A DNA stretch of 64,000 bases from NCBI RefSeq assembly GCF_900156865.1, contig NZ_LT732529.1, forward strand, positions 3,621,035 through 3,685,034. Reading direction: 5' to 3'. The translations under genes and the position numbers were made by a program. The stretch is from Litchfieldia sinesaloumensis. GTDB taxonomy: Bacteria > Bacillota > Bacilli > Bacillales > Bacillaceae_L. The notes under the pieces are model-generated. The model was not told the DNA's origin. It did no database searches and saw nothing but the letters and a program-made list of their open reading frames with translations. Positions 1 to 64,000 of this stretch are shown here, piece by piece (position 1 is the first letter of the stretch; the number at the start of each line of letters is the position of its first letter).

Positions 1-1149
1 ATTCTGGCAGCTTGTTCAGCCAATGATACTGTAATTGTACAACGCAATTCACATAAATCTATTTTAAATGGTGTACGGATGGCTGGCGTCCAGCCTGTTT
101 TTGTTCATCCTACCTATGACCAGGATGTGCAGGTAGCTTCCTTCGTTTCATTTAAAACGATTAGGAGAGCATTTGATACCTATCAGAACATAAAGGCTGT
201 TATTTTAACAAGTCCTAACTATCATGGAATGATGAATAAAATGGAACTATCTAAAATTATTACGTACGCACATGAACATGGTGCAGTGGTTCTAATTGAT
301 GAAGCACATGGGGCACACTTTATGTTAGAAGGGTTTCCTTCATCAGCTATAACATTAGGTGCTGATATGGTCGTTCAATCAGCACATAAGACACTCCCAG
401 CTATGACAATGGGTTCTTTTTTACATCTTAATAGTTATTTTGTAAAGCCTGAAGAGGTTGAGTATTATCTCCAGGTTTTACAGTCGAGTAGCCCGTCCTA
501 TCCAATAATGGCTTCACTTGATCTTGCAAGGCATTATCTTGCATCTATTGCAAAGAATGGTCCAAATAAAATTCTTGAAAAGATTAAGGGATTTATTCAA
601 CAGTTAGATAAGATACCACAAATTAAAGTTGTGAAATCAACGAATCAAGAGGTTCAAACGGACGTATTAAAAGTTACCATTCTATCTCGCTGCGAGTTGA
701 ATGGGTACCAACTTCAAACGGTTTTTGAAGAACAAGGCATATATACAGAGATGGCAGATCCAAACAATATCCTTTTTGTTTTGCCATTAACTGATGCTTT
801 TGATGGCGATGGAGTAATTGAAAAAATTAAACAAGGTTTATGGGAATACAAGCCTTTATTGAGGAGCTTTTTAGATTTACATAATGAGGAAGTTGATACA
901 ATTACACCCCTCGCTCTTTGCTATAATGAAATTAAAGGGTACAATAAAAAGGTTGTTTCCTTCCGAGAGGCGGTTGGAAACATTTCCGGAGAAATGATTA
1001 TTCCGTATCCACCTGGAATTCCTGTTCTTATGGAAGGAGAACAGGTAACCGAACGACATATTGAAATACTTAACACCTATATAAATACAGGTGCGCATAT
1101 TCAAGGTGGAGATATGAGAAAAAAATATATAAAGATTTTATATAAGTAA
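1..1149 (+). CDS. yaaO: Orn/Lys/Arg decarboxylase family protein, 5' end cut by window
   Basis: This is the C-terminal 382 residues of a PLP-dependent fold-type I decarboxylase of the basic amino acid family. The frame is open from base 1, before the first ATG at 79, and those codons contain the family motif RNSHKSILNG, so the true start lies upstream of the window. The DEAHGAHF motif (PLP-ring contact) and SAHKTLPAMT, whose Lys (codon 388-390) should form the Schiff base, are both intact. The end matches the C-terminal domain with the PPGIP motif. The protein lacks the N-terminal wing of the large inducible decarboxylases, as far as can be seen. It sits 15 bp before tmk, as in B. subtilis yaaO. 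The substrate (Lys, Arg or Orn) cannot be decided from sequence. Confidence 0.93.
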   Translation: MLAACSANDTVIVQRNSHKSILNGVRMAGVQPVFVHPTYDQDVQVASFVSFKTIRRAFDTYQNIKAVILTSPNYHGMMNKMELSKIITYAHEHGAVVLIDEAHGAHFMLEGFPSSAITLGADMVVQSAHKTLPAMTMGSFLHLNSYFVKPEEVEYYLQVLQSSSPSYPIMASLDLARHYLASIAKNGPNKILEKIKGFIQQLDKIPQIKVVKSTNQEVQTDVLKVTILSRCELNGYQLQTVFEEQGIYTEMADPNNILFVLPLTDAFDGDGVIEKIKQGLWEYKPLLRSFLDLHNEEVDTITPLALCYNEIKGYNKKVVSFREAVGNISGEMIIPYPPGIPVLMEGEQVTERHIEILNTYINTGAHIQGGDMRKKYIKILYK

Positions 1150-1164
1150 GGGGCTTGAATAGAA

Positions 1165-1797
1165 GTGAAAGGTTATTTTATAACATTTGAAGGTCCTGAG
1201 GGTGCAGGCAAAACAACCATTTTAAGTATCCTTCACGCTGAGCTTTCAAAAAAAGGATATGATGTTATCTCAACAAGAGAACCAGGCGGAATTGAGATTG
1301 CCGAACAGATTCGTTCCGTTATATTGGATAAAAATAATACGAAAATGGATGGCCGAACCGAAGCTCTCTTATATGCTGCTTCACGACGTCAACATTTGGT
1401 TGAGAAAGTTATACCAGCTTTAGAAGAAGGAAAAGTTGTATTATGTGACCGGTTTGTTGATAGCTCTTTAGCTTATCAGGGATATGCACGAGAACTTGGA
1501 ATTGATGAGGTTCTTTCGATAAATGAATTTGCCATTAATGGATTAATGCCATCATTGACTCTATTCTTCGACATTCAGCCAGAAAAGGGTCTAACAAGAA
1601 TAGGGAAAAATAGTCAAAGAGAAGTGAATCGTCTAGATCTTGAAAATCTTTCTTTTCATCAAAAGGTTTATGAGGGTTACTTAAAGGTAGCGGACCGATT
1701 TAAGGAGCGCTTCCATACCATAAATGCGGAACTATCAATCGAAACAGTAACGAAAGAAGCACTTTCAGTTATTGAAAAACACTTGAATAAGGGATAA
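1165..1797 (+). CDS. tmk: Thymidylate kinase
   Basis: Phosphorylates dTMP to dTDP for DNA synthesis in the cytoplasm. The 210-residue length is normal. The P-loop GPEGAGKTT is at residues 10-18, the TREPGG substrate motif follows at about 38, and the CDRF(x)DSSLAYQG motif is near 95. The LID region near 145-155 is [12 protein letters not shown]. The start is GTG at 1165, giving [10 protein letters not shown], the usual N-terminus; AGGGGC lies 6-10 bases upstream. It follows the decarboxylase by 15 bp and is closed by a hairpin terminator at 1810, so it probably ends that transcript. Confidence 0.97.
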
Positions 1798-1809
1798 TTA
1801 AACAAATTG

Positions 1810-1840
1810 CCTCAAAAGTCTGATGATTTCTGAGGTTTTT
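1810..1840 (+). terminator. Intrinsic terminator after tmk
   Basis: CCTCA at 1810-1814 pairs with TGAGG at 1831-1835, extended by AAA/TTT with one bulged C, and is followed by TTTTTCTTTT. The stem is imperfect. Confidence 0.6.
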
Positions 1841-1915
1841 CTTTTCGTTGTGGCTATACTTGTTATAGAATAAAGACAACTATAGACACACACACATAGT
1901 TACCAAATTTCGTAA

Positions 1916-2290
<375 letters not shown>

Positions 2291-2309
2291 GTAAAAGGTG
2301 TTTTGATTC

Positions 2310-2750
2310 ATGAAAATAAACCAAGATTTTCGTGTGAACATAGATAAGAATCATCCCAACCAGTCCAATAAGGTACCGGGGAATTCTACATTTAGCAAAA
2401 TTGTCCATCAAGAAGGAAGTAAGCTTCAAATGGAGCAATTGACTAAACTACTGTCCCAAATAGATATGGCGGGAGAACGTCTCTCTCGCTCTCAAACTTT
2501 TCAGGATTTAGCTTCTTATAAATCCCTTGTAAAACGCTTTATTCATGAGGCAGTAGAGTACGGGATGGATGTTAAACAGTCCCATAGCTGGAACTTTAAT
2601 GGGCAAGGGAGAACGCATAAACTTGTTGAAGAGATTGATAAGGAATTACTGGATCTCACACAAGAAATGGTTAACCAAGAACAAGGATCAATTGATATTC
2701 TCGGTAAGGTTGGTTTAATAAAAGGTTTATTAATCAATTTGTATACGTGA
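2310..2750 (+). CDS. yaaR: YaaR family protein (DUF327)
   Basis: A 146-residue, mostly helical protein with a variable N-terminal 35 residues and a conserved region from about 40 containing LSRSQTFQDLASYKSLVKRF and GRTHKLVEEIDKEL. The family is found next to darA and holB across Bacilli; its biochemical role is unknown to me. It is separated from darA by 19 bp and from holB by 22 bp, so it is very likely cotranscribed with both. Confidence 0.9.
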   Translation: MKINQDFRVNIDKNHPNQSNKVPGNSTFSKIVHQEGSKLQMEQLTKLLSQIDMAGERLSRSQTFQDLASYKSLVKRFIHEAVEYGMDVKQSHSWNFNGQGRTHKLVEEIDKELLDLTQEMVNQEQGSIDILGKVGLIKGLLINLYT

Positions 2751-2772
2751 TTTTTTGAAAGAGTGATGTATC

Positions 2773-3777
2773 GTGGAAAAAACATGGGAACAACTTCAGG
2801 AATATCAACCACTCGTAATAAAGACGGTTGAAAATAGTCTCAAGAAGGACAGGGTCGCCCATGCTTACTTATTTGAAGGAAGCCGAGGGACTGGTAAGAA
2901 GGAAGTAGGCTTTCTTTTGGCTAAAAGTCTATTCTGTCAGCATCCCAATGGTCATAAACCGTGTAATGAGTGTACGAACTGCCGAAGAATATCATCAGGA
3001 AACCATCCTGATGTTCATATTATCGAGCCAGATGGCTTGTCAATAAAAAAGTGGCAGATACAAGCATTGCAAGAGGAGTTCTCAAAAACAGGAGTCGAAT
3101 CGAATCGTAAAGTTTATTTGATTAATCATGCTGATAAAATGACATCAAATGCAGCTAATAGTTTGTTAAAATTCCTGGAAGAGCCGTCAAGTCAGACAGT
3201 GGCGATTTTGCTTACCGAACAAATTCATCGAATGTTGAACACAATTCTATCTCGTTGCCAGGTTCTAACATTTCGGCCACTTGCTCCAAAAGTGATTCAT
3301 GATCAGCTAGTAGCCGAGGGAATCTCTTCAACTATTGCTTCACTTGTTTCGCATACTACTAATAATATTGAAGAGGCACGCGAATTAAGTGAGGATGCTT
3401 GGTTTGGACAGTCCCGTTCAATAGTGATACAATTATATGAAGTAATGGTTACAAGGCCAACGCATGCTTTCTTTTTTGTGCAGGATCAATGGTTGCCTCA
3501 TTTTAAAGAGAAAGAACAGTTAAGTTTTGGTTTAGATATATTATTACTGATTTATAAAGACTTATTATATATCCAACTTGGTAATGAAGAAAAACTAATT
3601 TTTCATGACCAGATTGCTAGTTTTAAACAACATGCACTCCAGACATCTACTAGACGTGTGAGTGATCAAATAGCAGCGGTATTAGAGGCGAAACGTCGTC
3701 TATACACCAACATGAACCCACATTTATTAATGGAGCAATTGGTAATAAAGTTACAGGAGGGATTTAAGCTTGTATGA
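2773..3777 (+). CDS. holB: DNA polymerase III subunit delta'
   Basis: Clamp-loader subunit that helps load the beta clamp onto primed DNA. The 334 residues hold an AAA+ fold: GSRGTGKKE (residues 36-44, modified Walker A), a zinc cluster with Cys55, Cys64, Cys67 and Cys70, the NAANSLLKFLEEP helix, and the SRC motif at 160-162 (arginine finger). The start is GTG at 2773 with AGAGTG upstream. The end overlaps ricT by 8 bp, indicating translational coupling. Length and motif order are normal. Confidence 0.97.
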   Translation: MEKTWEQLQEYQPLVIKTVENSLKKDRVAHAYLFEGSRGTGKKEVGFLLAKSLFCQHPNGHKPCNECTNCRRISSGNHPDVHIIEPDGLSIKKWQIQALQEEFSKTGVESNRKVYLINHADKMTSNAANSLLKFLEEPSSQTVAILLTEQIHRMLNTILSRCQVLTFRPLAPKVIHDQLVAEGISSTIASLVSHTTNNIEEARELSEDAWFGQSRSIVIQLYEVMVTRPTHAFFFVQDQWLPHFKEKEQLSFGLDILLLIYKDLLYIQLGNEEKLIFHDQIASFKQHALQTSTRRVSDQIAAVLEAKRRLYTNMNPHLLMEQLVIKLQEGFKLV

Positions 3778-4597
3778 TGTAGTTGGTGTACGCTTTAAAA
3801 AAGCGGGTAAAATCTATTACTTTGACCCGAACGGCTTTACAATACCTGATGGCGAATATGTCATTGTCGAAACTGTTAGAGGTATAGAGTTTGGCAAAGT
3901 TGTAATAAATAAAAAACAGGTTGATGAAAATGACATCGTCCTGCCCCTGAAGAAGGTCATCCGTATAGCGGATTCAAAGGATAAATTAATTGTAGAAGAA
4001 AATAAGCAGGCTGCAAAAGAGGCGTATGATGTTTGTCAGGAGAAGGTAGTAGAACATAGTCTTGATATGAAGCTTGTTGATGTAGAATATACATTTGATA
4101 GAAATAAAGTAATTTTCTATTTTACTGCAGATGGACGTGTTGATTTTCGTGAGTTAGTTAAGGATCTAGCGGCCATTTTCCGTACGAGGATTGAATTAAG
4201 ACAAATTGGTGTACGTGATGAAGCTAAGATGCTTGGTGGAATAGGGCCGTGTGGAAGAATGCTTTGTTGCTCGACCTTCCTAGGCGATTTTGAACCGGTT
4301 TCCATTAAAATGGCAAAGGATCAGAATCTCTCATTAAACCCTACTAAAATATCGGGTTTATGCGGTCGATTAATGTGTTGTTTAAAATATGAGAATGATG
4401 AATATGAAAGTGCAAAGGAACAACTTCCAGACTTGGGTGATGTAATTGAGACTACGAGTGGTGCTGGTAAAGTTGTTGGGCTTAATATTTTAGAGCGAGT
4501 ACTTCAGTTAGAATTAGTTGGCCATGAACGCGTGGTTGAGTACACGTGGGAGGAACTACTGAAAGAAGGAGCGATTTCGATTCAAGCCACAGAATAA
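3770..4597 (+). CDS. ricT: PSP1-domain regulatory protein of the RicAFT complex
   Basis: YaaT/RicT acts with RicA and RicF as an iron-sulfur containing complex that interacts with RNase Y and affects competence, biofilm formation and sporulation in B. subtilis. The 275-residue sequence shows the PSP1 domain at about 60-150 and two conserved cysteine groups, [13 protein letters not shown] (Cys161, 166, 167) and [12 protein letters not shown] (Cys198, 203, 204), the probable cluster ligands. The start is TTG at 3770, placed by the strong site TACAGGAGGG at 3752-3761, and overlaps the last codons of holB. Confidence 0.95.
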
Positions 4598-4610
4598 TGA
4601 GGTGGAATGG

Positions 4611-4961
4611 GTGGACAAAAAGGATATTTTTGAATCTGTTAGTAGTATGGAAACTCAAATTGGGAATCTGTATAAACAACTAGGAGAATTAAAAGGACAT
4701 CTAGGGCAATTACTTGAAGAGAATCATAATTTGAAAGTGGAGAACGACCTTTTACGTCGTCGACTGGATCAATCCATTTCAAAGAAAAAAGAAGAAAAGG
4801 CTGATAAAGCTCAAGAAATTAGACAAGTTGATATTGGTGAAGGATATGATAACTTAGCAAGACTTTATCAGGAAGGCTTCCATATTTGTAATGTACATTA
4901 TGGAAGTATCCGATCTGAAGGCGACTGCTTATTCTGTCTCTCCTTTTTAAATAAGAAATAG
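4611..4961 (+). CDS. yabA: Replication initiation control protein YabA
   Basis: Negative regulator of DnaA that bridges DnaA and the beta clamp DnaN. The 116-residue protein has an N-terminal coiled coil of about 60 residues (tetramerisation) and a C-terminal zinc-binding region [24 protein letters not shown]...CLFCLSFL. I place the start at GTG 4611, giving [10 protein letters not shown] as in other Bacilli, because GAGGTGG at 4599-4605 is 5 bases upstream; an in-frame GTG at 4602 overlaps that site. It is followed by a terminator, ending the darA-yabA transcript. Confidence 0.95.
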
Positions 4962-4988
4962 GTCCTTTCCAAATGGGGAGGCCTTTTT
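4960..4988 (+). terminator. Probable terminator after yabA
   Basis: AGGTCC at 4960-4965 pairs with GGCCT at 4980-4984 with one bulge, reinforced by TCC/GGGGA, and is followed by TTTTTC. Confidence 0.55.
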
Positions 4989-5046
4989 CATTTTATGGGG
5001 AAAGATTATAATGAAATGAAAAGATAATCATAGGAAGGAATACTTT

Positions 5047-5793
5047 GTGATGGTTCAATTACTAGATGATGAAAGACTAGATCATTTGCTGGCAGAGAAT
5101 TTAAGAATTATCCAATCCCCGTCGGTTTTCGCATTTTCATTGGATACGGTACTATTAGCGAGATTTGTATACGTACCGATACAAAAGGGAAAGATTATCG
5201 ATTTATGTACAGGCAATGGTGTAATTCCGTTGTTATTAAGTAGAAGATCTAAAGCAGAGATAACCGGTGTTGAAATACAAGAACGTATTTTTGACATGGC
5301 AAGAAGAAGTATTGACTATAATGAACTGTCAAATCAACTATCGTTAATCCACGGGGATCTTAAGGATATGCCTAGAAAATTAGGGCACGGAAAATACGAT
5401 GTTGTAACATGTAATCCACCATATTTTCCAACACCAAAAGCAGATGAAGTTAATAAAAATGAACATCTTGCAATAGCTCGACATGAAATTTATTGTACAT
5501 TAGAGGATTGTATACGAGTCAGTAGTCAGTTGGTAAGGCAAGGAGGAAAGGTTGCATTTGTTCATCGCCCCGGCCGACTCATGGATATTCTCACCTTAAT
5601 GAGAAAATACCGAGTTGAGCCAAAGCGATTACAATTTGTTCATCCAAGAATGGGGAAAGAGGCCAATACTATTTTGGTCGAAGGAATGAAAGATGGAAAT
5701 GCAGATTTAAAAGTTTTACCACCCTTATATGTATATGATGAGAACAAAGAGTACACAAAGGAAATAAGGAAGATACTCTATGGGGACGAATAA
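5047..5793 (+). CDS. yabB: tRNA adenine-N6 methyltransferase (TrmN6-like)
   Basis: A 248-residue class I SAM methyltransferase of the YabB/TrmN6 family, which methylates A37 of tRNA1-Val in enterobacteria. The SAM motif [14 protein letters not shown] is at about 55-68, the acidic end of beta-2 is VEIQER, and the catalytic NPPYF motif typical of N6-adenine methyltransferases is near 120. The start is GTG 5047 (ATG 5050 directly follows) behind AGGAAGG at 5032-5038. The final codons overlap yazA by 14 bp. Substrate in Bacilli is inferred from the family. Confidence 0.93.
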
Positions 5794-6079
5794 GCACTTT
5801 TTTTATGTTGTGGAGTGTAAGGATGGTACCTTTTATGCAGGTTATACGAAAGATGTTGAGGAACGTCTGAAAAAACATAATGAAGGAAAAGGGGCAAAAT
5901 ATACAAGAGGAAGAGGCCCAATAAAATTAGTATTTGCTCAAGGATTTGAAACGAAGGAAGAAGCAATGCGTGCAGAATATAGATTTAAACAACTTACGCG
6001 ACCTGAGAAGGAAAGGTTGCTTGCAATGGAAAGTGAGGAGCGGTATGTGGCAGCAAAAAAGCTTTCAACCAAGTTATGA
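5780..6079 (+). CDS. yazA: GIY-YIG nuclease superfamily protein
   Basis: A 99-residue single-domain GIY-YIG protein of the YhbQ/YazA type. The signature is the pair [16 protein letters not shown] at about 7-22, followed by the catalytic-type Arg in [22 protein letters not shown] and Glu in [13 protein letters not shown]. The ATG lies inside the yabB tail, and the 3' end overlaps rsmI by 35 bp, so three genes are translated from one compact message. Cellular role is unknown. Confidence 0.93.
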
Positions 6080-6923
6080 GTATGGAACGTTATATCTTGT
6101 TCCAACTCCCATTGGAAATTTAGAGGATATGACATTTCGGGCGATTAAGATGTTAAAGGAATCTTCTTTTATCGCAGCAGAAGATACAAGACAAACAAAA
6201 AAGCTCTGTCATTACTATGAAATCGAAACTCCGATTATTAGTTACCATGAACATAATAAAAAAGTTAGTGGGGAGAAGATCCTTACTTTACTACGTGAGG
6301 GTAAAGATGTGGCGCTTGTTAGCGATGCAGGAATGCCGACAATTTCTGACCCAGGTTATGAGTTAGTTGTAGAGGCAGTTCGGGAAAATTTGTATGTTGT
6401 TCCGCTCCCAGGAGCAAATGCAGCATTAACGTCACTGATTGCATCTGGATTGGGTACACAGCCTTTTTATTTTTACGGTTTTTTAGACCGCAATAAGAAA
6501 GAGAAAAGAAAACAGTTAGAAAGTCTTATAAATATTCAAGCTACGATGCTTTTTTATGAAGCTCCTCACCGATTAAAAGAAACGTTAAAAATCATGAGAG
6601 AGATTTTAGGGAATCGACAAATAGTTATTTCACGAGAGTTAACAAAGAAATTTGAAGAATTTATTCGCGGGGACTTGGATGAGATTATTGCATGGACGGA
6701 TGTAGACACAGTACGTGGTGAATTTTGCCTAGTTGTTGAGGGAGCTAAACAAGTAGAAACTGCGAATGTAGAAGCATGGTGGGAAGACTTAACAGTGGAG
6801 CAACATGTACTACATTATGTTAAATCTCAAGCACTGCCAACAAAAGAAGCAATTAAACAAGTAGCCAAGGATCGTGGGCAACAAAAGAGGGAGATTTACC
6901 AACAGTATCACGGTTTATCCTAA
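6045..6923 (+). CDS. rsmI: 16S rRNA (cytidine-1402-2'-O)-methyltransferase
   Basis: Methylates the 2'-O of C1402 in the decoding centre of 16S rRNA. The 292-residue protein has the tetrapyrrole-methylase fold: [15 protein letters not shown] near the N-terminus, [39 protein letters not shown], and [13 protein letters not shown] place the start at ATG 6045 with GAGGAG four bases before it; a longer reading frame runs back to 5934 but lies wholly inside yazA and lacks homology. A bidirectional terminator follows. Confidence 0.95.
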
Positions 6924-6925
6924 AT

Positions 6926-6955
6926 AAAAAAAGCTTCGCAACGGAAGCTTTTTTT
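6926..6955. terminator. Bidirectional terminator between rsmI and abrB
   Basis: AAAAAAGCTTC pairs with GAAGCTTTTTTT around the loop GCAACG. A and T runs on both sides let it end both the rsmI message and the opposing abrB message. Confidence 0.85.
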
Positions 6956-6959
6956 CTTA

Positions 6960-7244
6960 TTATTTTACAACTGCAATATTATCTTGAAGCTCTTTAAGAA
7001 TTTGTTCTGCACCTTCACGGCTAAGTACAATCTTACCGTTAGCAAGAGTGAAATTGTCATCAGAAATTTCACCAGTCACTTGGCAAGTCATATTTGGCTT
7101 GTATTTCTTTAAGATAATTTTGTCATCGTCAACATAAATTTCTAAAGCATCTTTTTCAGCGATATCTAATGTACGACGAAGCTCGATAGGAATAACAACA
7201 CGACCTAATTCATCAACTTTACGAACAATACCTGTAGATTTCAT
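6960..7244 (-). CDS. abrB: Transition-state regulator AbrB
   Basis: DNA-binding regulator that represses many stationary-phase genes, including spoVG, during exponential growth; itself repressed by Spo0A-P. The 94 residues start MKSTGIVRKVDELGRVVIPIELRRTL, the swapped-hairpin AbrB DNA-binding domain, then IILKKYKPNMTCQVTGEI and a C-terminal multimerisation half. Cys at about 54 is conserved. The start is fixed by AGAGGAG ten bases upstream on the minus strand. It is the only protein gene on the minus strand in the first 60 kb and faces rsmI tail to tail. A predicted promoter and Spo0A box lie upstream. Confidence 0.97.
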   Translation of the reverse strand: MKSTGIVRKVDELGRVVIPIELRRTLDIAEKDALEIYVDDDKIILKKYKPNMTCQVTGEISDDNFTLANGKIVLSREGAEQILKELQDNIAVVK

Positions 7245-7267
7245 ATCATTTTTTCTCCTCTCGGTTA

Positions 7268-7305
7268 ATCTTATATTTATCTCTCTATATCGTCAATTTT
7301 CGACA
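7268..7305 (-). promoter_or_regulatory. abrB promoter with Spo0A box
   Basis: On the minus strand TTGACG (7296-7291), a 17-base spacer and TAAGAT (7273-7268) form a SigA-type promoter 24 bp before abrB. Directly upstream, TGTCGAA on the minus strand (7305-7299) is an exact Spo0A box. Spo0A repression of abrB is well established in B. subtilis; the exact geometry here is inference. Confidence 0.6.
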
Positions 7306-7532
7306 AATTGATTTCTAGATAATAATATCAAGATTTCCATTTACCGTCAATCATTTTTAACTACAATTCTTATAAAATATGTATAATAATGGGACTGAAT
7401 GTCGTATAACAGAGGGGTTCTAAAGGGATACATAGTATATGAATCTACATTTTTTGGGAAAAAATCTGTACCATAATAGAGGATAAACTGGAAAACCAAA
7501 TCGATAAGGATTAGTAGAGTTTTGTAGAAATT

Positions 7533-7539
7533 TGTCGAA
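7533..7539 (+). promoter_or_regulatory. Spo0A box in the abrB-metG region
   Basis: Exact TGTCGAA in the context TTTGTCGAAT, about 230 bp from the abrB promoter and 15 bp before the candidate metG -35. Confidence 0.45.
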
Positions 7540-7554
7540 TTTAGTCATATCTAT

Positions 7555-7583
7555 TTGACGGTTCGTAAGGTTTCTATTCTAAA
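7555..7583 (+). promoter_or_regulatory. Candidate metG promoter
   Basis: TTGACG at 7555-7560, 17-base spacer, TCTAAA at 7578-7583. The -35 is good but the -10 is weak. Confidence 0.35.
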
Positions 7584-7697
7584 TTGCTCGTACTTTAATA
7601 AAGATACGATGCAGTATATGTAATTTGTCTCATCCTGGGATGCTTGCGCTTTTCTCGTGCTTTAGGTATATTTTGAAGATATAATAGGAATAGATGA

Positions 7698-9692
<1,995 letters not shown>

Positions 9693-9733
9693 CAAAAAGA
9701 GCGTATGGTACCAGGAACTAGACATGAAGAAGG

Positions 9734-9760
9734 AAGGACAGATATATTCTGTCCTTTTTA
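9734..9760 (+). terminator. Terminator after metG
   Basis: AAGGACAGA (9734-9742) pairs with TCTGTCCTT (9748-9756), loop TATAT, then TTTT. Confidence 0.85.
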
Positions 9761-9792
9761 CATATTAGATTATAAATTAAGGAGTATTTTAC

Positions 9793-10560
9793 ATGTTAAT
9801 CGATACACATGCACATTTAAACGCAATTCAGTATCAAGATGATTTAGAAGAAGTAATTGGAAGAGCGCAAAGTGAGGGTGTAACAACCATAGTTGTTGTA
9901 GGTTTTGACAGAGAGACGATTACAAGAGCTATTGAATTGGCAGAACGCTATGAGTTTATCTATGCAACAGTGGGTTGGCACCCGGTTGATGCAATAGACA
10001 TGACTGATGAAGATCTCAAATGGATTGAGGAACTCTGTGCACACCCTAAGGTAGTAGCACTAGGAGAGATGGGGCTTGATTACTATTGGGACAAGTCTCC
10101 AAAGGATATTCAAAAGAAAGTCTTTCGTAAGCAAATCGCTTTAGCAAAGAAAGTAAAGCTACCAATCATTATCCACAATCGTGAGGCTACAGCTGATATT
10201 GTTGAAATTCTTCAAGAAGAGAATGCAAGTGAAGTCGGTGGAATTATGCACTGCTTTACAGGTAGTGTAGAAGTTGCAAGACAATGCATGGATATGAACT
10301 TTTACATCTCATTTGGTGGTCCAGTGACCTTTAAAAACGCTAAAAAACCAAAAGAAGTGGCAGCAGAAATTCCACTAGACCGTCTCTTAATCGAAACAGA
10401 TTGCCCTTATTTAACGCCACATCCATTTAGAGGAAAACGAAACGAGCCAAGTTATGTGAAATATGTAGCAGAGCAAATTGCGGAGCTAAAAGGAGTCTCT
10501 TTTGAGGAAATTGCTCAAAAAACATCCGACAATGCGAGGCGATTTTTCGGCATAAAGTGA
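9793..10560 (+). CDS. tatD: TatD family metal-dependent deoxyribonuclease
   Basis: A 255-residue TIM-barrel metallohydrolase (yabD in B. subtilis) of the TatD family, 3'-5' nucleases linked to DNA repair and turnover. Metal ligands are visible in order: HTHAHLN at 5-11, GEMGLDYYW (Glu near 93), IHNREA (His near 128), MHCFTG (His near 153) and the late IETDCPYLTP Asp near 203. The start ATG has AAGGAG upstream (9779-9784). In this arrangement it follows metG as in other Bacilli. Confidence 0.94.
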   Translation: MLIDTHAHLNAIQYQDDLEEVIGRAQSEGVTTIVVVGFDRETITRAIELAERYEFIYATVGWHPVDAIDMTDEDLKWIEELCAHPKVVALGEMGLDYYWDKSPKDIQKKVFRKQIALAKKVKLPIIIHNREATADIVEILQEENASEVGGIMHCFTGSVEVARQCMDMNFYISFGGPVTFKNAKKPKEVAAEIPLDRLLIETDCPYLTPHPFRGKRNEPSYVKYVAEQIAELKGVSFEEIAQKTSDNARRFFGIK

Positions 10561-10728
10561 TAGCAATTTTTGTCAAAAAATGAGGTAGCTTGTCCAACAA
10601 TAAGTTAAATAGAAAAAGTTCTACATGTCTCCATTCTCTCATATATATCTTTGTCGACAACTAATTCTTTCTTTTTAAATATTCTTCTTGCATAATATTC
10701 TACAACGGAGAGCTGAGAAGGGGTGGGG

Positions 10729-10757
10729 TTGACAGAATATAATATACTTTATATAAT
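10729..10757 (+). promoter_or_regulatory. Strong SigA promoter of yabE
   Basis: Exact TTGACA (10729-10734), 17-base spacer, exact TATAAT (10752-10757): full consensus. A 10-bp palindrome TTGTCGACAA lies at about 10651-10660 upstream. Confidence 0.85.
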
Positions 10758-10784
10758 CCACTGAGAGAAGGAGGCGTTTTTCAT

Positions 10785-11981
10785 TTGCTTAAAAACATGA
10801 AAAAACTGTTTTCCGAGTCAAAACACAAAAAGAGATTTATAGTCTTGATAAGTAGTTTTATAGTCTTAGTAGCAGCGGGTACTGGATATGCTACATATGA
10901 AACCACGAAGGATACAGTTACACTATCATTAAATGGTAATGAGCAAGTTATAAGGACGCACGCAAACACGGTTGCTGAAGTACTACAAGATTTAAAGATT
11001 GATGTTTCAAAACATGATGAGCTTTCACCGTCAATAGATACGGTAATCAAAGACAATATGAAAGTGACATGGTTAGAGGCCATTCCTGTTGAACTTGTAG
11101 TAGATAACCAGCCGAAAGAGGTCTGGACAACAGTTAATACCGTGGAAGATCTTTTCAAAGAAGAGAAGGTAGAAGTTTCAGAGCACGATAAGGTCAGTCC
11201 TAATTTAGATACAGAGTTAAAAAAAGATATGAAAGTTGAAGTTGAAAAAGCATTTCAGCTTACTTTAAATGACGGCGGTAACGAAAAGCAAATTTGGTCC
11301 ACTTCGACTACTGTCGCTGACTTTTTAAAAGGTCAAAATGTTACACTAAATGAATTGGATCGCGTAGAACCAGGGATGGAAGAACAGATTACAGCAGATA
11401 GTGTTGTCAATGTTGTACGAGTAGAAAAAGTCACCGATGTAGTGGAAGAATCAATTGCCTTTGCAGTTGTGAAGAAAAAAGACAACAGTATTGATAAAGG
11501 TAAAGAAAAAGTTGTAACTTCTGGGCAAGAAGGTAAACTTGCAAAGCACTATGAAGTCGTTCTTGAGAATGGAAAAGAAGTCTCAAGAGACCTTATTAAA
11601 ACAGAAACCCTTAAAGATAGTAAAGACAAAGTTGTAGCAGTGGGTACTCGTGAAATTGTTCAACAGGTTTCCCGTGGTACAGGTAATGTAGCAAAGGAAT
11701 TCTATGTTTCTTCTACGGCTTATACTGCCTATTGTAGCGGGTGTTCAGGTATTACTGCGACTGGAATTAATCTTCGTGCAAATCCGAATGCGAAGGTTAT
11801 TGCAGTAGATCCTAGTATAATACCACTAGGCACAAAAGTGTATGTGGAAGGCTATGGATATGCAGTTGCTGCGGATAAAGGCACGAATATTAAAGGTCAC
11901 AAAATCGATGTCTTTTTCTCAGAGAAATCTCAAGCCTATCGTTGGGGCCAACGAAAGGTCAAAATCCAAATTTTAAATTAA
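10785..11981 (+). CDS. yabE: Cell-wall protein with ubiquitin-like (DUF348), G5 and 3D domains
   Basis: A 398-residue exported or membrane-anchored protein of the YabE/YuiC/Rpf-like group, whose 3D domain is related to MltA lytic transglycosylases and resuscitation factors. There is an N-terminal membrane segment at about 18-37 behind a basic stretch, three DUF348 repeats (about 44-195; each has TVAEVLQ, TVEDLFK or TVADFLK), a G5 domain (about 205-285) and the C-terminal 3D domain (about 305-396) with the three Asp residues VDPS, AADKG and KIDVFF. The start is TTG 10785, 10 bases after AAGGAGG; an ATG at 10797 is an alternative. A full-consensus promoter lies directly upstream and a terminator follows, so it is monocistronic. 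Confidence 0.92.
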   Translation: MLKNMKKLFSESKHKKRFIVLISSFIVLVAAGTGYATYETTKDTVTLSLNGNEQVIRTHANTVAEVLQDLKIDVSKHDELSPSIDTVIKDNMKVTWLEAIPVELVVDNQPKEVWTTVNTVEDLFKEEKVEVSEHDKVSPNLDTELKKDMKVEVEKAFQLTLNDGGNEKQIWSTSTTVADFLKGQNVTLNELDRVEPGMEEQITADSVVNVVRVEKVTDVVEESIAFAVVKKKDNSIDKGKEKVVTSGQEGKLAKHYEVVLENGKEVSRDLIKTETLKDSKDKVVAVGTREIVQQVSRGTGNVAKEFYVSSTAYTAYCSGCSGITATGINLRANPNAKVIAVDPSIIPLGTKVYVEGYGYAVAADKGTNIKGHKIDVFFSEKSQAYRWGQRKVKIQILN

Positions 11982-11994
11982 CTACTGTATAACC

Positions 11995-12021
11995 ACAGAG
12001 GATTTATTCCTCTGTTTTTTT
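11995..12021 (+). terminator. Terminator after yabE
   Basis: ACAGAGGA (11995-12002) pairs with TCCTCTGT (12008-12015), loop TTTAT, followed by TTTTTT. Confidence 0.9.
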
Positions 12022-12130
12022 ATGTCTAGCTTCAGCACTTCTTTTTATGTCTATGTCTTTTTTGTTATAATTATGTAATATTTGTATCTATATTGTTAGA
12101 CGAAATACATTGAGAAAGGTTTCAAAAAAA

Positions 12131-13593
<1,463 letters not shown>

Positions 13594-13634
13594 CTACTTT
13601 TAGAACAGAGTGGCAATTCAATTACTTCATTTCT

Positions 13635-13663
13635 CACCACTTAATACTGTTTTGCATAGGCTA
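13635..13663 (+). promoter_or_regulatory. SigK-type promoter of yabG
   Basis: CACC (13635-13638), 16-base spacer, CATAGGCTA (13655-13663) fits the mother-cell SigK pattern mACm-N16-CATAnnnTA exactly. yabG is a known SigK-dependent gene in B. subtilis. Confidence 0.6.
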
Positions 13664-13724
13664 ACAAGTAGGTAACTTAACATGCACTTAAAGAGAAATT
13701 ACCTCGAAGTTGGAGTGGATGAGG

Positions 13725-14612
13725 ATGGATATAAGGGTTGGCGATATTGTCGCACGTAAATCCTATAAATTTGATTTATTGTTTAAAGTAACTGAAATCA
13801 CACAAGATCAGATAGTTTATCTATACGGTGAGGATGTAAGGCTAGTTGCAGATGCCCCGTATGATGATTTAGTTGTCGTAAATGAGAACGAAAGATTGAA
13901 AAGGCAGCGAATGGATCGAGAAAAGGTAGACCATTCCTATCGGTTATTCCGCCAGGATTATCAGTTGACTAGGGAAAAAAGTGAATACAATGCAACAGGG
14001 GGATACTCAAATGATGCCGAATTTTTTCAGATGCCAGGAAGAGTTTTGCATATAGATGGTGATCCAAATTACTTAAAAAAGTGCCTCGATTTGTATGAAA
14101 AAATAGGTGTACCTGTATATGGAGTTCATTGTCATGAAAAAGAGATGCCAGATAAAATTGATGGATTACTTGATAAATATAGGCCGGATATCCTTGTTAT
14201 AACAGGACATGATGCCTTTTCGAAATCAAAAGGGAAGGTTACGGAACTAAAGGCTTATCGACACTCTCGTCATTTTGCTCAAACGGTACGGCAAGCAAGA
14301 AAAAGAGTCCCGCATTTAGATCAACTTGTCATCTTTGCAGGTGCTTGTCAGTCCCATTTTGAGTCTTTAATAAGAGCTGGAGCAAATTATGCAAGTTCAC
14401 CGTTAAGGGTCAATATACACGCTCTAGACCCTGTTTACATTGTTGCAAAGATTAGCTTTACCCCATTTGATGAAAGAATTAATGTATGGGATGTACTTCG
14501 CAATACATTAACCGGTGAAAAGGGTCTTGGTGGAATTGAAACAAAGGGCGTATTACGAACTGGAATGCCATATCAGAGGCTGGTTGATGATGAAGATAAA
14601 GGGGATCTCTAA
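13725..14612 (+). CDS. yabG: Sporulation-specific coat protease YabG
   Basis: Cysteine-type protease made late in the mother cell that processes spore coat proteins and guides cross-linking. The 295-residue protein carries YGVHCHEKEMP, DILVITGHDAFSKSKG and the strongly conserved FAGACQSHFESLIRAGANYASSP block, in which His and Cys are the likely catalytic residues. I prefer ATG 13725 (MDIRVGDIVARKSY) with GGAG nine bases upstream; ATG 13719 and TTG 13710 are alternatives. It has its own SigK-like promoter. Confidence 0.94.
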   Translation: MDIRVGDIVARKSYKFDLLFKVTEITQDQIVYLYGEDVRLVADAPYDDLVVVNENERLKRQRMDREKVDHSYRLFRQDYQLTREKSEYNATGGYSNDAEFFQMPGRVLHIDGDPNYLKKCLDLYEKIGVPVYGVHCHEKEMPDKIDGLLDKYRPDILVITGHDAFSKSKGKVTELKAYRHSRHFAQTVRQARKRVPHLDQLVIFAGACQSHFESLIRAGANYASSPLRVNIHALDPVYIVAKISFTPFDERINVWDVLRNTLTGEKGLGGIETKGVLRTGMPYQRLVDDEDKGDL

Positions 14613-14763
14613 CGTTAATACGCTAGGGACCCCCTGGAATTTTATTACATATAAATGTAGTTAAGAAATTTGTCGATGAAAGAAATCTTGATTTTATACA
14701 TATTGACAATACTTTTGTACATACTATCGGTTGTGCACTGAGAAATTTGTAGTAAAAAATTCG

Positions 14764-14793
14764 TTGACAAGTATTTTGTATCATTGTTATAAT
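14764..14793 (+). promoter_or_regulatory. veg upstream promoter
   Basis: Exact TTGACA (14764-14769), 18-base spacer, exact TATAAT (14788-14793). Confidence 0.7.
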
Positions 14794-14804
14794 TTTAGTT
14801 TTAT

Positions 14805-14833
14805 TTGACGTTTGGTAATATTTTTGGTATACT
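14805..14833 (+). promoter_or_regulatory. veg proximal promoter
   Basis: TTGACG (14805-14810), 17-base spacer, TATACT (14828-14833), 22 bases before the veg start. Tandem with the promoter 41 bp upstream. Confidence 0.75.
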
Positions 14834-14855
14834 AAGAATAGTGAGGTGGAGTGAA

Positions 14856-15125
14856 ATGGGAAAAACTTTGCTTGATATTAAACGGTCTTTAGATACTAAT
14901 TTAGGTAAGCGACTTACTTTAAAGGCAAATGGTGGTCGTAGAAAAACAATAGAGCGCTCAGGAGTGCTCGCTGAAACGTACCCCTCTGTATTCGTAATTG
15001 AATTAGATCAGGATGAAAATTCCTTTGAGCGGGTTTCATACAGTTATGCTGATATCCTTACAGAAACCGTACAATTAACTTTCTTTGATGAGACATCTGG
15101 GAATATAGCGATAAGTGGGCAGTAG
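14856..15125 (+). CDS. veg: Veg protein, biofilm and germination related
   Basis: An 89-residue, highly conserved and strongly expressed small protein; in B. subtilis Veg stimulates biofilm matrix gene expression by acting against SinR and has a role in spore outgrowth. The conserved block is [30 protein letters not shown] followed by [27 protein letters not shown] 14856 has GAGGTGG five bases upstream; the frame extends back to 14805 but those codons fall in the promoter. Two tandem SigA promoters and a very strong terminator flank it. Confidence 0.95.
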
Positions 15126-15457
15126 ACACCTTTGTTTGCTGCTTTTTTATTTTTATTAAACGTGATACTCTTCCGTTAGAGTATCACGTTTTTTTATTTC
15201 ATTTGTTTAGTCACTAAATTGAAGAAAATAGTATATTAATTAAAATGGTTGTTAATAATGAATAAAATAACAACTGGAAATATCCGATTTATTAGTGGGA
15301 ACTCTGTGTGAGCACAGCTCACTCACTTTGGAATGATGCTTTTATAATGGCTAAATCGGTGATATGTGTTGTGTTGGCCCAAAATTTGTTACTATAACTA
15401 ACCCTTCTTCATCAAATACTAAGGTTGTCGTAGATGGAAAGAAAGGGGTTGTATTTA
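15126..15457 (+). other. Intergenic region between veg and sspF
   Basis: Apart from the veg terminator this 332-bp stretch has no gene I can support. It contains a small inverted repeat GTGAGC-aca-GCTCAC at 15308-15322. sspF homologues are forespore (SigG) genes, but I could not find a convincing SigG promoter here. Confidence 0.6.
15158..15196 (+). terminator. Very strong terminator after veg
   Basis: AAACGTGATACTC (15158-15170) pairs perfectly with GAGTATCACGTTT (15179-15191), loop TTCCGTTA, then TTTT. Confidence 0.95.
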
Positions 15458-15643
15458 TTGGGTAGACGTAGAGGGATTATGTCGGAAGCCTTTAAAGAAG
15501 AGCTAGCGAAGGAACTTGGTTTTTACGATACAGTTAAAAATGAAGGTTGGGGTGCAATTCGATCTCGTGATGCTGGAAATATGGTAAAACGAGCAATTGA
15601 AATTGGCCAACAGCAGCTTGCCAATAAAGGGAAACACCAATAA
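15458..15643 (+). CDS. sspF: Alpha/beta-type small acid-soluble spore protein
   Basis: A 61-residue SASP homologue. [31 protein letters not shown] and [21 protein letters not shown] match SspF. SASPs coat forespore DNA; SspF is a minor and divergent member. I place the start at TTG 15458, giving MGRRRG and exactly the B. subtilis length, with AAAGGGG 9 bases upstream; an ATG at 15434 would add eight unconserved residues and overlap this site. It is followed by a terminator. Confidence 0.93.
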
Positions 15644-15665
15644 AAGTATTTCTTTGAACTACGAC

Positions 15666-15694
15666 GCCGAAGCAGCTTTGCTTCGGCTATTTTT
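15666..15694 (+). terminator. Terminator after sspF
   Basis: GCCGAAGCA (15666-15674) pairs with TGCTTCGGC (15679-15687), loop GCTT, followed by TATTTTTAT. Confidence 0.85.
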
Positions 15695-15778
15695 ATATAG
15701 GAAAAAGGTCATAATGTACAAATTACATAAAAAACAGTGTGGACACTATGACATGTTGTTTTTGCGGTGTTTACTTTG

Positions 15779-15787
15779 TGGTACAAT
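15779..15787 (+). promoter_or_regulatory. Extended -10 promoter candidate of ispE
   Basis: TGG followed by TACAAT (15782-15787) is an extended -10 element 37 bases before ispE. I see no good -35. Confidence 0.45.
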
Positions 15788-15823
15788 GTCAATATTGAAT
15801 TTACGTTTAAAGCAGGTGTTTTC

Positions 15824-16690
15824 ATGAAATTATTAGTTAAGGCCCCAGCAAAGATAAATTTGGCTCTTGATGTCTTAAACAAGCGCCAAGATGGTTATCA
15901 TGAGGTGCGGATGATAATGACGACCATTGATCTTTCGGACAGGCTTGAATTATCGGATTATGATGGAGATGAAATAAAGGTTATCTCTCATAATCGTTTC
16001 GTACCAGATGACAGCCGCAACTTAGCATACCAAGCTGCAAACTTATTGAAACAACGTTACGGTGTGAAAAAGGGCGTAATCATTTCGATTACAAAATCAA
16101 TTCCGGTAGCAGCAGGACTTGCTGGTGGGAGCAGTGATGCAGCTGCGACTCTAAGAGGTTTGAATAAATTTTGGGACCTCGGTCTTAGTTTGGATGAACT
16201 AGCCTCTTTAGGTGCGGAAATTGGTTCAGATGTCTCTTTTTGTGTGTATGGTGGAACGGCTCTTGCAACTGGTAGAGGAGAGATTATTACTGAATTACCC
16301 TCACCACCACATTTTTGGGTCATACTAGCTAAGCCAACAATCGGTGTATCGACGGCAGATGTATATCGAAATCTATCTATTGACCAAATTAATCACCCTG
16401 ATGTGGATGGGATGATTAAAGCAATTGAGACGAAAGATTTTGCTGGGATTTGTGATCGAGTCGGGAATGTATTAGAGGACGTAACCTTGAAGATGCACCC
16501 GGAAGTAGCCCATATTAAAGATCAAATGAAACGGTTCGGTGCAGATGCAGTACTAATGAGTGGTAGTGGTCCTACTGTCTTTGGACTTGTCCAAAGAGAA
16601 TCAAGGATGCATCGAATATACAATGGATTACGTGGTTTTTGTGATCAGGTTTATGCGGTTAGGTTACTCGGTGAACGAAATAAAATGTAA
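15824..16690 (+). CDS. ispE: 4-diphosphocytidyl-2-C-methyl-D-erythritol kinase
   Basis: GHMP kinase of the MEP isoprenoid pathway. In 288 residues it shows [13 protein letters not shown] at 5-17, the ATP loop [19 protein letters not shown] near 92-110, and the late GSGPTVFGL motif. The start ATG 15824 has AGGTG upstream; the frame continues back to 15767 but without a ribosome site. In Bacilli it lies just before purR. Confidence 0.96.
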
Positions 16691-16791
16691 CCCTTTCTTG
16701 GGCAGAGAGTATAACCCTGACAGAAATAAATGAACTAAGACGAAGAACGTCAAGTCCTGTGAAACGTCAGTGTTACAAAACATCGTGTTTG

Positions 16792-16822
16792 CCTTCAGCT
16801 TCCGGCGGATGCTGAAGGTTTA
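16792..16822 (+). terminator. Hairpin between ispE and purR
   Basis: CCTTCAGC (16792-16799) pairs with GCTGAAGG (16811-16818), with an inner TCC/GGA pairing, followed by TTTATTTG. The T run is weak, so it could be a leader structure rather than a terminator. Confidence 0.5.
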
Positions 16823-16839
16823 TTTGATTAAGGCGTACA

Positions 16840-16874
16840 TTAATGATATATTATCATTAAAACATTCGGATTTT
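16840..16874 (+). promoter_or_regulatory. Palindrome and PurBox-like site before purR
   Basis: TTAATGATA-TAT-TATCATTAA (16840-16860) is a perfect 9-bp inverted repeat overlapping the -10-like TATATT. Directly after it, the minus strand of 16862-16874 reads AAAATCCGAATGT, one base off the PurBox core CCGAAC. PurR autoregulates in B. subtilis, so an operator here is reasonable; the palindrome itself does not match a PurBox. Confidence 0.45.
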
Positions 16875-16885
16875 GGAGGAGAACT

Positions 16886-17743
16886 ATGAAATTTAGACGG
16901 AGTAGTAGACTTGTTGATATGACAAATCACTTGCTTTTACACCCACAGCACCTTGTATCTCTTTCCTATTTTGCGCTAAAATATGACTCAGCTAAATCCT
17001 CTATTAGTGAGGATTTAGCGATTATTAAGCAAACCTTTGAGCAACAGGGAATTGGAACATTAATAACGGTAGCAGGGGCAGCGGGTGGTGTTAAGTTTAT
17101 TCCAATGGTCGCGGAAGAAGACGCACGTACAGTAGTTGGAGAATTATGTGAGGTAATTGCAAACCCAGAGAGGCTTCTTCCAGGTGGATATCTATACTTA
17201 ACGGATATACTAGGTGACCCAAGAATTGTAAATAAAATCGGGAAAATTTTCGCCTCAATCTATTCTAACCATGAGATTGATGTTGTCATGACTGTGGCAA
17301 CCAAGGGAATCCCCTTAGCATACGCTGTTGCGTCATATTTGGACGTACCGGTAGTGATAGTAAGGCATGATAATCGAGTCACGGAAGGTTCTACCGTGAG
17401 TATAAATTATGTGTCTGGATCAACAAAGCGTATTCAGACCATGGTACTGGCGAAACGAAGCTTGAAGGAAGGTTCTAATGTCTTAATCATTGATGACTTT
17501 ATGAAGGCTGGCGGTACTGTTCAAGGAATGGTGAGTATTCTAGAAGAGTTTAACGCAAATGTAAAAGGAATTGGTGTTCTAGTTGAGTCTGAAGGAGTCG
17601 AAGAAAGACTTGTTGATGAGTACATATCCTTAGTAAAGTTAACAGATGTTAATGTAAAAGAAAAACAGATTAAAGTAGCTGTAGGTAACTACGAATCTTA
17701 TTTACAACAAGTAGAAATTGAAGATGAGGTGGGGGAAGAATGA
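16886..17743 (+). CDS. purR: Purine operon repressor PurR
   Basis: Repressor of purine genes that responds to PRPP. It has 285 residues: an N-terminal winged helix ([21 protein letters not shown]... to about 75) and a phosphoribosyltransferase-fold domain with the PRPP loop [16 protein letters not shown] near 203-218. ATG 16886 follows GGAGGAG. Its last bases overlap the ridA start as ATGA, giving translational coupling. Confidence 0.97.
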
Positions 17744-18114
17744 AACAAGTTCAAACAAATCAAGCACCAGCTGCTATTGGACCTTATTCACAAGGAATCG
17801 TTGTAAACAATATGTTTTTTAGTTCAGGGCAAATACCTTTAACACCCGCTGGAGAGCTAGTAAGTGGTGGAATCAAAGAACAGACCCAGCAGGTCTTTAA
17901 AAACCTTCAAGCGGTTCTTACAGAGGCAGGGGCATCTTTGGACACAGTTGTAAAAGCCACTGTATTTATTAAAAATATGGATGACTTTGCAGACTTAAAT
18001 GAAGTCTACGGAGAGTATTTCGTAGGACATAAACCTGCTCGTTCTACGGTAGAAGTTGCACGACTTCCGAAGGATGTTTTAGTAGAGATTGAAGTCATTG
18101 CACTCGTAAAATAA
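17740..18114 (+). CDS. ridA: 2-iminobutanoate/2-iminopropanoate deaminase RidA
   Basis: YjgF/RidA family trimeric enzyme that hydrolyses reactive imines released by PLP enzymes. The 124 residues contain [33 protein letters not shown] and the signature [22 protein letters not shown] with the substrate-binding Arg. It is coupled to purR by a 4-bp overlap; in B. subtilis YabJ is needed for full purine regulation. Confidence 0.95.
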
Positions 18115-18186
18115 CACCGTTTTTTACAAATATTCTGTTCATTCACAAAAAAGTATGAATCTTTTTAAAAAATTATTTAATATTTA

Positions 18187-18215
18187 GCAGGAGATTTCGT
18201 TTTTCCGTTGAATAT
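18187..18215 (+). promoter_or_regulatory. SigH-type promoter of spoVG
   Basis: GCAGGAGAT (18187-18195), 11-base spacer, GTTGAATAT (18207-18215) fits the SigH pattern RnAGGAwww-N11-12-RnnGAATww. The 70 bp upstream are very AT-rich, consistent with the AbrB target known at spoVG. Confidence 0.8.
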
Positions 18216-18257
18216 GAATAACTAAGTTTTTATATAGTCAAAAAGGTGGTGAACAGA

Positions 18258-18548
18258 ATGGAAGTAACAGACGTTAGATTACGCCGCGTTAATACGGAAG
18301 GTAGAATGAGAGCGATTGCATCAATTACGTTGGACCATGAATTTGTTGTTCATGACATTCGTGTAATTGATGGCAACAATGGTTTATTTGTTGCTATGCC
18401 AAGCAAACGCACTCCAGATGGAGAGTTTCGTGACATTGCTCATCCAATTAACTCAGGTACGCGTGGAAAGATTCAAGATGCGGTACTAGCTGAGTATCAC
18501 CGTTTAGGTGAAGTTGAAGTTGAGTTTGAAGAAGCGGGAGCATCATAA
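18258..18548 (+). CDS. spoVG: Septation and RNA-binding regulator SpoVG
   Basis: A 96-residue regulator, first known for spore cortex formation and later as a nucleic-acid binding protein. [38 protein letters not shown] and [22 protein letters not shown] are family constant. ATG 18258 lies eight bases after AAGGTGG; a GTG at 18246 overlaps that site. The SigH promoter and AT-rich AbrB-type region upstream match the classical regulation by SigH and AbrB. Confidence 0.97.
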
Positions 18549-18564
18549 AAATAAATTGTACGTT

Positions 18565-18595
18565 AAGAGCCTACTTGTATTATAGGCTCTTTTTC
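18565..18595 (+). terminator. Terminator after spoVG
   Basis: AAGAGCCTA (18565-18573) pairs with TAGGCTCTT (18583-18591), followed by TTT. Confidence 0.85.
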
Positions 18596-18720
18596 TATGC
18601 CTAAATAATCTCTTAATAATACTTTCCAATTAAAAAAATGAGGTACTTTAGTTAGTCTTCTTGAAAATGGTCTCTTTTTAAGATATATTCGAAATGGATA
18701 AAAAGGTTTAGTTTCAATTT

Positions 18721-18775
18721 TTTGAGGCGTGAACCTCAGTCAGACAAAGTAGAAACCTCTGGTTTTTGCCTCAAA
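18721..18775 (+). other. Possible structured leader of glmU
   Basis: TTTGAGGC (18721-18728) pairs with GCCTCAAA (18768-18775), enclosing a small AAACC-tct-GGTTT hairpin (18753-18765). The structure ends 63 bp before glmU. I do not recognise a known riboswitch. Confidence 0.4.
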
Positions 18776-18838
18776 GCTTTACTTAAAGACGTTTGAGCAA
18801 ACTATACGCCGAGGTGATTTTAATATGGAGGCCTGGAC

Positions 18839-20218
18839 ATGACAAACAGATATGGCGTAATTTTGGCCGCAGGGCAAGGGACACGTATGAAATCTAAGCT
18901 TTATAAGGTCCTACACCCTGTTTGTGGTAAGCCAATGGTGGAGCATGTAGTGGATCAACTATCAAAAGTATCCCTAGAAAAGCTTGTGACAATCGTTGGA
19001 CATGGAGCGGAAAAAGTTAAAGCACAAATTGGAGATAAAAGTGAGTATGCCCTTCAAGAAAAACAGTTAGGGACTGCACATGCCGTGATGCAGGCAGCTA
19101 GCCACCTTGCAAATGAAAAGGGAGTAACTTTAGTTGTGTGTGGTGATACGCCACTTATTACAGCAGAAACGATGCAATCCCTACTTGAACAGCATGAACA
19201 AGCAGGAGCTAAGGCAACAATCCTGACAGCTGTGGCTACAGAGCCAACTGGGTATGGAAGAATTGTTCGTAATGCACAAGGCCATGTTGAACGTATTGTT
19301 GAACATAAAGATGCAACAGATGAAGAACGTAAAATCACTGAAATCAATACAGGTACATATTGCTTTGATAACGAATCATTATTTGAAGCGCTTTCAAATG
19401 TTTCTAATAACAATGTGCAGGGAGAGTACTATTTACCTGATGTTATAGAAATATTGAAAACAAAGGGTGAAATCGTTTCTGCCTTCCAGACAGCTTCGTT
19501 TGAAGAAACGCTTGGAGTGAATGACCGGTATGCATTATCACAAGCGGAAAAACTAATGAAACAAAGAATTAATAAGCAACACATGATGAATGGTGTAACA
19601 ATTATTGATGCAGATAATACGTACATTTCTGCAGATGCAAAAATTGGTTCAGACACTGTTTTACATCCTGGAACTGTTATAATAGGGGATGTAGAAATAG
19701 GAAATGACTGTGAGATTGGTCCCAATTCTGAAATAAAGAATTGTAAAATTGGAGAAAGGACAGTAATCCGCCATTCAATTGCGCATGATAGTAGTATTGG
19801 AAATGATGTAGCAATTGGACCTTTTGCACATATCCGTCCTGCCTCACAAATTAGTGATAAGGTGAAAGTTGGAAACTTTGTTGAATTGAAAAAAGCTATA
19901 TTTGGTGAGGGAAGTAAAGCATCTCATCTAAGCTATATTGGGGATGCAGAAGTTGGTACAAATGTAAATATAGGTTGTGGTTCTATTACTGTAAACTACG
20001 ATGGTAAAAATAAATTTTTAACTAGAATTGAGGACGATGCGTTTATTGGATGCAATTCAAATCTAGTAGCTCCAGTTACAGTTGGAAAAGGGGCTTATGT
20101 TGCAGCAGGATCAACGATCACTAGCGAAGTTCCAAGTAATGCACTTTCAATTGCAAGAGCACGCCAAGTGAATAAAGAGGATTATGTAGAGCGCCTGAAT
20201 CAAAAGAAAAATTCCTAA
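18839..20218 (+). CDS. glmU: Bifunctional GlcNAc-1-P uridyltransferase / GlcN-1-P acetyltransferase
   Basis: Makes UDP-GlcNAc for peptidoglycan and teichoic acids. The 459-residue protein has the nucleotidyltransferase motif [19 protein letters not shown] at 9-27, VCGDTPLI, and GYGRIVR in the N-terminal half, then left-handed beta-helix hexapeptide repeats from about 255 ([36 protein letters not shown]) and the acetyltransferase segment [29 protein letters not shown] with its catalytic His. GGAGG at 18827-18831 places ATG 18839. It is 18 bp before prs. Confidence 0.97.
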
Positions 20219-20236
20219 TGGAGGTTGGGGAAGATC

Positions 20237-21190
20237 ATGCCTAATCAATACCGTGACTCAAGTTTAAAAGTGTTTTCGTTAAATTCGAATGCACCTTTGG
20301 CAGAGGAAATCGCAAATTCCATTGGTGTCGAGCTTGGAAAATGCTCTGTTACACGTTTTAGCGATGGAGAAGTTCAAATTAACATTGAAGAAAGCATTCG
20401 TGGTTGTGACGTGTTTGTCATTCAATCAACAAGTGCACCAGTGAATGAACATATCATGGAAGTCCTAATCATGATCGATGCACTTAGACGTGCTTCCGCA
20501 AAAACCATTAATATTGTTATGCCGTATTATGGATATGCGAGACAAGACCGCAAGGCACGTGCACGTGAGCCTATTACAGCAAAGCTTATCGCAAATCTGT
20601 TAGAAACTGCAGGGGCAGATCGTGTGATCACGTTAGATCTTCATGCACCACAGATTCAAGGCTTTTTCGATATTTTAATCGACCACCTAATGGGTGTACC
20701 GATTCTAGCGGAGTACTTTAAAACTAAGAACCTGCAAGACATTGTCATTGTATCTCCAGATCATGGTGGGGTTACACGTACACGTAAAATGGCAGATCGC
20801 CTAAAGGCCCCAATCGCAATAATCGATAAACGTCGCCCTAGACCAAATGTAGCTGAAGTTATGAATATTGTCGGGAATATTGAAGGGAAAACAGCAATAT
20901 TAATAGATGATATCATTGATACAGCAGGAACAATAACGTTAGCGGCGAATGCATTAGTTGAAAATGGTGCTGCAGAGGTATATGCCTGCTGTACACATCC
21001 GGTATTGTCAGGGCCAGCAATTGAACGTATTCAAAATTCAAAAATCAAAGAACTGGTAGTAACCAACACTATTCTTTTACCTGAAGAGAAAAAGATAGAT
21101 AAAATTAAGGAACTATCAGTTGCTTCGCTGATTGGTGAAGCTATCATTCGTGTCCATGAGCAACAATCTGTCAGCACACTTTTTGATTAA
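20237..21190 (+). CDS. prs: Ribose-phosphate pyrophosphokinase
   Basis: Makes PRPP, the precursor for purines, pyrimidines, NAD, His and Trp, and the effector of PurR. The 317 residues show [52 protein letters not shown], and the PRPP-binding [15 protein letters not shown] near 213-227. I use ATG 20237, with GGGG/GGAGG upstream; an in-frame TTG at 20225 is not supported. It is coupled to glmU by a short gap. Confidence 0.97.
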
Positions 21191-21209
21191 TTTATAAATA
21201 GGCAGATGG

Positions 21210-21263
21210 GTGCCTTTTGGCGTAAACCAAAGGCGAGCACTAACGGAAGGTGTTCTTTACCTT
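21210..21263 (+). other. Two hairpins in the prs-rplY interval
   Basis: Hairpin 1 (21210-21240): GTGC/GCAC outer stem and GCCTTTtGG/CCAAAGGC inner stem with loop CGTAAA. Hairpin 2 (21247-21263): AAGGT/ACCTT with loop GTTCTTT. Neither has a good T run. A short palindrome TAGACATCTGTCTA followed by T6 lies near 21310-21330 and may be the actual terminator. Confidence 0.45.
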
Positions 21264-21339
21264 GCAAAGTGATTAGGTTAGGCCAGAGAGATAATGACAT
21301 ATGAAAAACTAGACATCTGTCTATCTTTTTTAAAAAGAG

Positions 21340-21365
21340 GTTTAGTTCGCCGTCTTTAGGGGAAT
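21340..21365 (+). promoter_or_regulatory. SigB-type promoter of rplY/ctc
   Basis: GTTTAG (21340-21345), 14-base spacer, GGGAAT (21360-21365) fits the general stress SigB consensus GTTTAA-N12-14-GGGTAT with one mismatch in each box. ctc is the classic SigB target. Confidence 0.75.
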
Positions 21366-21405
21366 TTTAGTAATATGACTAAATCTTCCAAGGATGGTGT
21401 ATAAT

Positions 21406-22041
21406 ATGTCTGCAATTTTAGAAGCGACAGAACGAATCAAAGATAAAAATTCAACATTAACAAAAATTAGACAAGCAGGAAATATCCCGGCTATTTTAAA
21501 TGGACCTAATCAAAGTCAACCCATTTACGTAAATAGTGCGGACTTCTTGAAAACAATTCGTACTACTGGCCGTAATGGGATTATTAAGCTTGCAATTAAT
21601 AATAATCAACATTCCGTCATGCTGAACGACTTTCAAACAGATCCACTTAAGAGTGAGGTTATTCATGCGGACTTTCAAATTGTAAATATGTCATCAGAGG
21701 TTACAGTTGATGTAAACATTAATTTAGTTGGAGAAGCAAAAGGGGTGAAAGATGGTGGGGTGCTTCAGCAGTCCATTCATCAAATCTCTATCTCAGCTCT
21801 TCCATCTGATATACCACAGACAATTGATGTTGATGTTTCTCATATAGAGGTTGGGGATGTTGTAAAGCTAGAAGATATTGATACTAAAGGCAAATTTACA
21901 ATTAACCATGATACCTCGCAGGTAGTAGCATCCGTACTTGCTCCAAGACAGGAAGAAGAGATTAGTACTGGAGAGGAACAAGAACCTGGCGAACCTGATA
22001 ATCTTGAAGGTAGGGAAACAAACGAATCTGATGAAGGGTAA
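21406..22041 (+). CDS. rplY: 50S ribosomal protein L25/general stress protein Ctc
   Basis: 5S rRNA-binding general stress protein. The 211 residues comprise an N-terminal L25-type domain (about 1-95; RIKDKNSTLTKIRQAGNIPAILNG, HSVMLNDFQTDPLKSEVIHADFQIV) and a C-terminal TL5/CTC beta domain with GVKDGGVLQQSIHQISISALPSDIPQTIDVDVSHIEVGDVV. The tail is acidic. ATG 21406 is preferred over ATG 21394, which has no ribosome site. The SigB-like promoter upstream and terminator downstream make it a one-gene unit. Confidence 0.93.
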   Translation: MSAILEATERIKDKNSTLTKIRQAGNIPAILNGPNQSQPIYVNSADFLKTIRTTGRNGIIKLAINNNQHSVMLNDFQTDPLKSEVIHADFQIVNMSSEVTVDVNINLVGEAKGVKDGGVLQQSIHQISISALPSDIPQTIDVDVSHIEVGDVVKLEDIDTKGKFTINHDTSQVVASVLAPRQEEEISTGEEQEPGEPDNLEGRETNESDEG

Positions 22042-22052
22042 AGAAAAAGGTT

Positions 22053-22082
22053 GGACGTAACCAAAACGGTTACGTCCTTTTG
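22053..22082 (+). terminator. Terminator after rplY
   Basis: GGACGTAACC (22053-22062) pairs perfectly with GGTTACGTCC (22068-22077), loop AAAAC, then TTTT. Confidence 0.85.
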
Positions 22083-22104
22083 CCATAACAAAGGTGGGGG
22101 AAAT

Positions 22105-22668
22105 ATGAAGCTGATTGTTGGGTTAGGAAATCCCGGTAGGCAGTATGAGGAAACAAGGCACAACGTCGGGTTTAAGGTTATTGATGAACTCTCAGATAAA
22201 CTAAACATCGCGCTAGACAAGGCTAAGTTTAATGGAGTATTTGGTCAAGGTTTAGTAAATGGAGAGAAAGTTCTACTTTTAAAGCCATTAACATATATGA
22301 ATTTATCGGGAGAAAGTATCAGGCCACTCATGGATTATTATGATATCCTAGTAGATGATATCCTTGTTGTTTATGATGAGTTGGACATACCGGTGGGGAA
22401 AATTAGACTTCGTGAGAAAGGAAGTGCTGGTGGACATAATGGAATGAAGTCCATCATCAACCATTTAGGTACCCAAGAGTTTAAACGAATACGAATTGGG
22501 ATTAATCGTCCGGCGAATGGAATGAAAATATCTGATTACGTGTTAGGTCGTTTTCATGCTGATGAGGCTCAAGATATCAAGGATGCTATCCAAAAGTCAG
22601 CAGAAGCGGCAGAAAAATGGGTGTCAACACCATTTTTACAAGTTATGAATGAATTTAATGCGAAGTAA
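22105..22668 (+). CDS. pth: Peptidyl-tRNA hydrolase
   Basis: Recycles peptidyl-tRNA dropped from ribosomes; essential (spoVC in B. subtilis). The 187 residues show [18 protein letters not shown] with catalytic His19 and Asn9, [41 protein letters not shown] with the catalytic Asp, and [12 protein letters not shown] 22105 follows GGTGGGGG. The same frame opens at 22051 but those codons lie in the preceding terminator. Confidence 0.96.
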
Positions 22669-22766
22669 TACATATGAATTACTATAGTTGAGGATCCAAT
22701 CCTTATCGAATAGTTATTCTCTCAGTGATTTGATACATATGGTAGTGAATAAAGAATTCCTTTGCG

Positions 22767-22788
22767 GTTTATACTAGAAAGTGTAAAC
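22767..22788 (+). other. Hairpin before fin
   Basis: GTTTATAC (22767-22774) pairs with GTGTAAAC (22781-22788) with one G-U pair. No SigF promoter could be assigned to fin with confidence. Confidence 0.3.
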
Positions 22789-22820
22789 TATGGTACGTAA
22801 CTCAGATGAGGAGGATTCTT

Positions 22821-23051
22821 ATGTCACTACACTACCATTGTCGACATTGTGGTGTGAAGGTTGGAAGTATTGATAACCTATCTTTACATAGTGAAAGTCT
22901 TGGGTTTCATCAATTGACAGACCAAGAGCGACAAGAGATGATTTCATATCAATCCAATGGAGACATTCATGTTAAGACAATCTGTGAGGATTGTCAGGAA
23001 GCGTTAAATCGTAATCCGGATTTACATCAATACAATTCATTTATTCAATAA
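22821..23051 (+). CDS. fin: Anti-sigma-F factor Fin
   Basis: A 76-residue zinc-binding protein (YabK) that inhibits SigF so that the forespore can switch to Sig[10 protein letters not shown] near the N-terminus and [17 protein letters not shown] near the C-terminus provide four Cys for the metal. I use ATG 22821 ([11 protein letters not shown]) behind GAGGAGGA; a longer frame starts at 22806 but covers the ribosome site. Length is identical to the B. subtilis protein. Together with spoIIE and sspF it belongs to the forespore programme. Confidence 0.93.
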
Positions 23052-23059
23052 GAAGAAAA

Positions 23060-23089
23060 GCTTTGGCCTATGCAACCAAAGCGTTTTTC
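23060..23089 (+). terminator. Terminator after fin
   Basis: GCTTTGG (23060-23066) pairs with CCAAAGC (23076-23082), followed by GTTTTTC. Confidence 0.8.
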
Positions 23090-23205
23090 TATTTACGATA
23101 AAGCGAAATGATTACTTTAAATATGAGTTGAGTTTACTTTTACATAAATCGATTAATTGATAGGGGTTATATACTTGCCAATTACTTCGAGAGGGGGTTA
23201 CCTGT

Positions 23206-26200
23206 TTGCTAAAGGGAATACAAGAATATGTTGGAAATAATGACGAGTTAAAGTCAATTATAGATGGAATAGACGGAGGATTACGAGAGCAGTTAATAGC
23301 TGGTTTATCAGGATCTGCTCGTACTGTGCTTGCGGCTGCGCTATATAGACAAACAAATCGACCTATATTGGTGGTCACTCATAATTTGTTCCAAGCACAG
23401 AAAATTTATGAGGATTTAAACGGACTCTTAAAAGAAGACGAAGTATTTCTCTATCCTGTTAACGAATTAATTGCTTCGGAAATAGGAATTGCAAGTCCAG
23501 AATTAAAAGGGCAGCGAATTGAAGCGTTGAACTATTGGAGTCATCAATCCAGAGGTGTTATTGTTGCACCAATTGCAGGTTTAAAACGACTTTTGCCACC
23601 TAAGAAACTATGGAATGAAAGTCAGTTGTCATTTACGGTCGGTAACGACATTGAAGTGACAGATACATTAGAAAAGCTATTTGCGATGGGTTATGAACGG
23701 GTGTCAATGGTATCTGCACCAGGAGAATACAGCGTAAGAGGGGGGATTCTCGATATTTATCCCTTAACAGAGGAAAATCCAGTACGTATCGAGTTATTTG
23801 ATACAGAAGTGGACTCTATCCGTACATTCTCACTGGAAGATCAACGTTCACAGGGGAAAATTAACTCAATCGTGATCGGACCCGCTACTGAGATTTTACT
23901 AACGCCTACACATTTAGAAAGAGGCGTAGATGCATTAGAAGCAGGGCTGGCTAAAAGTTTAAAAAAGGTAAAGGACGAGAAAGCGAAGGAGCAGCTGTTA
24001 GAAAATATATCTTATGAGCTGGAGCAACTAAAGAATGGCCAAACTATACAGCAAATGTTCAAATACTTATCCCTTGTTTACGATAAGCCTGCTAGTTTAC
24101 TAGACTATTTACCAGAAAATGGATTAGTCCTACTGGATGAAATTAGTAGAATTCAGGAAATGGCAGATAGTCTTGATAAAGAAGAGGCTGAGTGGGTAAC
24201 GAGTCTTTTATCACAAGGTGAGATTATTCATAACATTACTTTGTCACATCAATTTGCAAAGCTACTTCAAGGATCTACAAATCCTTTGGTTTATCTATCC
24301 TTATTCTTACGGCATGTACCACATACAAGCCCGCAGAACATTTTAAATATGTCTTGTAAACAGATGCAGAATTTCCACGGCCAAATGCATGTCCTTAAAG
24401 CGGAGCTTGAACGATGGCAGAAAGGGAGTTATTCTGTAGTTTTTCTAGGTTCAAATGAGGAGCGGGTAAAAAAGCTCGAGCAAGTCCTGTCAGACTATGA
24501 AATCGAAGCTATTCCTAGAAAGAAAAGTGATGAAGCTATTTTACTAGGAAAAGTACAAATCATGATTGGTGATCTTCAGGATGGCTTTGAATTACCGTTA
24601 CAACGCATTGCGGTCATAACTGAGGAAGAGCTCTTTAAGAAAAAAATGCAAAAAACAAAACGAAAGCAAAAACTTTCAAATGCAGAACGGATTAAGAGTT
24701 ACTCCGAGTTGCAAGTAGGGGACCATGTTGTTCACGTGAACCATGGAATTGGAAAGTATTTAGGAATTGAGACATTAGAAATAAACGGAATTCATAAGGA
24801 TTATTTACACATCCGTTATCAAGGCAGTGATAAGCTCTATGTACCAGTAGACCAAATTGAGCAAGTACAAAAGTATGTTGCTTCTGAGGGCAAAGAGCCA
24901 AAGATATACAAATTAGGCGGAACAGATTGGAAGCGTGTTAAGAAAAAGGTTGAATCATCCGTCCAAGATATAGCAGATGATCTTATTAAGCTATATGCGG
25001 AGCGTGAGGCAAGCAAAGGATTTGCCTTTTCTCCTGATGGAGAGATGCAACGAGAATTTGAGGCGTCCTTTCAATATCAAGAAACCGAAGATCAGTTAAG
25101 GTCAATACAGGAGATAAAAAAGGATATGGAACGTGAACGTCCTATGGATCGCTTGCTCTGTGGAGATGTGGGGTATGGAAAAACAGAGGTTGCAATTCGT
25201 GCAGCATTTAAGGCGATTATGGATGGGAAACAGGTAGCATTATTAGTTCCGACAACAATTTTAGCACAACAACACTATGAAACCATTCGTGAAAGGTTCC
25301 AGGACTTCCCGATATCAATCGGTTTGTTAAATCGTTTCCGTTCAAGAAAACAACAAACGGAAGTTACAAAAGGGTTAAAAAATGGAACAGTTGATATCGT
25401 CGTCGGTACACATCGTTTATTGTCTAAGGATATTACGTATAAGGATTTAGGATTATTGATTATTGATGAGGAACAACGCTTCGGTGTTACCCATAAGGAA
25501 AAAATCAAACAACTAAAAGCAAATATTGATGTTCTTACGTTAACGGCAACACCAATTCCACGGACATTGCACATGTCCATGCTTGGTGTTCGTGATTTAT
25601 CCGTAATTGAAACACCGCCTGAAAATCGTTTCCCTGTTCAAACATACGTTGTTGAATATAATGGTGAATTAATAAGAGAAGCAATTGAACGGGAAATGGC
25701 TAGAGATGGTCAAGTATACTTTTTATATAACCGTGTTGAAGATATCGAGCGGAAGGCAGAAGAAATTTCGATGCTTGTACCAGATGCTAGAATTGCGTTT
25801 GCTCATGGAAGAATGACAGAAAATGAACTTGAATCTGTTATTCTGAATTTCCTTGATGGCCAATACGATGTCCTTGTTACAACGACCATTATTGAAACAG
25901 GTGTAGATATTCCTAACGTGAATACACTAATTGTTCAGGATGCAGATCGGATGGGGCTTTCACAACTTTATCAGTTAAGAGGTCGTGTAGGTCGTTCAAA
26001 TCGTGTTGCCTATGCGTATTTTACCTACCGTAAGGATAAGGTACTGAATGAAGTTGCTGAGAAGCGCCTTCAAGCTATTAAGGAGTTTACTGAGCTTGGA
26101 TCAGGCTTCAAAATTGCCATGCGTGATTTATCAATTCGAGGAGCAGGAAATATACTAGGAGCACAACAGCATGGATATATAGATTCTGTTGGATTTGATC

Positions 26201-26745
26201 TCTATTCACAAATGCTAAAAGAGGCAATCGAAGAACGCCAAGGTGATAAAACAGCAGTAAAACAAGTCAATGTGGAAATTGATGTCGAGGTAGATGCATA
26301 TATTCCAGATGCATATATTTCTGATGGACGCCAAAAGATCGATATGTATAAGAGGTTTAGAGGTATAACGACATTAGAAGATATTGAAGAGTTGCAAGAG
26401 GAAATGGTTGACCGCTTTGGGGAATATCCGATTGAGGTTGATTACTTATTTAAAATCGCAAAAATTAAAGTTTATGCACTTGCTGAACAGGTCATCTCCA
26501 TCAAACAAGCGAAACAGGAAATCACAATTCTTCTATCTGAGGACGTAAGTAGTCAAATTGATGGCCAAAAAATCTTTAAATTAGGTAATTCATTTGGTCG
26601 AATGATAAGTCTAGGAATGGAAGGTAGTAAATTAAAAGTTGTGATTCAAACCAAAGGCATGGACGTTAATAAATGGCTAGGTATTGTAAATGATATGGTC
26701 AAGGGCTTACAAGATGTCAAAAAGGAGAATGTAAATGTGGTTTAA
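23206..26745 (+). CDS. mfd: Transcription-repair coupling factor
   Basis: ATP-driven translocase that removes RNA polymerase stalled at lesions and recruits UvrA. The 1179-residue protein has the UvrB-like N-terminal modules (SGSARTVLAAAL, YPVNELIASEIG, VRGGILDIYPLTEENPVRIELFD), the RNA-polymerase interaction domain (SYSELQVGDHVVHVNHGIGKYLG, about 505-525), and the RecG-like motor: GDVGYGKTE near 653, DEEQRFG near 754, TATPIPRTL, and QLRGRVGRS. The C-terminal TRCF domain is complete. The start is TTG 23206 behind GAGGGGGT. Confidence 0.97.
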   Translation: MLKGIQEYVGNNDELKSIIDGIDGGLREQLIAGLSGSARTVLAAALYRQTNRPILVVTHNLFQAQKIYEDLNGLLKEDEVFLYPVNELIASEIGIASPELKGQRIEALNYWSHQSRGVIVAPIAGLKRLLPPKKLWNESQLSFTVGNDIEVTDTLEKLFAMGYERVSMVSAPGEYSVRGGILDIYPLTEENPVRIELFDTEVDSIRTFSLEDQRSQGKINSIVIGPATEILLTPTHLERGVDALEAGLAKSLKKVKDEKAKEQLLENISYELEQLKNGQTIQQMFKYLSLVYDKPASLLDYLPENGLVLLDEISRIQEMADSLDKEEAEWVTSLLSQGEIIHNITLSHQFAKLLQGSTNPLVYLSLFLRHVPHTSPQNILNMSCKQMQNFHGQMHVLKAELERWQKGSYSVVFLGSNEERVKKLEQVLSDYEIEAIPRKKSDEAILLGKVQIMIGDLQDGFELPLQRIAVITEEELFKKKMQKTKRKQKLSNAERIKSYSELQVGDHVVHVNHGIGKYLGIETLEINGIHKDYLHIRYQGSDKLYVPVDQIEQVQKYVASEGKEPKIYKLGGTDWKRVKKKVESSVQDIADDLIKLYAEREASKGFAFSPDGEMQREFEASFQYQETEDQLRSIQEIKKDMERERPMDRLLCGDVGYGKTEVAIRAAFKAIMDGKQVALLVPTTILAQQHYETIRERFQDFPISIGLLNRFRSRKQQTEVTKGLKNGTVDIVVGTHRLLSKDITYKDLGLLIIDEEQRFGVTHKEKIKQLKANIDVLTLTATPIPRTLHMSMLGVRDLSVIETPPENRFPVQTYVVEYNGELIREAIEREMARDGQVYFLYNRVEDIERKAEEISMLVPDARIAFAHGRMTENELESVILNFLDGQYDVLVTTTIIETGVDIPNVNTLIVQDADRMGLSQLYQLRGRVGRSNRVAYAYFTYRKDKVLNEVAEKRLQAIKEFTELGSGFKIAMRDLSIRGAGNILGAQQHGYIDSVGFDLYSQMLKEAIEERQGDKTAVKQVNVEIDVEVDAYIPDAYISDGRQKIDMYKRFRGITTLEDIEELQEEMVDRFGEYPIEVDYLFKIAKIKVYALAEQVISIKQAKQEITILLSEDVSSQIDGQKIFKLGNSFGRMISLGMEGSKLKVVIQTKGMDVNKWLGIVNDMVKGLQDVKKENVNVV

Positions 26746-27093
26746 TCTCTTCATTCATTAACGAAGGTACCTAAGTAAATATATAACAAATAGAACTAAA
26801 GATGTAAGTTGCCTATAGTTCTGAAGTATGGTTATTTTTACCTCAAGTGAAAAATCACAATCATCGTGAATAGAACTTTGTTGGTGTAAGATACTAAACT
26901 CAACAACAAATGGTGATTTATTCAAATCCAGACAAATTGTACATAAGTGCTTGTTCAAAAGGAAGATGAAAAGGACGTGTCGGGTAGTAAGTCGAAGTTC
27001 CTCTACCGATGAGTCATTTTCACCGGACTATTTGAACATCCTTATAATCACCACTATTCTTTAATCATCAGATGAAAGTGAGGCATCATAAGA
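26746..27093 (+). other. Intergenic region between mfd and spoVT
   Basis: This 348-bp stretch shows no credible gene on either strand. spoVT is a SigG gene in B. subtilis, but I could not assign a SigG promoter with confidence. No strong mfd terminator is visible. Confidence 0.6.
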
Positions 27094-27630
27094 ATGAAGG
27101 CAACTGGTATTGTTCGTCGAATTGATGATTTAGGTCGAGTAGTTATCCCGAAAGAAATCCGTAGAACTTTACGAATCAGAGAAGGGGATCCATTAGAGAT
27201 TTTTGTAGACAGAGATGGAGAGGTCATCTTAAAGAAGTATTCTCCAATTAGTGAGTTGAGCGACTTTGCGAAGGAATATGGCGAGGCACTATTTGATAGT
27301 TTAGGGCACCAAGTACTTATTTGTGACCGTGACGCATTTATTGCGGTTGCAGGCGGATCTAAGAAAGAATACTTAAACAAAAACATAAGTGAACTTATAG
27401 AAAAGGCAATGGAAGATAGAACATCTGTATTAGAAACAGAAGAACGTCAAATGTCCATTGCAGAAGGTGTCGATGAAACAATCTCATCATATACAATCGG
27501 GCCAATAATTGCAAACGGTGATCCAATAGGTGCCGTAGTCATCCTATCAAAGGAAAAGACGCTCGGGGAAGTAGAACAAAAAGCAGTGGAAACTGCAGCA
27601 GGATTCCTAGCACGACAAATGGAACAGTAA
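27094..27630 (+). CDS. spoVT: Stage V sporulation protein T
   Basis: Forespore transcription regulator that tunes SigG genes. The 178 residues combine an AbrB-like DNA-binding domain (MKATGIVRRIDDLGRVVIPKEIRRTLRIREGDPLEIFVD, 1-50) with a GAF-like domain (about 56-178). It is a paralogue of abrB in this window: the first 25 residues differ at only a few positions. A terminator follows directly. Confidence 0.97.
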   Translation: MKATGIVRRIDDLGRVVIPKEIRRTLRIREGDPLEIFVDRDGEVILKKYSPISELSDFAKEYGEALFDSLGHQVLICDRDAFIAVAGGSKKEYLNKNISELIEKAMEDRTSVLETEERQMSIAEGVDETISSYTIGPIIANGDPIGAVVILSKEKTLGEVEQKAVETAAGFLARQMEQ

Positions 27631-27641
27631 TAAAGGACAGT

Positions 27642-27671
27642 GAAAAGGTAGCGATATGCTACCTTTTCTTC
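27642..27671 (+). terminator. Terminator after spoVT
   Basis: GAAAAGGTAGC (27642-27652) pairs with GCTACCTTTTC (27658-27668), loop GATAT, then TTCTTC. Confidence 0.8.
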
Positions 27672-27719
27672 TATTAGCGAGGACTTGTCTCTACTAGCAG
27701 GGTTAATATACGGCAAGTA

Positions 27720-27728
27720 TGGTATAAT
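27720..27728 (+). promoter_or_regulatory. Extended -10 promoter of yabM operon
   Basis: TGG followed by exact TATAAT (27723-27728), 36 bases before yabM. No good -35 at the usual distance. Confidence 0.55.
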
Positions 27729-27763
27729 ACACTGGAAATCAAACGATTGGAAGGAGATGGGCG

Positions 27764-29389
27764 ATGGGCGTCCAATCCGCAGAACGTTCAAAACGAATTT
27801 GGGAAGGTGCATTTGCACTAACCATTGCCGGTTTGATTACCAAGATACTTAGTGCAGGCTACCGTATCCCTTATCAAAATATTGCAGGGGATATCGGCTT
27901 TTACATATATCAACAGGCATATCCGATCTACGGAATTGTCCTTGTTTTTTCAACTTATGGATTTCCCGTGATTATTTCGAAGCTTCTTGCAGAGAAATTA
28001 GAACAGAAAGACGAAGCTTCAGCCACCAAAATACTGTATACCTCCTTATTTACACTATTAGGTATCGGGTTTCTAATGTTCTGCCTTTTGTATTGGGGGG
28101 CTGGAATCGTAGCCGGTTGGATGGGTGACACGAGGCTTTCGGCATTGATAAGGGTCATTTCCTTTTCTTTTTTGCTTCTGCCATTCATCTCTGTTTTCCG
28201 TGGCTTTTTTCAAGGTCACAAGAATATGATACCAACTGCAGTTTCGCAAGTAACCGAACAGTTAATTCGCGTCGTCACGATCCTGATTATGTCATTCCTT
28301 TTGTTAGATTATGGGTATGGGGCATATGAAGCAGGAGCGGGAGCAATCTTTGGTTCAGTAACTGGTGGACTCGCAGCGATTTTAGTTTTATCATTTTATC
28401 TAGTTAAAAGGAAAAAGAATAGACGAAGTCAACGTACTCAAAAAGCGACAATACAAACAAAGGTAATTATTAAAATTCTTTTTACTCAGGGAATGACAAT
28501 TTGTATCAGCGCTTTGTTGCTGATTCTTTTTCAATTAGTCGATTCTTTCACCGTGTATTCCTTGTTAGTAACGAGTGGGATGGAGGAAGAAGCAGCTAAA
28601 CAGGTTAAGGGAATCTACGACCGGGGCCAACCTTTGCTTCAGCTTGGAACCGTTGTGGCAACTTCATTAGCATTATCGCTTGTCCCTTTGATAGCAAGCG
28701 CGAAGTCCAGGAATGATATAGACTTTATTGAAAAGAAAGTTGATTTAACATTTCGATTAAGTGTTGTTATTGGTGTCGGGGCCTCGGTTGGGCTTGCTTG
28801 GGTCCTTGAACCCACGAATATTATGTTGTTTCGAAATGACCTTGGAACACATGTTTTAACAATAATCGGTTTTTCTATATTGTTTACAACAGTATCCCAA
28901 GCAAATACCGCAATCTTACAAGGATTAGGACATCCTTTTTTACCAGCATTTGTTGTTGTAATTGGTATGCTACTAAAATGGATATTAAATAAGTTACTTG
29001 TTCCTAGTTATGAAACAGTTGGGGCGGCTATTGCAACCTTGGTTGCCTTTGGAGTAATAGCAGCTCTACATACACTTATTTTAAAGTGGAAGCTACCAGG
29101 TGGTCTCAGAAATACAACATTTATCTACCGTGTTCTATTAGCAGCATTAGTCATGGGGCTTGTTATTTTATGCTATTCTCGAATCTTGCATTACCTGTTC
29201 TTTAGCAGTGGGGATAGTCGCTTGTTCGCAAGCTTTGAAGCGTTGTCGTCTGTATTCATTGGAGGATTTACATATTTATTTTTAATTTTAAGAGGGCGTA
29301 TTTTTACAAACGAGGAGCTCTCGGTAATCCCAATTGGAACAAAAGGAACCTTTCTAATTAGGTTACTTAAAGGGGGGAATAACACATGA
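27764..29389 (+). CDS. yabM: MATE/MOP-superfamily polysaccharide or lipid II flippase family protein
   Basis: A 541-residue polytopic membrane protein with about 14 predicted hydrophobic segments of the SpoVB/MurJ-like Wzx family. The N-terminus KRIWEGAFALTIAGLITKILSAGYRIPYQNIAGDIGFYIYQQAYPIYG is typical, as is FRGFFQGHKNMIPTAVSQVTEQLIRV. Members move undecaprenyl-linked precursors or related lipids; the substrate here is unknown. AAGGAG at 27751-27756 places ATG 27764. Its stop overlaps the start of yabN as ATGA. Confidence 0.9.
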   Translation: MGVQSAERSKRIWEGAFALTIAGLITKILSAGYRIPYQNIAGDIGFYIYQQAYPIYGIVLVFSTYGFPVIISKLLAEKLEQKDEASATKILYTSLFTLLGIGFLMFCLLYWGAGIVAGWMGDTRLSALIRVISFSFLLLPFISVFRGFFQGHKNMIPTAVSQVTEQLIRVVTILIMSFLLLDYGYGAYEAGAGAIFGSVTGGLAAILVLSFYLVKRKKNRRSQRTQKATIQTKVIIKILFTQGMTICISALLLILFQLVDSFTVYSLLVTSGMEEEAAKQVKGIYDRGQPLLQLGTVVATSLALSLVPLIASAKSRNDIDFIEKKVDLTFRLSVVIGVGASVGLAWVLEPTNIMLFRNDLGTHVLTIIGFSILFTTVSQANTAILQGLGHPFLPAFVVVIGMLLKWILNKLLVPSYETVGAAIATLVAFGVIAALHTLILKWKLPGGLRNTTFIYRVLLAALVMGLVILCYSRILHYLFFSSGDSRLFASFEALSSVFIGGFTYLFLILRGRIFTNEELSVIPIGTKGTFLIRLLKGGNNT

Positions 29390-30852
29390 TAACAGTAATT
29401 GGTCTTGGTGCTGGTGATTTGTCACAACTACCACTCGGCATCTATCGAAAACTTTTAGCTACAGAGCATTTATTTCTTCGAACGAAGGAGCATCCGGTTA
29501 TAAAAGAATTAGAAGCTGAAGGAATTAGCTATGAATCATTTGATGATATTTATGAAAAACATGATCAATTCGAAGCTGTTTATGATGAAATAGTGAATAT
29601 CCTAAAAACGGAAGCAAAAACAAAGGATATCGTCTATGCCGTACCCGGGCACCCAATGGTTGCCGAAAAGACGACTCAACTTTTACTTGAAGATGAGGAG
29701 TTGCAAGTCCAAATAGAGGGTGGTCAAAGCTTTATCGATCCAATATTGGCATCATTAAAAATTGATCCAATTGAAGGGTTTCAATTTCTAGATGCTTTAT
29801 CTCTAGTAACAGATGAACTACAGCTCTCACAGCATATCATTATCTGTCAGGTTTACGATCAGTACATTGCATCAAATGTTAAATTAACATTAATGGAGCA
29901 ATTACCAGATGAGTATGAAGTATATATTGTTACAGCAGCTGGTAGTGAAAATGAGAAAATTGTCAAAGTTCCTTTGTATGAGCTAGACCGTGGAACTCAG
30001 GTGAATAATTTGACTAGTGTCTATGTACCACCAGTACATGAAGAAGAACTCCTATACCATGATTTTCGTACATTTAGGAGAATTATAGCAGCCCTACGTG
30101 GCCCAGGTGGATGCCCGTGGGATCAAAAGCAAACCCATCAATCCTTAAAAAAGTACTTGCTAGAGGAAACCTATGAAGTACTTGATGCAATAGACAGTCA
30201 AGATGACGATCATTTAGCAGAGGAGCTTGGCGATGTGCTTCTACAAGTGGTTCTACATGCCCAAATTGGCGAGGACGAGGGGATGTTTACAGTTGATGAT
30301 GTCATTCGAAGTGTTTCTGAGAAAATGATTCGCAGACATCCACATGTATTTGGCAATAGTTCAGCAGAGACGGCAGAAGAAGTCGTTACCAACTGGGAGC
30401 AAATAAAACAACAAGAAAAAGGGACTACTGAAGCGAAAGCCTCTATCTTAGATGACGTGACAAAAGGACTACCGGGACTGATGAAGGCTGTTCAGTATCA
30501 GAAGAAAGCAGCAAAGGTTGGGTTTGACTGGGATGCTGTTGAGCCTATGTGGGACAAGGTCTTTGAGGAAATACATGAATATAAAGAAGCTGTAGCAGAA
30601 AATAACCAGGAAGCAGCCGTACGAGAGTTTGGCGACATTCTTTTTGCATTAGCTAATATTGCAAGATTCTATAATTTTGACCCAGAAGAGGCGATTGCGA
30701 TGACAAACCAAAAATTTCTGAGTCGGTTTCAGTTTATAGAGAATGTACTTAACGAACAAGGGTTGAAAATTGAGGAGCAAACCCTCGAGGCACTAGATGC
30801 AATCTGGGAAAGAGCGAAACAAAATGAAAGAGGTGATAACCATGCGACTTGA
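29386..30852 (+). CDS. yabN: Tetrapyrrole methylase-like / MazG NTP pyrophosphohydrolase fusion
   Basis: A 488-residue two-domain protein. Residues about 1-205 form a SAM-dependent tetrapyrrole methylase-like domain (TVIGLGAGDLSQLPLG, YAVPGHPMVAEKTTQLL), and about 225-485 a tandem MazG domain (LRGPGGCPWDQKQTHQSLKKYLLEETYEVLDAID with the EExxE metal motif and EELGDVLLQVVLHAQI). MazG hydrolyses aberrant NTPs; the methylase substrate is unknown. It is coupled to yabM upstream and overlaps rqcP by 11 bp. Confidence 0.94.
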   Translation: MITVIGLGAGDLSQLPLGIYRKLLATEHLFLRTKEHPVIKELEAEGISYESFDDIYEKHDQFEAVYDEIVNILKTEAKTKDIVYAVPGHPMVAEKTTQLLLEDEELQVQIEGGQSFIDPILASLKIDPIEGFQFLDALSLVTDELQLSQHIIICQVYDQYIASNVKLTLMEQLPDEYEVYIVTAAGSENEKIVKVPLYELDRGTQVNNLTSVYVPPVHEEELLYHDFRTFRRIIAALRGPGGCPWDQKQTHQSLKKYLLEETYEVLDAIDSQDDDHLAEELGDVLLQVVLHAQIGEDEGMFTVDDVIRSVSEKMIRRHPHVFGNSSAETAEEVVTNWEQIKQQEKGTTEAKASILDDVTKGLPGLMKAVQYQKKAAKVGFDWDAVEPMWDKVFEEIHEYKEAVAENNQEAAVREFGDILFALANIARFYNFDPEEAIAMTNQKFLSRFQFIENVLNEQGLKIEEQTLEALDAIWERAKQNERGDNHAT

Positions 30853-31102
30853 TAAATTTTTAAAAGTTTCACGATTGATTAAAAGGCGAACCTTGGCTAA
30901 AGAGGTTGCCGATCAAGGTCGGATTCTAATTAATGGAGTTGCTGCAAAAGCTAGCAGTAATGTGAAAATTGGTGATGAATTAACGATAAGATTTGGTCAA
31001 AAAATAGTAACCGTGAAAATTGAAGACTTACAGGACACTACAAAAAAGGAAGATGCAAACAAGCTTTATTCTGTAGTGAAAGAGGAAAAGGTAGAAGCGT
31101 AA
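30842..31102 (+). CDS. rqcP: S4-domain ribosome quality-control protein RqcP
   Basis: YabO/RqcP is an 86-residue Hsp15-like S4 RNA-binding protein that works with RqcH to add C-terminal alanine tails on obstructed 50S subunits. MRLDKFLKVSRLIKRRTLAKEVADQGRILING is the S4 core; TVRFGQK-like LTIRFGQKIVTVKI follows. ATG 30842 has AGAGGTG 6-7 bases upstream and lies in the yabN tail; a longer frame from 30797 is not supported. Confidence 0.95.
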   Translation: MRLDKFLKVSRLIKRRTLAKEVADQGRILINGVAAKASSNVKIGDELTIRFGQKIVTVKIEDLQDTTKKEDANKLYSVVKEEKVEA

Positions 31103-31148
31103 AACTTAATAAACTCCGTAAGGCTTGTTCTAAATTACACCACATTCT

Positions 31149-31189
31149 CATACATTTTACTATTAGACAAGTGGTTAGACTGACCACTT
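31149..31189 (+). promoter_or_regulatory. SigE-type -10 and inverted repeat before yabP
   Basis: CATACATT (31149-31156) fits the SigE -10 (CATACAnT), but I see no good -35. AAGTGGT (31169-31175) and ACCACTT (31183-31189) form a perfect 7-bp inverted repeat 25 bp before yabP. yabP-yabQ are SigE genes in B. subtilis. Confidence 0.5.
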
Positions 31190-31213
31190 AAGTATGAATG
31201 TGGGGGTTAGAAG

Positions 31214-31519
31214 ATGAACCAATATTATGATGGAACGCCATCAAATAAAGGAACCGTACAAGAGCATGATGTGATTATGAGAAGTCGTAAGCTTCTTGAT
31301 ATAACAGGTGTTAAACAGGTAGAAAGCTTTGATAATGAGGAGTTTTTACTTGAAACTGTTATGGGCTTTCTAGCAATACGTGGTCAAAACCTACAAATGA
31401 AAAATCTAGATGTAGAAAAGGGCATTGTTTCAATCAAGGGAAGGGTCTATGATATTAGTTATTTGGACGACCATTCTACGGAGAAAGCTAAAGGTTTCTT
31501 TAGCAAGTTATTTAGATGA
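31214..31519 (+). CDS. yabP: Sporulation protein YabP
   Basis: A 101-residue YabP/YqfC family protein required for sporulation in the mother cell. It shows EHDVIMRSRKLLDITGVKQVESFDNEEFLLETVMGFLAIRGQNLQMKNLDVEKGIVSIKGRVYDISYLD, the family core. The biochemical role is unknown. Its last codons overlap yabQ (ATGA), so the two are coupled. Confidence 0.95.
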   Translation: MNQYYDGTPSNKGTVQEHDVIMRSRKLLDITGVKQVESFDNEEFLLETVMGFLAIRGQNLQMKNLDVEKGIVSIKGRVYDISYLDDHSTEKAKGFFSKLFR

Positions 31520-32151
31520 CCCTGTCAACACAGTTTTATACATTACTTGCAATGATATGTATGGGTGGTTGGCTAGGAGCCTCACTTGATACATATCAAC
31601 GCTTTTTACAGCGTTCGAGACGTAAGTATTTCTTCGTCTTCATCAATGACATTCTCTTTTGGATTGTTCAAGGCCTACTGTTCTTTTATACACTTTTACT
31701 AGTAAATGAAGGTGAACTGCGATTTTATGTATTTATCGCTATTTTATGTGGGTTTGCTGCATACCAAAGCTTATTAAAAACCATTTATAGTAGAACACTA
31801 GAACATATTATTCAAGCTATCATTCGGTTATACGAGTTTTTACTACGCACAGGTGAATTACTTATCATTCGACCGCTTAAAATGTTGTATCAACTCGTAA
31901 TCGTTATTTTATTAGGGATATTAAACGTACTACTTGTTTTTGGGAGAATCCTACTTAAAGTCTGTTGGATGATTCTTAGGATTGGCTTTGCTCCATTTAA
32001 GTGGGTTGGAATCTTGATTTGGAGGCTATTACCAACAGCTGTTACGAAAAATGTAGAAAAGATTTTTAGTAAGTGTGCAGGATTTTTGAAAAAAGTAGAG
32101 AATATCGTACCTATATTGATAAAATGGTGGAAGAAGATAAGGAAAAAATAG
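31516..32151 (+). CDS. yabQ: Spore cortex biosynthesis membrane protein YabQ
   Basis: A 211-residue membrane protein needed for cortex formation; in B. subtilis it localises to the outer forespore membrane. Three to four hydrophobic segments lie in the first 150 residues (about 5-25, 40-60, 67-90, 125-150), and the tail is strongly basic. ASLDTYQRFLQRSRRK in the first loop is typical. It follows yabP with a 4-bp overlap. Confidence 0.93.
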   Translation: MTLSTQFYTLLAMICMGGWLGASLDTYQRFLQRSRRKYFFVFINDILFWIVQGLLFFYTLLLVNEGELRFYVFIAILCGFAAYQSLLKTIYSRTLEHIIQAIIRLYEFLLRTGELLIIRPLKMLYQLVIVILLGILNVLLVFGRILLKVCWMILRIGFAPFKWVGILIWRLLPTAVTKNVEKIFSKCAGFLKKVENIVPILIKWWKKIRKK

Positions 32152-32166
32152 GAGGCATTCTCTACA

Positions 32167-32541
32167 ATGAGTGCAGAGCGAAAGAAAAACGTTACACAGT
32201 TACAATCAACCTATATGGAAAAATATAAGCAGCAGGAACAAACCATTCAAGCGAAGCGAAAAGGCTTATTTAGAAGATTGATTGCTTTTGGAATTCTTGC
32301 TGCAATCATTTCTTACGGCCTTATTTCCATGGTTGTATCGCAACATAAAACGATGAATGAAAAGATTGCTCAAAAGGAAGAATTAGAGGAGCAACTAACT
32401 TCACTAAAAGATGAGCAAGTTCTCCTTGAAGAGGAAATTGTAAAACTTAACAGTGATGAGTACATTGAAAAGATCATCCGCAGGGATTATTTTCTATCTA
32501 AGGAAGGAGAAATTATCTTTAAAGTGGGCGATGGGTCTTAG
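32167..32541 (+). CDS. divIC: Cell division protein DivIC (FtsB-like)
   Basis: A bitopic division protein of 124 residues that forms a complex with FtsL and DivIB at the septum. A cytoplasmic basic stretch (1-37) precedes a membrane segment at about 38-58 (RLIAFGILAAIISYGLISMVV), then a coiled coil (HKTMNEKIAQKEELEEQLTSLKDEQ) and the IRRDYFLSKEGEIIF motif. It is 15 bp after yabQ. Confidence 0.95.
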   Translation: MSAERKKNVTQLQSTYMEKYKQQEQTIQAKRKGLFRRLIAFGILAAIISYGLISMVVSQHKTMNEKIAQKEELEEQLTSLKDEQVLLEEEIVKLNSDEYIEKIIRRDYFLSKEGEIIFKVGDGS

Positions 32542-32546
32542 TCTTA

Positions 32547-32576
32547 TTGACACTCGATTTTTATATTATGTATAAT
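32547..32576 (+). promoter_or_regulatory. SigA promoter of yabR
   Basis: Exact TTGACA (32547-32552), 18-base spacer, exact TATAAT (32571-32576), 47 bases before yabR. Confidence 0.75.
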
Positions 32577-32622
32577 ATAAGTAAAATGATTTTGTTTAAA
32601 TTTAAGGAGGAGCATTTTTTTT

Positions 32623-33048
32623 ATGTCAATTGAAGTAGGCAGCAAGGTTCAAGGGAAGGTAACAGGAATTACGAATTTCGGAGCGTTTGTGGAGCTGCCA
32701 GAGGGCTCAACTGGTCTTGTCCATATTAGTGAGGTCGCTGACAATTATGTAAAAGATATTAATGAGCATCTAAAGGTTGGTGACCAAGTAGAGGTCAAGG
32801 TTATAAATGTTGAAAAAGATGGAAAGATTGGATTATCCATTAAAAAAGCAAAAGAAACCCCACAACCACAGCGTCCACGTAGCAATAATGGTCCGCGTAA
32901 CAATAGAAACGACCACCGTAATAACAGTAAGCCGGAAAGCTTTGAACAAAAAATGAATCGCTTTCTAAAGGACAGTGAAGATCGTCTATCTTCCCTAAAG
33001 CGCAACACCGAGTCAAAACGTGGTGGGCGTGGAGCGAGAAGAGGATAA
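32623..33048 (+). CDS. yabR: S1-domain RNA-binding protein YabR
   Basis: A 141-residue general stress-type S1 protein (GSP13 family). Residues 1-72 form the S1 fold with GKVTGITNFGAFVELPEGSTGLVHISEVADNYVKDI and GKIGLSIKKA. The tail is low complexity, rich in Asn, Arg and Pro and ends in a basic KRGGRGARRG. Function is probably RNA or ribosome related. It has its own promoter and terminator. Confidence 0.92.
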   Translation: MSIEVGSKVQGKVTGITNFGAFVELPEGSTGLVHISEVADNYVKDINEHLKVGDQVEVKVINVEKDGKIGLSIKKAKETPQPQRPRSNNGPRNNRNDHRNNSKPESFEQKMNRFLKDSEDRLSSLKRNTESKRGGRGARRG

Positions 33049-33081
33049 CCTGCTGCTGTAGCTCTGATATTATATAAATGC

Positions 33082-33107
33082 AAGCACCCAATTTGGGTGC
33101 TTTTTTG
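33082..33107 (+). terminator. Terminator after yabR
   Basis: AAGCACCCA (33082-33090) pairs with TGGGTGCTT (33094-33102), followed by TTTTTG. Confidence 0.85.
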
Positions 33108-33128
33108 TATGGCACAAACCTCTAATTT

Positions 33129-33243
33129 GCCCCGTAAAATGAGGTTTGTGTCCCATATAATTGGTTGATTGTCCCATAAAATCAGCTAATGTCCCATACA
33201 TCGGCAGTTCTGTCCCATATCCACTCAGCTTTGTCCCATAAAA
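33129..33243. repeat. Tandem 21-bp degenerate repeat built on GTCCCATA
   Basis: Five exact GTCCCAT heptamers begin at 33150, 33171, 33191, 33212 and 33233, with a degenerate sixth (GCCCCGT) at 33129. Spacing is 21, 21, 20, 21 and 21 bp; the bases between cores vary. On the minus strand the core reads TATGGGAC. It lies between the yabR terminator and the bidirectional terminator of the tRNA pair. Confidence 0.85.
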
Positions 33244-33275
33244 TAATAATGTGATTAAATATAACGTATACACAA

Positions 33276-33310
33276 AAAAACAGTGTGAGTTTTAAACTCA
33301 CACTGTTTTT
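33276..33310. terminator. Bidirectional terminator of the minus-strand tRNA unit
   Basis: AAAAACAGTGTGAGTTT and AAACTCACACTGTTTTT form a nearly perfect palindrome of 17-bp arms around one base. It sits just after the minus-strand tRNA-Glu. Confidence 0.9.
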
Positions 33311-33312
33311 GA

Positions 33313-33384
33313 TGACCCGTACGGGATTCGAACCCGTGTTACCGCCGTGAAAGGGCGGTGTCTTAACCGCTTGACCAACGGGCC
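33313..33384 (-). tRNA. tRNA-Glu (anticodon TTC)
   Basis: Cloverleaf on the minus strand, 72 nt, 5' GGCCCGTTGG, anticodon loop CTTTCAC. CCA is not encoded. It is identical to the gene at 61127-61198. Confidence 0.96.
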
Positions 33385-33393
33385 AACTAATTA

Positions 33394-33470
33394 TGGTAGC
33401 GGCGGAGGGGATCGAACCCCCGACCTCACGGGTATGAACCGTACGCTCTAGCCAGCTGAGCTACACCGCC
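33394..33470 (-). tRNA. tRNA-Met (anticodon CAT), elongator
   Basis: Cloverleaf on the minus strand, 77 nt with encoded CCA, 5' GGCGGTGTAG, anticodon loop TTCATAC. Identical to the gene at 59833-59909. Confidence 0.96.
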
Positions 33471-33800
33471 ATGTTAAAACTTATGAGTTCGACAATCTTT
33501 GTCTGAAACTCTAGTAAGTAAGCACAAGTTATATAATACCTTCAGTCTATTCATTCGTCAATATATTTTGTTGAGAAGAAAAATAATACAAAAATTCACA
33601 AAATAGATACAAAATATCACCTTAATTCTGCCCATATTGGATAAATCTCGTACTATATTTCGTCATATCACATTTATTTTGTTGGAAAACTAGACAAGCA
33701 GTCGAATGTTTTTTCCTTTTGCACCTGTTGTTTTGACAAAATACGAATTACTTCAACTGTATAATTACAAACAACTATTAAATACGGGGAGTGTTTTAGT
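33471..33800 (+). other. spoIIE upstream region
   Basis: This AT-rich 330-bp stretch has no gene. It must carry the promoter of the minus-strand tRNA pair and holds the spoIIE promoter at 33733-33765 with two near-match Spo0A boxes. Confidence 0.7.
33700..33765 (+). promoter_or_regulatory. spoIIE promoter with 21-bp spacer and Spo0A boxes
   Basis: Exact TTGACA (33733-33738) and TATAAT (33760-33765) are separated by 21 bp instead of 17, the hallmark of the Spo0A-activated SigA promoters spoIIE and spoIIG. AGTCGAA at 33700-33706 and, on the minus strand, TGTCAAA at 33738-33732 each match the Spo0A box TGTCGAA at six of seven positions; the second overlaps the -35. Confidence 0.85.
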
Positions 33801-36287
33801 ATGGAAAGAATAGAAAGGAATATGAGCGGACCAATCACAGATGTAGCAATCGGAAAAACGCAGGATACTGTGTCCAAGTGGTTTCAGCAATTTCAAGCAA
33901 AACTTGAAAATCTATTTCTATTAAATGGGCTTCTACTAGGAGTCGTTGGATTTTTACTAGGACGAGCCCTTATCCTAGATGAATTAACCCCCTTTGCACT
34001 ACCATTTTTTGCGAGCGTGTTAATGCTCAAAAAGGGGAAAGCTGGACTGGCTATGGCTGCTGTCATTGCAGGATCATTCACGCTTTCAGCTGATGTGACC
34101 GTATTTACATTTCTATCAATCGTTCTCTTTCTAATAATCTATAAGTTTCTTCAAAGATTTAAGGTTGATTTCCTTAAAGTTCTACCAACGCTTGTCTTAC
34201 TATCATCTGCTGCTGCTAAGGTTGGAATTTTGTATGTTACACAAGGTTCAATAACCATACATGATGGAGTGATGGTCGGTGTTGGATCGGGTTTAGCCTT
34301 TATTTTAACGCTGATTTTTTTACAAAGTGTACCATTGTTAACAGAGAAACGAAGAAGACAGTCCTTTAAGACGGAAGAAGTTATTTGTTTGATTATCTTA
34401 ATTGCCTCTGTGTTAACAGGAACAATGGGGTGGCTTGTATATGAAATGTCGATTTCAAATATTTTATCAAGATATGTTGTTCTTCTGTTTGCGTTTGTTG
34501 CAGGAGCAACCATCGGTTCAACGGTAGGAGTTGTAACAGGTCTTATACTGAGTCTAGCAAATGTGACTAGCTTGTACCAAATGAGTCTTCTCGCTTTTTC
34601 GGGATTACTAGGTGGCCTATTAAAAGAAGGCAAAAAAGCGGGAGTAGCTCTCGGGCTTATTGTCGGAACTCTATTAATTGGCCTTTACGGTGAAGGGGCA
34701 AGTCAAATTATTCCGACGTTATATGAATCAGGTGTAGCTATTCTTCTGTTTTTACTGACACCAAAAAGTTTAATCAGTAGAATAGCTAAAAACATACCAG
34801 GAACACCAGAGCATAGTGCAGAACAACAACAATACCTTAGAAAAATTCGTGATGTGACAGCTAATCGTGTATCCCAGTTCTCAACAGTGTTTGAAGCACT
34901 TGCTAATAGCTTCTCAGAATATGGATATCCCGTTGATGAAGACGATAGAGACCGAGAAGTTGATTTATTTTTAAGTAATGTAACAGAAAAAACATGTCAA
35001 TCTTGCTTTAAAAAGGAGGCGTGCTGGTCAAAGAACTTTAATAAAACATATGATTATATGAAAGATATTATGCACGGATCTGAAACAAATTCACTCGTTT
35101 ATAATCACAAGCTTACGAGAGATTGGGACAAGCATTGTGTGCGCTCGAAAAAAGTTATTGATGCAATTGAGCAGGAACTAACCTATTATCAAGCAAACCA
35201 AAAATTAAAAAAGCAAGTAAAGGAGAGTCGGAAATTAGTAGCTGATCAATTATTAGGTGTATCTCAGGTAATGAGTGATTTTGCAAAAGAGATACAACGC
35301 GAAGGTGAAAATCACCATGTGTTAGAGGAACAAATACTAGATGCGTTACAGTCGTTTGGTATTCAAATTGGGCATGTAGAGATTTACAGTGTAGAACAAG
35401 GAAATGTTGATATAGAATTAAGTATTCCATATTGCAATGGGAGTGGGGAGTGTGAAAAGTTAATTGCGCCTATGCTCTCTGATATTTTGGAAGAAACAAT
35501 TCTTGTAAAAAATGAGGAATGTTCAGTATATCCGAATGGGTATTGTCATGTTACCTTAGGTTCAGCAAAAGCGTATGTCATTGATACAGGTGTTGCCCAT
35601 GCTGCTAAAGGAGGAGGGTTAGTATCCGGTGATAGTTTTTCAACAATCGAACTAGGTGTTGGAAAACATGCGGTGGCCATTAGTGATGGAATGGGGAATG
35701 GTGAGCGTGCACATTATGAAAGTAACGAAACATTGGAGTTGTTAAAGAAAATTCTCCAATCTGGGATTGAAGAGAAGGTTGCAATTAAATCAGTCAACTC
35801 GATTCTCTCATTACGAACAACAGATGAAATTTTTTCAACACTCGATTTAGCTGTCATTGACCTTCAGGATGCAAATGCGAAGTTTCTAAAAATAGGATCT
35901 ACACCGAGCTATATCAAGAGAGGGGATAAGATTAGCAAAATACAGGCAAGTAATCTACCAATGGGAATCATAGAAGATTTTGAAGTGGAGGTAGTAGATG
36001 AGCAGTTAAAAGCAGGTGATTTATTAATCATGATGAGTGATGGTATTTTTGAAGGGCCCAAACATGTTGAAAACTATGATATGTGGATGAAACGCAAAAT
36101 TATGGAAATCAAAACGAACGATCCTCAGGAGTTAGCGGATCTTATAATGGAGGAGGTAATACGTACACGATCTGGTCAAATTGAAGATGACATGACTGTT
36201 GTTGTAACAAAAATAAAACATAATACGCCTAAATGGGCAGCCATTCCTGCTTATGCGTATAACAAAACAAAAAGCAAAGCAATCTGA
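33801..36287 (+). CDS. spoIIE: Stage II sporulation serine phosphatase SpoIIE
   Basis: Membrane PP2C-type phosphatase that dephosphorylates SpoIIAA to release SigF in the forespore and interacts with FtsZ at the polar septum. The 828 residues contain about ten membrane segments (45-330), a central FtsZ-interacting region with CQSCFKKEACW, and the PP2C domain (about 590-805) with GLVSGDSFS, ISDGMGNGERA, MMSDGIFEGPKH and IEDDMTVVV metal-binding Asp residues. Length is that of the B. subtilis protein. The ATG follows GGGGAG. Confidence 0.97.
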   Translation: MERIERNMSGPITDVAIGKTQDTVSKWFQQFQAKLENLFLLNGLLLGVVGFLLGRALILDELTPFALPFFASVLMLKKGKAGLAMAAVIAGSFTLSADVTVFTFLSIVLFLIIYKFLQRFKVDFLKVLPTLVLLSSAAAKVGILYVTQGSITIHDGVMVGVGSGLAFILTLIFLQSVPLLTEKRRRQSFKTEEVICLIILIASVLTGTMGWLVYEMSISNILSRYVVLLFAFVAGATIGSTVGVVTGLILSLANVTSLYQMSLLAFSGLLGGLLKEGKKAGVALGLIVGTLLIGLYGEGASQIIPTLYESGVAILLFLLTPKSLISRIAKNIPGTPEHSAEQQQYLRKIRDVTANRVSQFSTVFEALANSFSEYGYPVDEDDRDREVDLFLSNVTEKTCQSCFKKEACWSKNFNKTYDYMKDIMHGSETNSLVYNHKLTRDWDKHCVRSKKVIDAIEQELTYYQANQKLKKQVKESRKLVADQLLGVSQVMSDFAKEIQREGENHHVLEEQILDALQSFGIQIGHVEIYSVEQGNVDIELSIPYCNGSGECEKLIAPMLSDILEETILVKNEECSVYPNGYCHVTLGSAKAYVIDTGVAHAAKGGGLVSGDSFSTIELGVGKHAVAISDGMGNGERAHYESNETLELLKKILQSGIEEKVAIKSVNSILSLRTTDEIFSTLDLAVIDLQDANAKFLKIGSTPSYIKRGDKISKIQASNLPMGIIEDFEVEVVDEQLKAGDLLIMMSDGIFEGPKHVENYDMWMKRKIMEIKTNDPQELADLIMEEVIRTRSGQIEDDMTVVVTKIKHNTPKWAAIPAYAYNKTKSKAI

Positions 36288-36359
36288 CTATTGAACAGGT
36301 TTAAAATTCTATCATTTCGTCCATCATGTTAGTATCTAATGCGTTGGAGGGGATGAAAC

Positions 36360-37100
36360 GTGCAAAAAGGCACTTTGAAGCAAATTCTATTAATTACAGA
36401 TGGTTGTTCAAATCAAGGGGAAGATCCGATTGCGATGGCCGCACTTGCTAGAGAGCAGGGAGTGACTATAAATGTAATCGGAGTAGTGGAGCAAGATACA
36501 ATCGATGAGCAAGGAATGCAAGAAATCGAAGGAATCGCTACGGCGGGAGGAGGCGTAAATCAAATCGTCTACTCTACTCAATTATCACAAACTGTCCAAA
36601 TGGTAACGAGGCAAGCCATGACACAAACCCTACAAGGGGTAGTTAACAAGGAGCTCCAGCAAATACTAGGATCGAAGACCTCTATGGAAGATCTTCCTCC
36701 TGAGAAACGTGGCGAAGTGATGGAGGTTGTTGACGAACTTGGTGAGACAGTTGACTTAGAGGTTCTAGTTCTAGTTGATACAAGTGCAAGTATGAAGCAT
36801 AAACTTCCAACTGTAAAAGAGGCCTTACTAGATTTATCAATTAGTCTAAATGCGAGAATGGGTGACAACCAATTTTCAGTATTTGTATTCCCCGGGAAAA
36901 AGGTTGAGGTAGAGAGAGTATTAGATTGGACACCAAGACTTGAATCCTTGTCTAGTATTTTTCCAAAGCTTACAACAGGTGGAATTACACCAACGGGTCC
37001 TGCAATCCGAGAAGCATTAACTTACTTCAAGAAAAAACGATCGTTAAGGAGTTTGTTGTCTCGTGATGATGAACAATACTACGAAGAGTCAGGTATGTAA
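36360..37100 (+). CDS. yabS: von Willebrand factor A domain protein YabS
   Basis: A 246-residue protein with two VWA-like stretches: an N-terminal ILLITDGCSNQGEDP and a second LVLVDTSASMKHKLPTVKEAL with a DxSxS MIDAS metal site near 140. The TGGITPTGPAIREAL block is the distal MIDAS motif. Start is GTG 36360 behind GGAGGGGAT. It overlaps yabT by 38 bp and probably works with that kinase; its role is not established. Confidence 0.92.
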   Translation: MQKGTLKQILLITDGCSNQGEDPIAMAALAREQGVTINVIGVVEQDTIDEQGMQEIEGIATAGGGVNQIVYSTQLSQTVQMVTRQAMTQTLQGVVNKELQQILGSKTSMEDLPPEKRGEVMEVVDELGETVDLEVLVLVDTSASMKHKLPTVKEALLDLSISLNARMGDNQFSVFVFPGKKVEVERVLDWTPRLESLSSIFPKLTTGGITPTGPAIREALTYFKKKRSLRSLLSRDDEQYYEESGM

Positions 37101-38091
37101 GGTTCCCCCTGGTACTGTTATTACTGGAAAATGGCATAAAAATTCATATCGCATTGTGAGACCTTTAGGACAAGGTGCCAATGGCATTGTTTATTTAGCA
37201 GAAAGTATTAACGGCCCTGTGGCTTTAAAAATCAGTGAAAACGGCGTTACAATTACGTCTGAAGTAAATGTGCTAAAACACTTTTCTAAGGTCCAAGGCT
37301 CTGCCCTTGGGCCTTCTTTTATAGATGTGGATGATTGGATCAGACCTGGTGTTTCAAGCCCGATTTCCTTTTACGTAATGGAATATATACGAGGAGAAAG
37401 TTTTTTATCTTTTATTGAAAAAAGAGGAAAAGAATGGACAGGAATACTATGTCTTCAATTACTCTCTGACTTGGACCGACTTCACCAAGAAGGGTGGGTA
37501 TTTGGGGACTTAAAACCAGATAATCTACTTGTTAGTGGTAATCCACCTAAAATTAGGTGTATTGATGTAGGCGGAACGACTGTACAAGGAAGAGCTATTA
37601 AGGAATTTACTGAATTCTTTGATCGTGGCTATTGGGGAGCAGGTTCGAGAAAAGCAGAACCATCTTATGACCTATTCGCAGTTGCGATGATTATAATTAA
37701 TGTAGCATACCCAAGTCGTTTTACTAGAAATGATCAGCCTGTTAAGCAACTCAAATCAATTATTGCAAACACAGACTCTCTAAGGAGAATAGATACGGTC
37801 CTGTATCAGGCGATTGATGGAAAATATCAACGTGCGGCTGATATGAGAAAAGACCTGGTCATGAAATTAAGCCAAGCCAAAAAGGACCAATCTGTTGCAC
37901 CAAAAAAACGGGCAACTAGAGGTGCCCAAAATCAGACCCGTACATCAAAAAAGTCACGAACCTACACAAACGTTTCAAGGAACAGACAACCAAAGCGAGC
38001 TAAACAAAAAGGCGGTGTCCTCGAAACCGTATTATTGCTTCTATTTGTATCACTGGGATATTTGCTATATCTTTATGGACAAATTCTGTAA
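37063..38091 (+). CDS. yabT: Serine/threonine protein kinase YabT
   Basis: A Hanks-type kinase active in forespores and dividing cells; in B. subtilis it is activated by DNA and phosphorylates RecA. The 342-residue protein has the glycine loop LGQGANGIVYLAE, VALKISE (catalytic Lys), GDLKPDNLL (HRD-like catalytic loop with Asp), and IDVGGTT where most kinases have DFG. The basic tail after 270 is probably the DNA contact, and a membrane segment closes the protein at about 320-340. Start may be GTG 37063 or the adjacent ATGs; AAGGAG is at 37046-37051. Confidence 0.93.
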   Translation: MMMNNTTKSQVCKVPPGTVITGKWHKNSYRIVRPLGQGANGIVYLAESINGPVALKISENGVTITSEVNVLKHFSKVQGSALGPSFIDVDDWIRPGVSSPISFYVMEYIRGESFLSFIEKRGKEWTGILCLQLLSDLDRLHQEGWVFGDLKPDNLLVSGNPPKIRCIDVGGTTVQGRAIKEFTEFFDRGYWGAGSRKAEPSYDLFAVAMIIINVAYPSRFTRNDQPVKQLKSIIANTDSLRRIDTVLYQAIDGKYQRAADMRKDLVMKLSQAKKDQSVAPKKRATRGAQNQTRTSKKSRTYTNVSRNRQPKRAKQKGGVLETVLLLLFVSLGYLLYLYGQIL

Positions 38092-38157
38092 AAATGGATT
38101 ACAAAGTGATACGATAAATAAATAGCATTTCATATGTACAAAGGGTTGGTCTCGAAA

Positions 38158-39543
38158 ATGATTGAAAAAGTAAACCAATTTATTGAAAAACATGAATTAA
38201 TAAAGAATGGTTCAACAATAATAGTAGGGGTTTCCGGTGGGCCGGATTCCCTTGCATTACTTCACTATTTGTCTCAACACAAAAAGGAAACAACACTTAT
38301 CGCTGCCCATGTTGACCATATGTTCCGTGGAAGAGAGTCAGAAGAGGATTTATTATATGTTAAGGAATTTTGTGAGACATATCAAATTCATTTTGAATCA
38401 ATTCAATACGATGTGACATCCTATAAAAAGGTACATGGGATAAGTTCTCAAGTAGCAGCTAGAGATGTGAGATATGATTTTTTTGACGAAATGATGAAAA
38501 AACATAGTGCGGACTATTTGGCACTAGGGCATCATGGGGACGACCAGATTGAGACCATTTTAATGCGTTTAACCCGTGGCAGTAAAGGGGTTGGTTATGC
38601 TGGTATGCAAATCAAACGTCCATTTTCGCGCGGGACAATCATTCGTCCTTTATTAGCTGTAACCAAGTCGGACATAGAGAAGTATTGTAATGAATGGAAT
38701 CTAGTTCCAAGACACGATCCATCAAATGATAAGGACGATTACACAAGGAATCGCTTTAGACATTATGTTCTGCCTTTTTTGAAACAAGAAAACCCATCTG
38801 TTCATGAACAGTTTTTGCAATTTAATCAGTATCTTACAGAGGATAATCACGTTTTAGATGAATTAACGAAAGAGAAAATGAATAAAGTAATGAAAAGGAA
38901 TGGGACTCACGAAATAGAGATTGAAATACCTCCCTTTTTGATGATGCCTATATCTTTACAAAGAAGAGGGATTCAACTAATATTAAACTATCTCTACAAG
39001 GAACTTCCTCCTTCTCTTTCTGCCGTACATATCGAAAATTTGTTAACCTTCTTGGCAAGTAGCCATCCATCCGGAGAGTTGCAATTTCCAGCTGGTTTGC
39101 GAATTGTGAAATCTTATACTAGATGTACATATACTTTTACTGATTGTGAAGAAAAACCAAGCCCCTATCGTTTTCGCATTGATACACCAGGGCTATATAA
39201 ACTTGAAGATGGTAGTAAAATAAAGAGTCAAGTGTGGAAGAGTTATCCTGAGCATATGGTCGGAAATAACTGTTTGATTATCGATCCAGCCTCTGTTCGC
39301 ATCCCGCTTTATGTCCGAACAAGAAAACATGGAGATAAAATGACGTTAAAAGGAATGAACGGCAGCAAAAAAGTGAAGGATATTTTCATTGATAAAAAAA
39401 TACCCCTTCACCGTCGTAACATTTGGCCAATTGTTGAGGATGATCGAGGAGAGATATTATGGCTTCCGGGATTGAAAAAATCATCATATGAAGCAACTTG
39501 TAAAACACAATCACACTATATCGTACTACAATACACGCAATGA
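38158..39543 (+). CDS. tilS: tRNA(Ile)-lysidine synthetase
   Basis: Converts C34 of tRNA-Ile(CAT) to lysidine so that it reads AUA. The 461-residue protein has the PP-loop SGGPDSLALLHYL at about 25-37, HVDHMFRG, GHHGDDQIET (near 127), DPSNDKDDYTRNRFRH, and the C-terminal TilS domain MTLKGMNGSKKVKDIFIDKKIP. ATG 38158 has AAGGG at 38141; the ATG at 38134 lacks a ribosome site. Its substrate tRNA is encoded at 59934. Confidence 0.96.
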   Translation: MIEKVNQFIEKHELIKNGSTIIVGVSGGPDSLALLHYLSQHKKETTLIAAHVDHMFRGRESEEDLLYVKEFCETYQIHFESIQYDVTSYKKVHGISSQVAARDVRYDFFDEMMKKHSADYLALGHHGDDQIETILMRLTRGSKGVGYAGMQIKRPFSRGTIIRPLLAVTKSDIEKYCNEWNLVPRHDPSNDKDDYTRNRFRHYVLPFLKQENPSVHEQFLQFNQYLTEDNHVLDELTKEKMNKVMKRNGTHEIEIEIPPFLMMPISLQRRGIQLILNYLYKELPPSLSAVHIENLLTFLASSHPSGELQFPAGLRIVKSYTRCTYTFTDCEEKPSPYRFRIDTPGLYKLEDGSKIKSQVWKSYPEHMVGNNCLIIDPASVRIPLYVRTRKHGDKMTLKGMNGSKKVKDIFIDKKIPLHRRNIWPIVEDDRGEILWLPGLKKSSYEATCKTQSHYIVLQYTQ

Positions 39544-39563
39544 TTTAGGGGGCTTTAAGAAGA

Positions 39564-40103
39564 ATGAAGCAGGATATTGAGAAGGTTTTATTTAGTGAGG
39601 AAGAAATTCAGCAAAAAGTAAAAGAATTAGGTAAAACATTAACAGAAGACTATAAGGATGAATTTCCTTTAGCTATTGGCATACTAAAAGGCGCCATGCC
39701 TTTTATGGGCGATCTGTTAAAAAGGGTTGATACATACTTAGAAATGGATTTTATGGACGTTTCAAGCTACGGTAACTCAACGGTGTCTTCGGGTGAGGTG
39801 AAAATCATCAAGGACTTAGACACATCTGTTGAAGGTAGAGACATCCTTGTAATTGAGGATATCATCGATAGCGGGCTTACACTTAGTTATCTCGTTGAAT
39901 TGTTCCGATATCGTAAAGCGAAGTCCATTAAGATTGTTACGTTATTGGATAAGCCTACTGGAAGAAAAGCTGATATTAAAGCAGACTATGTAGGTTTTAT
40001 AGTTCCTGACGAATTTGTGGTTGGTTACGGATTAGACTATGCTGAGAAATACCGCAACTTACCGTACATTGGTGTGTTAAAACCAGAGGTTTATTCAAAG
40101 TAA
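39564..40103 (+). CDS. hprT: Hypoxanthine phosphoribosyltransferase
   Basis: Purine salvage enzyme that makes IMP and GMP from hypoxanthine and guanine. The 179 residues show the type I PRTase PRPP motif [18 protein letters not shown] near 92-109, [14 protein letters not shown], and [14 protein letters not shown]. It is 20 bp after tilS and in Bacilli usually cotranscribed with it and ftsH. Confidence 0.97.
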
Positions 40104-40232
40104 GGTACTGATAAGGAATAGGCAAGCAGGTATTTGAAACCTTTTTGTTGGTTAAACGTATATCATTTGAATCACAATTATTATCTATGATACTATTTAG
40201 TATAGTTTGTTCACCGCGGGAGGAGGTAAGGG

Positions 40233-42173
40233 ATGAATCGGATTTTTAGAAACGTCATATTCTATTTACTCATATTTTTAGTCATAATCGGTGTGGTTAG
40301 TTTTTTCCAAGGAGCTAATGGTCAGCCGGAAGTGATGAAATATGGCAAGTTTGTTGAACATCTCGAAGCAGGAGATGTAAAAAATATTACAGTACAACCT
40401 GAAAGAGGCGTCTTTGAAGTAAGGGGCCAACTTAACGGCTATAAAGAAGATCAATTCTTTGTCACTAATATTATTGGCAGTCAGAATGAGGTTGATCGAA
40501 TTTATGAAGCTGCAAGAAATGCAGACGTAGATATACTTAAAGCGAAGGAAACGAGTGGTTGGGTAACCTTCTTTACGTCGATTATCCCATTTGTTATTAT
40601 CTTTATTTTATTCTTCTTCCTACTAAATCAAGCCCAGGGTGGCGGAAGTAGGGTTATGAACTTTGGCAAGAGTAAAGCAAAGTTATATAGCGAAGAAAAG
40701 AAAAAAGTTAGATTTAAAGATGTTGCAGGTGCGGATGAAGAGAAGCAAGAGCTTGTTGAGGTTGTTGAGTTCTTAAAAGATCCACGCAAATTTGCTGACC
40801 TAGGTGCAAGGATACCAAAAGGGATTCTCCTTAATGGACCTCCTGGTACAGGTAAGACATTACTTGCCCGTGCTTGTGCTGGTGAAGCGGGAGTTCCATT
40901 CTTCTCCATCAGTGGATCGGATTTTGTGGAAATGTTTGTTGGGGTCGGTGCTTCACGTGTACGTGACCTCTTTGAAAATGCTAAGAAAAACGCTCCATGT
41001 ATTATTTTTATTGATGAAATCGATGCAGTTGGTCGTCAGCGTGGTGCGGGATTAGGTGGCGGTCATGATGAGCGTGAGCAAACCCTAAACCAATTGCTAG
41101 TTGAGATGGATGGATTCGGTGCGAATGAAGGTATCATCATTATTGCAGCAACAAACCGTCCTGATATTTTAGACCCTGCATTATTACGTCCAGGACGTTT
41201 TGACCGTCAAATTACAGTCGACCGTCCAGATGTTAAAGGTAGAGAAGCTGTATTAAAGGTGCATGCTCGTAACAAGCCTCTTGATGAGCATGTTGATTTA
41301 AAAGCTATTGCTGCTAGAACACCAGGATTCTCTGGTGCAGACTTAGAAAACTTACTAAACGAAGCGGCACTTGTTGCGGCTCGACACAACAAGAAGAAAA
41401 TTGATATGACGGACCTTGATGAAGCATCTGACCGCGTTATTGCAGGTCCTGCGAAAAAGAATCGTGTCATTTCGAAGAAAGAACGTAATATCGTGGCGTT
41501 CCATGAAGCGGGGCATACGGTTATTGGTATGGTACTTGATGAAGCCGATATGGTTCATAAGGTAACTATCGTTCCCCGTGGTCAAGCCGGTGGTTACGCG
41601 GTAATGCTTCCTAAAGAAGACCGCTATTTCATGACAAAGCCTGAATTATTGGATAAGATCACAGGACTATTAGGTGGTCGTGTAGCAGAAGAAGTAACAT
41701 TTGGAGAAGTAAGTACAGGAGCTCACAATGACTTCCAACGTGCTACCGGTATTGCTCGTAAAATGGTAACCGAATATGGAATGAGTGAAAAATTAGGTCC
41801 ACTTCAATTTGGTCAAGCGCAAGGTGGTCAAGTGTTCTTAGGGCGCGACATCCACAATGAGCAAAACTACAGTGATGCAATTGCACATGAAATTGATCTT
41901 GAGATCCAACGCTTTATTAAAGAAAGCTATGAAAAAGCAAGAAAAATACTTACTGAAAATCAAGATAAACTAAAACTAATCGCCGAAACGTTACTTGAGG
42001 TTGAAACTTTAGATGCTGGCCAAATTAAAGCCTTGTGGGAAGAAGGTAAATTACCTGAACGTCCAGTGGCGACTGAAGATACAGATAAACCAAAAGATGA
42101 CGTAAAAGTTACTATCAATTCTAAAAAAGATGAGGAAGTAACCGAAGTCGAAAACAAAGATAAAGACGAGTAA
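40233..42173 (+). CDS. ftsH: ATP-dependent membrane metalloprotease FtsH
   Basis: A 646-residue AAA+ protease that degrades membrane and regulatory proteins. Two membrane segments (about 5-25 and 110-130) flank an extracytoplasmic domain. The AAA module has GPPGTGKT (K208), FIDEIDAVG and the [24 protein letters not shown]; the zinc site HEAGH is at 424-428 and a third ligand is in the late [21 protein letters not shown]. The acidic C-terminus is variable. GGAGGAGG places ATG 40233. Confidence 0.97.
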
Positions 42174-42180
42174 TAGTAAG

Positions 42181-42213
42181 AGGTGCCTACAACGAAATTG
42201 TGGGCACCTTTTT
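42181..42213 (+). terminator. Terminator after ftsH
   Basis: AGGTGCCTACAA (42181-42192) pairs with TTGTGGGCACCT (42198-42209), loop CGAAA, then TTTTT. Confidence 0.9.
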
Positions 42214-42270
42214 CATTTCATTTATACCCTGACTGAGTAGAGTTAATTGTGGAATACTAAAAAGTAGGTG

Positions 42271-42279
42271 TGGTATGAT
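42271..42279 (+). promoter_or_regulatory. Extended -10 promoter candidate before coaX
   Basis: TGG followed by TATGAT (42274-42279), 170 bp before coaX; no good -35. Confidence 0.45.
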
Positions 42280-42340
42280 GTTTCCAAAGTCATGTAACTT
42301 TTATTTAGCTATGTACAACACAGTTTAATTAAAGTTACTG

Positions 42341-42422
42341 CCTCCGGTGGATGCCATAGATTTTAATGGGAAATGTTTCGAGCTTGCTCGATTAAAATCT
42401 GGGCGAAATTACGCCGAGGCGT
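42341..42422 (+). other. Structured leader upstream of coaX
   Basis: AGATTTTAAT (42358-42367) and ATTAAAATCT (42391-42400) form a perfect 10-bp stem enclosing CGAG/CTCG (42379-42382/42387-42390). It is followed by GGCG/CGCC (42402-42405/42412-42415), which competes with ACGC/GCGT (42411-42414/42419-42422). I do not recognise a known RNA family. Confidence 0.5.
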
Positions 42423-42448
42423 ATTTGATAAAAATTTGGGGGTACTTC

Positions 42449-43222
42449 ATGATTTTTGTTTTTGATGTTGGAAACACAAACATGGTTTTAGGGGTATATG
42501 AAAATGATGAACTAAAACATCATTGGAGAATCGAAACAAGTCGAAATAAAACAGAAGATGAATATGGTCTCGTTATAAAATCTTTATTGAAACATGAGGG
42601 GTTAAGTTTTAAAGATATTAATGGGATTATTATGTCTTCTGTCGTTCCACCGATTATGTTTGCGCTGGAACGAATGTGTATTAAATACTTTGGAATCAAA
42701 CCATTAGTGGTGGGCCCGGGTATAAAGACAGGCTTGAATATAAAATATGATAATCCGAAGGAAGTGGGTGCTGACCGAATAGTTAATGCTGTGGCGGGTA
42801 TTCACCTATATGGAAGCCCGTTAATCATTGTTGATTTTGGTACAGCCACAACATATTGTTACATAAATGAGAATAAGCAATATATGGGTGGCGCGATTGC
42901 ACCGGGAATTGCAATCTCAACGGAAGCCTTGTACTCAAAGGCTGCAAAGCTACCGCGAATAGAAATAGCTCGTCCAGAGGGTGTCATTGGTCGAAATACA
43001 ATCAGTGCTATGCAGGCAGGTATATTATATGGATACGTTGGTCAGGTTGAAGGCATAGTAGCTCGTATAAAGGCACAATCAGTTGAACAACCAAAGGTAA
43101 TCGCGACTGGTGGACTAGCTGCACTAATCGCCACCGAATCAAAAGCGATAGATGTGGTCGATCCATTCTTAACTCTAAAAGGATTGCATTTGATTTATCA
43201 ACGTAATACCGAAGCGAAATAA
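42449..43222 (+). CDS. coaX: Type III pantothenate kinase
   Basis: First step of CoA synthesis, the type III enzyme of the ASKHA fold. The 257 residues start [18 protein letters not shown] (phosphate loop with Asp6), and contain [27 protein letters not shown] and [11 protein letters not shown] 42449 has GGGGG six bases upstream; an in-frame extension of 34 codons to 42347 runs through a hairpin and looks noncoding. It precedes hslO by 37 bp. Confidence 0.96.
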
Positions 43223-43259
43223 CAAACGACAACTTTACAACACGAAAAGGAGAACAAAA

Positions 43260-44135
43260 ATGAGTGATTATTTAATTAAGGCATTAGCGTTTAATGGTCA
43301 AGTTCGCGCATATGCGATCAATTCAACAGAAACAGTAGGTGAGGCACAAAGACGTCATTATACGTGGCCTACTGCGTCTGCGGCACTTGGTAGAGCGATG
43401 ACAGCAGGAGTAATGTTAGGTGCGACCTTAAAGGGTGATGATAAATTAACAATTAAAATCGAGGGTGGCGGTCCTATTGGTATTATTCTTGTCGATACAA
43501 ACGCTAAAGGTGAAGTGAGAGGCTATGTGACGAACCCCCAAACACATTTTGATTTAAATCAACATGGGAAGCTTGATGTAAGAAGAGCTGTTGGAACAGA
43601 CGGCACGTTATCGATTGTAAAGGATATCGGGATGAGAGAACAATTTTCTGGTCAAGTACCAATCGTTTCAGGGGAATTGGGAGAAGACTTTACTTATTAT
43701 CTTGTATCCTCTGAACAAACTCCTTCATCTGTTGGTGTAGGTGTTCTAGTAAATCCAGATAACTCAATATTAGCTGCGGGTGGTTTTCTCATTCAACTTA
43801 TGCCAGGTACAAGTGATGAAACAATTGCCCAAATCGAAAAAAGACTACAAGGAATAGAGCCAATTTCTAAAATGATTGAAAAAGGACTTTCTCCTGAAGA
43901 CATTTTGGAAGAGATTGTTGGTAAGGATAACCTTAAAATCCTTGACAAAATGCCGGTTTCCTTTGTCTGTCCTTGCTCAAGAGAACGAATTGAAAGTGCA
44001 ATAATTAGCTTAGGAACACAAGAAATTGAGGCAATGATTGAAGAAGATGGAAAAGCAGAAGCGCAATGTCATTTTTGTAATGAAAATTATCATTTTTCAA
44101 AAGATGAGCTAATAGAATTAAAAAATCAGGCATAG
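43260..44135 (+). CDS. hslO: Redox-regulated 33 kDa chaperonin Hsp33
   Basis: Holdase that activates under oxidation. The 291-residue protein has the N-terminal domain with [21 protein letters not shown] and the C-terminal zinc centre Cys237-x-Cys239 (CPCSRERIE) and Cys270-x-x-Cys273 (CHFC), the redox switch. AAAGGAG precedes ATG 43260. It lies between coaX and a PpiC foldase, as in B. subtilis. Confidence 0.97.
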
Positions 44136-44158
44136 TTAGATAATGGGAGATGAGAAAA

Positions 44159-45088
44159 ATGAATAAGAAGATAGTATGGTCAATTATTGCTGCTCTCGTT
44201 ATCACAAATTGTTTATCGATTGTCTACATTGCACTTGATAAAACAACAGCAGAGGATAAATCTGAAGAAATGACTGTTGAGGCGACGAAGCCAGTTGTCG
44301 CAAGCGGGGAAGAAGAAGTAGTTGCAACGGTTGGGGACAGTACAATTACAAGGCAACAATGGTTAAATGAACTAGAAAACCGTTATGGCAAACAGATTTT
44401 AGAGGCAATGATTGATGAGGAAGTTGTACGTCAAATGGCAGAAAAGCATAAAATTGCTTTGTCTGAAGATGCTATCGACCGTGAATTAACATTGATTAAG
44501 ACGATGTACAATACTATTGATCATGAGAAGATTGATGACGAGCATTGGAAAGAACAAATTGAGTTAAGTATCATTTTGGAAGAACTGCTAACAAAAGACG
44601 CTGTCATTCCTGAAGAAGAAATGCAACGGTTTTATGAGGAAAATAAACATTTATATGAAATTCCAAAGTCATACCATATTTCTCATATTGTCGTAAAGAC
44701 TAAAGAATCGGCAGACCAGGTTATAGATGAACTAGAAAATGGCTCAAGTTTCGCAGCCCTTGCAATGGAAAAATCAATCGATGAGTTTTCTGCAAATCGG
44801 GGTGGGGAAATCGGATATGTAAATCAGGATAATGGGTATGCCCCAGAAAGTTACTTAGGCATCGCTGAAAATATGAAGCCGAATGAGTGGAGCGAGCCAA
44901 TCCAGATAGAGGAGGGTTATGCGGTTATTATTCTTCACGATACTGTTGATGCAGTAACCTATACGTATGATGAAGTTAAAGATCAAATCAAGCGCCAGAT
45001 TGCAATTGATCAAATGAACGGAACCATCTCTGTAGAGCCTTTCTGGAAAGAACTTGGCGTAAAGTGGTTCTTTGGGAAAAATGAATAA
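44159..45088 (+). CDS. yacD: Membrane-anchored PpiC-type peptidyl-prolyl isomerase
   Basis: A 309-residue extracytoplasmic foldase of the SurA/PrsA type. A short basic start and membrane anchor (KKIVWSIIAALVITNCLSIVYIALD, about 4-27) precede a SurA-N-like helical region and the parvulin domain SYHISHIVVKTKESADQVIDELENGSSFAALAMEKSIDEFSANRGGEIGYV. The Cys in the anchor (VITNC) does not make a proper lipobox, so I read it as a membrane anchor, not a lipoprotein like PrsA. GGGAG is nine bases before ATG 44159; ATG 44150 abuts it. Confidence 0.88.
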   Translation: MNKKIVWSIIAALVITNCLSIVYIALDKTTAEDKSEEMTVEATKPVVASGEEEVVATVGDSTITRQQWLNELENRYGKQILEAMIDEEVVRQMAEKHKIALSEDAIDRELTLIKTMYNTIDHEKIDDEHWKEQIELSIILEELLTKDAVIPEEEMQRFYEENKHLYEIPKSYHISHIVVKTKESADQVIDELENGSSFAALAMEKSIDEFSANRGGEIGYVNQDNGYAPESYLGIAENMKPNEWSEPIQIEEGYAVIILHDTVDAVTYTYDEVKDQIKRQIAIDQMNGTISVEPFWKELGVKWFFGKNE

Positions 45089-45149
45089 TATTATATCGAA
45101 AATGTCGCGCACTATTAGAAAAATTCATAATTCAGCAAGTCCAATTTCG

Positions 45150-45178
45150 TTGACTTTTAAGGGAGGAATTGTTAAATT
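45150..45178 (+). promoter_or_regulatory. Candidate cysK promoter
   Basis: TTGACT (45150-45155), 17-base spacer, TAAATT (45173-45178), 43 bases before cysK. I did not identify a CymR operator. Confidence 0.5.
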
Positions 45179-45221
45179 GTAGATAAAACCAATAAAAATA
45201 CTAGGGATTGAGGGTGGAGTC

Positions 45222-46151
45222 ATGTCAAGAGTAGCAAATTCAATTTATGAATTAATCGGTGAAACACCAATAGTTAAGTTAAATCACCTTGTTGATGAAG
45301 ATAGTGCGGATGTATATGTAAAACTTGAATTTTTCAACCCAGGAAGCAGTGTAAAAGATCGAATTGCTTTAGCGATGGTTGAAGCAGCAGAGAAGAGCGG
45401 AAAGCTCAAGGCTGGTGATACAATCATTGAACCGACAAGTGGAAACACTGGTATCGGTTTAGCAATGGTCGCTGCAGCAAAAGGATTAAAGGCAATTCTA
45501 GTAATGCCAGATACAATGAGTATGGAGCGACGTAATCTATTACGTGCATATGGCGCAGAGTTGGTATTAACGCCAGGTTCTGAGGGGATGAAGGGCGCTG
45601 TTAACAAAGCAGAAGAGCTAGTGAAAGAACACGGCTATTTTATGCCACAACAATTTAATAACCCGGCTAATCCTGAGGTTCACCGTGCAACTACAGGAAA
45701 AGAGATTGTCGAGCAAATGGGTGATCAACTAGATGCATTTATCTCTGGAATAGGTACGGGTGGAACAATCACTGGTGCTGGGCCTGTATTAAGAGACAAA
45801 TATCCAAATATTAAAATTGTTGCTGTTGAACCAACTGATTCAGCAATCCTATCAGGTGGAAAGCCTGGGCCGCATAAGATTCAAGGTATCGGTGCAAACT
45901 TTGTTCCAGGTGTGTTAGATACAGAAGTCTATGATGAAGTCTTTACAGTTAAAAATGATGAAGCATTTGAATATGCACGTCGAACTGGACAAGAAGAGGG
46001 CTTCCTAGTAGGGATTTCCTCAGGAGCTGCGATTTATGCGGCACTACAGGTTGCCAAAAAGCTAGGCAAGGGCAAGAAAGTGCTTGCGATTGCTCCAGAC
46101 AATGGTGAGCGTTATTTAAGCACAGCTCTCTATCAATTTGAGGATCAATAA
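45222..46151 (+). CDS. cysK: Cysteine synthase A
   Basis: O-acetylserine sulfhydrylase, PLP enzyme for cysteine synthesis and a CymR partner in B. subtilis. The 309 residues carry the Schiff-base Lys45 in [11 protein letters not shown], the [17 protein letters not shown] loop, [12 protein letters not shown] phosphate loop and the SSGAA motif. GAGGGTGGAG precedes the ATG. It is monocistronic, with a terminator following. Confidence 0.97.
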
Positions 46152-46153
46152 GA

Positions 46154-46192
46154 AAAAAAGAGTTTTATCCTAAGGGGTAAAACTCTTTTTTT
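46154..46192 (+). terminator. Terminator after cysK
   Basis: AAAAAAGAGTTTTA (46154-46167) pairs with TAAAACTCTTTTTT (46178-46191). Confidence 0.9.
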
Positions 46193-46252
46193 CTATATAC
46201 CAGCTACTATGATGTCATGTAAAATAGGGGTATGAGGGAGAGTGGTCCATGC

Positions 46253-47674
46253 ATGCAACAAAAGAGAGCCTCTTTTGCAAAGAAGATACCCTTTGCTTCA
46301 GACAAATGGTATGAAAAATATAAGACACTAACACACCGTGAACCATATCATATGCTTTTGGAGAGCGGACGAGGTGGCAAATACAGTATTATGGGGATAA
46401 AACCGTTTGCTGTTATCACAGGAAAGAATCATAGACTTACAATTAATACAAAGAACGGAACAACTACTATAGAGGGGGATCCCCTTACTGCATTTATGGA
46501 TTGGATGAAGGACTATCAAACTGAGCGCCGTCCAGATCAACCGGATTTTCAAGGGGGAGCACTTGGATTTATTAGCTATGATTATGCAAGATACATAGAA
46601 AAACTGCCGAATTGGGCACAGGACGATTTGCTAACACCGGATATATACTTTCTAGTGTTTGATGATGTGTTTCTTTACGATCACACTGAACAGTCCCTAT
46701 GGATTTTCACTCATGATGAAGTAGAAAATGAAAAGCAAGCTGCTGAGAGATTACAAAGGTATGAAGAACTATGGAAAGCGCCGAGTGAGTCCTATCCTCC
46801 TATACCTAGAATGACTGGATACGCAGAATATTCTTCTGTTTCGTTTTCTGAGCAGGAATTTAATATTGCGGTGGAGAAGGTAAGAGATTATATATCAGAA
46901 GGTGATGTCTTTCAAGTAAATTTATCAGTACGTAGGTCAGAAGAACTTGTTACGCATCCCCGGGAAATCTATGACGCATTACGAGAAATAAATCCATCTC
47001 CTTATATGGCATATATGCAAGTACCTGAATTTCATATTGTTAGTGGATCTCCAGAGCTACTCGTCAAGAAAAAAGGAAATGAAGTTAGTACTCGACCAAT
47101 TGCTGGTACAAGATCAAGGGGTAAGGATGACGCAGAGGATCAACGTTTAGCAAATGAGTTAATCAATAATGAAAAAGAACGAGCTGAACATGTTATGTTG
47201 GTAGACTTAGAACGAAATGATCTTGGTAGAGTATGTGAATGTGGTACAGTAAAAGTAGATGAATTCATGATTATTGAAAAATACTCGCATGTCATGCATA
47301 TTGTTTCGAATGTGACGGGGAAACTTGCTAAAGGTAAAAACATTGCGGATATTATTAAGGCTACCTTCCCTGGTGGGACAATTACGGGGGCTCCAAAGGT
47401 GCGAACAATGGAAATTATTGAAGAACTTGAACCTGTTAGAAGAGGTATATACACGGGCTCAATTGGATGGATAGGTTTTTCTGGGGATATGGAACTTAAT
47501 ATCGCTATTCGGACAATGATAGCTAAGGACGGTATTGCACACGTGCAAGCAGGAGCTGGTATTGTCATTGATTCCAATCCTAAACATGAATATAAAGAGT
47601 CCTTGAAAAAGGCATTTGCATTATGGAAGGCAAAAGAGCTGAGTGAAGCAGAGTTAGACAAAATAAATAGATGA
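46253..47674 (+). CDS. pabB: Aminodeoxychorismate synthase component I
   Basis: Converts chorismate with PabA-derived ammonia to aminodeoxychorismate for folate. The 473-residue protein shows the chorismate-binding core: GDVFQVNLSVR, ETRPIAGT-like STRPIAGTRSRG, ELINNEKERAEHVMLVDLERNDLGRV, and the PGGTITGAPKVRTMEIIEELE motif. I select ATG 46253, preceded by GAGGGAGAG at 46234-46242; an in-frame ATG at 46232 lies before that site. First gene of the folate operon. Confidence 0.95.
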   Translation: MQQKRASFAKKIPFASDKWYEKYKTLTHREPYHMLLESGRGGKYSIMGIKPFAVITGKNHRLTINTKNGTTTIEGDPLTAFMDWMKDYQTERRPDQPDFQGGALGFISYDYARYIEKLPNWAQDDLLTPDIYFLVFDDVFLYDHTEQSLWIFTHDEVENEKQAAERLQRYEELWKAPSESYPPIPRMTGYAEYSSVSFSEQEFNIAVEKVRDYISEGDVFQVNLSVRRSEELVTHPREIYDALREINPSPYMAYMQVPEFHIVSGSPELLVKKKGNEVSTRPIAGTRSRGKDDAEDQRLANELINNEKERAEHVMLVDLERNDLGRVCECGTVKVDEFMIIEKYSHVMHIVSNVTGKLAKGKNIADIIKATFPGGTITGAPKVRTMEIIEELEPVRRGIYTGSIGWIGFSGDMELNIAIRTMIAKDGIAHVQAGAGIVIDSNPKHEYKESLKKAFALWKAKELSEAELDKINR

Positions 47675-47684
47675 GGTGAGCTAG
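47636..47684 (+). promoter_or_regulatory. Candidate TRAP binding site over the pabA start
   Basis: Nine NAG triplets run up to the pabA ATG: GAG 47636, GAG 47641, AAG 47646, GAG 47651, TAG 47655, TAG 47668, GAG 47673, GAG 47678, TAG 47682. Most are spaced by two bases, two by one and one by ten. They cover the pabA Shine-Dalgarno. In B. subtilis TRAP blocks translation of pabA (trpG) at such a site. Confidence 0.65.
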
Positions 47685-47685
47685 A

Positions 47686-48285
47686 ATGATCGTAATGATT
47701 GATAATTATGATTCGTTTACATTCAATTTAGTCCAATATGTAGGAGAATTAGGAGAAGAAATTATTGTTAAGAGAAATGACGAAATCACTATCCAAAACA
47801 TTGAGGAATTAAACCCAGATTTAATTATGATTTCACCAGGGCCGTGTACACCAAATGAGGCGGGAATAAGCTTAGAAACAATCTCTCATTTTGCAGGACG
47901 CATTCCTATTTTTGGTGTTTGTCTGGGCCATCAATCGATTGCTCAAGCGTTTGGAGGAGACGTCATCAAAGCAGAAAAGCTTATGCATGGAAAGACATCA
48001 GAAATCGTACATGATGGTAAAACAATTTTCTCGGGTTTGAATCAGCCATTTACAGCAACACGTTATCATTCATTAATTGTAAAAAAGGAAACCCTTCCTG
48101 ATTGCTTTGAAATATCGGCTGAAACAGACGAAGGTGAAATTATGGCAATCCGACACAAGGAATATCCAATTGAAGGTGTGCAATTTCATCCGGAATCAAT
48201 TATGACAACAGCTGGTAAACAACTAATTTTAAATGTAATACAACAATATATTGGGAATGAGAAGGTATCATGTACCTCTATTTAA
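47686..48285 (+). CDS. pabA: Aminodeoxychorismate/anthranilate synthase glutamine amidotransferase
   Basis: Class I glutamine amidotransferase that supplies ammonia to PabB and, in Bacilli, also to TrpE. In 199 residues it has Cys79 in GVCLGHQS, and the His/Glu pair in GVQFHPESI near 168-170. The ribosome site GAGGTGAG lies inside a triplet-rich stretch resembling a TRAP site, suggesting tryptophan-responsive control. It overlaps pabC by 16 bp. Confidence 0.97.
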
Positions 48286-49157
48286 ACGGTGAAATTATTG
48301 AAGAGAAACAAGCACGTATTTCCCCATTTGACCATGGATTTTTATATGGAATGGGTTTATTTGAAACATTTAGAGTCTATGATGGTCATCCGTTTTTATT
48401 AGATGACCATCTTGTGCGTTTACAGGATGGATTAGCTGATTTAAAAATCAAGAAATCACTAAACAGGGCTCAAGTATTAGAAATTGTTAAAGACCTATTA
48501 TTATCTAATGGTTTACAACAAGCGTATGTTCGCTTTAACGTGTCTGCTGGTAATGGAGAAGTCGGACTACCCTCAACTGATTATGAAAATCCGTCCGTCA
48601 TTGTCTTTATGAAAGAGCTACCTTCAATTATAGTGGAGAAACAAGCTATATTTCTACAGACAAGACGAAATACCCCAGAGGGAGAATATCGACTGAAATC
48701 CCACCACTTTTTAAATAATATCTACGCAAAAAGAGAAGTTGGAAAGAATCCTTCAGTCGAAGGTATCTTTTTATCAGCAGATGGCTTTCTTGCGGAGGGA
48801 ATTACATCAAATCTTTTTTGGGTAGTGGGGGAAGAATTGTTTACACCTACACTTGAAACGGGGATACTAAATGGTGTAACACGCAATTTTGTTATCCAAA
48901 TAGCAAAGTCAATTGGTTTGCGCGTTCAAGAAGGATACTTTCTGCCAGAGGAAATCCTAAAAAGCGATGAAGCATTTATTACAAATTCTATCCAAGAGAT
49001 TGTACCATTAGCTAAAATTGAAACCCTCAACTTATTAGGTAAAGAGGGTCCTGTCACAAAAAGACTTCAGTCAGTTTATACAAAATATCGGACAAGCCTC
49101 TGGAGTAAAAATGAGTTAGCAAAGGAGATTCAACATGGACCAAAGCAGATTGAGTAG
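48270..49157 (+). CDS. pabC: Aminodeoxychorismate lyase
   Basis: PLP fold-type IV enzyme that releases pyruvate from aminodeoxychorismate to give p-aminobenzoate. The 295-residue protein has [20 protein letters not shown] near 22-41, the Schiff-base Lys in [20 protein letters not shown] and [10 protein letters not shown] phosphate-binding loops. It starts inside pabA and ends inside folP, so the three are translationally coupled. Confidence 0.95.
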
Positions 49158-49983
49158 ACCAACACTTACATGTGGTCCGTATCAATTAGACTTTTCAAAA
49201 AAAACGATGATTATGGGGATTTTAAATATTACACCTGACTCTTTCTCTGATGGTGGGTCTTATGTCGATTTGGATGCTGCTATCAAACATGCTAAAGAGA
49301 TGGTTGAAGACGGTGCGGATATTATCGATATTGGTGGTGAGTCTACTAGGCCAGGGTATGAAAGAATATCTGATGAAGAAGAGGTTGCTAGAGTGGTTCC
49401 CATCATAAAAGCTCTAGTAAAAGAAGTTCACGTTCCACTTTCGATTGATACCTATAAATCCGAGGTAGCAAAGCAAGCAATTGAAGCGGGAGCGCATATA
49501 ATCAATGATATCTGGGGTGCTAAAGCAGATTTGAAGATGGCTGAAGTAGCAGCTACCTATGGTGTACCGATAATCCTCATGCATAACAGGGATAATAAAA
49601 ACTATAAAAAGTTAATAGAAGATATGATTGCTGATTTAGAAGAAAGCATTCAAATAGCCAAAGACGCAGGAGTAAAGGACCACAATATCATTTTAGATCC
49701 TGGGGTAGGTTTTGCGAAGACTTTTGAAAATAACATTGAAACGATGCGTCAGTTAGATCGCTTTAAAGAGCTTGGTTATCCTATACTGTTAGGTACATCA
49801 AGAAAATCGTTTATCGGGAAAATTTTTGACTTACCACCAACAGAACGTGATGAGGCAACAGGGGCAACAACCTGTCATGGGATTCAAAAGGGCTGTGATA
49901 TTGTCCGAGTACATAATGTAAAATTAAATGCTAGACTTGCAAAAATGATGGATGTTCTTGTGGGTAAAGGAGAACCAAAGTAA
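49135..49983 (+). CDS. folP: Dihydropteroate synthase
   Basis: Joins p-aminobenzoate to the pterin; the sulfonamide target (sul in B. subtilis). The 282-residue TIM barrel shows MGILNITPDSFSDGG, DIGGESTRPGYE, IDTYKSEVA, INDIWG, and the late TSRKSFIG. ATG 49135 lies within the pabC end, with AAAGGAG upstream; its stop shares one base with the folB ATG. Confidence 0.97.
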   Translation: MDQSRLSRPTLTCGPYQLDFSKKTMIMGILNITPDSFSDGGSYVDLDAAIKHAKEMVEDGADIIDIGGESTRPGYERISDEEEVARVVPIIKALVKEVHVPLSIDTYKSEVAKQAIEAGAHIINDIWGAKADLKMAEVAATYGVPIILMHNRDNKNYKKLIEDMIADLEESIQIAKDAGVKDHNIILDPGVGFAKTFENNIETMRQLDRFKELGYPILLGTSRKSFIGKIFDLPPTERDEATGATTCHGIQKGCDIVRVHNVKLNARLAKMMDVLVGKGEPK

Positions 49984-50351
49984 TGGATAAAATCTATGTG
50001 AACCAAATGCAATTCTATGGATATCATGGTGTTTTTCCAGAAGAAACAAAACTAGGACAACGTTTTTTTGTAGATCTAGTCGTTGAAGTGGATGTTAAAC
50101 AAGCAGGTGAAACGGATAACCTCGTTTATTCTGTTCACTACGGTGAGCTATACAATCTGTGTAAGGACATTGTCGAGGGGAAACCTTACAAACTTTTAGA
50201 GGCAGTTGCGGAAAAAATGGCTACAGAGATTTTGAAGCATTTTTCGTTGGTCTTAAGCTGTACGGTAAAGGTCATTAAGCCAGATCCACCCATCCCAGGA
50301 CAGTTACAATCAGTTGCGGTTGAAATCACAAGGAGAAGACATTATGATTAA
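49983..50351 (+). CDS. folB: Dihydroneopterin aldolase
   Basis: Cleaves dihydroneopterin to the hydroxymethyl pterin. The 122-residue tunnelling-fold protein has MQFYGYHGVFPEETKLGQRFFVDLVVEVD, the catalytic Lys in IKPDPPIPGQL and the Glu in LLEAVAE. It is linked to folP by a TAATG overlap and to folK by 8 bp. Confidence 0.96.
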   Translation: MDKIYVNQMQFYGYHGVFPEETKLGQRFFVDLVVEVDVKQAGETDNLVYSVHYGELYNLCKDIVEGKPYKLLEAVAEKMATEILKHFSLVLSCTVKVIKPDPPIPGQLQSVAVEITRRRHYD

Positions 50352-50868
50352 TACCGCATTTATAGGACTAGGCACAAATATAGGAGATCGTGAATATTAT
50401 TTGCGCATTGCTTTGCAGGCAATTCTAGACAAAAACATTGTAATTAATGACTTTTCTTCAATTTATGAAACCGATCCTGTAGGGTATGAAGCTCAGGACC
50501 GTTTTTTAAATATGGTAATTAAAGTTAATACAACTTTTTCAGCATTTGAATTACTGAGGGTTTTGCAGAAGATAGAGCTCGACTCTGGAAGGGAAAGGAA
50601 AATAAGATGGGGTCCACGAACTCTAGACCTTGACATTTTGCTTTTTAATCATGAAAATATTGAAACAGAGCGTCTTATCATTCCTCATCCCCGGATGACA
50701 GAGCGAGCCTTTGTTCTGGTACCATTGGTTGAAATACAACAGGACCTAGAAATTCCAGCAGCAATAAAACCAATATCCTTACTACTAGATGAATTACAAG
50801 ACAGAGAAGGTGTACGTATATGGAAGCGGAGAAGTGGGGAAGACGTATTCGGGCTTTTCGAAAACTAA
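50344..50868 (+). CDS. folK: 6-hydroxymethyl-7,8-dihydropterin pyrophosphokinase
   Basis: Activates the pterin for FolP. The 174 residues show FIGLGTNIGDREYYL, YETDPVGYEAQDRFLNMVIKV and the signature RKIRWGPRTLDLDILLFN with the two metal-binding Asp. ATG 50344 has AAGGAGAAG upstream; a frame open from 50314 lies within folB. Its end overlaps yazB by 49 bp. Confidence 0.96.
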   Translation: MINTAFIGLGTNIGDREYYLRIALQAILDKNIVINDFSSIYETDPVGYEAQDRFLNMVIKVNTTFSAFELLRVLQKIELDSGRERKIRWGPRTLDLDILLFNHENIETERLIIPHPRMTERAFVLVPLVEIQQDLEIPAAIKPISLLLDELQDREGVRIWKRRSGEDVFGLFEN

Positions 50869-51026
50869 AAGGTTATACACAAGAAGGTTTAGCAAAAGAT
50901 CTTGGTATATCTGTATCTCTTGTTGGTGAGGTCGAGCGGGGAACGCGCGTGCCAAGTAAATTGTTTTTACAAGAAGTTGCAGACATACTAAAAGTACCAA
51001 TTGAAGACTTAGCTCCTAAAGAGTGA
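50820..51026 (+). CDS. yazB: Xre-family DNA-binding protein YazB
   Basis: A 68-residue single helix-turn-helix protein of the Cro/CI type: IRAFRKLKGYTQEGLAKDLGISVSLVGEVERGTRVPSKLFLQEVADIL, HTH at about 20-40. It begins inside folK and is followed by dusB after 29 bp. Targets are unknown; conservation of its place suggests a role tied to this operon. Confidence 0.92.
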   Translation: MEAEKWGRRIRAFRKLKGYTQEGLAKDLGISVSLVGEVERGTRVPSKLFLQEVADILKVPIEDLAPKE

Positions 51027-51055
51027 GATTAAGTTTAATATAAGGGAGGGTTACA

Positions 51056-52057
51056 ATGTTAAAGATCGGCGATATCGAAATGAAAAACCAAGTCGTTCTT
51101 GCTCCGATGGCTGGGGTATGTAACTCTGCATTCCGATTAACGGTTAAGGAATTCGGTGCAGGATTGGTTTGCGCAGAAATGGTAAGTGATAAAGCAATCC
51201 TATATAAAAATGCAAAAACAATGGGAATGCTCTATATAGATGAGCGTGAAAAACCACTAAGCCTTCAAATATTTGGTGGAGAAAAAGATACACTAGTCGA
51301 AGCAGCAAAGTTTGTTGATAAAAACACAACGGCAGACATTATTGATATTAATATGGGATGCCCGGTTCCTAAAATCACAAAGTGCGATGCTGGGGCAAAG
51401 TGGCTATTAGACCCTAATAAAATTTATGAAATGGTTTCCGCTGTCGTAGACGCAGTGGATAAACCAGTTACTGTAAAAATGCGTATGGGTTGGGATGAGG
51501 ATCATATCTTTGCGATCGAAAATGCACAGGCTATAGAACGCGCCGGTGGTCAAGCTGTTGCTCTACATGGAAGAACACGTGTTCAAATGTATGAGGGGAA
51601 TGCAAACTGGGACATTATTAAACAGGTGAAGCAGTCTGTAAATATTCCTGTTATAGGTAACGGGGATGTTGCAACACCGCTGGATGCACGGAAAATGCTC
51701 GATGAAACTGGTTGTGATGGTGTTATGATTGGCCGTGCGGCTTTAGGTAATCCATGGATGATTTATCAAACAGTTAAATATTTAGAGACCGGTGAACTAA
51801 CTGAAGAGCCAAGTGTGAGAGAGAAAATTGATGTGTCTATCCTTCATTTAGATCGTTTAATCGATTTAAAGAACGAAAGTATTGCGGTTAGGGAATTCAG
51901 AAAGCATGCTGCGTGGTATCTTAAAGGAATTCGTGGGAACGCAATAGTTCGTAATGAAGTCAACAATTGTAATACGCGTAATGAGCTAGTTACTGTTTTA
52001 CGAAACTTCGTCGAATATATGGAAGAAAAGGCGAAAGATAGTGTGAAGGTTGTTTGA
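51056..52057 (+). CDS. dusB: tRNA-dihydrouridine synthase B
   Basis: FMN-dependent reductase that makes dihydrouridine in the tRNA D-loop. The 333-residue TIM barrel has VLAPMAGVCNSAFR, INMGCPVPKITKCDAGAKWL with the catalytic Cys, VTVKMRMGWDE, HGRTRVQMYEG and MIGRAALGNPW. GGGAGGG precedes ATG 51056. The last gene before a terminator and lysS (yacF in older nomenclature). Confidence 0.96.
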   Translation: MLKIGDIEMKNQVVLAPMAGVCNSAFRLTVKEFGAGLVCAEMVSDKAILYKNAKTMGMLYIDEREKPLSLQIFGGEKDTLVEAAKFVDKNTTADIIDINMGCPVPKITKCDAGAKWLLDPNKIYEMVSAVVDAVDKPVTVKMRMGWDEDHIFAIENAQAIERAGGQAVALHGRTRVQMYEGNANWDIIKQVKQSVNIPVIGNGDVATPLDARKMLDETGCDGVMIGRAALGNPWMIYQTVKYLETGELTEEPSVREKIDVSILHLDRLIDLKNESIAVREFRKHAAWYLKGIRGNAIVRNEVNNCNTRNELVTVLRNFVEYMEEKAKDSVKVV

Positions 52058-52097
52058 CATCAATAGTTCCTAGACTTATAATACCCGTAAGTAGCCC

Positions 52098-52124
52098 ACT
52101 GCCAGTTAATGCTGGCAGTTTTTC
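52098..52124 (+). terminator. Terminator after dusB
   Basis: ACTGCCAG (52098-52105) pairs with CTGGCAGT (52112-52119), then TTTTCTG. Confidence 0.85.
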
Positions 52125-52196
52125 TGCTTTACGTTTATATTGGAATAGGACAAGTAATAAGTATTCGGTTTGTATATATAGTAGGTGACAAAATAG

Positions 52197-53693
<1,497 letters not shown>

Positions 53694-53702
53694 GTTTTTT
53701 GG

Positions 53703-53734
53703 AAACAGAGTGGATATCCACTCTGTTTATTTTT
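53703..53734 (+). terminator. Terminator after lysS
   Basis: AAACAGAGTGGA and TCCACTCTGTTT (53703-53728) form a perfect palindrome, followed by ATTTTT. Confidence 0.85.
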
Positions 53735-53774
53735 AAAAAGACTTTTCTAATATAATATTTTTATTAAAAAACAC

Positions 53775-53803
53775 TTGCGCTTATCTTCGTAGGGTGATAT
53801 ATT
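53775..53803 (+). promoter_or_regulatory. rRNA operon promoter, distal
   Basis: TTGCGC (53775-53780), 17-base spacer, TATATT (53798-53803). Confidence 0.6.
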
Positions 53804-53855
53804 ATAAATCTGCCGCCGAGATGCGGTGGTGAAAATAAAAAAAGTAAAAAAGTTA

Positions 53856-53884
53856 TTGACTATCAAATCGATAGATGATACTAT
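53856..53884 (+). promoter_or_regulatory. rRNA operon promoter, proximal
   Basis: TTGACT (53856-53861), 17-base spacer, TACTAT (53879-53884). Tandem promoters are usual for Bacillus rrn operons. Confidence 0.65.
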
Positions 53885-53890
53885 TAGAAA

Positions 53891-53934
53891 GTTGCTTCAA
53901 GAGAGCAACGCTAATAAAAAGTTCTTTGAAAACT
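53891..53934 (+). promoter_or_regulatory. rRNA leader hairpin and boxA-like antitermination site
   Basis: GTTGC/GCAAC hairpin (53891-53909) is followed by GTTCTTTGAAAACT (53921-53934), the boxA-type sequence of Bacillus rrn leaders. Confidence 0.65.
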
Positions 53935-53995
53935 GAACACAATACAAGCGTCAACGTTTTAATTTTGGTAACAAACTATTGAGCAATCAATACTC

Positions 53996-58750
<4,755 letters not shown>

Positions 58751-58754
58751 AAAA

Positions 58755-58880
58755 AGAAAAGCGTAGGCGACTGTACTGCCTCGACAAGCGCTGGAACTTC
58801 TGACCGAAAAGTCGATAGACTTTGACAGAAGAAGTGAAGCGACCTCGAGAGGCTAGGAGCCGGAGCTAGACAAATGACTT
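58755..58880. repeat. Hairpin-rich element in the 23S-5S spacer
   Basis: A GC-richer block between 23S and 5S forms an imperfect long hairpin: CTTCTG/CAGAAG (58797-58802/58826-58831) encloses AAAGTC/GACTTT (58808-58823). The outer arms contain GCGTAGGCGACT on one side and GGAGCCGGAGCTAGAC on the other. From memory it resembles interspersed intergenic elements common in Bacillaceae. Confidence 0.5.
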
Positions 58881-58930
58881 CATGAATGTGCGTACGTTAT
58901 CTAGTTTTGAAGGAATGAATTTCCTGTTGA

Positions 58931-58951
58931 ATAATCTCGTAAAGAGATTAT
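58931..58951 (+). other. Hairpin before 5S rRNA
   Basis: ATAATCTC (58931-58938) pairs with GAGATTAT (58944-58951), loop GTAAA; probably an rRNA processing stem. Confidence 0.6.
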
Positions 58952-58975
58952 AATAGAATTTGTTCTTTAATAAAG

Positions 58976-59091
<116 letters not shown>

Positions 59092-59099
59092 ATATATTT

Positions 59100-59175
59100 G
59101 GAGGATTAGCTCAGCTGGGAGAGCACCTGCCTTACAAGCAGGGGGTCGGCGGTTCGATCCCGTCATCCTCCACCA
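59100..59175 (+). tRNA. tRNA-Val (TAC)
   Basis: Cloverleaf of 76 nt with CCA, anticodon loop CTTACAA. First of 20 tRNAs after 5S. Confidence 0.97.
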
Positions 59176-59189
59176 CTATTAAATTGTAC

Positions 59190-59265
59190 GAGCCATTAGC
59201 TCAGTTGGTAGAGCATCTGACTTTTAATCAGAGGGTCGAAGGTTCGAATCCTTCATGGCTCACCA
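59190..59265 (+). tRNA. tRNA-Lys (TTT)
   Basis: 76 nt with CCA; anticodon TTT in the loop CTTTTAA. Directly follows tRNA-Val. Confidence 0.97.
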
Positions 59266-59280
59266 TTTTCAATTAAATAT

Positions 59281-59361
59281 GCGGGTGTGGCGGAATTGGC
59301 AGACGCGCTAGACTTAGGATCTAGTGTCTTTGACGTGGGGGTTCGAGTCCCTTCACCCGCA
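59281..59361 (+). tRNA. tRNA-Leu (TAG)
   Basis: Class II tRNA with long variable arm, anticodon loop CTTAGGA. The acceptor ends CACCCGCA and is followed by TTA, so CCA is not encoded. Confidence 0.95.
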
Positions 59362-59365
59362 TTAT

Positions 59366-59440
59366 GCGGAAGTAGTTCAGTGGTAGAACACCACCTTGCC
59401 AAGGTGGGGGTCGCGGGTTCGAATCCCGTCTTCCGCTCCA
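59366..59440 (+). tRNA. tRNA-Gly (GCC)
   Basis: 75 nt with CCA, anticodon loop TTGCCAA. Only four bases separate it from tRNA-Leu. Confidence 0.97.
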
Positions 59441-59459
59441 GAAGTTATTTTATGATTTT

Positions 59460-59548
59460 GCCGGGGTGGCGGAACTGGCAGACGCACAGGACTTAAAATC
59501 CTGCGGTAGGTGACTACCGTACCGGTTCGATTCCGGTCCTCGGCACCA
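59460..59548 (+). tRNA. tRNA-Leu (TAA)
   Basis: Class II tRNA of 89 nt with CCA, anticodon loop CTTAAAA. Confidence 0.97.
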
Positions 59549-59561
59549 CTTTAATAGTAAT

Positions 59562-59638
<77 letters not shown>

Positions 59639-59641
59639 TTA

Positions 59642-59718
59642 CGGGAAGTAGCTCAGCTTGGTAGAGCACTTGGTTTGGGACCAAGGGGTCGCAGGTTCGA
59701 ATCCTGTCTTCCCGACCA
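59642..59718 (+). tRNA. tRNA-Pro (TGG)
   Basis: 77 nt with CCA, anticodon loop TTTGGGA. Confidence 0.97.
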
Positions 59719-59729
59719 TTTAGAAGTTT

Positions 59730-59805
59730 GGGGCCTTAGCTCAGCTGGGAGAGCGCCTGCCTTGCACGCAGGAGGTCAGCGGTTCGATCCCGCTAGGCTC
59801 CACCA
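59730..59805 (+). tRNA. tRNA-Ala (TGC)
   Basis: 76 nt with CCA, anticodon TGC in CTTGCAC. Confidence 0.97.
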
Positions 59806-59832
59806 ATAACTTTTTAATATATTTATATCTAT

Positions 59833-59909
59833 GGCGGTGTAGCTCAGCTGGCTAGAGCGTACGGTTCATACCCGTGAGGTCGGGGGTTCGATCCCCTCCG
59901 CCGCTACCA
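59833..59909 (+). tRNA. tRNA-Met (CAT), elongator
   Basis: 77 nt with CCA, anticodon loop TTCATAC; same sequence as the minus-strand gene at 33394-33470. Confidence 0.95.
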
Positions 59910-59933
59910 TATTTCTTTAAAAAAAGTTCTTAG

Positions 59934-60010
59934 GGACCTTTAGCTCAGCTGGTTAGAGCAGACGGCTCATAACCGTCCGGTCGTAGGTTCGAGTCCTACA
60001 AGGTCCACCA
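59934..60010 (+). tRNA. tRNA-Ile (CAT, lysidine-type)
   Basis: 77 nt with CCA, 5' GGACCTTTAGC, anticodon loop CTCATAA. From memory it matches the minor tRNA-Ile of Bacillus, whose C34 is modified by TilS (38158), rather than a methionine tRNA. Confidence 0.88.
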
Positions 60011-60029
60011 TTTACAACATCTTATATGT

Positions 60030-60122
60030 GGAGGAATACCCAAGTCCGGCTGAAGGGATCGGTCTTGAAAACCGACAGGGGTGTTAAAGCCCGCGGGGGT
60101 TCGAATCCCTCTTCCTCCGCCA
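60030..60122 (+). tRNA. tRNA-Ser (TGA)
   Basis: Class II tRNA of 93 nt with CCA, anticodon loop CTTGAAA. Confidence 0.97.
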
Positions 60123-60308
60123 TATTATTTTATGGCAATAATATAACATCTTATATACTCACTATTATCGCAGGATGGAGCAACGAGCGTTGCATCATTG
60201 AAATACTGCGAGTTGTCCCGACACATAATCTCCTTTAATTAACTTTCAGAGGAAGGGACAGTCTGTTGCTAATAAAGCGCATGACAAAAACTATATATTT
60301 TTCATTAT
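60123..60308 (+). other. Gap in tRNA array with a tRNA-fMet 5' remnant
   Basis: This 186-bp gap is far longer than the other gaps. Bases 60164-60182 match the start of tRNA-fMet and its upstream bases (60304-60322) at 17 of 19 positions, then diverge. TGTCCC/GGGACA (60214-60219/60255-60260) and GCAAC/GTTGC (60180-60193) are inverted repeats. No gene is supported. Confidence 0.6.
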
Positions 60309-60385
<77 letters not shown>

Positions 60386-60394
60386 AAAAATGTA

Positions 60395-60423
60395 TTGACA
60401 AAGAATAAAAGTTATCGTAAAAT
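60395..60423 (+). promoter_or_regulatory. Internal promoter in the tRNA array
   Basis: Exact TTGACA (60395-60400), 17-base spacer, TAAAAT (60418-60423), ending 21 bases before tRNA-Asp. Confidence 0.65.
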
Positions 60424-60443
60424 AACATTTGTGCTTTGAAAAT

Positions 60444-60519
60444 GGTCCCGTGGTGTAGCGGTTAACATGCCTGCCTGTCACGCAGGAGATCGCCGGTTCG
60501 ATCCCGGTCGGGACCGCCA
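60444..60519 (+). tRNA. tRNA-Asp (GTC)
   Basis: 76 nt with CCA, anticodon loop CTGTCAC; first gene after an internal promoter. Confidence 0.97.
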
Positions 60520-60533
60520 TTTTAAATACTAGT

Positions 60534-60609
60534 GGCTCAGTAGCTCAGTCGGTAGAGCAAAGGACTGAAAATCCTTGTGTCGGCGGTTCGATTCCGTCCT
60601 GAGCCACCA
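60534..60609 (+). tRNA. tRNA-Phe (GAA)
   Basis: 76 nt with CCA, anticodon loop CTGAAAA. Confidence 0.97.
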
Positions 60610-60628
60610 TATTTTATATAAACTTGAT

Positions 60629-60705
60629 GGCGATTGTGGCGAAGTGGTTAACGCATCGGATTGTGGTTCCGACATTCGTGGGTTCGATTCCCATCAGTCG
60701 CCCCA
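60629..60705 (+). tRNA. tRNA-His (GTG)
   Basis: 77 nt counting the extra 5' G(-1) that pairs with C73, anticodon loop TTGTGGT, CCA encoded. Confidence 0.96.
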
Positions 60706-60747
60706 TTTAATTTTAGATGATTAGTTAACATTGTTATATTACTTTTT

Positions 60748-60821
60748 GCGGGTGTAGTTTAATGGTAAAACCTCAGCCTTCCAAGCTGATGTCGTGAGTT
60801 CGATTCTCATCACCCGCTCCA
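60748..60821 (+). tRNA. tRNA-Gly (TCC)
   Basis: 74 nt with CCA, anticodon loop CTTCCAA. Confidence 0.97.
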
Positions 60822-60839
60822 ATATACTTTAAAATCAAT

Positions 60840-60916
<77 letters not shown>

Positions 60917-60928
60917 TATATACATTAT

Positions 60929-61003
60929 TCCGCAGTAGCTCAGTGGTAGAGCTATCGGCTGTTAACCGATCGGTCGTAGGTTCGAGTCCTACCTGCGGAG
61001 CCA
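60929..61003 (+). tRNA. tRNA-Asn (GTT)
   Basis: 75 nt with CCA, anticodon loop CTGTTAA. Confidence 0.97.
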
Positions 61004-61008
61004 TTTTT

Positions 61009-61099
61009 GGGGAAGTACTCAAGTGGCTGAAGAGGCGCCCCTGCTAAGGGTGTAGGTCGCGTAAGCGGCGCGAGGGTTCAAATCCCTCCTTCTCCGCCA
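61009..61099 (+). tRNA. tRNA-Ser (GCT)
   Basis: Class II tRNA of 91 nt with CCA, anticodon loop CTGCTAA. Confidence 0.97.
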
Positions 61100-61126
61100 T
61101 ACTGATTTATATAAACATCATATTCC

Positions 61127-61198
61127 GGCCCGTTGGTCAAGCGGTTAAGACACCGCCCTTTCACGGCGGTAACACGGGTTCGAATCCCGTACGGGTCA
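61127..61198 (+). tRNA. tRNA-Glu (TTC)
   Basis: 72 nt, CCA not encoded (the discriminator A is followed by TCA). Same sequence as the minus-strand gene at 33313-33384. Last tRNA of the array. Confidence 0.96.
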
Positions 61199-61200
61199 TC

Positions 61201-61236
61201 AAGCGTTATGAGAATTTCTCATGGCGCTTTTTTATT
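61201..61236 (+). terminator. Terminator of the rRNA-tRNA operon
   Basis: AAGCGTTATGAGA pairs with TCTCATGGCGCTT (two G-U pairs), followed by TTTTT. Confidence 0.85.
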
Positions 61237-61249
61237 TTTATAATTAAAA

Positions 61250-61268
61250 AACACCTGTTTGCAGGTGT
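61250..61268 (-). terminator. Terminator of the small minus-strand gene
   Basis: ACACCTG (61251-61257) pairs with CAGGTGT (61262-61268). On the minus strand it is followed by a run of T, so it ends transcription coming from 61447. Confidence 0.75.
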
Positions 61269-61270
61269 CT

Positions 61271-61447
61271 TTAGTCTTGGCTTATAATATCATCTTCTAT
61301 TTTTTTCGCAGGATTATCTAAATCAACATCTGAGAAAATGCCAGGTGATATTCCCCGGAACATATCAAATGCTAATATTTTGTCATCTGGTGCGTCAAAT
61401 AATGGAACATCTGGTTTTCTTTTAACTTTATCATCTTTGCGTTTCAT
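61271..61447 (-). CDS. Small hypothetical protein, 58 residues
   Basis: A minus-strand frame from ATG (61447-61445) to TAA (61273-61271). GGGGAGGTG lies about eight bases before the ATG and a terminator directly follows the stop, so this is very likely a real gene despite its length. The product begins MKRKDDKVKRKPDVPLFD, with a basic first dozen residues, then turns acidic (DAPDDKILAFD, DVDLDNPAKKIEDDI). There are no Cys, no membrane segment and no signal peptide. I do not recognise the family. It is placed head to head with the acylase gene. Confidence 0.7.
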   Translation of the reverse strand: MKRKDDKVKRKPDVPLFDAPDDKILAFDMFRGISPGIFSDVDLDNPAKKIEDDIISQD

Positions 61448-61646
61448 GAACAGAACACCTCCCCACTTATTATCCTCCCATATCTAGAACTATTTATTCT
61501 CAATACGAGCTACATCCAACTATTGTGCTAAATGATGACCTAATAAAAGTTCACCTCCTTAATGAGAGAATTCAATGACAAATCGAAGGAACGGTATTAT
61601 AATGAATTTAGAATTTTCTTAAAATAATAAGTAGGGGAGGAATATT
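61448..61646. other. Divergent region between the small gene and the acylase
   Basis: It holds the acylase promoter at 61575 and, on the minus strand, AAGGAGGTGA (61559-61550), a perfect complement of the 16S 3' end. No start codon and frame of useful length follow that site. Confidence 0.5.
61575..61603 (+). promoter_or_regulatory. Promoter of the acylase gene
   Basis: ATGACA (61575-61580), 17-base spacer, exact TATAAT (61598-61603), 43 bases before the GTG start. Confidence 0.65.
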
Positions 61647-64000
61647 GTGAGTTCAGAAATTGTTCTAAAAAGGCGAATTTGGCCAAAGAAGAAACGATGG
61701 AGAGTAGTTCTTCTAACAGGAATTATCATTCTCATCCTTCTTGTTGCAAGTATTTTAGTGGGCTATTTATTTTTGAAGAAAAGTTTACCTGTTATTGAAG
61801 GGAGCCTTATCGTTGATGGTATATCTGGGGAGGTTGAAGTAATTCGCGATGAAAATGGAGTTCCACATATTGTAGCGAATAATACGCATGATTTGTATTT
61901 TGCACAAGGGTATGTAACTGCACAGGATCGTTTATTTCAGATGGATTTAAGCCGCAGACAGGCTTCAGGTGAGCTCAGTGAGGTAATTGGGGCCTCATTA
62001 GTTGAGCAGGATAAATATTTTAGAACACTCGGATTACGTAGAGCCGCTGAAAGCTCGTATAATGTGTACTCGTCTGAGGCAAAGGCTGTTTTGCAATCTT
62101 ATAGTGAAGGCGTAAATGCTTTTATAAAAGAAGCAAAAGAAAAGAATAAGTTACCTATAGAGTTTTCACTTGCAGGATATGAACCAACCGAATGGAGTCC
62201 AATCGATTCACTTACCATCGGTAAATATATGGCCTATGATTTAGGAGGGCATTATAAAGGGCAAGCATTTCGCTATTATATGGCGCAACATGTTTCAGAA
62301 GAAAAATTTTTCGAGTTATTCCCTACATATCCTGAAGATGGCGCAACTGTCCTTCAGGCAATGAAAGAGAAGCCTATTGATGTCTCAAAGAGTATTGCAA
62401 AAGCCCCATTTCCGAATGAGTTTAATGGGAGCAATAACTGGGTTATTAGTGGTGAGAAATCAGCTTCAGGAAAACCGATACTAGCAGATGATCCACATCT
62501 AGGATTAGCAACTCCTTCTATATGGTATGAAACTCATTTACAAAATGATGAAGTAAATGTAAGCGGTGTTATTTTTGCTGGTGTCCCAGGTATTATCTTA
62601 GGTCGTAATGAACATATTGCTTGGGGAGTAACGAATGTTGGACCTGATGTACAAGATTTGTATATTGAAAAAAGAAACCCAACTAATCAAAATCAGTTCG
62701 AGTATTTAGGTAAGTGGGAGGATGCGACAATTATTGATGAGCCGATAAGGGTAAAAGATGGAGATACTATTCCTTATCAAGTTCAAGTTACTAGACATGG
62801 TCCTATTATTTCTGAATTCACTCATGATCATAAAGAAGAAACAGCTTTAGCTTTAAGATGGACAGCACTCGACCCATCTTCTGAGCTTGAAGCAGTGTTG
62901 ATGTTTAACAAGGCAAAAAGCTGGGATGAATTTAAAGAAGCACTTACCTATTTTCATACACCGGCTCAAAACTTTGTATTTGCTGATACAGACGGAACAA
63001 TTGCCTACCGAGCTAATGGTTTAATTCCAATCCGAAAGAACGGAGATAGCTCTGTTCCTGTTCCTGGATGGACAGATGAATATGAATGGGAGGGATATAT
63101 TCCTTGGGATGAACTACCAACTATTGTGAATCCGGAGGAGGGCTTTATTTCTACGGCAAATAACAAAATAATTACAGATGACTATCCTTATCATATTACT
63201 AACACGTGGGCACAGCCTTATCGTCAGCAACGCATTAGGGATGTTTTAACGAGCAAGGATGTTTTTACGGTAGAGGATATGCTTCAATTACAATTTGACC
63301 AGAAGAATTTACAAGCTGAGGAATTTATTCCGATATTTCAAGATGTTTTAAAGGATAAAGAAAATCAGTTACGAGAGATAGACAAAGTCGTCCTACAAGG
63401 GTTTACAGAATGGGATTATGTAGACAGAAAAGAGGATAGTGAACCACTTGTGTTTCATAAGTGGATGGAGGAATTTTCTAATTTACTCTTTGAAGGCTCT
63501 ATTCCTAGTGAAATCGATAAGTTGTTTGAAGGTAAGTCACAAATTGTTGATCAAATAATCCGAGATGCTACTAAAGGTAATGAAGGTATTTGGTTAACTG
63601 AGGCCGGAGGGTTAGAAGAGGTTACAGTTCAATCCTTTAAAAGAGCTGTTGATTTTGCTGTTGAAAAACAGAGGGATGATCCTAGTAAATGGACATGGGG
63701 AGACTTTCATAAGGTCCCATTTAATCATCCATTGTCTGCAATATCACCGTTAAACTATCTATTTAATTACAGTGAGTCGGTTCCCATGGGGGGAAGTGGC
63801 ATTACTGTAGCAGCTGCAAGCTTTAATAGAGATACCGGTGCAATTACTCACGGAGCCGCATGGCGGTCAGTCATCGACCTATCAAATATGAAAGAGAGCT
63901 ATAATGTTGTTGGACCAGGGCAATCAGGTCATGTGCTAAGCCAATTTTACCATAATCAAATTAAGGATTGGACAACCGGAAAATTTCATGTTACGCATAC
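61647..64000 (+). CDS. Penicillin acylase family protein, 3' end cut by window
   Basis: An Ntn-hydrolase precursor; 784 codons are in the window and the frame is still open at the right edge. Members cleave amide bonds of beta-lactams, acyl-homoserine lactones or related acyl amides; the substrate is not predictable here. After a basic start there is one membrane segment (about 22-44), so it is exported and anchored. The alpha-chain motifs IEGSLIVDGISGEVEVIRDENGVPHI and YFAQGYVTAQDRLFQMDLSRR are present. The self-cleavage site is Gly/Ser262 in FNGSNNWVISG, making Ser262 the N-terminal nucleophile. Near the end GPGQSGHVLSQFY is the family's late motif, so only a few residues are missing. Start is GTG 61647 behind GGGGAGG. 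Confidence 0.93.
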   Translation, partial: MSSEIVLKRRIWPKKKRWRVVLLTGIIILILLVASILVGYLFLKKSLPVIEGSLIVDGISGEVEVIRDENGVPHIVANNTHDLYFAQGYVTAQDRLFQMDLSRRQASGELSEVIGASLVEQDKYFRTLGLRRAAESSYNVYSSEAKAVLQSYSEGVNAFIKEAKEKNKLPIEFSLAGYEPTEWSPIDSLTIGKYMAYDLGGHYKGQAFRYYMAQHVSEEKFFELFPTYPEDGATVLQAMKEKPIDVSKSIAKAPFPNEFNGSNNWVISGEKSASGKPILADDPHLGLATPSIWYETHLQNDEVNVSGVIFAGVPGIILGRNEHIAWGVTNVGPDVQDLYIEKRNPTNQNQFEYLGKWEDATIIDEPIRVKDGDTIPYQVQVTRHGPIISEFTHDHKEETALALRWTALDPSSELEAVLMFNKAKSWDEFKEALTYFHTPAQNFVFADTDGTIAYRANGLIPIRKNGDSSVPVPGWTDEYEWEGYIPWDELPTIVNPEEGFISTANNKIITDDYPYHITNTWAQPYRQQRIRDVLTSKDVFTVEDMLQLQFDQKNLQAEEFIPIFQDVLKDKENQLREIDKVVLQGFTEWDYVDRKEDSEPLVFHKWMEEFSNLLFEGSIPSEIDKLFEGKSQIVDQIIRDATKGNEGIWLTEAGGLEEVTVQSFKRAVDFAVEKQRDDPSKWTWGDFHKVPFNHPLSAISPLNYLFNYSESVPMGGSGITVAAASFNRDTGAITHGAAWRSVIDLSNMKESYNVVGPGQSGHVLSQFYHNQIKDWTTGKFHVTH

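Follow-up and report, generated by a model that had tools for sequence, protein, structure and literature searches.

The window, by which we mean the whole 64,000-nt stretch of Litchfieldia sinesaloumensis DNA analyzed here, comes from a genome of 4.56 Mb in three contigs (G000) and carries an rRNA operon whose 23S-5S spacer is occupied in part by a structured repeat (Table 1). The spacer covers 58752-58975 and measures 224 nt, in agreement with the length of about 225 bp given by a sequence-only reading of the window. That reading had also described the first half of the spacer as richer in GC than its surroundings, and the G+C content is indeed 53% in the element against 28% in the remaining spacer and 39.5% in the window; the boundaries that it proposed, 58755-58880, lie within 8 bases of those found. 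On the minus strand the element has sharp borders and reads 5' TGTCTAGCTCC ... GCTTTTC 3', with the start TGTCTAGCTCCGGCTCC and the end GCCTACGCTTTTC just as they had been quoted, and its sequence in the rRNA transcript is GAAAAGCG ... GGAGCTAGACA.

Table 1. Features of the window discussed in the text
Feature	Position	Strand	Evidence
5' arm of the predicted 23S processing stalk, in the 16S-23S spacer	55629..55675	+	pairs with 58876-58919
23S rRNA	55821..58751	+	RF02541, 3037 bits
Dispersed structured repeat, 117 nt	58756..58872	-	R1 model match, 90 bits, E 2.2e-20 (own rrn copies in training set)
3' arm of the predicted 23S processing stalk	58876..58919	+	pairs with 55629-55675
Promoter-like TTGAAT-16-TATAAT, outside the element, between stalk arm and 5S	58927..58954	+	consensus match 10/12
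5S rRNA	58976..59091	+	RF00001, 94.5 bits
Possible decayed second family member, weak	21195..21315	-	R1 match, 21.4 bits, E 0.0018

The hairpin of 58752-58880 exceeds chance. On the rRNA strand this segment folds with -41.9 kcal/mol (z -4.21), a stability that none of 200 shuffles equaled, and on the minus strand the fold has a z of -3.01, equaled by one of 200 shuffles. The nested stems noticed in the sequence-only reading were correctly seen and correspond, in the conserved fold, to a single long hairpin with interruptions. By its ends (TGTCTAGCT...GCTTTTC) and its covarying terminal stem the element belongs to the family described by our covariance model R1; its 90-bit score is in part so high by construction because the genome's own 23S and 16S element copies are two of the 19 R1 training sequences. 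Dispersed members show identical ends independently of the rrn copies. Elsewhere in the window, at 12024-12039, a remnant resembling the first 16 bases of the element (3 mismatches) lies upstream of a reading frame whose product, we presume, resembles RNase M5 (rnmV).

A BLASTN search of the own genome, which the sequence-only reading had proposed, was run with a 129-nt query and returned 37 matches: 12 at 98-100% identity, 3 at 88-91% over 117 nt, and 22 short ones, namely two 32-nt end matches outside rrn (E 2.7e-4) and 20 at E >1. Every full-length copy of the window's subtype detectable at the DNA level (15/15) thus lies in an rrn spacer. All 12 copies at 98-100% stand immediately 3' of a 23S end, and the element is present at 12 of the 13 23S 3' ends found, including a 54-nt fragment, and missing at C3:2008252; this proportion is approximate because the rrn regions of the assembly are irregular, with 23S ends 1-3 kb apart, one partial 23S and one truncated 5S. 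The three remaining copies stand immediately 3' of 16S. Two of them (L013 and L015) were measured: both begin 11 nt past a marker placed close to where 16S ends, and both precede the 16S stalk arm; the third appears to have the same arrangement when its sequence is read. The 16S-type and 23S-type copies are about 90% identical within the element and differ in the flanks printed for them, which is what movement of the element as a unit would produce. This genome has both filled and empty operons, exemplified by the window and by L109, respectively.

The family extends well beyond the rRNA operons. The end motif GTCTAGCTCCAGCGCC, allowing up to 3 mismatches, has 86 matches in the genome compared with 3 for the reversed control; 19 of the 86 are one unrelated 5S-type 16-mer (18 of them in a single array) and 12 are rrn copies, which leaves 55 elsewhere, some of them not element-like when read. 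The array, at C3:1671536-1676549 beside a 16S gene, holds 18 copies of the 16-mer at a spacing of 294 nt and is either a 5S array or an assembly artefact; at L103 the same 16-mer sits in 5S context. When both ends were required by a script, 34 elements were extracted, 21 of which measure 117-124 nt and the others 90-243 nt. Alignment A1 comprises 19 of these 21 (17 dispersed and two rrn elements, with two further rrn variants omitted), and its consensus fold has 14 pairs, 11 of them with two-sided changes; 92.5% of cells are paired, a value reached by none of 500 shuffles and far above slid controls. In the own genome, model R1 gave at least 77 matches at E <= 0.01 (rough E-values, 150 of 866 candidates scored), 15 in rrn and at least 62 elsewhere, and the non-rrn matches that were read have the termini and the fold of the rrn element. 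At the same threshold the model had no match in 94,686 bases of Y1-transposase loci, and at E <= 0.1 none in 9 of the 23 loci of the named-genome scan described below, eight of which are not 23S ends (the ninth is L160).

Confinement to rrn spacers, the outcome that the sequence-only reading had named as speaking against a dispersed repeat, therefore holds for the full-length blastn copies and fails for the family, with 62 of 77 R1 matches outside rrn. The resemblance to an intergenic dispersed repeat on which that reading had remarked stands, the family being mostly intergenic in its own genome and present in relatives. Among 35 of the strongest 52 dispersed matches (the 10 weakest of the 62 having been left out), 31 overlap no ORF of at least 90 aa and four overlap one, with ORFs called mechanically. 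For the 31 intergenic matches both flanking ORFs run in the direction of the element in 16 cases and against it in 7, with 8 mixed, a small excess of the former orientation over the latter. Two dispersed elements at C3:3014616-3014860 stand in tandem, 4 nt apart.

Among relatives, R1 at E <= 1e-4 has matches in 37 of 40 genomes including the own one (36/39 relatives) and in 24 of 27 genera, with numbers ranging from a single match in five genomes to at least 89 in two. A scan of named genomes for a 23S end followed by the first bases of the element yielded 23 loci, 14 of them with an R1 match, from nine organisms: Cytobacillus oceanisediminis, C. eiseniae, Mesobacillus maritimus, Neobacillus mesonae, Metabacillus bambusae, Priestia megaterium, Parageobacillus thermantarcticus and two Bacillus sp. 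Because that pattern presupposes one orientation, we also drew an orientation-unbiased sample with the 23S 3' end alone as query, which found a match in 124 of 150 genomes of the order. From the best matches, and hence not at random, 60 stretches from 39 genomes were taken, and after three were dropped as too short (two of them contig ends), 57 loci from 37 genomes remained. A spacer element (R1, E <= 0.01) is present in 22 of these loci and 16 of the 37 genomes, and 35 loci have no model match. All 27 spacer matches are located after the 23S 3' end and before a TATCTAGTTTTGA-type motif, and all are antisense to 23S; one further match, in sense orientation, lies outside the spacer. The motif, corresponding in the window to the 3' arm of the processing stalk, was located in 57 of 57 loci, a count that is partly fitted because the pattern, with its several alternatives, was written after the spacers had been viewed.

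Comparing spacers across operons, another check suggested by the sequence-only reading, revealed filled and empty operons side by side not only in G000 but also in G009 (L223 filled, L221 and L222 empty) and G097 (L245 and L247 filled, L246 empty). Two different family members stand in tandem within one 23S-5S spacer at L165, L167, L168 and L169 (Priestia megaterium) and at L230 (G013). Internally deleted remnants of 40-55 nt, matching both ends of the model, occupy the same spacer position at L154, L158, L224, L244 and L277. Plasmid records contained no match to the rrn element and, for a dispersed element, one partial match of 71.6% on a 690-kb Cytobacillus spongiae replicon.

The rrn elements themselves retain a strongly covarying fold. 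In alignment A3, which holds 23 rrn elements and leaves out near-identical, truncated and some second copies, 23 pairs are formed, 21 of them with two-sided changes; 94.5% of cells are paired, counted over sequences rather than independent events, and none of 500 shuffles reached this value. The covariation score is 0.730, against 0.230 in shuffled alignments. For 21 of the 23 rrn elements the nearest neighbor is another rrn element in a tree whose dispersed copies come from one genome only, and much of the rrn set may therefore have been inherited or converted rather than newly inserted; many rrn copies probably have a common history. Two elements are placed otherwise. In G013 the first rrn element, L229, shares 79% identity with a dispersed G000 subfamily and is placed together with that subfamily in the tree (support 1.000), and L280 is as close to dispersed elements (58%) as to any other. 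From these placements we infer that the element probably entered rRNA operons more than once.

How an rRNA operon could accommodate such an insertion is suggested by its position relative to the predicted processing stalk. With mature ends taken as Rfam boundaries and the stalk as a folding prediction, the core arms pair with -51.2 kcal/mol, compared with -15.4 +- 3.3 for 200 shuffles, the best of which reached -24.4; core arms were used because a full-length duplex fold of both spacers ran through the element. The spacer of an empty operon of the own genome, folded with the same 5' arm and with no shuffles, gave -46.2 kcal/mol; these two operons are those for which the pairing was computed, and in other genomes it was the motif that was located. 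Since only 4 nt separate the element from the 23S 3' end and 3 nt from the 3' arm, it would add a side hairpin and leave the stalk untouched. The sequence-only reading had argued that an element inside an rRNA operon must be tolerated by RNase processing, and the present result makes this more specific: the predicted stalk stays intact, the element being located after the 23S 3' end and ahead of the stalk's 3' arm, in a part of the transcript that is expected to be trimmed off, and this would account for its tolerance by the cell. In B. subtilis, maturation of 23S rRNA is catalyzed by Mini-III, and the role of RNase III in the first processing steps is described as conserved (PMC8708148). By this model the element would be removed together with the trailer.

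Farther downstream in the spacer, the promoter-like motif TTGAAT-16-TATAAT, scanned for in the window, precedes the 5S gene and a tRNA array and is perhaps a separate promoter for both. In the operons of this genome with an element-5S distance of 103-104 nt, tRNAs directly follow in 4 of 4, compared with 2 of 6 at a distance of 60 nt.

A second structured RNA is associated with the dispersed family. Among 10 element loci scanned, Bacillaceae-1 RNA (RF01690) was found within the element at 4 and next to it at 1, these five being longer dispersed members. In the own genome, the scoring of 150 among 393 candidates gave at least 37 matches to it, of which 36 exceed the cut-off. Of the 37 listed, 16 have a dispersed R1 match no more than 150 nt away, where 0.24 would be expected. 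By coordinates, one copy falls between 16S and 23S (C3:11256-11322); proximity of Bacillaceae-1 to rRNA operons has been noted earlier. The element in the window does not reach the RF01690 gathering threshold. No Rfam family attains its gathering score on the spacer, for which the full listing gives only chance matches (E >= 2), and the short element is not represented by any Rfam family. At C3:4040389-4040675 an element is accompanied by a Bacillaceae-1 module about 100 nt away.

Direct marks of transposition were also sought. Target-site duplications of 3 nt or more flank 3 of 30 dispersed elements, which is not above control (mean 1.4, maximum 4), and the two tips, TGTCTAG and GCTTTTC, do not form inverted repeats, pairing in the consensus beginning at position 7. 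The sequence TTTTC occurs within 16 nt upstream of 7 of 30 elements, compared with 2.6 in shuffles (8 of 1000 as high), and this excess is a weak lead. Separately, a reading of the minus strand as a terminator, which had it held would explain the single orientation in rrn by selection, was rejected when a scan gave 0 terminator-like sites.

We consider it likely that the element is a non-autonomous structured repeat of the MITE or BOX type which settled in a discarded rRNA trailer and spread among operons by gene conversion. In outline, a repeat of roughly 117-124 nt, from which both shorter and longer forms derive, would have spread through genomes of the window's order, moving now or in the past as a unit with fixed ends. 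Copies would have entered rRNA operons, probably repeatedly, and persisted at one kind of site, immediately downstream of the mature 3' end of an rRNA and upstream of the 3' arm of an RNase III-type stalk. There the stalk would still form and the repeat would be expected to leave with the trailer, and recombination between operons would then have rendered the copies nearly identical. A wider proposal, which is possible and which we offer only tentatively, is that order-wide (Bacillales, judging from the named relatives) modular mobile repeats, with Bacillaceae-1 as one module, repeatedly insert, always in the same direction, into excised trailers, downstream of the mature 3' end of the rRNA and upstream of the stalk arm. 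Such trailers would be a safe harbor in which the fold makes the repeat removable and therefore harmless.

The rrn copies might instead be the functional form, a conserved RNA of the trailer by which 23S maturation is guided or accelerated or the transcript protected, and the dispersed copies would then be derived from it. The very strong covariation in rrn (21 of 23 pairs), the uniform position and orientation of all 27 spacer matches and the presence of the element at 12 of 13 own 23S ends would all fit such a role. Nevertheless, we regard it as rather unlikely, given that operons without the element exist beside filled ones in G000, G009 and G097, that 35 of 57 sampled loci have no spacer match to the model, that deleted remnants persist (L154, L158, L224 and L277), and that dispersed copies covary too. 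It is more improbable still that the family consists of structured regulatory or small RNAs of the Bacillaceae-1 type spread by duplication rather than as a mobile repeat: the conserved fold and the closeness of RF01690 to dispersed R1 matches (16/37 listed vs. 0.24 expected) point in this direction, but the rrn element is unmatched by RF01690, and the copies are not uniformly oriented with respect to the genes beside them (16 with, 7 against, 8 mixed).

Mobilization as a REP element by a REP-associated tyrosine transposase (RAYT) is suggested by the small, intergenic and palindromic nature of the element and by the occurrence of Y1 transposases in 17 of 20 genomes searched, the own one included. 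We nevertheless judge it very improbable, because the 30 Y1 loci examined among 58 (the 94,686 bases mentioned above) contain no R1 match at E <= 0.01 and thus no family member flanking such a gene, and because the units are of about 120 nt rather than palindromes of 20-40 nt (21 of 34 elements measure 117-124 nt, the shortest 90 nt). An ordinary spacer hairpin of rRNA operons, unrelated to any dispersed repeat, would account for the restriction of full-length blastn matches to rrn spacers (15/15) and retains next to no probability. It is refuted by the excess of end motifs (86 vs. 3, or 55 once the unrelated 16-mer and the rrn copies are subtracted), by the reading of dispersed elements, and by the at least 62 non-rrn R1 matches, which have the same termini and fold in those read.

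The repeat joins two things that had been separate in annotation, the RF01690 family of candidate non-coding RNA on the one hand and, on the other, a dispersed repeat of which our literature search, covering few subscription journals, found no description. Many rRNA operons are naturally filled or empty, some in the same cell, and trailer tolerance and the spread of a repeat through multi-copy operons are therefore directly testable. The repeat also alters the lengths of the 23S-5S and 16S-23S spacers, which are used for typing.

Several known systems resemble the present family in part. The BOX elements of Streptococcus pneumoniae have fixed end modules and variable middle modules, fold, and lack coding capacity; judged from this description, and across different genera, they are modular, folded and non-coding as is the family described here. 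The bcr1 and MITE-type repeats are likewise small, non-coding, intergenic and folded (PMC3733652; PMC2267715), and bcr1 comes from a Bacillus group, being called B. cereus group-specific in the title of its reference. In contrast to MITE-type repeats, the present element has neither inverted repeats at its tips nor target-site duplications above control. Bhal-1 of B. halodurans, given as 74 bp (PMC2267715), might be related to it. REPs, given as 20-40 nt (PMC3733652), are also intergenic palindromic repeats, whereas the present units are of about 120 nt and occur in none of 30 Y1 loci. Intervening sequences (IVS) are extra rRNA stems of 100-200 nt that are removed by RNase III (PMC8708148), and the present element likewise forms an extra stem; however, IVS lie inside 23S and fragment it, whereas the element lies in the trailer, 4 nt beyond the 23S 3' end. 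Finally, Bacillaceae-1, which Weinberg et al. (2010; PMC2864571) list among candidate structured RNAs and not as a repeat, belongs to the same bacterial group and, although its 67-nt model does not match the short element, is a module within longer members of the repeat family.
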